Source of the DNA: Cochliopodium minus
Taxonomy: Eukaryota > Discosea > Himatismenida > Cochliopodiidae
DNA: 58,027 bases
Assembly (NCBI GenBank): GCA_024220525.1
Contig: JAMYWO010000012.1
Location: 1 to 58,027, forward strand
Direction: 5' to 3'
In this document: piece after piece, positions 1 to 58,027 of the stretch
Layout: every line of letters starts with the position of its first letter
Numbering within the stretch: the stretch's first letter is position 1
The notes under the pieces: generated by a model
Told to the model about the DNA's origin: nothing
Seen by the model: the letters and a program-made list of their open reading frames with translations, nothing else
The model's database searches: none
Program-made: the position numbers and the translations under genes

Positions 1-1
1 T

Positions 2-545
2 TTCGATATTTTACTTTCTGAAAAAGGAGCTCCAATCACTTTTAAAGTAGATTTGGATCAAAAAATTTATTTACAAAAAAAAGTTCAAAGATCCTATTTA
101 ACAAGATTTTCTTCTGACAAGGACTTTTCTTTGAACACACTTTACTCTTCTACTCATTCCTTTGAAAAGGGAAATGATAGTTTTTTTGCTATTCTTTCAT
201 CAAAAAAAAAGATTTATTATATCATGATACAATCAAGAAATCAATTTAATAATTCAAAAACCATTGAGAAAATTCCAAATTCTAAAGTAAATGAAGATTT
301 AACAAAGGCACATCAACAACAAAAAGAAATTTCTGAAGTCATTACTCAACTGAAATGTCCACAAACTGGAAATAAATTTCCAAGTAATATTTTATTTTTT
401 AATTTTTAAAAGAAAAATAATTAATTTTTTCATTTTTTCCAAAGAAATGGACAAAACAAATACCATTCTTCTCTTCATTACATACAAAACTGTTGACATT
501 GAAAATTGTGATAAATTTAAAGATAAATTTCTCTGTGTTTGTTAA
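2..545 (+). CDS. 3' part of an unrecognised protein
   Basis: The window opens inside an exon that stays open from base 2 to 383. A GT-AG intron (384-444) follows, and the second exon 445-545 ends at a TAA. The junction keeps the frame (AA|A lysine codon). The visible part is about 160 residues, rich in Lys, Ser and Phe, with no membrane segment. The first residues alternate hydrophobic and polar like a beta sheet and faintly recall the last strands of Rad9-type clamp proteins, which is too little to name it. The short cysteine-containing tail ends in CVC. The 5' end lies outside the window. Confidence 0.45.
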
Positions 546-569
546 GTTGAGCATCCTAAAATCAATCAA

Positions 570-951
570 ATGATAGGAAATTTCAATCTTCCTTTGCACT
601 TCAAAAAAGTCTGCACCATTTTAAATTGCAAAAATACACCAAAAATCAAAGTTCCAATGGCTTTTTATTGTGAAGAACATTTTTCAAAAGCAAAGTTTGA
701 TAAAGTTTCTTTTCTAAAAATATATCAATTTATCCCAATTTCTGGAGAACTTTTGTGTGAAAGTTTCAAAACTTTTTTGATGGCATTGAAAGCAAAGATT
801 CCAAACATTGCAAAATTTATCAAAATCGAAATTCTTTGTTTTTTTGACAAGGAAGATAGCATTAGATTTGATTGAACAAAATAGAGAAAGAAAAAGGAAG
901 AGAAAAAGAAAGGAAAAAAATGAGGAATACGTACTGGAAGAAGAAGATTGA
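570..951 (+). CDS. small zinc-knuckle ORF with Lys/Arg-rich tail, unrecognised
   Basis: An ATG at 570 opens a 101-codon frame containing C-x4-C-x13-C-x2-H near residues 15-37. This spacing is like one half of the C3Hc3H zinc fold of KANSL2/INO80D-type proteins, but the match rests on spacing only. The frame stops at 873-875. An overlapping frame (about 850-951) reads as a strongly coding-like RKRKRKRK tail followed by EEED and TGA, so the true product probably switches frame through an unrecognised intron near 840-875. It may also be the last exons of the gene before it, because only 24 bases separate them. Function unknown. Confidence 0.35.
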
Positions 952-1032
952 ATAGATGAATTTGAAGATCATATTGGAAGATCAAAAGAATTTGAATAAA
1001 AAAATTTTTAATTTATCAAATCTTTTATTTTT

Positions 1033-3108
1033 TCATAATAAATCTTTGAAAGTAAAAGTGGTGGTATACTTTGAAGGGATTCTTTCAATCAAATTTTTTA
1101 AAACTTTCATTTGTCCACAAACTAACTTGTGAAGAGATTTCCCTGAAAGAAAAAAAGATTAGTTATTCAAAAAACAGTTTAAGGAAAAGAATTACAATCT
1201 TCAGTTTGACAAGAACTTTGACAATACTTGGCAAGCTTACATTTGGAACAATATTTCATTTTCACATCATCTTTTTTGCAACGAAAGCACATTTGAGAAT
1301 ACAATAATTTTGAAATTTCCAATGTGGTTTGGAGAGACATTCTAAAAATGTAGGTGGTATCAAAAGTTTCAACTCTAATTCCTTCTCCAGTATCCATGAA
1401 CCTCTTTTTTTCACAAAAAAGTATTGCAATGGTGTTTCCTTGTTTCAAATCTTCTAATCTGAAAGTAAGAGGTTTCACTTTAGTTTCTGTATAATAAATC
1501 ACCCTTGTATCTTCCCCAAAACGGGTTTTAATTTGTCCACTAGGTCGATACAAATGAACACTTTCTCCAATTTCTGGGAAAAATCATTTTATTTTTGAAA
1601 AATAGCTAAACTTCCTATAAAAATACAAACCTCCTAAAAAACACCAATTTTTTATTTTGGTTTCTTTATAGCCTTTGAAGGAGTAATAAATGGGAGAAAT
1701 AGAATTTTCATGATTCAAAATACTGAAAGGAGGGAAATTAATGTGATTAAACAATCCTTTTTGGTTGCAAGATCCTTTGACTTTTTTCCCACAATCACAT
1801 TTGAAATTGCTTTTTGCCTCTTCATCCAAATCCCCAAAATTTGTCTTTGGGATTTCGCCATTGTAGGTGTCAAAAGACTCTTTGGAATGCATTTGTACCA
1901 TATCTCTCTTAAATTGCATTGACATGTTTTCTCTATTAAAGTTTCCTCCCATCCGATTCTAAAAAAAATTTTTAAAAATTAGTTTTTCGCTCAGAAAAGT
2001 ATTTAAGAGAAATTACAAGCACTATCTCCTCAAATTTGGTGTTTATTTCGTTATCGCTCAGATGACCCACATCTGGTATATCTTTCTGTTTGGGACGAGG
2101 TTTAGGAACTCCTTCTCCCCGAAGGATAGAAAAAGCGGTGTAAATCCTGTCATCTGATAAATGAATGGAAAGATGAAAAGGATTCTTTTTTATTTGGTTC
2201 ACCCTATCTACAAAATCTCTATCATAAGTAAAAGGAGCAGTGATATGATTGGATAGAAGTGTTTTGAATACATTTGGATCGAGAAAAGGGAGAGCATAAC
2301 AATAAGCTTGGGTGTTGGATAGATTTGTTTTCATATCTTGATTGCTTTCGTCTAGTTTTAATCCTTCTTTAAAAGTCTCTCTTGCTTCAATATATCTCTT
2401 CAAATTGAACAGCGCCATACCTTTTCTGTAGAATCCTTTGATGAATTTTGGTTCCAATTCAAGAGATTTCTCTGCATCTTTCAGAGAATCTTCATATCTT
2501 TTCATCTTCGTATAAACAAAGGATCTGTTTGAATAAAAAAGGTGATTCATTGGATCCAAATTAATTGCGTTTGTGTAATGTTCTAGAGCCTTATTTAGTT
2601 CGTTTTGTTGGAGGGCTTTGTTCCCCTTTTCCTTTTCTTCTATCCCCTTTGTTGTTTTATCTTCTTCCTTCTTTTCTATTGTTGTTTCATTTGAAAATGA
2701 TTTTTCTTTTTCTTTTGTTTCCGACTTTAATTTCCAAATATTGAAGGATTTGCAAGAAAAACAATCATTATTAATATGTTATCAATAAAATTAAATTCAT
2801 TATATTTTTATGGATACCTTATTTTTTTGATCTTCTTCTTTTGATCTTTTCTCTTTTTCTAAATTAATCGATTTGTGAATTAATATCCTTAGACCCACCT
2901 GTATATTCATCTCTTTGAGGGATTCTTCAGTCAAACATAAAATGGTATCCAGGTTATAAATTTTATTATCGATGAAAAGATTGAACAATTCCACTTTTTC
3001 CTTAAAATGGCTATTAGGAATATCAAGAGTTTTGATAAATTCAATAACTTCTGGATAATCTTGATAATTATGTTTGTTTGTGGAACTATTCAGTTGAGTA
3101 TTACCCAT
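1033..3108 (-). CDS. SAM-TPR-MYND domain protein
   Basis: Five exons: 3108-2818, 2724-2017, 1958-1631, 1573-1196, 1142-1033 (introns 53-93 nt, all in frame), about 604 residues. The ATG at 3108 follows an A-tract. Domains in order: a SAM-like helical domain (about residues 15-85), a charged linker, TPR repeats (about 135-240, with the typical SNRSFVY and KGFYRKGMALF helices), a DP/STI1-like stretch (NPFHLSIHL), a CxC...C region around CDCGKKVKGSC, and a C-terminal MYND zinc finger. The last intron splits the finger: after splicing the chain reads CFRC, YCSKC, YCQSSC, DWKSLHKLVC, giving all eight metal ligands. SAM, TPR and MYND are all protein-binding modules, so an adaptor or cochaperone-like role is inferred. 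There is no SET domain. Confidence 0.8.
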
Positions 3109-3211
3109 CTTTTTTTTTTTATATTTGAAAAAAAAGAAAAATCAACGAAAAGCAAAACCAAATTGGTCAATATCCTTTTAATATTACATATTTATTTGAT
3201 TTAAAAATTTT

Positions 3212-4938
3212 CTAGTTTTGCAATCTGACAAAATAAGCCAATAGTTTAAAATAAAAGTGTTTGAAGGTTTCCATCTCAATTTTGGACATCCAAAAAGCGT
3301 TTTTCTCTTGCAAAGAAAGGGAAGAAAGGTCCTCCTCCTTCAAATCGACGCCAGAAATGGACATGTAACGATCATGGAAATAGTTTTTCAGGTTGGAAAC
3401 AGTGAGGATCTCGTGTTGGATGTTGACACCGCACTTTTTGAAGTCGGGAATTCCTTCCTCAAGAAAAAGTTCATTGCAATCTACCACTCTCTTCAAAGCT
3501 TCTTCATTTCTACCGAAAGAAAAATTTTTAATTAATATTTATTATTTATTTTTTATTTTTTATTTTTTATTTATTTATTTGTGATTACGAGAAATCCGCT
3601 TCACTCATGAAATTAATTCTGAAGATCTTCCAAAGATTGATGGGAATATCATTAAAATACTTTGATATGAAAAAAGACTTTTTGGTGGGATAGATCTTTT
3701 CTATTATTTGTGATTTCAAAACGTCAACAGATTGAGTTGACCAAATAAAAGAAAATCCTGTTTTTGGATTATTTTCAATCAAATATCCTGTTCAAAAATA
3801 AAATAAAATAAAAACGAAATAAAATAAAAATAAATACGAAATAAAAATAAAATAAATAGATAATAAAAATAAAAAATTAAATTTCCTATTTTTTACCTTT
3901 ATTAACCCATAAGTCCAAATTTGTCTTCTCATTGAATAGAGGCAAAAAGATTTCTTCATTGGGAACATAATCCTTGTTTGCGATGATGCAAATTTTTTTT
4001 CTGTCAGTTTTGCTTATGGATGTCAGATTTTCCTATTTATAATTAAAATTTAAAATTTAAAAAAAAAATTTTATTCCTACCATTTTGCTTGCCCCACGAA
4101 GAAAATCCAAGCCAGGAATAAAACTGTTATCGAATGAACGAGAGAGCACGTTGAGGTATGCCCATTTGATATCGTTGTCTGATATTTTTTTTTTGAAGAG
4201 CTTTTCTTTGAGTTCACTGATCAAACCTTTTTAAAATAAAAGATGTTGTCAATATATAGTTCAATTAAAAATGATTAATCATTTTATAATTATAAAATTT
4301 ATATTATAAAATTCAAATGAGATGTCATTTGCGACTTCCCATTTCAATTTCAAAAAAATAAAAATTGTGTGAATATATCATAAAATTAAATGATTAGGCT
4401 TATATAGTTCTTTGATTTGGAAATTAATTGTTTTACCCAATGAATCCTGATATTTTTTTCTTTTATACAAATATTCTTGATAATTATTTGTCTGTAACAT
4501 CAATCTCTTCAACTTCTTCTCAGACCATGAAAGAGGAAGATATTCCTCTAATTCTTTCAAATCAGGCAAGATGCTTATCCAATCGGAATATTTGGAATAT
4601 ACTCCCTTATCCTTTTCTATCAACAACCAAATAGCCAAATTGGTATCCTTATCAAAAGGAAAATTATTTTTATTTCCTTCTCTTTCAATTCTTTCTTGAT
4701 TGATTTGATTTTCAGAAGAGAAGCAAGCTATTTTATCTCCTGTCTTGATTTCTTTGATTGCTCTCAATCCCACAGATTTCCCTTCTTCTTTGGTGGCGAA
4801 TATCTGGGCAACTTTGGAATCAGAAGATGAGTAAGAGTCGAAATATTGGGAAACTTTATTGACATAACTGTCTGTTATTTCTTTTTTCGCAAAAGAAATC
4901 AAAATAAAACAGAACAATACAAACAATATTGCTCTCAT
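3212..4938 (-). CDS. SET/Rubisco-LSMT-like protein with signal peptide, probably divergent active site
   Basis: Five exons: 4938-4437, 4226-4081, 4032-3897, 3787-3589, 3509-3212, about 426 residues. A hydrophobic N-terminus (MRAILFVLFCFILISFA) looks like a signal peptide. The SET core follows: VGLRAIKEIKTGDKI, LAIWLLIEKDKG, SDWISILPD, then IKWAYLNVLSRSF and GYLIENNP, and a helical C-terminal part like the Rubisco-LSMT substrate-binding domain. The family belongs to the SETD3/SETD6/LSMT class, which methylates lysine or histidine. The usual NHS motif is replaced by DFLRGAS, and the region that normally carries the catalytic Tyr reads EIFLPLFNEKTN. Methyltransferase activity is therefore doubtful. 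Intron 1 (210 nt) is longer than its neighbours. Secretory-pathway location is inferred from the leader. Confidence 0.75.
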
Positions 4939-5096
4939 CCTTTTTTTTTTTTATATTTCATTTCAATGAATTAAAATTTATTATTATATTTACAGTTAGA
5001 GTCTTCAAATTTAATCATTCTAATCATGAACTCTTCTGAATTCATTCAAAATTTGGTTAATTGACAAAATAATTTAATATTATTTATTATTAAATT

Positions 5097-7677
5097 TTAT
5101 TTGAAAAATCCTCCCTTTCCAGATTGTTGAACATTTGAATTGCTCTTTTTGAGATTAGGATTTGAAAGATTATTTCCCTGATTATTGTTATTGTTACTAA
5201 TGACAGTGTTGGGATCTTCCTTGTCAAAAGATTGGGTTTCTTCCAACTTGATGGAGTCGCTCTTCCCAATAGGAGTCATCAAAGAATCAACCAAAGAATT
5301 ACCATTAATCATCTGAGTGGTAGCAATAACAAAATCAACATTTTCAGATTGGTGACTGAGCCATCTCAAAGCAGAAATCTCCGCAAAAGTAATTCCACCA
5401 ATGAAATAAATGAGATAGACTTTTCTTTGAGAACTAGATTTCTTAACATTGGATTGTTCAAACTTGATGGAAGGAGTATCTTTTTGAGAATTAAAGAGAT
5501 TGTTGAAAGGATTCTCTGAATTTTCCGCAGGAAAACCATCGTTTTTGATGGCTTCGTGGATGAGACGGACACTCACAGGAGCGTAACCACCAAAAACAAA
5601 AGCGTAATCGTTAGGTTTGAGCACGTCCATTCCCTCTGTGATGAGATTTAATCTTTTTCTCAAACCCTTAAAGTTATAAGTACTTTCAGAAGTAAACAAT
5701 CTAAGTTTTTGCAAGTTGTCCAAAGCGAAAATGTATTTGAATCCTTTTTTTTTTTTTTTGAAAATAAAAAATTTTAAAAAATTATATTTAAAAAAATAAA
5801 ATGAAAAAATTATAAGTATTTAAAAAAATAAAATTTAAAATCAAAATTTTGAATATTTTAAATATTTTTTCTTACCATACTGTTGAATTATTTCGTTTCT
5901 GAAAAATTCAAATTTTCTGCTGGCAATGCCTCCCACAGTGAGAGACCTCAAAATCAAAAGCCTCAAAATTTTCTGGATGGGATCCTTTTTGTTGATGCAT
6001 TCTTCAATGTAATTGTCACACTCATCCGCTCCTGCCAACAAAGTTTGTTCGCACTCCAATAAACTATCGAAATCTATTTCGTTAGAAATTTCTTTCAACT
6101 TGGCAGCTATACTAATGTCTAGAAAAAAAAAAAAATTTAAAAATTAAAACAATTAAAAAAAATAAAAAATAAAAAATAAAAAATAAATTCTTACGTATTG
6201 GGAGACAAGCACGTTCAGGAAGAATCTTTACAGAATCTTTCAATTCCTCGTGCGTAATGCTGCTCTTTTTTCTTTCGAAATCAAGCTCGAACTCTTGAAT
6301 GAGTCTCGCTTTATTCTTGAGATAAACAGCAAGAGCATTGAAATTGAGATCTCTCAACTCTGAATAAACTGGATCATTAGAATTCAAAGGAGTAGGAACT
6401 TTATCAGACTGTAAATTTGTATTTTTTTCTAATCCCAAGAAAGATCTATCAATTAAAGCGAAAGCTAAATGAAATGAAAGAAAATATATGAAAAGTAGAT
6501 TTAATTGATTAGTTTTTTTTTAGTTTCATATAAAATTTTAAAAAAATGAAATAAATTAAATGGAGATATTCATTAAAAACTTTTAAAGGTTTACAATTAT
6601 TAATTTGTAAGAATTCATCAATAAGTCCTTCATATGTAAGTTGTGTGGCAACTGGTGTAACCTTTTAACAAAAAATATTGATAAAAAATAATCAGAAATC
6701 AAAAAAAATGAAAAATTTAATGTGTTAAAGTTTAAGGTGAAATTATTTTCACTGATTGAACTCTTAATAAAAAATTTTTTTTGAAAGTTTTTTTACCATA
6801 TCAATGTTTCTATCAAATAAGATTATTGTATCAATTTCGGAAGTAGGGTTAATTTCTTCCTTTGTCAGTTCATTTCTCATTTTAAGCATCATGTCCGCCA
6901 CATTTTTGGCCAAGGCACCTTTACCACGGATGTTGGGGATGATCCCGAACATCATCTGTAGCTTCATGATGGATTTGGCGACATAAAAAAGACTTGTTCT
7001 GTCTCCATCCAAATAACATTCCTTGAAACAGGTATTGTATTGAAGGGATAGAACATCATCGTCGAATGGAATCAAATCGATGGGATATTCTCCTAATGAT
7101 ACATCTCCATATACTCCCATATCTTCCAGTACTCTATCACATAACATTGATCTTCTTGGCACGAAATATATTGCGTAATCTTTTTTGATTCCTTTTTGGG
7201 TGTTGGAGATTATATGTGAGGCTATATCCTTCATCAATTCTTGTTTTGGACGAACCATGTAAATTATGGCTCTTGATTGTGTATCCAATTGATTTGAAAG
7301 AGTATATACTTTTGATACACCTATTCTCATTTGAATTATAGTAAGATACTTCTTCCATATTGGAAATGTCAATAGAATAATAATTTATTAAAAAAATTTA
7401 TGTTTCAAATAAGAAAAATAATTCCAATTTTTAGTTTATAGATAAGCAAATTATGAAATGAATAGATGTTATTTGTTTTGCCTTTTTCTTTTAGGAAAGA
7501 TATTCCTGATATCATTGTAAATACTCCTGATAATTGAGGATCTAATACCAATGCTTTTTCTCCTCTCACTTCTTGCAAAATATTTACCAATTCATTTTTG
7601 GCTGCTATTCTCAAAGATTCAATTTTGATTGCTGAATTTTGTAATTTGGGTAAAGGATCTTTCAAAAGAAATGCCAT
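5097..7677 (-). CDS. vps33: Vps33, Sec1/Munc18-family subunit of HOPS/CORVET
   Basis: Six exons: 7677-7482, 7320-6797, 6661-6595, 6464-6195, 6118-5876, 5743-5097, about 648 residues, the usual size for Vps33. Diagnostic stretches include ELVNILQEVRGEKALVLDP, the HIIS and YFVPRRSMLCD block, DTIILFDRNIDMVTPVATQ, LTYEGLIDE, and near the end YAFVFGGYAPVSVRLIHEA and the GGITFAEISALRWLS motif. Vps33 binds SNARE bundles and drives late endosome/lysosome fusion within HOPS and CORVET. Intron 1 (7321-7481) has a GC donor (AAAAAG|GCAAAAC) and an AG acceptor; only this join restores KEKGVSKVYTL. The C-terminus carries an Asn-rich tail. Identification is firm. Confidence 0.93.
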
Positions 7678-7892
7678 TATGAAATTATCACTATTCTAAT
7701 TATATTGTTAAAATGATTGAATAAGAATCTTTTTGATCTTTCCTTTTTTTTATTTTGAATAATATATATTAAAAAATTTAAAGAGAATTTTGTTTCTTTG
7801 ACTTATACTATGTCTCAAAATAGAGTAATAACCTTTTCATTCAAATATTGAGCCAAATTTTTAAATATCACCTTTCATAAAAGAATCTCGTT

Positions 7893-8720
7893 ATGTTCGC
7901 AACTGTAGCTTTAGGTAAATATCAACACCTATTCTAATATACGATTATTAAACATCTTTAAGGTACAATTGCCGCATACCTTTTCCTAAGAAAGAGTCCA
8001 TCTAAAAAGAATGGAGAAAGTGATGAAATAATCAAACAAGAAGTAATAAAGGTACAAGAGAAATTGAAACAAGAAGGATTGCCTCAAATAGAAATAAATT
8101 CACATTTCAATTTTGACTCACCAAAATTATCGAGAAAAGCATTTGAATTGAGAGTATGGGTGAGACAAAATAAAGGTAAATTCTAAAAATAATGGATATA
8201 TACTCAAAAGATTTCAAATCTCTTTAATACATTGAACTTATTCCCATTTTAAATTTAATTTTAATTTCGAAAAGATTTTGATTTATTTGAACCCGAATCT
8301 GTTGTACATTTGACATTGAAACAAGTTGGAAAAGGAAAGGAAATATACAAATTTACACCAATATCATTGAGCAGAAATTTCCTTCAACAAAAAATACCAT
8401 GGTAACCTTTTCATTCTTTGTTTTCACCATATAAATTTTAATATGTTTCCATTCAAGCGAGAGATGCATATTATTCCAAAATAATAACTTAAACATTCCA
8501 GAATATGTTGAATTCGTAAAAGTAAGTTTAAAAGTTTTTCGTCCAACAAAGAATGAATCTGAGAAAATTTTAGTAAACCTTTTTTTACAATCTTTCTATT
8601 TTTCTTTTTTGACTTTATTCCTTTTTTTAAAAGGTTACTTATTGGAACGCCACACTAAAATTTGGAAATGATTTTCCTATGGAATCTAAAGAAAAAGGAT
8701 GGTTGTCAAGAATAAACTAG
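7893..8720 (+). CDS. small N-terminally membrane-anchored protein, unknown
   Basis: Five exons: 7893-7914, 7963-8175, 8275-8401, 8458-8572, 8634-8720 with GT-AG introns of 48 to 99 nt, about 187 residues. The first exon is only 22 nt. The N-terminus MFATVALGTIAAYLFLRK is a single hydrophobic anchor followed by basic residues, then a coiled-coil-like EVIKVQEKLKQEG stretch and a beta-rich body (AFELRVWVRQ, SVVHLTLKQVG, FVKVSLKVF). No family was recognised. Consistent phases across all four junctions support a real gene despite its short ORFs. A mitochondrial or ER membrane location is possible but only inferred from the anchor. Confidence 0.6.
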
Positions 8721-8806
8721 AAAACTATTTTCTTTCCTTTTAAATTAATAAACTTAAATTTTGACACATAAATATTTTTTTTTATTTCATTTTTTGTTTT
8801 GAACAA

Positions 8807-10527
8807 TTAATCATCTACAAGCGAGAGGAGATGAGATTTAAAAGTACAGGTCATAGGGAAATGATCAGAAAGCCACTCTGTGTCCAATGATCTAATTATT
8901 CGACAGGTTTTGACAAAAGGAAGCACACTTTTAGATCCCATAATGTAATCAATCCTCAAATAGTACTTGTTCACTTTTAGAATTATTCAAATAAAAAATA
9001 AAAAAATAAAAATAAAAATTAATCAAGAAAAAAAAAAACAAACAAAGAAGAAATAAAAATGAATAAAGAAAAAAGGAAAATATAAAAGAAATATTAATCT
9101 TACTGAAATCTGGTTGAAATTTAGAAGGAACAGAATAACTGATATTAAATTTATCCCAATGATCAGGATTATCATAGTGTTTGTTCAATACATGATGTTT
9201 AGGATGATCAAAAAGATAGCCCAAATCCACAAACTCCCTGTACAAAGTATCGGTAGTCCTGAAATCAATTCTGCTATTATGAATGTACTTGTTACGAAAA
9301 TGGCTTTCTTTATTAAAAATAGATTGAAGGTTTTCTTTGTTGTAAGAAATCTCATCCTTTTGAGAAAGAGAGTTTAAATCACCCAAAAGCAAATATCTGT
9401 GCTCCTTTTGGTGGTCTATGAAATTCAGGATGTTTTCTACTTCCTTCAACCTCGCATCGCCACTGGTGGGATTAAGATGAGTAATGAATATTCTCAAACC
9501 AGTAACCTCCACTTCAATCAAACCGTGATGAAAATTATTAAGTTCTTTTCTAATCACTTTGATAGGATACCTTTTGATTAAAAAATTTTTTTATTTTTTT
9601 TTTTGTTTGATTATTTTTTTTTTTTTTTACCTGCTAGTAACTCCCATGTGATAATTTGTTTTTACTTTTATCATGGTTACAAAATTGTGTTCCCACTTGA
9701 GTGCTTGTTTTTGAAGTTCTAATTCATCCCATCCATTAAGCTCGTTCAAACTTATAATGTCAAAATCGTTAGAACTCAACCATTCTATGATTAATTTCCT
9801 CCTGTCATCATTTCCACCTCCTATTAAAAAGATAATAAAAAAAAATATAATTTCAAATAGATATACCTTCATACAGATTGAATGATAGCATTTTAATGTT
9901 ACAAAATGATTTACATTTATGCACTTTCATGTTGCTTTGTATATAATTTTGTAATTCAATGAAATTAGTTTCTTTAGTCTTTTGATATTCTTCTATATGC
10001 TCCAATTTTTCGCTTATTCGAGTGAGATCTTGATTGTTTAGTTTCTCTTTGATATCAGCGATATCTGACAGATATCTATCGTTCTTGGATGATTGTAAAT
10101 GTGCAATTTTTTCTTTATATCCTTTAATCTCCTCTTCATATCTTCCTATTTCATTTTTATACTCATTTCCTGGGTTATTCTTTGAATCTTCTTTATTACT
10201 TTTAAATCTATCTGATTCCATAATATATTTTTGTTCGAATGAAAGAATATTATCCAATTTTTCTTTGATGAAATCACCATTTAAACCATCAAAAAGATTA
10301 TTTCCAATTATTGTTTTATTAAGTTCTTTTATCAACTTTATCATTTCTGTATTATGATGTGATAATTCCTCCATTTCTAATTTCATTGATGCAGCCATTT
10401 CATATTGGTTCATATTTTTGGTTTCATTCAAAGTAAACATGAAATAAATTCCACAAAGAATTAAACAAATCAAAAATGGGAATATGACCCATTTCCCAAT
10501 CAAAAATAAACCACTCTTATTATTCAC
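8807..10527 (-). CDS. membrane-anchored endonuclease/exonuclease/phosphatase-family protein
   Basis: Exons 10527-9867, 9820-9631, 9570-9104, 8973-8807, about 494 residues. One transmembrane helix (WVIFPFLICLILCGIYFMF) is followed by about 150 residues of predicted coiled coil and then an EEP (DNase I-like) domain. Its signature parts are FNLYEG and IISLNEL (Asn and Glu metal ligands), THLNPTSGD (His), LLGDLNSL (GDxN), RIDYIM and LSDHFPM (SDH). The catalytic set looks complete, so Mg-dependent phosphodiesterase or phosphatase activity is expected; the substrate is unknown. The 5' end is unresolved: the frame before the TM helix begins with GTG and reaches a stop upstream without ATG, while the first ATG would cut away most of the TM helix. 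A further upstream exon is likely. Confidence 0.78.
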
Positions 10528-11030
10528 TTTACAATTTTTCTTCTTTAAATTTTTTCTTTATATTTTTTTATGTTACACGTTTTCATAAAAATGATTAATT
10601 CTTTGAACTAAATTAGAATGATTTGGTTTGTTTAATTGATTGTAAAGTAAAGAATAGACTGTGAGTTTAATTTGAAGCTTCCAATTCTATCTGAGACAAA
10701 GCTTGGATGAACTTTATCCATTTTTCAGTTTTAAAAATTTTTCTTATCACTTTTTTACTTCTTGAGTGACAAAATGTGTTATTGAAGAGTTTCTTTTGAG
10801 TTTCAAAAATTTAAAATTTCAATCAAAATTCTAGAATTGAAATTTCGATTTTATTTAAATCTCCAAAGAAATTTTATAATAAATCAAAGTTATATTGGAA
10901 ATACAAACAAAATAAAACCTTGAAACTTCAAATTTAAACAATTTAGAACAAGTGAATTGATTTAGATGACAAAGGACTATTTTTCATTCAAAGGAGAGGG
11001 AAATTTATTTTTAATTTGAAAAAAAAAAAA
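10528..11030. other. intergenic spacer before the first Roco gene
   Basis: About 500 bases between two diverging genes. No open frame, RNA gene or repeat could be recognised. It probably holds both promoters, the unresolved first exon of the minus-strand EEP gene, and the plus-strand leader ending in an A12 tract directly before the ATG at 11031. Confidence 0.5.
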
Positions 11031-14000
11031 ATGAATAACGATCCTCCATTAATTACTTCGAGGACACGAAGAAATACTGGAACTCAGAATACACATAAAA
11101 CATCATATCTAACCTTTGGTTTTGATTTGGTAAATTTTTATAAACAAATTAATTCTTTTATTCAAAGAAGCTGATAATTTTCTCAAAATAATGATGGTAG
11201 AAAAATTGTTTCAAGGATCTTATAATGGAAATCAAATTCAAAGAGAAGAAGAAACCATTTGTAGAGAAATATTCATTTTCATTAAAGGATGTATTGACAT
11301 ATTTTAAAGAGAAATATGGTTTATCAAAGGATGATTCAATGAATCTTTGTCAGAAAATGATTGAAAAAGAATGGATAGAGCCAATAGATTCAGATGAAAA
11401 AAAATTTAGTTCGAGATCTATTTATCGATTGGTAAGAAATCAACAATAAAAAAAAGTTCAACAAATTTATTTTATCTATTTTCATATATCAAGACCAAAA
11501 AGTCAATTCAAAATTCAGAATTTTCATTTGTATTGAAATATACAAAGAATGGAGAATCAGAATCAAATTTGGTCAGCACATTCAATGATATGAAAAGCAA
11601 ATTGACTGTCACAAATTTCAATGATGTGAAGAATGATAAATTATATAAAAATTGCATCACTGGGAAGGCTATCGCAGATCATTTGGAATTGGAATTATCA
11701 TTATCAAGGCATCAATCAAAAGAATTATCAAATATAATGTTATCCAAGTAAGAAAATAAAGAATTATCTAAAGATTTATTCTAAATTTATTCACATAAAA
11801 AAAAAAAAAACAAGTAATTTGATAAGACAAATTGAATTCTGTAACCATTTCGAAGATAGTGAGGAACAATATTATTTCCTCAATTTTCCAACCACATTAA
11901 AAGAATTCATTATTCCAGATTCAACAGTGGATGATTACAAAAACGTATTTTTTTCAAGAAAAAGAGCCATTCTTGTCGAGACAACCCAAAACTTACCGAT
12001 ATTTCATTTAGAGCTAAAAGGAGCAAACAAGTGGTTCTCAAAGTTCAAGCTTTGGAAGACTATTTACCATCCAAATCACACTGGAATTCACTTATTGTTT
12101 AAAGATGGAATTAATGCATATTTTATGCAAGACAGGAAATGTATCCCTTTTTCAATCCTCCTAGAAAAATATGATACATCCACCAGTACCAAAAAAAACA
12201 TGAAAAAAATCAAGTTTAATAAAACAACGGGAGTGGACAATTTGGATTATGATGAAGAATATGTTAAGAAGATTGCGCTTTCTCTTTTTTCTTTTCTAAG
12301 TTATCTTCATACACAGGGTATTGTTTATGGAGACATGGATTTGAGTCACATAGCTATCACTCAAGAGAAGCAGATCACCATCACAACTTCACTCGAAATG
12401 TCAAGATCTAAAACAAAAACCAAACTTGTGAATTGTGCACCTGAAGTTTTATCTGGAAAGTACAGTTCTGCTTCTGATATTTGGAATGCAGGTATTTTGT
12501 TGTATATTCTGTTGTTTGGAGCGTATCCTTTTTCTACTGACTCGGAGGAAGTTCTAAAAAATGACATTATTAACAAAAACATCAATTTTCCAGTTTCTTC
12601 TATCAACTCTGTTTCTAAATATGCAAAGGAGCTTATTCAAAAGTGTTTGGAGAAAGATATAAATGAAAGAATCATCGCATCAAATTGTTTGGAGCATCAA
12701 TGGATCAGAGGAGGAAGAAACTCAGAGGCAGAATTTAATAAATCGGAAGATATTGACAACAGTTATTTCAAGAATCTCCTTGAACAAGTTTTCAAACTGA
12801 CTAAGAAACTTGAAAACTTGAAATTCAACAAGTATGTTCGTTCAAGGTTTTCTGTCATATCTGACGTTCTCTTTGAAAAGGAAAAGTCTTACGTCTCCCA
12901 AAACATTTTGCTCAATAAAATCAAAATGCTCAGAAAGAAAACTTTTGATATAGAGCAAGTCACTTCTATTCTCGTTATTGGACCAAAGGGATGTGGGAAA
13001 AAGACTTTTGTCCAAACCATGATCAGCTCTATTTTCAAAATGGATGTAACTTCAGAAATCAGTTTCATAAATGGATCCAAGATGAGACTTTTCAATTTCA
13101 AGCACCAGACCACTTTATACAAATTTATCATTTTGGATGTACCTAACCCCGAAAACATTGATTTTCCCTTTCAAGACGAGATAGAGAAGGACTTTAAGAA
13201 TGATGGTTTGAATTTCGATGGTGCAAATGAGAGTTTTCCAAATTTGACAATGAAGAGAATTGGAGAGAAAGCAAAACTTCCCCTCTCCCATAATTTGTTC
13301 AACTTTAAAAAATCAAATCTTTTCAAAGATTCTTTTTCTCTCAGACAATTTAGCTGGCACAGTAACTTTGCAGAACTGACTGGTATTCTCTTCTTTTCTA
13401 ATTGCGAAGATTTCTACAATGACACAACCATCAACAACGAAACTTTGGAATTTTTCAAAAGTTTGATTGATTCTAATTTTTTCAGTAACGATCAATCCAT
13501 TTTCGGGAATATTCCTATCACTGTTATTGTAAACAAATCTGATAAAAAACCCAACCTCAACAAACTTCAAATCAAAAAACAATTTATGAGTCTTGTTCCT
13601 GATTTCTCTTATCATCTTAGATCTCAAGTCATCTTTGCTTCTATTTTCTCGGAAGAAACAATGAAACTTATTTTTACATCTGTTGAAAACATGGAAAATT
13701 GTTTCGCCAAAAACGACTCCAACAACATCTTTCAAAATTCTGAAAACGAAAAGATTGAATCATTGATAATGAGAGAAAACAAATCACTAAAAAATTTGGA
13801 GATCAATGTATTCAAGACCATTTCTTTCAAGTACCTCAAGAGATTAGAATTAATTGGAATGAAAAAGATATTCGAAACAAAATCTCTTAACAGCATTATC
13901 TACCAACTCAAGGACAGTTTGTTGGAATATCTGGTTTTGGCAGGAGAACAGTTCCCCCCTAGTGTCATAAAAACTTTGGAAGAGTACTTGGAACATCCAG

Positions 14001-17000
14001 ATTGTTACTTAAGATATTTGAAAATGATCAACTTGAAACTCTCAAATGAAAATGTACTCAAAATATTGAATTCTATTTCCAAAAATGCAACTTTGATCGG
14101 ATTGGATCTTTCCAGCAATGCAATAAATAATGAATGTATCGATAAGTTGACCCAAATCACAATCAACAATTCTCTAAGTGAGATTTACCTCGCTAACTGT
14201 TCAATGAATGACGATAACTACTCTTCTCTTTCTAGTCTAATTAATTACAGTCAAAGTTTGAAAACACTAGACATTTCCGAAAATCATTTTTCTATCTCTT
14301 TCATCAAAAAAATCATTGAATGTGCACAATCCAACATAAATCTTCCTCTTTGCAATTTTAGTTATTCTGTCAACGAATCTCCTCCTCCCTTAGTTTGTTT
14401 GAAGATAAACTCTATTTTGTTTAAAAACAGAAAGAATCTGATGAGAGATTATGTCTTCAAAAAGGTTTTTGAGACCAAGAAAATACCTTCTTTTGTTGAT
14501 AAAGTCATTCCTAATTCTCCCCTAACTTCCATTGCTGTTGAAAAGATTCTTCTAAATTATCAAGGTGTAAACCAAATAGAGATTATGACAGAAAATAGCC
14601 TTAAATTGATAGAAAGTAAATTTTTGAAAGTGAAAAGACCTTCTATTAGTGATCTCCAAAAATTAGAAGATGAATACAACAATTCTGTCAAATCTGAAGA
14701 TAAATCTCCTGTCAATGATCCAATCCTTAGATTTTTTTCTAAAGATACCAAACTTGAAGAGATTGATTTCCATAAATTAGATCTTTCTTGGTTTAGGCTT
14801 TCCAATAGAAACATCCCTCCTGAATTAACTCAATTCAAGTTTAGTGATTCTGAATACTCTTTTGATTTCTTAAAGATAATTGATCTTTCTCACAATCAAC
14901 TCACTGAGATCCCAAAACAAATTTTAAATCTCAAAACTGTTGAGCAACTTTTTGTGGGAAATAACAATATAGATACAATTTCACCAGATATCTCCAATCT
15001 TTCAACACTCATCACACTTGATCTGAGAAACAATATTATCACAAGAGTCCCTGAATCTCTTTCCAAACTCACCAACCTAAAGAATTTATTCCTTCATTTT
15101 AATAACATCCATTATATAAGACCTTGTATTCTTGGTAATCTCAAAAAACTGGAAAAGCTCACTCTCCATAGTAACTTTCTGTATTCCCTTCCTCTTGATT
15201 TGTTTGAAAAATGTAAGAATGTCAAAGAATTTTCAGCGTTCGACAACAAATACGACAACTTGAAAAAAGATTGTTATGAAGTATGGGGAAACAAGAAGAC
15301 AAAACTGAATTGGAGCTCAAACTCTATTGAAAACTTGCCATACGAGATCTATTTGATGAGTGAATTGACAGAGTTGGATTTGAGCAATAACAAGTTGAAG
15401 TATTTACCTCCTCACATCTCTTCACTTACAAACTTGAAGAAACTGGATTTGAGAAACAACAACTTGACAGAACTTCCTTTTCAAATTTGCCATCTTCTCT
15501 TTTCCTTGGAAGCCCTTCATATTTCAGGCAATAATAATTTGAGATTGCCAAAAGATTTGATTGTTCAATCCGACAAACCAATTTCAATAAATCAATACTC
15601 TTTGTTGACCAGCTTCTACGAGAATTATGAAAAACAACTCTTACAAAGAAAGACTGTTACACTTTGCGTGTTGTTTGATGATGATAATGATTTCAGATAC
15701 TTTACAAATGAATTTTTCCAAAGCACTGTACCAAGCAAAAAGGTTTCGAATGGAGATATTGATAAAGTAATTGAAAACTATGATGTGAGAAAGTCAAAGA
15801 GGATATTCGAAAAATCCTACCAAAATCTACACAACTTTGAAGTGAGCTTCGACTCTTCTTTCCAGAGTGAATCTGAAGAGATCATTCCTTCTCAAGAACA
15901 AATCATGCAAATGACCATGAAAAGATTTGGTAACGAAAGTTACATCAATCTAAACGAAGCGTACGATTATTACAAAGTGATGGAATTTCCAGAGTATGAA
16001 ATTAAATTCAAGATAATAGGATTCAATGATCAATCTTTATTCCATCATTATTCTTCTGTTCTTGGAGAAGATAACGATCATATCTTTGTTGTAATCTCCA
16101 ATTTTTCTGAAAATGTCAATGATCTAAGCTCCAAACTTCAAACGATTAGATCTACTCAAAAAGGACCTATAGTTATCTTGGGATCCAAAGGAAACAATGT
16201 TAACCAAAAGAAGAGAAAGGAGATCGAAATAAGTATCAGCAAAAAGTTTTCAATGGTATTCAACAACATTCAGGGATTGTGTTTTATGTTGCCAACCAGT
16301 TTCAAATGGTTCATGGGAGTTGCAACAAAGTTGATCAATCAATTTCCAAAAGTATCCAATCAACAGTTACAATTGGAGAGCATGATTGAATCGGAAGCAA
16401 ACTTTTATTCTCCTTATCCCATCATTAAATACTCCCAATTCAAGAAAATTGCAAGAGGATGCGGAATCAAAACGAATACAAAGAATATTTTGGAAACTTG
16501 CCACAACAACGGATCTCTTTTGTACTTTAACCCAACAAGCTGGGGAGAAAACAAATTGGTCATCTTGCAACCGTTTTTTATCGTCACATTATTTTCTCAT
16601 GTCATCAATTACTCAAAGAGATCGAATGGGATCTTGGATATGTATGGCTGTTATTCCGAGTTTATCGGCCACGATACAAATCTCTTCTTTTCTCCCATGT
16701 GGATCTTGAGTTTTACAAGATTCATCCAAAAAACAGAGATAGTATTGGATTTCCAAAGCAACAAATCCAATATCAAACAGTTCAAAAAAGTTGTGAAAGA
16801 AGAAACATTCAAATCCAAGCTTTTTGTAGTTCCATCTCAACTCCCTGTACTAAAATACGATTGGGAAACAATCACTGATTTGTGGGAAACTTTTGATGAT
16901 CTTGCATTCAAACAACCCTTTGATCTTCCTGAGCTCCAACTCTCTCCATCTATCGAAAAAAAGATAGATGAAAGCATAATGACCGAAATCTCATATGAAT

Positions 17001-18842
17001 ACGTCAATGATGTTGAAGAAGATATTCAAATTGAAAAGTGGTATTTCTTAGGGATATTCTCTTATCCAATTTTCAACAAGCTGTTGTTCCAAATGATTAA
17101 AATTTCAGGTAATCATTTATTTTTTAATCTTTTTAAAAATCATCTTAAACCATATTAATTCTCGGTAGGCGTAAAGTTATTTAGATTGTGGGAGACATGT
17201 GCCATCTTCAAATTGAGTCAATCATCAACATGTGTGATCGGGGTTTTCAAGGATGAATCAGGTTCCTTCATCAGATTCAAAATCAAAGGAACCTTGATCC
17301 AAAATCACTTTTTCATCTTAGATGATCTCATAGAAACAGTACTTAAAGTGTTCACAACAAGATCCAAAATACCAATTTTTTATACGGTGGTTCCATTGTA
17401 CAATTGCTCCATCTTCTCTTTAATTAAAACGGTCGTACTTGAGACTGCAATCATGGAGAAAAAAAAATACATCACCTGTCCCTCTTGTTCTATCGACTTT
17501 TTAGAGCACGAAATTAGAACCTCTAAGATTGCTCCTTACCTTTTGTTGAAACAATATCAGGATCTAAGAATCAACCCAAAGCACGTAATGGATAAAATGG
17601 AAATTGCAAAGGGAAGTAGGGCTGTGATTTACAAGGCTTTGTTGACTACAAGTAATTCAAAAGTTGTAGTAAAAGAGATGGACTTGGATGATTTCACTGG
17701 TGAAAATGAAATTCATAACTTGATGGATAATTGGAGGTTAAAAAAAAAAAACTTTAAAATAATTTAAAATATTCAACTTTTTATTCTTTAAAAATTACAG
17801 GAGAGAAGTGAGCATGCTTTGTATTTTAAGTGGAAAACCAAACATCATCGAAATAAAGGGATACACACTTTATCCTCATTCGATCATCATGGAGTTTGCA
17901 GAATTTGGAGATCTCTCTCAATTCCTCAAATCTCCTCATTCCCAAAAGATGACATTGTTGGAAAAGTACAAGATTGGTGAAGATTTGGCCCGAGCACTTG
18001 ATGTTTTACATTCTTTTCAACCAAAGATTGTTCATAGAGATGTCAAAAGTTTGAATGTTTTGGTCACTCAGTTGATTCCTTTGACTGTGAAGCTGAGTGA
18101 CTTCGAAACTGCTTGTTTCGTTCCTCATTATGCTACTGGAAGAAGTATCATTGATAATCCTGTTTGGATGGCACCTGAACTAATTTTGGGATTGAGGTAA
18201 AAATTTAAAAACTTTCAAAAACAATAAAATAAGTCAAGATCTTTTGATTGAATATCCTTTCTCATTTTAATTTAAAATAATCAAACAAGATATAAAAGAA
18301 ATTTTTTAGATTTACCTTTTTACAAATCTTTTTTACTTTTGATTAGATACAATGAAAAAGTGGATATTTACAGTTTGGGAATCGTTTTGTGGGAAATACA
18401 TACAAGACAACTTCCTTTTGAAGATAACAATTCTTTTAGCTCTGAATTGGAAAAAAAGATATCCCTCCACAATCTTCGCCCAACAATAGACAAAGTGAAC
18501 GGAAACTGGGACAACAACTACATCACTTTGATGGAATCATGTTGGCATGAAATCCCTTCTTGTAGACCTTCTGCCAAAGATATCCTTACTGAATATTCTA
18601 AATTGAAATCAGGAGAACATGTTGACTTTTCCGTTATTGATCATAAGACTAATGAAGATGATGGTTTTCAATTGATCATCCCTGAGATGTCTTCTATCAG
18701 CGCTCCCAAACGTAATTATAATAAGCAAGATAAGAGAAAGGTCTCTTTCAACGAACGTCCTTCCGAGATTGATATTTGGATTGATACTAATACCCACATT
18801 GATATCAATCAATCTTCCTCATCTGAGGATTATGATTTCTAA
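11031..18842 (+). CDS. Roco-family protein 1: DEP-DEP-pseudokinase-GTPase-LRR-Roc-like-COR-kinase
   Basis: Seven exons: 11031-11129, 11201-11431, 11494-11747, 11815-17108, 17169-17736, 17801-18196, 18347-18842, about 2445 residues. Two DEP-like modules come first (EIKFKEKKKPFVEKYSFSLK...; ITGKAIADHLELELSLS). Then a degenerate kinase (SFLSYLHTQGIVYGDMDLSH, CAPEVLSGKYSSASDIWNAG), a GTPase with P-loop GPKGCGKKT and G4 VNKSD, RI-type LRRs, leucine-rich repeats with the LxxLxLxxN pattern, a Roc-like region without a P-loop, and a COR region (ILETCHNNGSLLYFNP). The C-terminal TKL kinase has HRDVKSLN, WMAPE, and DFE in place of DFG. Known Roco proteins couple GTP binding to kinase output; regulation by the N-terminal modules is inferred. 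A close paralogue lies at 20565-28762. Confidence 0.88.
15101..15669 (+). repeat. 569-bp tract identical to 24945-25513 (LRR region of both Roco genes)
   Basis: By line-by-line reading the 569 bases here match 24945-25513 base for base, including all synonymous sites. The sequences on either side differ at many positions. It covers the second LRR block and the start of the Roc-like region. Such a sharp block inside diverged paralogues is the mark of recent gene conversion or unequal exchange. Confidence 0.88.
17109..17168 (+). other. intron present only in Roco 1
   Basis: This 60-base GT-AG intron splits a glycine codon in the COR C-terminal part of Roco 1. At the aligned site in the paralogue (around 26977) coding sequence runs through without interruption. 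This is an intron gain or loss since duplication. All other intron positions seen in the pair match in position and phase. Confidence 0.75.
17801..18426 (+). repeat. kinase exon-intron tract nearly identical to 27603-28223
   Basis: The first 292 bases match 27603 onward exactly, then a short diverged patch around the activation loop, then near identity again through the end of the exon, the whole 145-150 base intron (a few substitutions and indels) and the start of the last exon, where similarity stops abruptly. Conservation of intron sequence argues for recent DNA transfer between the copies rather than selection on protein. Confidence 0.88.
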
Positions 18843-19001
18843 ATTTCACATATTTATCGAAAAACTTACTTGTAATTAAAATTTTTTCCGTTAGAACAAA
18901 AAAAAACATTTGTTATTCACTTTCATAATCTATCTTTGTTTGGATCACATTGATTTGTCTTTAAAAAAATTAAAAAAAAAAATTTGAAGAAAAGTTTAAA
19001 A

Positions 19002-19971
19002 ATGAGGACATTGAAGATAGATAATAGGTATAATTAATCAGAAATATGGAAATCAACATCAAATAATTTAAACATATTTTCATATGAAAAAAAAAGGACT
19101 TGGATTTTGTGGGTGATCACTATTATATTTATTGTATCAGGTTCTATATTGGCATTCTTTTCATCACGTAAAATTCTATTGAATTATTCCAATATTTAGG
19201 CATCTCAATATAATTTCATTTCAATCGAATATATAAACAGAATATGCAAAAGAAGCAAAATTATTTGAAGGATGGAAACAACAGACTTGCACAATAGTAC
19301 AAGGTGGAGTATCTAAAATATATAATAAGTATAGACCAATATGGCAAGGTAATTTCACCTTTATAATTTCATTTATCGAATCAAATTGATCACAAATCAT
19401 CTAAATTAACAGTATCATATCTTGATGTACAAAATGCTGCAGCATTAAACAGTAAAATGAAAAATTATATTACTTTCAAATGAATGATTAATCTTTCAAA
19501 AAAAAAAATAGTATTTTACTTTCACAATGAAGGAATAAAGAATGAGTAAGAAGAAAATATTGAAAAAATAAATTTTATTACCTTTTTACTGAAAATCTGA
19601 CCCAACAAAATATTATTAGATCAGATGCAAACCAAATGTTACAAGAATACAAAAATGGATTGACTTATAAATGTTTATGTCCAGTATACAGTATAAAATA
19701 TGAAGATGCAATTGGAAATCCAACAAATAATTTTGTATTATTGAATGCAGGAACAAATGACATTGATATCATCGTCTCCCAAGAAATTGTTGCTGCAATT
19801 TTATCAATCATCTGCTTTATAATGTCGATTCTCTTTTTCATTGCCGGAAACAACATCAGGCTTTATGATCAAGTTCTTTGGCCTCAATGCTTTAAAAGTT
19901 CAAGAAATAAGTGGAAGAGTGAATATGATGTTAAAGATGAAGAAAATGAAAGCAGTAAACTTGTTAAATAA
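19002..19971 (+). CDS. two-transmembrane-segment protein, unknown
   Basis: Six exons: 19002-19027, 19097-19167, 19241-19348, 19413-19451, 19512-19545, 19620-19971, about 209 residues. All phases agree across five short introns (59-74 nt). The chain has a first TM helix (WILWVITIIIFIVSGSILAFF), an exposed loop of about 110 residues with several Cys (QQTC, YKCLC), a second TM helix (VAAILSIICFIMSILFFIAG), and a charged C-terminal tail. The topology, with both ends cytosolic and a cysteine-bearing loop outside, resembles accessory channel subunits or CDC50-like proteins, but no signature is present. It sits between the two Roco genes, which may simply reflect the duplication breakpoint. Confidence 0.62.
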
Positions 19972-20564
19972 AAAAATTTACAAATCAATTCTGGATTTTT
20001 TTTTTTAATCCCTCCCATCATTTGAAGATCATGAAGGTAAGAAACATGATTAAAATCACCATTTTCAAATTAATTTTTCGGGAATAAAATTCGTTGAAGG
20101 GGATTTGAAAATAAATTTGTTCTTCATCTTCAACAAATCTTTAAACAGAATTTATAAGGAATTCCCAGAAAGGAGTTTAAAAAATAAATAAAATATCTCC
20201 TTTCTAAATCAATGATCTCATTTTGAAGATTTATTAATGGGAACTGAAATACCAAATGAACTTTTTAATGTAAAAAATAACTAATTCACATTTTAATTTA
20301 AATTGAGCAATTGAAAGGAATTTCATTTATCTTATTAATTATGGAAAAAATGTTTTTTTTTTTTAAATTCAAATCATTTGAATCCCTCAACTTGAAAACC
20401 AACAATCTAGTTCAATATTTACAAATGTTGAAAAAGAATTTTCACAAAAGTGGATGATAATTAAAGATTTTAATATTTTTTTTTTTTTAGTAAATAATTC
20501 AAAAATAAAATAAAATTAAGGAGATAAAAGAGGATAATCAGTTCACATATAAACAACAAAAATA
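19972..20564. other. spacer upstream of the second Roco gene
   Basis: About 590 AT-rich bases with no frame longer than about 60 codons, no repeat and no RNA gene that I can see. It should contain the promoter of Roco 2. Confidence 0.5.
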
Positions 20565-23500
20565 ATGATCACAAATACATCCACAAGAAGAACATTATCC
20601 CTTATTTTAACACAAAAGATCCAAAATGCACCATTTACTTTTGGATTTGATTTGGTAAAAGAAAATAACATGATATTTCATTTAAAGGGATAATAATTTT
20701 ATGTGGTAGAAAAATTGTTTCAAAGATCTAATATTGGAGATAAAATTCAAAGGAAAGAAGAAACATTCACTTCCCTATTCATTTTTATTAAAGGATGTGC
20801 TGTTTTATTTTAAAGAGAAATATGGTATATCAAGAGAAGATTCAATAAATATATGTCAAAAGATGATTGAAATAGAATGGATAGAGTCAATAACATCAGA
20901 AGAGAGAAAATTGAACGATAGATCGATTTATAGATTGGTAAATAACATATGGGAAATTTTTTTTTCTCCAGACATATTTTTAACACGATAAAAAAATCAT
21001 TCATCTATATTGGAGATATATCTTCTAATATACAATTGACATTTACATACAGTGTATGGTGTGATTCGCATAATTATGCAAATTATTTTTCCTTATGAAA
21101 ATTCAAAATAATTTTATCAACCTTTCAATCAAATTTAAATTCGTATAAATAATTTAACCAATTCAAAAATAATTCATCCTTCTCAATAAAAGACAAATAA
21201 AGCAATTGAATCAATCGAGTTTTCATTTTTGTTCAAGTATATGAAAAATGGAGAGACGGAATCGAAATTGATGGATCATTTTAAAGAAATGAGGGAAAAG
21301 ATAGTACTAAATAACAATTTAGACCCAATATCTGGAAATATATACAAAATGAGTGTATCGGGAAAGACAATAACAGATTGTTTAGAATCATCATTTCTAT
21401 TATCGAGAGAACAATCAAAAGAATTGGGAGAGATGTTCATAACGAAGTAAATTTAAAAAAATTAAATAAATCTTTAATTCTTCATATAAATATTTCATAT
21501 TTTATAATTATTGACAAAATCCCTTCGATTTTCAAATCTTCTTTTTTTAGCAAATTGATAAGGCATGCAGAATATTCAAATCATTTTGAGGATAAAGAAG
21601 ATGAATTTTATTATTTGTGGTATCCAACATCAATTGGAGATTTCATGATCCCAGAAACATCAATGGAAATGGAAGAAAACATAACTGTGAGAATAAAACA
21701 TGCAGTTCTTTTGGAATCAATGCAAGAGATGCCATTCCTGTATATAGATACAAAGGAGATTAAAAAATGGCAATCTTGTTATTCTATCTGGCAAAACTTG
21801 TACCACTTCAATCACATTGGCATACATAGCCAATTCAAAGATCATAACAATCTAATCTTTGTGCAAGACAAAAAGTTTACAAGTTTACACAAGATTCTCC
21901 AATTTATCAACAACAAAGAAAACTTTAATAATGTAAATATTTTTAAGAGGGAGACCTACAATCAAACAGAGGAGGAGACTCTCTTGTACGACGAAGAATT
22001 TGTCAAGAACATTGCCTTCTCCGTCTTTTCTTTTCTCAGTTATCTCCACAAAAAAGGGGTAGTTTTTGGAAACATGACTCTCAATCACATTGTTTTCACT
22101 CACGAAAAAAAAGTGGCGGTCACTACTTCTCTTGAGATGTCTAGATCAAAAACAAAAACCAACCTTATTTATTGTGCACCTGAAACTTTTAGTGGTCAGT
22201 ACAGTTCTGCTTCTGATATTTGGAATGTGGGGATATTATTGTATATGTTATTGTTTGGAGCATACCCTTTTTCCACTGACTCAGAAGAAGTTCTCAAAAA
22301 TGACATTATTAACAAAAGAATCATCTTCCCTCAAAATTCACACGAATGTGTTTCTAAAAATGCAAGAGATTTCATTTTGATGCTTCTCGACAAGAATTTT
22401 TCAGAAAGGCCCATTGCTTCTAACTGCTTGTCATTCGAATGGTTCAAGAATTCAAATTCCTCCTCTTCTGAAAGCTTTGATGTTAGTACTTCTATTGAAG
22501 AAAAACAAGACATCGACGAAAAACAGGACACTGTAGATGAAATCTCTTGGTTCAAGAATCTTCCTTCTCAAATATTGTCCATCAACAACAAAATCAATTC
22601 CTTAAAATTCAACAAGATGATCAAAACAAAGTTTTCTGTTGTTTCAGATATCCTCTTCGAAAAAGAAAACAGAGTCCAACCTTTACCTCTTCTTTTCGTC
22701 AAATCAACTCCACCTCCCAAGAAAAGAGTACAATCGAGTGGTGTAGTCAAAATCTTGGTAGTGGGTCCTCCTACCTCGGGAAAAAAAACAATCATCAACA
22801 AATTGATTTTCCAAATCTTCAAAATATCTGTGGAACCAGATATTACCATAATCAACAACTCTTCCATGGCTGTCTACTCTTTTCAACACTCCAATATCAC
22901 CTATATGTTCATTATCTTTGATCTTCTTATTAAAGTAGATCCATTTCTCGCCCCTAAAAAACTTTCTAGGAAATCTTATTCGCTCACAAACATTAGAAAG
23001 AAATCTATAGAAGAGAGTTTCTCCCAAAGCTTTGTAAATTTGACTAGACTCGATACAAAGAGTGTAACGATTGAATATGATCCTATAAACTGGCATTATC
23101 ACTTTGCCGAACTGAGCGGTATCTTCTTTTTATCAGATTGCGAGCTTTTCACGAATGAAACAGATGCAAACAAAGATTCTTTGGATTCCTTCAAAAGTCT
23201 AATCGATTCTAATCATTTTAGCAATGATATTTCTATCTATGGTAACATTCCGATCACAATAATCGTAAATAAGTGTGATACAAGACCTAATCTCAATAAA
23301 AACTCTATCAAAAATCAATTTATGAATCTTTTACCTGATTTCTCTTATCATCTCAGATCACAAGTCATCTTTGCTTCTTCCAATTCAGAAGAATCTCTCA
23401 GACAAATTTTTTCTTCAATAGAAGTGATGGAGCTAAAGTTTTCAAAGTATGACATCCAAAATGTTTTGATCAATTCAGAAAAGGAAAAACACGAATCAAT

Positions 23501-26500
23501 CATCTTAAGGGACACTCGTTCTTTAAAAATATTCGATGTCAATGTTTTCAAGACTATTTCTTTCAAATACCTCAAGAGATTTGAATTAATTGGAATGAAA
23601 AAGATATTCGAAACGAAAACCCTGAATAGTATCATCCACCAGCTCAAAAACAGTTTACTTGAGTATCTACTTTTTGCAGGAGCTACTTTTCCAGTAGAAT
23701 CCATCAAAACTTTGACAGATTACCTCGAGCAACCAAACTGTTCTCTCTTTCACTTGAAAATGATAAACGTAAAGTTATCCACCGAAAGTTTAAATAGAAT
23801 TATCCTCTCCATTTCTAAAAACGCCAATTTGTATGGAATCGATTTTTCAAGCAACCAAATTGATACAGAAACCCTCAAAAAATTGTTTGAATTAGTGATC
23901 AACAATGATTATCAAGAGCTCTACCTTTCTAATTGTTCAATGAATGACGATAGCATAGAAACTTTCACTTCTCTTTTGAAATACAGTTATAGCTTGAAAA
24001 CTCTCGATATTTCCGAAAATCAATTCTCCACTTTCTTCATCAAAAAAATGGTGGACATTGCACAATCGAATATCACTCTTCCTCTTTGTAATTTTAGCTA
24101 TTCAGTGCTCAACTTCAACTCTCCTTTCATTTCTCGCCAAATCAACAGTTTGATCAAAGAAAACAGAAAGAATCAGTTGAGAGGATTAGAATTTGAAAAG
24201 ATTTTCGAAAAGAAAAAAGTTTCAGACAAAATAGAGAAGCTCATGCCTTCCACCCCCTTGAGTTCGATCGTGCTTTACAGATCATTGGAAAGTTACAAAG
24301 ATTCAAAGTTGATGGATATCATTTCTGCTAAAAGTTTGAAAATCATAAAAAACAAAGAATCCTCGAGAGACAGTGACATGATTTCTCCAAACAAGTCAAA
24401 CTCTTCTCCTGTTGTAAACGAGAAATCTTTTTCTTTGAAAACAAGTGGAAAGTTGAAAAGTGCATCTTTCTTTTTGAAGGAAGAAGATACTTCCGATACT
24501 AAAGTTTCTTTTGACTTTGACTCTACAGGTGACAAAAGCAGTGTAAATGAAAACCTTCTTAGTTTCTTTGAGAAAGACGAGAAAAAAAAGAATGATGAAC
24601 CAGTGATAAACTTCAACAAACTGGACCTCTCTTGGTTCAACCTCACCAACCAAAACATCCCAAAAAATTTGATAGAATTCGATTATTTCGAAACAGAATA
24701 CAATTTTGAAAAATTGAAGATCATTGATTTTTCTGCCAACAACTTGGATGAGATTCCAAAACAAATTCTAAATCTCAAGTTCGTTGAGCATCTTTACTTG
24801 GGAAGCAACAACATAGAAACAATTTCACCAGATATCTCTAATCTCTCAACACTCATCACACTCGATCTGAGAAACAACCTTATCATAAGAGTCCCTGAAT
24901 CTCTTTCTAAACTCACCAACCTAAAGAGTTTATTCCTCCACTCAAATAACATCCATTATATAAGACCTTGTATTCTTGGTAATCTCAAAAAACTGGAAAA
25001 GCTCACTCTCCATAGTAACTTTCTGTATTCCCTTCCTCTTGATTTGTTTGAAAAATGTAAGAATGTCAAAGAATTTTCAGCGTTCGACAACAAATACGAC
25101 AACTTGAAAAAAGATTGTTATGAAGTATGGGGAAACAAGAAGACAAAACTGAATTGGAGCTCAAACTCTATTGAAAACTTGCCATACGAGATCTATTTGA
25201 TGAGTGAATTGACAGAGTTGGATTTGAGCAATAACAAGTTGAAGTATTTACCTCCTCACATCTCTTCACTTACAAACTTGAAGAAACTGGATTTGAGAAA
25301 CAACAACTTGACAGAACTTCCTTTTCAAATTTGCCATCTTCTCTTTTCCTTGGAAGCCCTTCATATTTCAGGCAATAATAATTTGAGATTGCCAAAAGAT
25401 TTGATTGTTCAATCCGACAAACCAATTTCAATAAATCAATACTCTTTGTTGACCAGCTTCTACGAGAATTATGAAAAACAACTCTTACAAAGAAAGACTG
25501 TTACACTTTGCGTCCTTGTTGAAAGTGAAGCAGATTTTAGATACTTTACAAATGAATTTCTAGTTTTTCAGAGAAAGAGTTCTTTTGAAATCACCTTTGA
25601 TGCAAACAAGAGCATGGAGAGTTCTCCCATCTTCAAACCAATCAGAATCACAGATTCCAAAATAGCAGAGTTTGCAAGTAGCAGCATGAGAGCATTCCAA
25701 CAAAATTCAAATGAATCAGAGGAAACCCTAAACATATCACATGAAAAGATAAAGGAATTTGCAAAGAAGATGAAAGTCAACTCTCTCAAAAAACTTGAAA
25801 TCGGGAAAAACAATTTCTACAGAGAAATAGATGTTCCCATTTATGATCTTAAATTCAAAGTGATTGGCTTCAACGATAATTCTTTGTTTCACTTTTATTC
25901 TTCCATTCTTGGAGACAGCAATGAAAACATTTTTGTTGTCATTTCTAGTATTTCTGGGAATGTGAGTGAACTTGGATCTAAGCTTCAAACAATCAGATCT
26001 ACTCAAAAAGGACCTGTTGTTATATTGGGAAACAATGCGAGCAAATACAACCAAAAAAAGAGAAAAGAAATCGAAGTGGCAGCAACCAAGAAGTTTACAG
26101 GAATCTTTCAGAACATAATTGGTCTTTCTTTCATGGTCACACAGAACACAAAATGGTTCATCAGACTGATCTCGAAAACTGTTGCTAAATTCGTCAAGGT
26201 ATCTCCTGAACAATTACAACTAGAAAACATGATAGAGATTGAAGCAAACTTTCTTAATCCTTTTCCCATCGTAAAATACTCTCAGTTTTACAACATTGCA
26301 AAGGGATGCAGTTTAAACAATCGTAAGATCAAAACTCTCCTGGAAACTTGCCAAAACAGTGGTTCAATTGTTTATTTCAACCCAACTAACTGGGGAGAAA
26401 ACAAAATTGTGGTTCTGCAGCCTTTTTTTCTCGTTATATTGCTTTCACATGTCATCAATTACTCAAAGAGATCGAATGGAATCTTGGATTTGTATGGATG

Positions 26501-28762
26501 TTACTTGGAATTTATTGGAAATGATACCAATCTCTTGTTTTCTCCCATGTGGATCTTGAGTTTTACAAGATTCATCCAAAAAACAGAATTTGCTTTTGAT
26601 TTTTGCGGAAATGATACGATCTATCTCCAATTCAAAAAGGTCTGTAAAGATACAGGCAGTGGACATATGAGCAAAATTTTTGTGGTTCCATCACAACTTC
26701 AAGAAACAAAATACGATTGGGAAACAATCACTGATTTGTGGGATACCTACGACTTTTATCATCAACCCAAAGAAGATAATCACTCGGAGAAGAACGATAA
26801 AATTTCTGTTTTGCAAGAAATCAAGAAAGATTTTTTCTTCAGAGACAGCATTGATACCTATTCGATTTCGGGAGATGATGATATCGAAGTAAAACTGGTG
26901 GAAAAGTGGTATTTCCTCGCCATTTTCTCCTACCCAATTTTCAACAAGCTGTTTTTTCAAGCATTAAAGATAAATGGTGTGCAAATCTTGCGCTTTTGGA
27001 AAAAGACGATTCTCTTCAGAATAGAAAACAACTGCTTCGCAATCGGAGTATTCCCCGAAGAATCAGGCTACTTCATAAAGTTCAAAGTGAAAGGGATCAA
27101 AGCGCAATACTACTTTTTCATCATCGACGACATCATAGAAACACTCCTCAAGGTTTACATGAGCTCATCCAAAATACCCACTTACTATGGAGCCATTCCT
27201 AACAATAGTTGTGAAGAAACATCTCTTATCAAAACTCGTGTTTTGGAGCATGCAGTCTTTGAACAAAGGAAATTCATCCAATGTCCTTCTTGTTCGCTTG
27301 ATGGTGTAGAACATTTTCTCTTCACTTCTAAAATTGCTCCTTTTCTTTCTTTGAAGCAATTCCAGGAGTATCTCGCCTCTCCCAAACAGATTTCTAACAA
27401 GGAGGAAATCGCCAGAGGAAGCAGGGGGATCATTTACAAATCCAATTTTTCCAGATCTAATTCCGTCATCGCATTAAAAGAGTTTCATATCGAAGATGTA
27501 AATTCTCTTGATGAAATCTCTCAACTCATCGGATGTTGGAGGTAAATAAAAAAAGAAAAAGATTTATTTTTAACAAATTTTTTTCATTCTTTTATTTAAC
27601 AGGAGAGAAGTGAGCATGCTTTGTATTTTAAGTGGAAAACCAAACATCATCGAAATAAAGGGATACACACTTTATCCTCATTCGATCATCATGGAGTTTG
27701 CAGAATTTGGAGATCTCTCTCAATTCCTCAAATCTCCTCATTCCCAAAAGATGACATTGTTGGAAAAGTACAAGATTGGTGAAGATTTGGCCCGAGCACT
27801 TGATGTTTTACATTCTTTTCAACCAAAGATTGTTCATAGAGATGTCAAAAGTTTGAATGTTTTGGTCACTCAGTTGATTCCTTTGACTGTGAAGTTGAGT
27901 GACTTCGAAACTGCTTGTTTCGTGCCTCATTTCCACACCGGAAAATGTAATATTGATAATCCTGTTTGGATGGCACCTGAACTAATTTTGGGATTGAGGT
28001 AAATTTAAAAACTTTAAAAAACAATACAATAAGTCAAGATCTTTTGATTGAATATCCTTTCTCATTTTAATTTAAAATAATGAAACAAGATATAAAAGAG
28101 ATTTTTGAATATCCTTTTACAAAATCTTTATTTTTTTGATTAGATACAATGAAAAAGTGGATATTTACAGTTTGGGAATCGTTTTGTGGGAAATACATAC
28201 AAGACAACTTCCTTTTGAAGATACAGACCTTTTCAACAACGAATTGGAAAGAGAAATCGCAATCAACGGGCTGCGTCCAAAAATAGATCAGAAGAACAAG
28301 GAATGGGACCACAACTACGTCTGTCTTTTGAAATCATGCTGGTCAGAAGTTCCCTCTTTCAGACCTCCTGCAAACGAAATAGCAAACGAACTTTCAAAAC
28401 TAAGAGAAGGTCAAAATATAGATCTTTCAAGTTTACATAGAACTTTGGATGTTGATGCTTATGACATGTCTACTTCCACTGATACCAATTTTACTCCAAC
28501 TATCCGCAAAAGACTTTTCATGAATAGAAAGAGAGGGAATACTTTGGATAAGGCTCAACTTTCTGATAGTCTTTTGAATTACAACCCTTTGAACTTGAAA
28601 CAGAAAAAGAGATCTTATTTGACTTTGAAAGATAAGAGTTCTGTCAATCATTTTGAAAAGATCATGTGGTTGGAGACTCCCCGTAGTTCTAATCTTCAGA
28701 GCAACATTGAGGAATCTATGAATCAGTTTGAAGAAATTTTTGAGGAAAATGAAGATAATTAA
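20565..28762 (+). CDS. Roco-family protein 2, tandem paralogue of Roco 1
   Basis: Six exons: 20565-20654, 20710-20937, 21193-21446, 21551-27541, 27603-27998, 28144-28762, about 2525 residues. Domain order is as in Roco 1: two DEP modules, pseudokinase (KKGVVFGNMTLNH in the place of HRD; CAPETFSGQYSSASDIWN), GTPase with P-loop GPPTSGKKT and G4 VNKCD, RI-type LRRs, a longer acidic/Ser linker near 24360-24600, leucine-rich repeats, Roc-like region, COR, and a TKL kinase with HRDVKSLN, DFE and WMAPE. Exon 3 has the same length (254 nt) in both genes. The kinase glycine loop is better kept here (ARGSRGIIYK) than in Roco 1 (AKGSRAVIYK). The C-terminal tail after the kinase is unrelated to that of Roco 1. 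Confidence 0.88.
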
Positions 28763-28977
28763 TTTTTTGATTTTCTATAAAAAAAAAACTTTACTTTTTT
28801 TTTTCGTGATGAAATGAAATATATATTAAAAGAGATTATTTATTTTTTAAAAAAAAAAGAAATTCACATCTTGATTGTTTTTGATTTTGGTGAATAATTC
28901 TCGAATTGAAATTAAAATAATTTTCAAAAAAAATAAAAAAAAATTGAATTGAAAAAATAAAAAAGATAATCGGAAAA

Positions 28978-29854
28978 ATGATTGGGGACTTAACAAGTGA
29001 AGAAGATATTTTAACTATTTCAGATAATGTGATAGAAATAGAAAATTCCAATGAGAATGAACAGGATAATGATGAGAATGAAGAGAAGGAGAATGAAATT
29101 GATATGAATAAAGAGAAAATTAAATCACAATTGAGAATGAGAAAATTAATAAAGAAAGAAACTCCTCAAATAATAAATTTATTGGTTAAAAGTTTTTCAA
29201 AATCAAAGAGATTTGATTACGTACTTCATGATGAAACAGTTGAATTGTCAGAAAATTTTTTATCAAAGATATTCCTCGAAAATCTAAATTGGTCATTCAA
29301 AGAACATGATTGTATTTATGGTGAGAATATTTTTCTTTAAATTTTTCTTTCTTTGAAATTTCAATAATTTTAATTTCGAAAAAAAAGGAATATATTTGAA
29401 AGAGAAATTGATAAGTGTTATTATAATGATACCTCCTGATTCGAAAAATACAATAAGTTTTGTAGAATCAATGAAATTCGTTGTAAAAAATTTTAAAGGA
29501 ATAGATCTTTTGAAAAAATTAAAAGTTTTAGCAGACTTTGTACACAAACCTTATTTGCAATACACCAAAGAAAAGAATATAAAGCATTATTTCTTGTGGT
29601 ATATCGCAACTGATATTCAATACAGAAACACGGGAGCTTCAACAATGCTGATGGAATTCTTGTGCAATAAGTTTGATATTGCAAAGATACCCTGCATCCT
29701 TTACACTTGGGACGAAACAAAAATAGAGTATTTTAAAAGATATTCTTTTGAGAATTTTAAAGATTTAGAAATAACAGAAGAAAGACAAAAAAAGTATCCT
29801 GATGTTCCAAAGGCTTTTTATATGATAAGAGAGCCAAAAAATAATAATAATTAA
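28978..29854 (+). CDS. GNAT-family N-acetyltransferase
   Basis: Two exons, 28978-29320 and 29388-29854, about 269 residues. The ATG sits behind an A-rich leader. An acidic Asn/Glu-rich N-terminus of about 45 residues precedes a GNAT fold: KKETPQIINLLVKSFSKS (helices 1-2), ISVIIMIPPDSK (beta strands), HYFLWYIATDIQYRNTGAS with the acetyl-CoA-binding segment that follows (QYRNTGASTMLMEFL, a variant of Q/RxxGxG/A), then ILYTWDETKIEYFKRYSFENF, the usual strand-helix pair where the side chain of the acceptor site lies. The substrate is unknown. Confidence 0.8.
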
Positions 29855-29921
29855 AATTTCAAAAAAAAATGTTTAATTAAATTCTTTTATATAAAATGTT
29901 TTTTTTTTTCAATAACCAAAA

Positions 29922-32040
29922 TCACAAACCACCCGAGTTAGAAATAACAACATTTTTAAGAGGAGTTCCCTTCTCAGAACCTTCTCTCTCAATATTTTTG
30001 ACAATGTCCTGACCATCAATGACCTCACCAAATACAGTATGTTTATTATCAAGCCAATCACAAACAACAGTTGTCAAGAAAAACTAAAATTAGTTAAAAA
30101 AAAAAAAAAGAAATAATTAGTAAAAAATTAAATTTAAAATTTTAAAAATAATTTTTACTTGAGAAGAGTTTGTATCTTTTCCTGCGTTTGCCATGGACAA
30201 CAAGAAAGGTTTGTCGTGTTTCATGATAAAGTTTTCATCCTTGAAAGAACTACCATAAATAGATTCACCACCCCTTCCATTACCAAGAGTGATGTCACCA
30301 CCTTGAACCATAAAGTTGGGGATGATTCTATGAAACTTGGAACCCTTATAATGCAAAGGTTTACCAGTGTTCTTGCTCAAAGTGTTACCAACACACAAAG
30401 AATAAAAGTTTTTACAAGTTAAAGGGACAACTTCATCGAACAATTCGAAGACGATTCTCCCTGCAGGCTTGTTGTCGATTTCGACGTCAAAATAACACCT
30501 GGATCTCTTGGTGACGGTCCTCTCGGCACTTCTGTCTCTGCTAGTCTTTCTCTTTTTGGGAGATTGGCTCCTGTTTCTCCTTTCGTCGCGATGTCTTTCG
30601 TCACGATGTCTATCATCTCTTCTTTCATCTCTTCTTTCATCTTTGTATCTATCATCTCTTTGTCTGTCATCCCTATTTTCTCCAACAACAGAAGATGTAG
30701 ATGTGGGTTGATTCTCAGAAGGAGGATGTGTGGAAGAGGAGGAAGAAGGATGCTCACTCCTTTTTTCATCTTTGTATCTATCTTCTCTGCTTGATCTTCT
30801 TTCTCTGCTGCTTCTTTTCTCCCTGCTCCTTCTCTCATAACTTCTGTCCCTGCTTCTTCTTCTTTCGTAACTTCTGTCCCTGCTCCTCCTTCTTTCGTGA
30901 CTCCTGTCCCTGCTGCTTCTTCTCTCCCTTCTATCATCATATCTGTCTCTGCTTCTACGATCCCTTCTATCATCATATCTGTCTCTGCTTCTACTTCTAG
31001 ATCTACTTCTCTTACCCCTATATCGATTTTTAAAAAGGTTAATAAATTTATATTGGAAATAAAAATATTTAAGAGAAGGATGCATGAATATAGGATGTAT
31101 AAAAATATTAAGGAATAGTTTGAAATGTGATTTTTTTTTTTTTTTTACCCACATTTTCTGATCAATTCATTTTTGAGAGATCTATCGATAGGCCTCATAT
31201 GCATGAAATTACAAAACCCTCCACGATTGCATCCCTGTTTCTCAAATTGTCTGCACTTTGCTTCCCTAAAGTTAGTGACGGGAGAGAATTCAGGCAAGAT
31301 GGGCCTCTTATCATAGAATCTTCCCTTCAAATCTTTCAAGGCATCTTCGGCATGTTGTTCCTCAAAGTATTTGACGTAGACATTTCCAAGTAAATGTTCA
31401 CCAAGGTTAGAACAAACTACAAGATCATCTATCTCTCCATATTTGGACAATTCCTCCCACATATCCAAGTAGAACTCTTCAAAATCCTCTTGTAGAACCT
31501 TTTCTGTGATTTGTGGATCTTCCACTCCCAATGCTAGTTGTTTTTGTTGTGGATCAAGATATAAATTGGGCATCATCACTGTTGGACTCAATGATGGGAT
31601 GTTGTGTATTCTGCTGCATCTTTCTCCGTGTCTGCATGCTCCTATTTTGAAATAAAATGAACAATTGACCCTATAATTTGTTTATGATTTGGCGAGAAAA
31701 GAAAAATAGAAAAGTTAATAAAGAAGAAAAAACAAAAAGAAATTATCTTGTTAGTTTCAAAAAAAAAAATTATAATTCTCCAAAAAAATATAAATAGACC
31801 TAAAAAAAAAATTTTTTAAAAAGAAGAAGAAAATATATGCTTTTTTTTGTATTATTGTATTGATAGATGGCTATTAAACCTAAAAATCTATAATGCTAAA
31901 TTTTTTTTATCAAAACAAAATTTATATAAAAAAAATTTGAGAATTTTTTTTTTTATTTACTTGTCCTTTTCTGTGCAAAAAATGGATGCCATGTATTCAG
32001 CTCCACCTTCATCTTCTTCTCCACCTCTATGATCTCTCAT
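29922..32040 (-). CDS. U2AF35-RS-cyclophilin fusion protein
   Basis: Four exons: 32040-31961, 31670-31149, 31017-30159, 30083-29922, about 540 residues. The N-terminal half is the small U2AF subunit: [20 protein letters not shown] across intron 1, CCCH finger 1 ([11 protein letters not shown]), a UHM-type RRM (GNVYVKYF), and finger 2 ([19 protein letters not shown]). An RS domain of about 160 residues follows. The same uninterrupted exon then continues into a cyclophilin: [34 protein letters not shown], with Arg, Phe, Gln, Trp and His of the prolyl-isomerase site all kept. U2AF35 recognises the 3' splice-site AG; cyclophilins are common spliceosome partners, so one splicing factor with built-in isomerase activity is inferred. 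Confidence 0.87.
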
Positions 32041-32899
32041 TTATTTTTTAAATTATTAAAACTAATTTTTTTTTATTTTTTTTTTATATTTTCTTTGAAA
32101 GATCCTATACTCTTTGTATATTATTTGTCATCATCACAACATTTTGATTCAAGATTTAATTAATTTGTGATCAAATGACGAAATGAAAATTTCTTTTTAG
32201 AATAATTAATAACTTTTCCTTCCTTCAAGTTTAATATAATCAAATCTCAATAAATTCATTAAATTTTAGCAATTTGATTTTGTCGAAATTTAATTGAGTT
32301 TGTTTTGTGAGAGGAAGTAAACTTTTCTAAATTTTCTTTGAGCTTTTTTTATTTGATTAAAAAAAAAATTAAAAAAAACAAATGAAATAAAAAACATTGA
32401 ATATTTTTAAAATAAGAAAGAAATTTGGGAAGTAATGACAATCTAGTTATTTTGAGTAAGTTAAATAAAAAATTGTTCGAGTAAGTTAAAGTTAAGTTTT
32501 TAAATTAAAAAAAAATTAGCAAAATCAATATTTAGTCTAACAGTTTTTTGAAAAATTAATACATGATCCTCATTGTTAAATAAAAAAAATCTTTTTAGGT
32601 TAGACAGTTCGGGAATAAAATTAATTTACCCACTTTAATCCCCTAATTGCACATTTGCTATTTTTAATTGTAAATTTTTTTAGAGGGAGTTTTTGGAATT
32701 TGATTTTGAATAATTCAAATTCCCCAGATTGACTAATTGAATTCTATGTGTTCATTACCACAAACGGAAATAAAGAGGGGATTTTGGTAAATTATTTTCA
32801 AACTCGGTAAAATTTTTATAAGAGGAAAAATAATAAATTAAAAATTCCCTTTAAAAAATATAAAAATCTTATCAAAGTGTTTATATATTTAAAAAAAAG
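32041..32899. other. spacer between diverging genes
   Basis: About 860 bases, very AT-rich with many A and T homopolymers. No coding frame, RNA gene or repeat was recognised. It lies between two divergent start codons, so it must hold both promoters. Confidence 0.5.
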
Positions 32900-34149
32900 A
32901 TGGATAAAAACAGTTCATCCGACAATAAAATGGAAATAATAAAAAATGTTCAGATAGTAAAAGAAGATAACAAAAAAAGGAAAACAACATTGGCAAAAAC
33001 TGATATCCAAAAGAGAACAAGAAATGCAAAGAAAACACAAAATTTGAAGTGTCCAAAGTGCAAAAAGAATCAAATAGAAACAGCAAAGTTCTGTCATTCT
33101 TGTGGATTTCGTTTGGGAAACGAAATTGAATTGAATAATTCAAAATTATTAAATGAAATTAATCTGTTAAAGAAAAAAAATGAAGACTTGGAAAAACTGA
33201 TTCAATTAAGAATGTTTAGTTGTAAAATGAAAGAAAGATTTATATGCTTTTTTCGTTTAAAAAAATTTTTTTTTTTTTAAATAGCAAATCAATTATGGTT
33301 CGTTATGAAATTGATATTTCCAATTGATGGAGTGATTTCATATCCTATGCAATCATATATAATAGAATCTAATCCTACGTTCAATAATTTGTTGGGATAT
33401 GAGAGTTTAGAAAATATGTTTTACCCTGATCTCTTTCACAAAGATCACATTGTGAGATTGGATGAGAAGAATTTCTTCATCAAAGTTGAAAGAAATGCTA
33501 AAATAAAGAATCCAAAGCTGATATACGAGGATGTTGTTTATTTAAGACATTCGAGAGGGCATTATATCCATATGGCATTACAAGGAACTTTTTATTTCGT
33601 AAGATTTATTAGATATTTTGATTTATACTGTTATTTATATCAATATAGGATTCACATACAAGATTACCAAGTATAAGAATCATTTATATCAAGAAGATAT
33701 TGGAACTCAATGTTGCAGAAGATGAATTACCAAAGACCCATGAAGTCCCACCCAAAATACATTTCTACACCGATAACTTGAAAGATTTGCCAGATTTCAT
33801 CAAAAGATTCTGCCACAAGCCCCAAAACGATCAGATCCAAGATAAAGATACAATACCACCCAATCCCTCCCAGATCTTCCTCAAATACAATCAAAATGAG
33901 CCAATTTATCAAGATCCCTCTCCCATTAACAATCATAAATCTAATGCCAATTCTCATGATTTCTTAGTTGTTTCCTCTGTTTCTCCTAATCCCATCTTTG
34001 ACGATTTCCAACCATCTCTTCCTTCCTCTATAAATCAGGGTTCTTCTTTATCCAATTTTACTATCAACAATGGCAATGATAATGATAATTCTGCCAGTGA
34101 TCTCAATAAGGATTATGTCAATAATGAGGATATTTTCAATTTCTTCTGA
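32900..34149 (+). CDS. zinc-ribbon, leucine-zipper and PAS-like protein, possible transcription factor
   Basis: Three exons, 32900-33218, 33285-33598, 33649-34149, about 377 residues. A basic Lys-rich N-terminus leads to a zinc ribbon CPKCKKNQIETAKFCHSCG (two CxxC), followed at once by a heptad stretch (NNSKLLNEINLLKKKNEDLEKL). The middle part (ESNPTFNNLLGYESLENMF ... LRHSRGHYIHMALQGTFYF) has the look of a PAS domain. The C-terminal 150 residues are Pro/Ser/Asn-rich and probably disordered. The arrangement of basic segment, zipper, PAS and low-complexity tail suggests a DNA-binding regulator, but this is inference. The first donor (A|GTTGTA) is weak. Confidence 0.65.
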
Positions 34150-34346
34150 TATTCTCATTTTTTTTCCTTTTTTCAAAGTATTTTATTCTTTTTTCTGTTG
34201 CATTAAAAAATTTTCTTTCATTAATGCTCAATCAGATTTCTCATTTTATTTTATTTATTTTAAAAATCTTTAAATTGGTTTTATCTTCTTTTTTTATTTG
34301 TAAATTTCTCTTTTTTTTTTTTTAAAACTCAAATTAGGCTCTTGTT

Positions 34347-37300
34347 TCAAAATAACTTTTTCATATAGTGAACCATCCAAAAATTGTGTTGGACAGTCTT
34401 TCCGGTTTTTTTGTCTAACTCTTCTTCATGTTGGTAGAATTTTCTTTCTTGGATGTCAAGATCAAGTTGTGAAGGATGAGCAAACCAAGCTAAAAAAAAT
34501 AAAAAAATAAAAAAAATAAAAAAATAAAAAAATAAAAAAATAAAAAAATAAAAAAAGAAATTGAATTAATTTTTTTTTAACCAATCATGGATTGTTTTGC
34601 TTCTTCTCCACTGTCGTTTGAGCTGTAAAAACGGACGGTTTGGGAGACGAATTTGGTGGCTGTGGTTTGATTCAAAATGAGAACGCAAATCTTCCCATCG
34701 ACCATACTTGTAAATCTGCTTTCGCTCAACTTAACTTCTATCCCTGATAAATTATAAATTGAAATTATTAATTTAAAATGTTTTTATTTTTTATTGTTTA
34801 TTTTTTATTTTTTGTTTTTTACATTTTTTGTTTTTTTTATTTTTTACATTTTATTTTTTATATTTTTATTATTTTTTTTATTTTTTATTTTTACCATCTT
34901 GAGTTCTTACTCCTGTGACAGAACCTTCTTTTTCTCCAACGGTGCTGCACAGAAAATATGGGTCAAGTTTACTTGTAGATTCGAAATGAAATCTGAAACA
35001 ACGAGATTTTTTTTAAAATTAAAAAAATTAAAAAAAATAAAAAAATAAAATGGAAAAAAACATGAAAAAGTTTGAAAAATAATAAATAAAATTAAAAACA
35101 AAATTAAAAATAAAATTAAAAATTAAAATTTAAAAATCAGAAAAATAAAAAATAAAATTAAAAAATAAAAATTAAAATTTAAAAATCAGAAAAATTATAA
35201 ATTAAAAATTAATAATTAAAAATTGAAAATAAAAATATAAAAAACATGAAATTAAAATAAAAAATTGCAACAAAGGAAAATAAAATTGATTAATAAAACA
35301 AAAACAAATAAAAAATCAAAAAATCAGAAAAATTATAAATTAAAAATTGAAAATAAAAAATAATAAAAATATAAAAAAAAAATAATTTTAAACAATAAAT
35401 TACCTAAGACCTTGATGGATGATGTCAAAACCTTTGCCACCAAAGACAGCGAAATATTGGCCAAACAACCTTTGAATCTTTTCGATTTCAGACTTGGTGT
35501 CAATCTCAGTGAGCTCGTAATACTTGGAATCCTCGTTTTTGAAGACGGAGACGTTGAAGTTGAGAAGCTCGTTGTTGTCCAGCACCATTTCGAATTTGGC
35601 TTTCCCTTCGTAGATTGTCTTTGGTGTGTTTCCGTTCACTAGTGCCGAAATTCTTTCTGCAACAACTGAAAACATTTTTGTTTTAAAAAATATAATAGTT
35701 TTTTTTTACATTTTTTTTTTTTATTTTTATTTCATTTTATTTTTTTATGATTTTATAATTTTTTTATTTTTTGTTCATTTTTTTTTTTTATTTTTGTTTT
35801 TAAAATCTAACATTTTTAAAAGTTTTTTTTATTTATTTTTTTTTTTTTGTTCTTTTGTTTTTTTATTTTTATTTTATTTTTATTTTATATTTTAAATTAT
35901 TTTCTAAATAAATAACATTTAAATAGTTATTTTACGTTTATTTTTTTATATTTTATATTTTTATTTTTTTTATTTATTATTTTTACCATGAGCTTGAGAA
36001 AGTTGGAAAAAAGTGGACTTTGGGTGGATTTTGTTGGTGTTAGGGTCCACAATGTGAGAACAATCTCCTATCACGTAAATGCCCTCAAACTTTGACTCCA
36101 AAGTGTTGTGATTGACTGTTAACAAAAATTAAAAAATTAAAAATTCGAAAAAAATTTAAATTAAATATAACATAAATATTAAAAATACAAAAAATCAAAA
36201 AAATAAAAAATTAAAAACAAAAATTAATAAATGGAAATGTGATATTAAATATTTAAAATTCAAAAAATTAAAAATCAAAAATCAAAAAATTAAATTAAAA
36301 AATCAAAAAATCAAAAAAATAAAAAATTAAAAACAAAAATTAATAAATGGAAATATGATATTAAAATTAAAAATAATTTTAAATATTTAAAATTAAAAAT
36401 AATTTTTTTTTTTTACCATTTATCAAACCACTCTCATCTAATAAATTAGATCTGTTCAAAACTTCGGGGGCTTTGAAATGCCAGCTGGCCAAAAAAGCGT
36501 CGAATTTGAGTTTTTTGGATTCTTCATTGGAAGAAGAAATCTCCACTTTTCTCTCTGTGAGGTCCACGATTTTTATTTCCGCATTAGGAATGAATTCAAC
36601 AAATTCGTTTTCATTGATTCTTTCTAAAAGAAATTTGCTGATAGATTCATCCTAATAAAGAAATTTATTTTTAACATTTAATTTTTGAATATTTTTTATT
36701 TAATTTTAAAATAAGTTTACATATTTTTTTTTCACTTTTTTTTTATAATTTTACATATTTTTTTTTTCATTTTTTTTATAATATTAAATATTTTATTATT
36801 TTATTCAAATTTTTTTTGGAAATAGTTTTTATTTTTTTCATATTTTATTTTTTATTTTTTCAAAGATTTAAAAAGAATTTTTTTTTTTTTACGGCAAATG
36901 GGAGAGGTCTCTCATGAGGGCTGAATATTTGTATTTTGACTTTTTGTTTTTTGGATTTTAATTTATTGGAGATGGCGAAAGCGTACTCATATGCCAATTC
37001 CTATATGACAAAAAAAAAAGTTGAAAAAATTTTGATTTGAATTATTTTAATCATCATTAATTAATTCAAATCATTAATTATTTTATTATTTAATATTTTA
37101 TTTAAAGATTTCTTTTATTTTTAAGATATTTCTTTTACCTCTGCTTTATATCCGTTATTGCATTTTGGTAAACCTATCACGATTTTATCACCTTTGAATT
37201 TCTTGGATAATAGTGATCCGAATTGCGAGCAATCGTTGGTGGAGTGGAAATTATAGGTTCCCTCTTGCATTCCATCTATTATCTTCGCATTATGTGTCAC

Positions 37301-37937
37301 ACCCATAGAGATGACCATATAATCATAATTGAGTGTTTTGGTTTTTGTGTATACTGTTTTATTTTCTGTATTTATTTTTATCTTTGAAGAAATATAAATA
37401 TTTGCTGTATAAAAAATATTTTATAGTTCAAGATTTGTATTATGGAATGTATATCAGTTTATTAATACCCATTAAATTTTATAAATGTGAAAATTTCAAT
37501 GTTATAGTTGATAATTTTTTGTGAGGCAAAAATAAAAGTATATTATGAAGATTGGTTTGAGGATTCTTTGATATACAGGTATATGATAGCTATAGAGAAA
37601 ATATAATAAATTTGAATAATTATAACAGTATAAAATATAAATATAAGATGATATATCATATCATCTCCATCTGTTGATATTATATTACCACTTCATCTGA
37701 TAAGAAGGTGATTTTATTTTTCCATTTGATGTTTTCATAATTTTCAGAAAGCACTTGAAAATCTTTTTGACCTGTGACGAGATGTTTCCATGAATTTCTT
37801 GGGGTCCATGTTTGATTTTTCTCGATCACAGTGACATTGATTTTGTCCAAATCATTTTCTATTCTTTTGAGAAATTCCAATCCACCAAAACTCGCACCAA
37901 TCACTATGATATTCTTTTTTGTATCTTCTTCTTTCAT
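34347..37937 (-). CDS. FAD-dependent pyridine nucleotide-disulfide oxidoreductase-like protein (SQR/NDH-2 like) with extra C-terminal domain
   Basis: Nine exons: 37937-37689, 37381-37139, 37000-36893, 36651-36417, 36115-35987, 35665-35404, 34992-34895, 34743-34582, 34489-34347, about 542 residues, phases consistent throughout. The FAD-binding motif is VIGASFGGLEFL, with VTVIEKNQTWTP after it; later YDYMVISMG (linking strand), AYEYAFAI and IYVIGDCSHI (second FAD contact) and STFFQLSQAHVVAERI. These fit sulfide:quinone oxidoreductase, FCC-like or type II NADH dehydrogenase folds. No clear CxxC or SQR catalytic cysteine set is visible, so the substrate is open. From about residue 360 onward the chain runs into a beta-rich domain of about 180 residues that I do not recognise. 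Introns of 92-411 nt are filled with AAAAAT-type low complexity. Confidence 0.75.
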
Positions 37938-38212
37938 TTGATATTAGAAAATATAGGGTTATATATATTCAAAGAACAAAGAGAGAAATATTCAAATCGA
38001 TTTTTTATAAAATTTTAATGAAAATTAAAAAAAAAAAAGCTTTTTAGTCAACATTACTTTGATTGCCAAGAATCAATAATTAGATTAATTTGAAAAAGAG
38101 GAAATTCTTATTTTTGTCCTAACCCTTTCAAAAAAAAAATTTTATTAAAAGCTTGGAATCCCTCTCAAAGAGATTGATCACAAAAAATTTCTCTTTTAAT
38201 AAATAGATTCAA

Positions 38213-39980
38213 ATGGAAGAATATGGGTTTGATAAATTGGAATTTCTCAATGAATTACAAGATATAGAAGATGAAAAAGGATTAAAATCTATATTTGATG
38301 ATGAAAAAGAAATTAAAGAAGCATTGGACAACAAAGATTTATTTGATTTGAGAGGTAAATATGAATCCCAATCAAATATATCTGATATTTTTTTATAATA
38401 GTTATAAATCTTGAATTATATGAAATTAATTAACAGATGATTTATGATTTCAAGAATAATTGATTCAATTCCTGTATTGATCAAAAAAAAATTGAATTTA
38501 GTTCTTTTCTAACAATTAATTTTCACAAAAAATAATAAAAGATCAAATAGGAAGAACATTACTCCACAAAGCATTGATGAAGAAAGAAAAAAGATATGAG
38601 ATAGAAAAGATAAGATTTCTGATAGAATACAAATGTGACATGAATGTACCCGATTTTTTTGAGAAAACACCACTTCACTATGCTTTTGAAGTGGATGGAG
38701 AATATCCAATGGAAATTTTGAAAGAATTTGCATATGACACAAATCTAGATGACATTTTTGGAGAAACGATATTGCATAAAGCTTGCAAGTACAATCAAAA
38801 TTTAAAAGTGATTAAATATTTGATAAAAGAGAAGCAAATGGATTTCAATTTGAAAAATGTTGATGAAAACCTTCCATTAATTGTGGCAATACAAAATACT
38901 AAGAATTTGGAAATTGTGAAATATTTTCTTGGAGAGTTGAAATGTGATATAAATCAAAAATTCTACGATGGGGATAATCTTTTGCACATGTTTTGCAGGA
39001 GAAGTGACAACGTGGAGATTTTGAAACATTTGGTTGAAAAAAAATGTGGGGTGAATTATAAAAATAGTTATGCGGAAACTCCGCTTCATCATGCTTGTCT
39101 TTATGGAAGAAAATTTGAAACAATAAAATGTCTCGTTGATCTAAAATCAGATTTGAACCAATTAAATAGTGACAATAATCCTCCGCTCTCAGTGGCAGTT
39201 ATAAATCATCAAGATGTAATGGTGATTGAACATCTTTTCCACAAAACTTCTTTTGATAGTGAAGAAGAAAAAAACAAAGTTCGTATGTTGAGTTTGTACA
39301 ATTCTAATGTTGATATTGTTCGATTTTTGTTGGACGAATATAAAGATGTTGATTTCAATCAAACAAGTGTTTATCAAAGAAATTTTTCTCAAATTGCAAA
39401 TAATATTGATATTCTCAAGTATTTGGTTGATAACAAAAACTTTGATTTGAAATGGATTGATCCCAATACTGGAAATTCTCTTTTTTCTTTTTTTTGTGAT
39501 GTTAGCAATTCCTCTTTTGATTTTTTCCAGTATTTTCTTGAGAAACATTCTTTTGATTTGAATGAAAAAAATGAATTTGGAAATTCCTCTCTTTACAATT
39601 TTGTTGAAAATGTCAATATTGATGATCTACTTCAACACTTGAAATCCTTTCTAATTTTGTCTTTATCAAGTGGTGCCAATTTTTTTAGTTTAAACGATAG
39701 AGAAAATGAAGATAAAACACCTTTTTCTACCTTGGAAAAAAGATTAAGAGAAAGAAACAAAGATTCCTCTATTGATTTGTTAAACATTGTTTTTGAAGAT
39801 TTTAAAAAAGGGACTCTTTGGAATGTTGATGATCATTGTTATTTCCCGAAAAACCTCAAAAAGATAGTTTATCATTTTATAGTTTCTTTAAAAACCATCT
39901 CAAAAGAAAAACATGGAATCAAATTTCCAAAGTATCTCATTTACATTATCATTCAAAACATCGTTTCGAACTTTCTATAA
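38213..39980 (+). CDS. ankyrin-repeat protein
   Basis: Two exons, 38213-38354 and 38542-39980, about 526 residues. After an acidic N-terminus the chain holds at least seven ankyrin repeats with the TPLHxA signature in variant forms (TLLHKAL, TPLHYAFE, TILHKACKYNQN, LPLIVAIQNTKN, NLLHMFCRRSDN, TPLHHACLYGRK, PPLSVAVINHQD), then more degenerate repeats and a helical end. There is no catalytic domain. Ankyrin proteins act as binding scaffolds; the partner is unknown. Confidence 0.85.
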
Positions 39981-40103
39981 AATTAATAATATATAATTAA
40001 ATTAAACATTTTCAAAAAAAAATTAAAAATAAAATTCTTGGATAAATGTTGTTTAATTAGATTACAATCTCATTTTAATAGTTAATAGATTAAAAATTTT
40101 CAT

Positions 40104-41331
<1,228 letters not shown>

Positions 41332-41883
41332 TTTTAATTTTTTTTTACATAACTTTGTTGCGAGAAATCAATAAAAACAAAAATAACAACAAATTTAAGC
41401 AAATTAAAAATAATGCAAGTAAGGAAACAATTAGTATCCTTAAAAAATTTTTTTAATATCATTTTGTTTGTATAATTAATTATCTTTCTAGAATGAAAAT
41501 TTGTTGATAAATATCAAAATACAAATGATAATATGATCATATTCAATCAATTTATATATCATCTTTGTTGAAATATAAAATTGATCCAAATTATATTGTG
41601 CATATTAAATTCTTACAATGAAAATTTCAATTGATGTGCATATTTAGATTTTATATTTTCATATGTTGGGTAATATNTAAAAAATAAAAAATAAAAAATA
41701 AAAAATAAAAAATAAAAAATAAAAAATAAAAAATAAAAAATAAAAAATAATTGATAAAAAAATTAAAAATAAAAAATAAAATATCAAATCAAATAAAAAA
41801 TAATTGATTAAAAAATAAAAAATAATTAATAAAAAAATAAAAAATAAAAAATAAATAAAAAATATTATTAATAAAAAATATAC
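41332..41883. other. AT-rich spacer with an assembly gap ('n') and AAAAAT repeats
   Basis: No coding sequence seen. A single n at 41677 is followed directly by about ten TAAAAA units (41678-41750) and more degenerate copies. Both flanking minus-strand genes lose their ends here: the helicase lacks its last exon and the OYE gene lacks its first. The n therefore probably marks a gap or misjoin of unknown length. Confidence 0.7.
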
Positions 41884-42422
41884 CTTTGCTAAGTTCCATT
41901 TGGGCAATTCTTAATTGTTTTTCGTGTTTTTCTTGAAACAAAACTCTGTCAATATCTTTTTCTATACCCTCAATTCTCTTTGACCATTTTTTGAATCTAT
42001 AATAAAATAAAAATTAATTGAAAATTATTAAAAAAAAAATTTATTTAAAATAAAATTACCTTTGGACAGGAATTTCTCTTTGTTTGAGTTTGTTTTCGGT
42101 ATCATCAAATTTGTTTGCGATAATCTTTTTCAAAAGTTTTTTTCTTCATTGCTCACAAATGAAACAGATCTCCTAAAAAAAATGTAATAAAATAAAATAA
42201 AAAATGATATAAAAAAAAATAATAAAATAAATAAAATAAAAATAAAAAATAAATAAAAAATAAAAATAAAATAAAAAATAAAAATAAAAAAAAAATAAAA
42301 AATAAAAATAAAAATAAAAAATAAAAAATAAAAATAAAAATAAAAAAATAAAAATAAAAAATAAAAAAAAAAAATAAAAAATAAAAAAAAATAAAAATAA
42401 AAAATAAAAATAAAAATAAAAA

Positions 42423-42453
<31 letters not shown>

Positions 42454-45192
42454 TAATTACCAGCTCTCCTGCTCTAGCAGTACGACCAACACGATGTATG
42501 TACTTCTTCAAAGAGGAAGGCATGTTGTAGTTGATGACGGTTTCGATACCAGTGACGTCGATACCTCTGGCAGCCAAATTGGTGGTCAAAAGAAATTCTA
42601 CCTTTTTCTCCTTGAAACTTTGCAATGCTTCCAATCTCTGATTTTGTGAGAGATTACCTGATTTTAAAAAAAAAAATATTAATAATTTTTTTTTTAATTT
42701 TTATTAAAAAAAAAAAATATGCAATAATTTTAAATTTTTATGTAAAGTTTTATTTTTATTATTAAATCTTTATTGATCATTTTTTAATTTTTTTTATTAT
42801 ACTTTTCTATTAAATTATTGTTTGGGCTTTACTTTTATTAAGTTAAATTTATTTAGACTTTTATTTTTATCATTATATCTAATTTGATTTTTAATTTAAT
42901 TTTTTAAATAAAATTTTTATTTTTATTTTTTAATTTGTATTGTATTTTTTAATTTGTATTGTATTTTTTCCTTTGGTTCACTATTTAATTGTATTTTTTT
43001 TTGGTTACCATGTAATTCGGCAGCACTTAAACCAAAAAGAGAGAAAATGATTTTCATACGATGGGCTTGTCTCTTGGTGTGAAAGAAGATGATGACACTG
43101 GTCTTGAAAGACTTTGCACAGATAGACAACAACATTCCTTCCTTGAAACTCTCGTATTTTCCCTTCACTCTCACAAACTCTTGCACCAACTTTCTTGACA
43201 CTCCGTGGATTGGATCAACTCTAAAATGAACAAAAAAAAAATTAGAAAACAAAAAAAAATAATTAAAAATTAAATTAAAAAATTAATTTAAAAAATTAAA
43301 TATTAATGAATAACAAAACTAAAATAAATATTTTAAAAAAAATGAATCTAAATTTAAAAATGATTCAAAAAAAAAAAAAAGGATAAAAATTAAAAAAAAA
43401 ATAATCAAATTTGTTTTAGAAAAAATGAAATAATTTTTTTAAAGAAAAAATGAAAATAATTTTAAAAAAATTATTACGAAATACGAAGAGGTTTCTTCAG
43501 GGACAAACTGATCAACTTGTCGACTTTAGAAGACATGGTGGCAGAGAAAAGCATGGTTTGACGCTGAACAGGACAAAACCTGAGAACCTCATGGATTTGG
43601 TCTTCGAACCCCAGCTCCAAAAGTCTGTCTGCCTCGTCCAAAATAAGAATTTCCAAACTGTCCAAATCAAAAGACTTGGAGTTTATCAAGTGATCTATCA
43701 ATCTTCCTGGTGTTGCAACTAAAGTAATGGGAAAAGAAATAAACACAATAAAATTTTATTTGTTGAAAAAATTTTTAAATTATCGTAAAAAATAAAATTT
43801 TAAGAAATATTTCAAATAATCACAAAAAATAAAATAATAAACTATATCATTAGAAAAATTTTGTGTTTTAAAAAAAAAAGAAAAATATTCAAATAATTAA
43901 AAAAAAAATCAAATTTATTTACCAATGACATCAGGACGTTTGGAAATGTTTGCTTTTTGGAGTTTTTCGGAAAGACCTCCAACAATAATACTGCAGGTTA
44001 TGTTGGTGTGAGTACAAAGCGACTCGAGTACTTCGAACGCTTGGATGGCCAATTCTCTAGTGGGCTCCATAATCAAAACTCTTGTAGAACTCATTCCCTC
44101 ATTTCTAAACAATAATCTCTCCAACACTGGCAAAATAAATGCTCCTGTTTTACCTAATTTGAAATAAAATTTATGAAAATACGAATTTAATTTTGTTTGG
44201 TTCATTAAATGGAAAAACAAATAATTTATAAGAAAGAATAGAAAATCAAAAATAAAAATAAAATAAAATAATTAATAAAATATTGAGAAAGTTTAAATCA
44301 AATGAGATGATTGAAAAAAAAAAATGACAAAATTAAAAATCCATCTTATATTTAAAATAATTAAATAAGATTAAAAATAATTAAAATAATAATCAAATAA
44401 TTCTTTGAGGACAGAAAAATTATTAATAAAATAATTTTAAAATAATTACCAGAACCAGTTACAGCAGAAGCACAAATGTCCTTTCCATTCAAAGCACGAG
44501 GAATGGTGATGGACTGAATTGGAGATGGCTCAGCCCAACCAAGCTCAGTGATTGCCTTCATGAGAGGTTTGGACAAGTTGAGATCTTCCCATCTACGATT
44601 CAATTCTTTTTTGCTTTTTTCAATTTTTTCGTAGAATTCTTTTTCAACTTTTTCTTTTTCTCTTTTTTTTTCTTCATTTAAATCTCCTCCTTCTTCATCT
44701 TCGTCTTTTTGTTCATCTTCTTCATCGCTGCTTTCTTCGCTCACGGAGTATTTATCTTTGTTTTCTTCCCTTCTTTTTATCACCTCTACTTTTTGATCTA
44801 CTGTGGTTGCGAAACCTGAATTTCTCTTTTCATTCAACTTCATTTCTTGTTTGATTGTTTCTGATATCTTTGTACGGATATTTATGACTTCTTCTGAATC
44901 TTCTTCTCCATCAAACTAATATTTTGTTTAATTAATGAATATTCATTTGGAATTATTCATATAAATTTATTCTCGAGAATATTTAAAGAATATAAATGTG
45001 AGAAAAAATGAATTATTGAATTTTAAAGGAAATAAATCTGATCAGATTTGATTAATTTGTTTTTACAAAATTGTTTTGAGAAACTTCGAGATCATTATCC
45101 AAATTTTCTTCATCATTTTCATTGATCTCCTCAGATTCATCATTGTAATCTATCTCCTCATCATCTTTAATTGTGAATACTAAATCACTCAT
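41884..45192 (-). CDS. DDX27/Drs1-type DEAD-box RNA helicase, 3' end missing
   Basis: Eight exons found: 45192-45067, 44915-44450, 44153-43923, 43718-43478, 43220-43009, 42657-42461, 42172-42059, 41996-41884. An acidic N-terminus precedes the Q motif ([13 protein letters not shown]), motif I (AVTGSGKTGAF), PTREL, VGG, ATPGRL, DEAD ([14 protein letters not shown]), SAT, then ARGID and [10 protein letters not shown]. The tail [21 protein letters not shown] and [14 protein letters not shown] is diagnostic for DDX27/Drs1, which acts in large-subunit rRNA processing in the nucleolus. Exon 42172-42059 does not hold one frame: the entry phase is off by one, and a T4 run needs one more T to read NFLKK. 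Because the gene should be essential, homopolymer sequencing errors are more likely than decay. The final exon is not found before the n at 41677. Confidence 0.87.
42180..42460. repeat. AAAAATA-type low-complexity intron
   Basis: About 280 bases inside a helicase intron consist almost only of A runs separated by single T residues. Similar tracts fill 34490-34556, 35030-35400, 36120-36415 and 41678-41880. They are microsatellite-like and probably slippage-prone. Confidence 0.85.
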
Positions 45193-45380
45193 TTTCCTTA
45201 TGTTGAATAGAAAATACAATTTTTTTTTATTTTTTTCTCAAATATTTTCTCATTTTGATAAAAATAAAATAGAAATAAGAATAAATACCAAATGATTGAA
45301 TTCAATCAAGAGTTTTCAATGATCTAATCATCAATCAATTTACTTTATTAATCATACAAATCCACAAAAAAAAAAAAATT

Positions 45381-45653
45381 ATGGGAAACAAAAGCTCCAA
45401 TGAAGAATTAGGAGTAGAGAACAAAGATAATGAAAGAATAAAAGGAATGCCTAGTAAAAATCAAAAATTTCCAGAATTGATAGGAAAAACAGAAGAAGAG
45501 GCAAAAGAATATTTGAAAGAGAAATTCCCAAAACTTCAAAACATAAGAATCCAAAGAATAGATAGTCTCCCATTACCAGAACACAAGAAATTTGATAGAA
45601 TTATTGTTTGGCTTGATGAAAATGAAAAAGTAGAATCAGCATCTTGTCAATAA
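45381..45653 (+). CDS. potato inhibitor I-family protease inhibitor, copy A
   Basis: A single-exon gene of 90 residues with a normal ATG behind an A-rich leader. Residues about 30-90 match potato inhibitor I (eglin/CI-2 family): FPELIGKTEEEAKEYLKEKF, the binding loop SLPLPEHKKFDR, and IVWLDENEKV with the closing strand. The family blocks serine proteases by presenting the loop as a substrate mimic. Aligned on the DR-I/V-xV core, the P1 residue would be Glu, though a one-residue shift cannot be excluded. The N-terminus MGNKSS is a good myristoylation consensus and there is no signal peptide, so the protein should be cytosolic or membrane-attached rather than secreted. A tandem copy follows 257 bases downstream. 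Confidence 0.85.
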   Translation: MGNKSSNEELGVENKDNERIKGMPSKNQKFPELIGKTEEEAKEYLKEKFPKLQNIRIQRIDSLPLPEHKKFDRIIVWLDENEKVESASCQ

Positions 45654-45910
45654 TCAAAAATAAAAGAATTGTTGGGATTTTATATAGCAACCTTATTCTA
45701 TAGAATATAAACAATAGTTTGAAATTTGATTTATAAAATTGTTTTTAATTAAATGTGAATTATAAGAATATATGTTCTAATAATTGTTTGAAAAGAAAAT
45801 GTCATCAAATCATAAACATTATGGAGTATATTTAAATGAATCAACTATTATGGATTTCTTATATAAACCAATGAATAGTGACAATTGATAAATATAAAAA
45901 TAAAATTGGA

Positions 45911-46204
45911 ATGGGAAATAAAAAATCAAAACAAAATAGAAACTCCACTCGATTGGAAGAAGAATCAGAAGAAAAGAAAGAAGAAAAAATTGAAGGAATG
46001 CCAAGCAAAAATCAAAAATTTCCAGAATTAATAGGAAAAACAGAAGAAGAGGCAAAAGAATATTTGAAAGTGAAATTCCCTAAACTTAAAAACATTAGAA
46101 TCCAAAAAGAAGATAGTTCACCATTGGCAAAACATAAGGATTATGATAGAATTATTGTTTGGATTGATGAAAATGAAAAAGTAGAATCAGCATCTTGTCA
46201 ATAA
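45911..46204 (+). CDS. potato inhibitor I-family protease inhibitor, copy B
   Basis: A single-exon gene of 97 residues, about 80 percent identical to copy A in the inhibitor domain (FPELIGKTEEEAKEYL, IVWIDENEKVESASCQ). The spacer between N-terminus and domain is longer and strongly charged. The MGNKKS start again fits N-myristoylation. The binding loop differs: SSPLAKHKDYDR, which would put Lys at P1 where copy A has Glu by the same alignment. This suggests a trypsin-like target. Tandem duplication followed by loop divergence is a common pattern in this inhibitor family. Confidence 0.85.
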   Translation: MGNKKSKQNRNSTRLEEESEEKKEEKIEGMPSKNQKFPELIGKTEEEAKEYLKVKFPKLKNIRIQKEDSSPLAKHKDYDRIIVWIDENEKVESASCQ

Positions 46205-46871
46205 TCCTAATCTTTGAATATTGTAAATTCGATCACATAATTTGAAAGAAAAATTAAAAAAGAATTAAACAAAATATATTTTCCTTCAACAATCTTTTCA
46301 TAATTTATTCATAACAAAGAATATAAAAAAATAAAAAATATAATACAAATATAGAAAAAAAAAATTTGTATAGTTATTTTGCCAAATATTAAGTAAAGTC
46401 CCTATTTGATAGATAAACACGGATTATGTAAGTAAAAGGCGTAAATAATCTACTATTATAAATCTACCAGGAACTTACTTACTTTTTATATGAAAAACTT
46501 TTTATAAAGTTTTTTAAATTTCCAAAATTTTTAGAAAAGGGTTTTTTTTTTGATTTAAATAATCTTTAAAAATAAAAATATGATGAGATAATAAGAATGA
46601 TCAAAGAATCAATATAATCATTCTTAAAGAATATTACAAAATATTTTTGAAAGAAATATATACCAGAATTTTTTCAAAGAATTTCAATTTTTATATTTTG
46701 GAAAGGTTAAAAAAAGGAAAAGGAAAAGAAATTTTTTTAGTTTTTAAACAAGTATAAAAATTTTTTAATTTTCAAAAAAGTATCGAAATAATAATAATAA
46801 AATAAGGGTTGTATATTTTTTGTTTTTTTGTTATTTTTTTTTGTTGGAAAAAGATGAAAAAGAAAAACAGC
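46205..46871. other. spacer between converging genes
   Basis: About 670 bases, highly AT-rich, containing 3' flanks of copy B and of the RAMA gene. No frame or RNA gene recognised. A weak inverted repeat (GTAAGTA near 46428 against TACTTAC near 46475) is too short to interpret. Confidence 0.45.
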
Positions 46872-48885
46872 TCATTTCTTTCTATTGGGAGGAGAATTCT
46901 GACTAGGGACAAATTCAGTTTCATCTGAATCAATTTCTTTGCTGCTACTATCACTATCACTTTCACTTTCACTCTGAACTATCTTCTTTTTCTTTTTTAT
47001 TGGTATTTTCTTGTTGTTTTTCTTAACAGCAACTTTTTTAATTTCATTTTTTTTGACGTTATTTCTTTTGAGTTTTTTGTATTGAAGATCATCATCATCA
47101 TTATCTTCTTTATTTTGATTGACGGGATTATTTTGCAACTCGAAAAATTTTTCTCGGAGATCGTGCAAACTTTCATCATCCACTTTTATTTCAACCCAAG
47201 GGTTAGCTCTTGTTTTAGTAGAGTAATTGAGCTCCCCTTCAAAAAATGTTTTTTTATTTTTTTTTCAAAAATTAAAAGAATCTCGAAAAATAGTTTTTTT
47301 TTTTTAGAATTAAGAAATCAATAATTCCTTGTCAAGGTTTTTGTTGAAATAAAAATAATAAAATATTTATAAAGTGTCAATAATTTTTTGTAAAAAAAAG
47401 TTTACTCAAAATACAATCAGTAAATTCGGATGGAGATTTGAAATTGGTGTTATTGTAAGAGATTTGCCCAGTGTCTGTCAACACACCGATTTTTTTCCTG
47501 AAAGAGACGTTCATGTTGGGTCTCAAGAGCTGAGAGGGGAAGAGATCAGAGAGCTTGATTCTCTTCTTCTGGGCTTTTTTGGTGGCTTGTTTTTTGGGCT
47601 TGCTTTTGGTTGTATTTGTTTTCTTGAGAGTGTTCTTCAGTGGCTTTGTTGTGGGCAACTCGCATGGAAAGGGTCTTTTTAGCTTGGATGGTTTCTCTAG
47701 CACATTCTCGTTTCCTTTTTTGTTCTTTGATTGATTCTCCACATTTTCTTTGTCGATGTTGTTGCATGTCTCTTTCTTTATTGGTATTGGCAATGGCAAT
47801 TTGGTTAATGGAATGGATGAGATGATTAGGGATGAGGGCTTTGGGATGGATGATGTGGGTGATTTAGATGTTGGGGGTATTGATGGTACAATTGGGGATG
47901 ATAATGATGGTATTGAGGATAATGTTGGAGATAAGATTGGGATATGAATGGATGGTAATAATACATTTGATATAAGAGGAGAAATGGTTGGGATCGAACA
48001 AGTTTTTTGTTTTTTAGTCTTTACTTCCTCTTCTTTTTCATGTATTTCATTGTCTTTGGTGATAGAAAATGAAATCTCCTTGCCCATTTCTTCCTTCTCT
48101 TGATTATTATTGTTGATTATGATCATATCATTGTTGCTATTATTATCAAAATCCTCCATGGTGGATATATTAGAGTTATCATCTATATTTATATCATACT
48201 TTATTGGATTATTATTTAATATGATGTCCATGTTTGCATTGATTTCATTAAATTGGTCCATATAACAATCCAAAAATTCGAAATCTTTGATATGAGAGAA
48301 TGGATCATCATAATCATGATTATCAAGCCAATTTTCTAATTTCTTCACTTTTTCATTGATCAAATTGGTTGGTATTTTTAATTTATTGATCAACTCTTCC
48401 TTTGATGATTCATAATTTACTTTGGATTGAATGTTGAAATGGAGGAAAATCAAAATATACGAATCATATTCTCTTTGACTTCTCAAAAAAGAGTTAGATA
48501 TTTTTATGAATAGAAGAATTTTTTTTATATATAATTTATATTTTGAGAAAATTACTTGTTCACCACCAAAATCCTTTTGTTGCTTCCAATATTATTCTTC
48601 ATTAATGAATGTACTTTTGATATATCATCATCCCATTTGTTTTTTAGATCGATTCTATTTGAAACAAAATAGTTTTATTTAAAAATATATTACCTTTTTA
48701 AATAAAAATACTCACATTATGCATTTATCTTGTATATCATGGATGGATATGGTTGGATTGTATGCAAATAACACATATTCGATATTTTTTTCCTTTATGC
48801 AATTTGAATCTAAAGGAGTATTTCCTTCCCAAAGATACAAATATTCATTTACTTTGTATAGATTATTTGAATATCTTGAGTCCAT
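46872..48885 (-). CDS. RAMA-domain chromatin-type protein
   Basis: Four exons: 48885-48716, 48654-48556, 48481-47406, 47236-46872, about 569 residues. The N-terminal 80 residues contain IDLKNKWDD, which resembles the last helix of Myb/telobox domains, but the rest of a Myb fold is not clear. A long Asn/Asp, Ser/Pro-rich middle (SIPSLSSPIVPSIPPTSKSP) is probably disordered and is followed by basic KKAQKKR stretches. A RAMA-like domain then spans the last intron: LRPNMNVSFRKKIGVLTDTG, ISYNNTNFKSPSEFTDCI, then RANPWVEIKVDDESLHDLR. RAMA domains occur with DNA methyltransferases and in nuclear proteins such as MPND. A nuclear DNA or modified-base role is inferred. The tail is basic/acidic low complexity. 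Confidence 0.68.
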
Positions 48886-50146
48886 ATTGATTAAATAGAA
48901 CTATCTTTCTTTTATATATCAAATAAAATATATAATTTTGAAAGAAAGAATTATATGGGGAAGATTTAGTTTTTTTTATTTCTATTATTAAATTCCTTCA
49001 ACATAATGATGAGAAAGGAAATCAAATTTAAAAGGAGAGAAAGGATATGAATGAAATACAGAAAGAAACTACTCTCATAATAGAAGACTCTAATCCTTTA
49101 TTCTTTATGGAGGTGTCAAAAAAATGACACTCATGGGATTGATGACCTCTTTATTTTGGTAGTTCTTATTCTATCTTTCAATTCTTCTTTATTTGATTGT
49201 ATTTCTTTCATATATTTAATTTTATAATTTTTTATTTCAATTTAACAGTTTTTTCAAATTGAGGCGCAAAAATTAATTTATGAAAAAAAAAAATAAAAAA
49301 AATCAAGGGGACAAAATTATTTAATTATATCCCATATACAACCTTAAAGATGGAGGAGATAGTTCATATTTTTCTTGTGAGAAATTTATAGATGGGAATG
49401 TTATTTTGGTCCATTTGAATTGTTATTAAGTACATAATCTTGGTGGAGTTAAATTAAAGAAGTGATTAACGGATAGATATGTTAATAAATTTGCATTGGT
49501 TGTCTTCTATGATTCTTATTCCCTCCAAAATTTGATTTTCCTTATTCAAAGATCAACTTTTATGAATATAGAAATATCAGAATTGGACCTATAGTTCAGA
49601 TGGAAGGTTTCATTCTTATTCTTGATTATGAGGGATAGTGATATCCTAACTTTTGTGCCATTTGGATGTTCTATTCAATGTTTACCTTTAAGTAGTATAG
49701 CATCCCAAGAAAATATTTTCATGTAAAATTATTTTGTTTGATGCTTTTTAAATATCATGTAACTTAAATGATTCTTTATTGACATCCTATATAGAAAGGA
49801 ATAAATTAAATAAAAATTTGATTTATTCTTGTAAGAAAAGGAAATATTACAATTATTATTCTAAATATTTCGTTTTAATTGCAATATTCGATAAGTCACC
49901 AATATATAGTTTTTATTAAAGACCAAGAGGAAATTTTCAGAAATATTGGAGAAAATGACCTTATATCAGATTTTTTTTTTTATTTTTTTAATTTTATTTG
50001 AACTTCAAATAATATATTGTTTAGGAAGCATAAATATTTGACTTTCAACCTCTTTTCATGAATTCTCTATTTAAGTTTCTTGGGAGTTAATAATAAAATA
50101 TAAAAAAAAGAGATAGAAAATTTTTTTTCCAAATCAACAAAAAGGT
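48886..50146. other. 1.26-kb gene-free region of unusual composition
   Basis: No open frame over about 60 codons on either strand and no recognised RNA gene. From about 49080 to 49800 the sequence is clearly less A/T-homopolymeric than other spacers and reads like former coding or transcribed non-coding DNA. It contains a perfect six-base-pair hairpin with an A6 loop at 49113-49130. Confidence 0.45.
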
Positions 50147-53100
50147 ATGGAGGTTCAACCTAAATCACCAAATCTGTCCAATTATGATACCGATTTACAA
50201 AAATTGGAAAAATTATGGACTCTTGGAAGGAATAATAATAGAGTAAAAAAATTGATAAATTTTCATATATGCAATACAAACTATGATATTTAACAATTAT
50301 TTAATTTCATAGACCAAATTGAATTCAAATTCAAAAATAAGATCAGCAACAGACATAAATCTAAAACGAGTAAATGAAGATCAAGAATCACAAGAATTTG
50401 GAAATTTTAAGGTCCAATTAATGCAAGATCTGGAATTCAAGTTTTGTGCAATCACTGAATCGAAAAAAGTTCAGGTAAATAATCACCCAAATTTGTTCAC
50501 ATCATAAGAAAATATATTATTTTTGACCAATATATAATAAATTATTTATAAACGAAAGGATATTTCTTGTGGAATGAATCATTTTATGTTATTATCTCAA
50601 AATGGAAGAGTTTACACTTGGGGTATACCTTTTTTTTCTTTGAATTTAAAAAAATTATAAATATTAAATTTAATTTAATTTTAATGGAATAGGAAATGGG
50701 CAAAATGTATTGGGATTGGGGAAAGATATCAAATATTTGAAAATACCAACATTAATAACTAGTCTTTCAAATGTAACGAAAATATCTTCCTTCAACAATG
50801 TATCTGCTTGTATCGTTCAGAAAAAAACAATTTTTGTTTGGGGTGAGCTTGATCCAGAACCATCTAATGTACCAATCCAGTTGAATATTGAACAAGAAAA
50901 ATCATCGAGCCATCTCCTTGAAGAGATCGAAGATATTAAAATAGGATTGAAGCATTTTGTCATTCTTTCGACAGCTTCCTCTTTATTTACTTTGGGATCA
51001 AATAATCATTTCGCATTAGGACATAAACGTAAATTTTTTCTTCCAATATTTCAATATTTCAATTTTATTTTGTCTTTTTTATATAGAAGTACAAGAGGGA
51101 AACAAAACCAATCTTTTGAAGTTCTTGAGGAAAGATGTATCTTTAATAGCAGCAGGAGAGTACACAAGCTGTTGTGTCACACGTACTAATTTTTTTTTTT
51201 GTTTTTATTTAACTAATCCCTTTTTTTACCAAACAATGAGATAAGGCAATTTACATTTGGGGAAAAAGTTTCAATAGTTCTGAAAAACCATTTGAAAAAC
51301 CTACAAGAATAGAAGAAACTAAAAATTTGGGAAAAATAACAGACATTTCCATAGGAAACTCACACATTATCATTTCAACAGAATCAGGATTGGTTTATAC
51401 ATATGGAAGAGGCAATTTTTTTTTGTATTTTCCTTTGGTTTAATATTAACAATTTTCAATAAAGGTGAAAATGGGCAGCTTGGAAACAGTGAAAAAACGT
51501 CTAGATATTCATTTGGAGTTGTCAAAGTGTCAGAGAGATTGCAATTAGGAAAAAGGAACACTTTCAAAATTATGGGAAACTTGCAAGTCATCCAAAGCAA
51601 AATATCCAGCAAAGAAGAAAATCAAGATATTCCCTCCAAGTCTGTCTTTGCTTTTCAAGATCAGTCTTTATCTGTTTCTAGCAAAGGAAAATTGTACATT
51701 TGGGGAAAAACTGTTGCTGACAAAAAAGATAACATATTAACTTCTCCTAACCTCTTTTCACTGATTCAAAATATGGAAGTATTCGATTTTTAAAAATTTT
51801 TTTTTTTTTAATATTTTTTGTTTTAAAGATTAGAAAAGTTAGATCTTCTTCAGATACCATTTTTGTGTCCTTGGGACTTAAAAACGAAAAAAGATTAAAG
51901 TTTGAAAGTTTTGTTCCGCTAGTCATCAGGTGTGGGACACTAGAGGCCATTCTCAAGTTTTTGTTCGATGATAGATGTACCAAAGATATCAAAGAAGTAT
52001 TTTTTCTTACCTACAATAATTATACTACAGGAGAAGGCATCAATTTAAATAAGTTGTAAATAATTTTTATTTAATTCAAGTTTTTTGAAATAGATGTAAT
52101 AAAATTTTTGGTCGATGTTTGGAGGAGATCCATCTCTAATAAAGATGGAGAGACTTCAACAAAAATAGTCAAGCTTCTTCAGTTTTGGATGTATCTGGAA
52201 AAAGATACCTCGGAGGGAATCTCCAGCCAAAAAAGTTTTTTCCAAACAATGCTTTCTTTCATTGAAGAGATAGAAAAATCTAAACCGAGAGCTGGAAAAT
52301 CTTTGAGATGGATTTTGCTAGCTGACAAAAACGATTTAAACTCCATTTCTAACACTGATACTGTTGAAAGTACAAACATCAAAAATCGAATTTCCAGTGC
52401 TGTGAACTTTACTGAAGGTGATTTTGATGATGGTTGGATTGATTCTCTTTTGCTTGAAAGCCCCAAGGAAATTGCTATCCAGATTTGTTTTGCTGATGAA
52501 ATTCACTTTTGTTCTATTGCACCAAAAGAGTTTTACAGTTACAACTCTAATCACAAAGGAAATTTTTCCAAGAATGTCAAATTTTTTGTACAAAGGTATT
52601 TCTAGTTTTATGAATTATCTATTTACTAATTTTAATTATGTTTTAAAGGTTTAATGAATTATGTTATTGGGCACTGTCTGTTATTATAACTGGAAATACT
52701 GTAAGCATCTAATTTTAGGAATTAACTTTTAAAAATTGAATTTATTTTTATATTTTAGCCACAAGAAAGAACAAAGAGATTGGAAAAAATGAATCAAGTA
52801 TGTGAGTATCTCCTCAAATTAAGAAAGTAATTTTTTCTATTTGTATTTAAACAAATTAATTTACTTTTTTTTTTTTATAAAAAGTTATCATGCAGCCAGA
52901 TCTCTTTCAGTTGGATTATCATCTATTTTTTTAATATCCCTCAAAAATGCAAATCAAATAACTATATCAAGTTCTATCAACACTGTTAGAAATACAATAG
53001 AGGACATTTTTTCCAAAAATTCCTCGGAGTACAGAAAGTTAATTACAGAATCCATTTCCAACAGTTTTCCTTGCATCCCTTTTCTTGGAGTGCACCTTAC

Positions 53101-55638
53101 TGATTTTGTTTTTATCAATGAGAATCCTAATTTTGTTGATAAATCCAACGACTTGGTTAATTTTATAAAATTCAAAATGATGAAAGATCAAGTTTCAATG
53201 ATTCATACTCTCCAAAAGAACAAATATTCTTCAAAATACAAACCCACTAAATTTAGCCAGTAAAAAAATTTTTCATCAACTTTTTTATTTCAAATTTTTA
53301 ATTTTATTTGTAAAAGTCATTTGGCTAATATCAAAGGTTACCAAGAATCAGAGGTTGAAAAAATCAAAGAAGAAATCCTAAAAAATCACAAAGAAGTTAC
53401 CCCACGTATTGTTTCTGAAAGGTTTAGCAACAACCACGACCGTACTTACAGCTTTTTAATTGAGAAAATTAGTTTCGAGTCACTTCTCATCAAAATAAAT
53501 GAACAAGCTAAAATAGATTTTGAAAGAGAGGTAATTTTTTAAACAAAAATTTTGATAATTTTAATTGTAAAATTTTTTATTTTATTATTTTGTAGAAAAT
53601 TTGGTCATCATGGGTTACCAATTTGCTTGTGAGTACAAAGAACGTAAATTGTGGAGAAAAATTGGTAACTTTCAAGCAAGTTTTCCATTTCAGTGACGCA
53701 CTCAGATTGACCATGTCCAAGATCTTCCAAAAGTGCGATTTGAACAAATCAGAGGAAAAGCAGTTTAAATCACTGATCATGAATTCCCTACAATTCACAG
53801 AGGAAAAATATTTTTTATTTTACAGCTTTGTTAAATTTTTGAACAGAAACAAAGAACTACTTTCAAATGAAAACTTTTGTTTCATTGAAAACCTCATTTC
53901 TTCTTATTACGTCAAAAAATTATTTTATGATCGCCAAAAACAACTGAGGAGAATCAAAAAATTGGTCGTGGACAGGAAAGAGTTTGACTTGAAGAAATTT
54001 TCAAACATTTTCCAGCTGAAACTTCTTTTTGCTGAGAACATGCTTGAGTTTGGCCCTTTGGCTGTCAGATTAAAAAATTTAAAGCTGAATGAATCTGATT
54101 CCTTTGGTCTTTTATCTTCTTCTCCCTCTTCAATACACAAAGATCATACAACAAATAGTCCTCCCAACAGTTCTCCCAACACTTCCACAAAGATAATTTT
54201 TCCTTCTTTAAACACCAACCCATATTTTGAAAAGAACCAAAACACTCACACTGATTATTTGGGGGGAAAGTCTCCAAGAAAATTAGTTATCAAAACAAGA
54301 AACCAAGATGATTTAAATGTCATTTCTACAAACATTGAGCCAGTTGTTGATTTAGTGGAGAAAACTTTGGGTAAAAAAAAAATTTTTTTTATTTACTTAT
54401 TTTGATTTGAGATTAATCATTTAAATCAAAAAAAAAAAAAAGATAGAAATTCCATAAGAGAAGAAAGAAGTATTTCAGAAGAAGAAAAAGAAATTGAAGA
54501 GGAAGGAGATAGTGTGATTTTATTGAACGAGTTCAACTTGATAGAGAGTGATCTTTCTCCAAAGATTTCTTCAAATAAAATAAAACACAATGAAACAGAG
54601 GGTTCGATGTTTTTCGATTCAGATTCAAGTACTGACTCAGAGTTTTTATCTGAAAACAATTCTTCAAAACTTCCAAGAAAAAAGAGCAGTCCTTCTCTTG
54701 AATTTATAAGTGAAGAAAAAGAAAAACTTTGTAAAATTAATTTCCTTTTTTTTAATGTTTTCATTTGATTTTTTACTTTTTTCACTTTAGATTCAATAAA
54801 TATGGAGGATTTTGAAGTGGATGTTAATGTGGAAGGAGATCTGAAGTTTTCTATTTTTGGAAATCTGTTCAAAAATACTGTCAAAATACAAACGAAAATA
54901 GAAAAATACAGCAATGCTCTTGAACAAAAAAGGGTTCATCTACTCTCTACGTAAAAAAAACAAGGAATTCTATCAAAAATTCCAATTTAATTCGTTTTTG
55001 TTTTTTACGTTAGTGCAACAATAATCCAAAATAACAAACAAACTCAGCTAAACAGTAAAAAATTAAAGTTGGAAGAGAAAGAAAAAGATATTTTGGAGCA
55101 TATTGCAATTCTCCAACAACAATTAAAAAAGATTGAGCTTGAAAAAGAGAGGATTAACAGAAAGATTTTAAATACGGAGAAGTACTTGGAAAGAGAAAGA
55201 CAAACCTATCTTGAGAGTGTTTCTGATTTAAAGACTGTTGAAGAAATTTTGGAAGAGAACAAAGATGTCATTTCAAAATTGAAAGGAGATCATTCTCTTT
55301 TTGATTTTTTTATTGATGAATTTTCTTTTGAAAAGTTCAAATACAAAAAAATCATTAATGAGGAAAAAATTAATGAAATGAGGCTATATGTCAGGGATGT
55401 TTTTGATAAGTTTTTGGATTTTGTTGAATCCACAGATAAGCAAAGAGTTATGGAGAATACTAATATTTCTGAACTCATAGAAGCTACTTCCACTAATATT
55501 TTTGCAGCGAAAGACTTTTTGGGTTCTGTATGTAGTGATCACAAGCTTTTTTGGAAGGAACAAAGTGAGAGATTTCAAAGAGTTTTGGAAACGAATGAAA
55601 AATCTGAATTGAACCAATCTAATTTGTTTAATTTTTGA
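50147..55638 (+). CDS. RCC1-repeat RasGEF with C-terminal coiled coil
   Basis: About 17 exons, about 1510 residues: 50147-50242, 50313-50474, 50559-50622, 50693-51028, 51087-51182, 51241-51412, 51465-51778, 51829-~52056, ~52089-52595, 52649-52700, 52759-52826, 52884-53259, 53317-53530, 53596-54370, 54443-54730, 54791-54950, 55014-55638. RCC1-type repeats come first (GMNHFMLLSQNGRVYTWG, YIWGKS, GENGQLGNS, LYIWGK). A RasGEF N-terminal motif follows (VIRCGTLEAILKFLFDD), then a Cdc25-type RasGEF domain: FNELCYWALSVIITGNTPQER, LRNYHAARSLSVGLSSI, FPCIPFLGVHLTDF. The last 200 residues are coiled coil. It should load GTP on a Ras-family protein. Intron 51413-51464 has a GC donor. The exon 8/9 junction near 52056-52089 could not be joined in frame. 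Confidence 0.83.
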
Positions 55639-55920
55639 TTAAAAAATGTATTTATTTTATTATTTTATTTTTTATTATTTATTAAAACTTCTTGTTCCAT
55701 CATTAAGTGAATAAAAAATTATTCATTGTGTTAATGAAATTATAAGGCCCAAAAAATAGAATCTTGAATATTTTGGACTGTTTGGTTTTCCATTTTTTTT
55801 TAAGATTGGATAGAGTATTTTTAATTTTTGTAAATAATAAAAAAAGAAATTGAAAAAATAGAAATACCCGCTATCAATATTGGACAACAAAATCATTGGA
55901 ATCCAATATTGAAAAAAAAG
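55639..55920. other. spacer between RasGEF and 7TM genes
   Basis: About 280 AT-rich bases between two genes on the same strand. Nothing recognised beyond an A-tract before the next ATG. Confidence 0.4.
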
Positions 55921-58022
55921 ATGAGATATTTGAAAAGAAAGGGCAATTTGTTGATAATTTTTCTTTTGTTGATAATGAATGTGAATGAAATTTATACTCT
56001 TGAATGGTATGTTCCTAGTACCAATTCATCAGGTTCTCTGAAAGCATTAGCGTATAATGGAAATAGGAATAAAATACCGGATCCTCCTATAAAAACAAAA
56101 TTAAAACCAATCAATTATAATCTTGGTGCTGATTTGAATCAAATTGTAAATTGTACATATGATAACTTACAAAAGAACGTAAGAAAAATAATCATACCAC
56201 TCAAATTCGAATTGATCTTGAGATATATCTCATATACTGAATAAAATTGAAACTATCCATTCCATAATCACAAAAAATAATTTATAATCAATAGAATATA
56301 AACAATTTTAAAATAAAATTCATTATAATCCAGTAAATGATACATAGATTGATTAGATCACTTTGAATTATAAAATCTATCCATTCATTAATAGAAAAAT
56401 ATATCTTTTTTTTTTTTAATTGGATCTAAATAAATAGTTAAATGGAACAATAGCAGTAGTTCAAATAGGAAATGGATGTCCAATAGAAAAAAAAATTTTG
56501 AACGCACAAAATGCTGGTGCTTTGGGAGTTATCGTGATAACAAATCCTCTTTACTATTGCAACTTTGTCAACGCAAACCACGACACCACCTACAAAAACA
56601 TCACCATTCCTGCGATCTGTATAGAAACAACAAATCTTAAAAACTCTTCTTTTTTGACTTCTCTTGGTGAGAGTATGAAATTTCCCAATCGTGGTCATTT
56701 TTTTTAATTTTAAAATTTTTTTTTAAAAAAATTATAAGAATTAATTCGATTTATATTTTCATAGAATCTTTTTTTTTGAAATATTTTTATTTCAAAGATT
56801 TTTTCGTTGTGTTTCAAGAGACAGAGGGAGTAAATTACGTTGAGGGAAACAAATCTGGAGTTATAGCAATGCAGTGTTTATTTCTCATTATCTTCTTTGT
56901 TTTATTGTGTACCACCTCATTTCGACTATTTCTCTTTTTTAAGACCGAAAAAAGTTATTTCTCTGTTCCCATTTTTATATTAATTCTACTATTAACAGGT
57001 AGTTTTGAAATATATTTTCTTTCATTTTAAAAACTTTTTAATCGAATTTTTTTTTTTTTTATTAAAAGTTGAAGTTTTGAGTGCGGCTTATTTTTTCGAT
57101 CCATGTGGCTACCACAAAAGAATAAAAAACTTTCAATTTCAAATCATGATTACACCGATAGTACTAATTCCCTTCTCCACCATTTTTGTTTCACTGTCAA
57201 TACATTATGGTCTCCTTTTTCTCAAAGCTAGCAGCTTATCAAAAAATTACAAATATTTCATTATCGCTTTTGGTGTTATAATTGAATTGGCTTATATCTC
57301 CATTATTTTAGCAAATTACATAAAAGTATTTTTTTTTTTCAATTTCTAAAATTTTCATTTTATTTTTTCTTTCATTTTATAAAATGTTTTTTAATTTTTA
57401 TAAAAGATTACTATTTATTTTTCCATTTTACTTTTATTTTTATTTTTTGTTTCATTTATTAAAAGATTACTATTTATTTTTCCATTTTACTTTTAATTTA
57501 TTTTTTTTTCATTTAATAATTATTTTTTATTTTTTTTAATATGTTGTTTAAATAAAAATTCAAAAAAAAAAGTTGGCTGCTTGGCAATTAGATCGAGACA
57601 AACTCCAAGTAACACTGAGATATGTGATAGGAGCAATCTATTTATTTGACGTAATTATGTTTTTGGTCCGAACAGTGTTTGTAATTGTAAAATTGTACAA
57701 AGTAAGCAAAGTGAAAAGCGATGACATGAGAAAGAAAAGGAAAAAATATTTGATTATCATTATGTGGCTTATCACCATTTTTCTTGGATACCTCATTACT
57801 TTTGCTTTTAGTTTCGCCCAAACTTTTCCTGGATCAGGTCAACAGATTCTCATCACTTCTGCTTTTTTTTATTTGGGCATTTCTATTTGTTGTTTTGGGA
57901 TCATCTTTTTGTTTAATCCTGTAAAAAATAAAAACACCAGTTCGAGAAGTAAAACAACCAAATCTAAAACAACTTCTCGGAAAACTGGATCTGATATAAA
58001 TATTTCTTCTTTTGAAGAGTAA
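55921..58022 (+). CDS. PA-domain seven-transmembrane protein, receptor-like
   Basis: Five exons: 55921-56178, 56438-~56693, 56765-56998, 57069-57325, 57573-58022, about 484 residues. A signal peptide (LLIIFLLLIMNVNEIYT) leads into an extracellular part with a protease-associated domain: LNGTIAVVQIGNGCPIEKKI, NAQNAGALGVIVITN, TIPAICIETTN. Seven hydrophobic helices follow, the first near MQCLFLIIFFVLLCTTSF, the last near FFYLGISICCFGIIFLF, and a Ser/Lys-rich cytosolic tail. PA domains are known in vacuolar sorting receptors, RNF13-type ligases and signal-peptide-peptidase-like proteases; the SPPL motifs YD and GxGD are absent, so a receptor-like role is inferred. The donor of exon 2 is uncertain by a few bases. 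Confidence 0.75.
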
Positions 58023-58027
58023 ACTTG

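Follow-up and report, generated by a model that had tools for sequence, protein, structure and literature searches.

A Probable Fusion of the U2AF Small Subunit with a Cyclophilin in Cochliopodium minus

Organization of the Gene

The window, by which is meant the whole 58,027-nucleotide stretch of Cochliopodium minus DNA analysed here (contig JAMYWO010000012.1, positions 1 to 58,027), is about 72% A+T. On its minus strand, from 32040 to 29922, lies a gene whose best spliced frame encodes 540 residues in four exons, separated by three GT–AG introns and ending with the stop codon at 29922. This frame was retained after all GT–AG boundaries on the minus strand within a few bases of the junctions named in a first-pass annotation had been tried. 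The features of the gene are as follows.

31961..32040, minus strand: exon 1; start codon and U2AF35 residues 1–26, with an acidic extension ahead of the conserved stretch
31671..31960, minus strand: intron 1; 290 nt, GT–AG, phase 2, weak acceptor
31149..31670, minus strand: exon 2; zinc finger 1 (residues 26–50), UHM (about 56–157) and zinc finger 2 (C166–H184)
31018..31148, minus strand: intron 2; 131 nt, GT–AG, phase 2, weak acceptor, separating finger 2 from the RS domain
30159..31017, minus strand: exon 3; RS/RD linker, residues 202–371 (about 31016–30507), and cyclophilin residues 372–487 (30506–30159), in one open frame
30084..30158, minus strand: intron 3; 75 nt, GT–AG, phase 0, within the cyclophilin at Gln|Phe
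29922..30083, minus strand: exon 4; cyclophilin residues 488–540 and stop

The order of domains in the 540-residue frame is zinc finger 1, UHM, zinc finger 2, RS/RD linker and a full cyclophilin. The first-pass annotation had joined U2AF35, an RS domain and a cyclophilin in a single gene model, and this frame, with the Pfam and homology matches described below, bears that model out. As had also been claimed, the three splice junctions keep frame, and exon 3 is unbroken from the RS stretch into most of the cyclophilin. No methionine occurs in residues 186–436; thus a stand-alone cyclophilin would have no ATG start in exon 3 before its own core. The linker comprises 172 residues, with 29 RS or SR dipeptides, 40 RD, DR, RE or ER dipeptides, and five prolines.

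The intron phases given above were derived from the exon lengths. Introns 1, 2 and 3 are 16, 18 and 7% GC, respectively, and the exons 36–42%. At the junction of exons 1 and 2 (EKDK|VNCSFY), homology to Schizosaccharomyces pombe U2AF23 runs across the join. The suggestion that the junctions lie at conserved positions holds for intron 3: the cyclophilins of contigs C28 and C6 also have a phase-0 intron at this Gln|Phe, which C380a and C380b lack.

The U2AF Small Subunit and Its Partner

Pfam models matched in the 540-residue protein are zf-CCCH (7e-11), RRM_1 (4e-4, exactly at the cut-off) and Pro_isomerase (5e-46); the second CCCH finger, scanned alone, reaches 23.2 bits, above its cut-off of 20.5. 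The match to S. pombe U2AF23 (9e-62, 212 bits) spans residues 14–196 and takes in the UHM as well as the two fingers; the UHM of human U2AF35 is matched at 2e-20. The succession of CCCH finger, UHM and CCCH finger in one chain, by which membership in the U2AF small subunit family was judged, is present. In the alignment with U2AF23 the acidic helix of the UHM is kept, and the sequence RFY stands here where the human protein has RWF and U2AF23 has RWY. We take the R-x-F motif and the acidic helix to be the elements that bind the ligand tryptophan of the large subunit. In the human structure Trp134 of U2AF35 packs on the ligand region of U2AF65; phenylalanine occupies that position here.

A search of the host assembly (44,654,751 bases, or 44.65 Mb, in 598 contigs) with the exon 2 protein returned two matches, the fused gene and a divergent copy on contig C533 (73 bits). 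The latter looks ZRSR2-like, although no ZRSR2 entry was matched. On these matches no canonical U2AF35 other than the fused gene was found in the genome, and the fused gene is not a ZRSR2 paralogue.

The gene for the large subunit, U2AF65, lies on contig C25 (loci L032/L033). It encodes RRM1, RRM2 and a UHM-like third RRM, and ahead of RRM1 a UHM-ligand-like motif, KKRSNKWD, can be recognized by eye. Its RS domain contains a run of RSSRER repeats. In human U2AF65 the ligand tryptophan is followed by a proline run; the corresponding segment in this genome, KKRSNKWDTQPTEEEM, has no such run after the tryptophan. The first-pass annotation had suggested a proline-rich SF1/U2AF65 interface as a possible target of the isomerase. 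That suggestion is not supported, since U2AF65 lacks the proline run and the reciprocal tryptophan of U2AF35 is replaced by phenylalanine. SF1 itself was not matched in the host genome with two Pfam models, neither of which proves its absence: one matched no control, and the other matched three bacterial controls, none above the cut-off.

The Cyclophilin Domain

The C-terminal part is a full-length peptidyl-prolyl isomerase domain, aligned to positions 1–156 of the 159 in PF00160 (5e-46). Over its 169 residues 160 distinct solved sequences were matched, and the comparison draws on the 60 best of them. The top match is 1qng (4e-68, 232 bits), which we take to be Plasmodium falciparum CypA; among those best 60 of 160, PPIG scores 211 bits and the PPIE entries 184–185. 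The domain is thereby assigned to the CypA class. All ten active-site positions that were checked are identical to CypA (R55, F60, M61, Q63, A101, N102, F113, W121, L122 and H126, in human CypA numbering). The statement in the first-pass annotation that the key residues are intact therefore stands. The tryptophan that we associate with cyclosporin binding is kept in the fused cyclophilin and is missing from a cyclophilin on contig C72. Selection for catalysis or for the binding of a ligand would be expected to leave such conservation, and the fused cyclophilin would be predicted to have enzymatic activity.

The relationship of this domain to the other cyclophilins of the genome is only loosely defined. 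There are at least 29 cyclophilin matches, a lower bound, on 14 contigs. The closest by identity are C380a (105/169) and C28 (104/169); the intron at Gln|Phe is shared with the second of these. Sixteen cyclophilin domains were aligned, from which C29, C75, C216, C93, C45a and C45b, and then C356 and C6, were dropped as partial or poorly aligned. In the resulting tree of nine rows none of the six inner branches is well supported, and the best grouping is with the C49 copy (88/92). The gene on C356 (L018/L022) is cyclophilin-like; it differs at eight of the ten active-site positions that were checked and has a stop within its spliced alignment, itself doubtful. It is perhaps a decayed or diverged copy.

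The C72 gene looks, by eye, like an ordinary SR-cyclophilin separate from the fusion: the cyclophilin comes first, RS-rich open frames follow downstream on the same strand, and its cyclophilin matches PPIG at 1e-65, although PPIG is not the top match. This usual order agrees with the earlier observation that the fused gene has the opposite one, its RS stretch preceding the cyclophilin.

At least 131 RRM matches, again a lower bound, were found in the genome. The UHM of the fused gene alone adjoins a cyclophilin, the next closest pair being 32.7 kb apart, and no RRM-cyclophilin of the PPIE or PPIL4 type was seen among the 131 RRM and 29 cyclophilin matches. This test of adjacency is a weak one: the counts are lower bounds, short RRM exons or intron-split genes can be missed, and the cyclophilin on C216 starts 568 bases from its contig end, where an adjoining domain may have been lost from view.

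It is possible that the fusion is real but that its cyclophilin is a non-catalytic binding or folding module, or a passenger acquired by chance, so that U2AF35 works as usual. With only five prolines in the linker there is no plain substrate at hand, the large subunit has no proline run to offer, and the genome has other complete cyclophilins. We nevertheless regard this explanation as unlikely, if worth keeping in mind, and the retention of all ten checked active-site residues argues against it.

Splice-Site Strength and Intron 2

The one join in the model that rests on splicing is the removal of intron 2, and this is its weakest link. For comparison, 60 introns of the same genome were collected by spliced alignment of cyclophilin, tubulin and U2AF65 genes. 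Excluded were intron 3 of the gene itself, one intron of the C356 gene, a tubulin intron that was a duplicate, and two U2AF65 introns judged improbable. The two tubulin genes on contig C33 (L042, L043) stand in tandem about 2.3 kb apart; they are alpha-like by reading, and their aligned proteins and intron ends are identical.

The donors of introns 1, 2 and 3 score as high as or higher than 49, 43 and 51 of the 60 reference introns, respectively. The corresponding figures for the acceptors are 3, 6 and 53, which marks the first two as weak. Both fell below all members of an earlier, smaller reference set of 29 introns, which used a shorter acceptor window, and both lie within the range of the set of 60. 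Intron 1 is fixed by homology, yet its acceptor is as weak as that of intron 2; weak acceptors thus do occur in this gene. A strong acceptor-like AG is found at 31641, 29 nt inside exon 2; it scores 9.9, whereas the acceptor at 31670, which homology supports, scores 0.5. Its use would shift the frame and remove part of zinc finger 1.

Several properties of intron 2 are those of an intron. Its GC content of 18% lies inside the range of the reference introns (3–23%), which reach 418 nt in length, and its removal joins finger 2 to the RS run with a spacing like that which we take to be found in animal U2AF35. Other properties leave room for a different reading. With intron 2 retained, the frame would run into a stop immediately after exon 2. 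The intron is also open in the frame of exon 3, a state that dinucleotide shuffles reach in 2.6% of cases; of the 33 reference introns that are 100 nt or longer, one is open in any frame. The open stretch of intron 2 contains an in-frame ATG, from which a separate RS-cyclophilin might in principle be translated. The lack of an interior AG in intron 2 was considered as support for splicing and dropped, since mononucleotide shuffles lack one in 35% of cases. On balance intron 2 is presumed to be spliced.

Two explanations turn on this intron. In the first, a single gene would produce both forms, the splicing of intron 2 choosing between a short U2AF35 without RS domain and the long U2AF35-RS-cyclophilin. 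The stop directly after exon 2 would yield a protein like U2AF23, the two weak acceptors are each followed by G, and the AG at 31641 competes with the acceptor of intron 1. Such a switch may depend on U2AF itself, given the weakness of the acceptors of both intron 1 and intron 2. Weak consensus scores are, however, no evidence of regulation, and 31641 falls within the conserved CSFYF codons, where the AG may be incidental. A regulated switch of this kind seems improbable.

In the second, two genes would lie head to tail: a short RS-less U2AF35 ending just after exon 2, as U2AF23 does, and a cyclophilin with an N-terminal RS region starting at the ATG in intron 2. The immediate stop, the open intron and its weak acceptor are all compatible with this arrangement. 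So too are the short gaps that occur here: the stop at 29922 is separated by 67 nt from a facing open frame, which ends at 29854. S. pombe U2AF23 is reported to have no RS domain and to be essential (PMC8624252). Against this, the supposed leader of the second gene, at 18% GC, is AT-rich and intron-like beside an exon of 42% GC; donor, acceptor and phase all fit at the borders where GC content changes; and there is little room for a terminator and a promoter. The two-gene arrangement is accordingly judged quite improbable.

An assembly artefact joining two RS-encoding genes is highly improbable. RS-coding DNA is repetitive and carried by several genes, and the DNA search for copies skips simple repeats; but a search with the 538-nt RS DNA found, besides the gene itself, a single matching place, which covers 84 query bases at 80% and belongs to a gene read as U1-70K, and the join lies, with its frame unbroken, inside a 305 kb contig.

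Relation to Known Proteins

The protein resembles the U2AF small subunit (human U2AF1/U2AF35, S. pombe U2AF23) in its two CCCH fingers flanking a UHM, and the animal proteins in the RS domain that follows. It differs in the cyclophilin after the RS domain, in the phenylalanine that replaces the contact tryptophan of the UHM, and in the acidic N-terminal extension. With the SR-cyclophilins (PPIG/SRcyp, NKTR, and the plant CYP59 type with RRM, zinc knuckle and RS/RD tail) it shares the combination of an RS/RD region with a cyclophilin in a single chain. Here, in contrast, the RS region comes before the cyclophilin, U2AF35 stands in front, and the cyclophilin is of the CypA class with its tryptophan kept; an N-terminal cyclophilin followed by an RS tail, as in the PPIG type, is not what is found. 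In PPIE (CypE/Cyp33), too, a cyclophilin is preceded in the same chain by an RRM-type domain, and the protein is connected with splicing. The fusion has CCCH fingers and an RS linker, whereas PPIE presumably has a plain RRM without either; the fused gene shows neither the single plain RRM before the cyclophilin nor a best match to PPIE.

A related arrangement has been published for Caenorhabditis elegans, in which an operon is reported to contain uaf-2 (U2AF35), an RRM/cyclophilin gene and sfa-1 (SF1). This is a genetic link between U2AF35 and a cyclophilin, but the proteins are separate and there is no fusion. The first-pass annotation knew of no described case, and full-text searches of openly licensed papers led to no U2AF35-cyclophilin fusion that we recognized; the operon is nonetheless a precedent for the idea that the annotation had missed. 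The gene name cyp-13 does not occur in the papers that a search for a link between U2AF35 and cyclophilin brought up. In the apicomplexa, cyclophilin tables list proteins with RRM, SYF2, WD40, RING, FKBP and tetratricopeptide parts, and the term "U2AF" is absent from the main text of the paper that contains these tables (PMC2713222).

The exon 2 protein gave 5 pattern matches in viral contigs and 39 in bacterial and archaeal genome contigs, none of which was confirmed. These searches covered viral, bacterial and archaeal collections rather than eukaryote genomes, and say little about the same domain order elsewhere.

A Proposed Tethered Isomerase at the 3′ Splice Site

The comparisons above suggest that this is probably a real fusion of known parts, in a domain order for which no record was found. 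We place at roughly 0.7 the probability that the gene encodes one protein, an ordinary U2AF small subunit with a CypA-class cyclophilin at its RS end, and that it acts as follows. The zinc fingers and UHM would bind the AG of the 3′ splice site and U2AF65, by analogy with other eukaryotes. The flexible RS/RD linker would hold the isomerase inside the early (E/A) spliceosome, so that a tethered isomerase would be brought to every 3′ splice site bound by U2AF, and prolyl isomerization or chaperoning would be delivered there in cis.

That the cyclophilin acts within the spliceosome, and on what substrate, we infer. Proline-containing parts of nearby RS/SR proteins are, we think, likelier substrates than the contact between U2AF35 and U2AF65. 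Cyclophilins occur in spliceosomes, where the step at which they act and the proline acted upon are largely open, and other eukaryotes have separate spliceosomal cyclophilins. A natural fusion to the reader of the 3′ splice site would tie a peptidyl-prolyl isomerase to one defined step. It also offers a direct experiment, in which the cyclophilin is mutated or drugged and the choice of 3′ splice site is read out. An isomerase gated by RNA would be a fair subject for such a test, since RNA is reported to shift the activity of two RRM-cyclophilins in opposite directions, raising that of human CypE and repressing that of AtCYP59 (PMC7641896).

A stronger form of the proposal is that isomerization is an obligate and stoichiometric part of 3′ splice-site recognition, with a cyclophilin on every U2AF heterodimer. 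Such a protein may replace PPIE, and it would reveal a partnership at which the C. elegans operon hints. This stronger form is doubtful; were it true, splicing should be sensitive to cyclosporin at the step of the E/A complex. If transcripts confirm the fusion, the operon link in C. elegans becomes a case for a physical partnership. If they refute it, the locus is an ordinary pair of neighbouring genes.

Other Features of the Window and the Genome

One Fe-hydrogenase-type locus is present in the host genome. Within the window, two giant open frames lie in tandem on the plus strand, at 11738–17158 and 21315–27545. Each has an N-terminal kinase domain, a P-loop-like stretch recognized by eye, and leucine-rich repeats, and the kinase looks inactive by eye, with altered HRD and DFG motifs. 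The second frame has a COR-A match below the cut-off (23.5 against 35.3 bits) and is followed by kinase exons at 27574–28762. From these features the two frames look Roco-like. An 866-nt block over the leucine-rich repeats is 93.9% identical between them, and three other matching blocks are 72–79% identical; the difference suggests recent gene conversion between the two frames.
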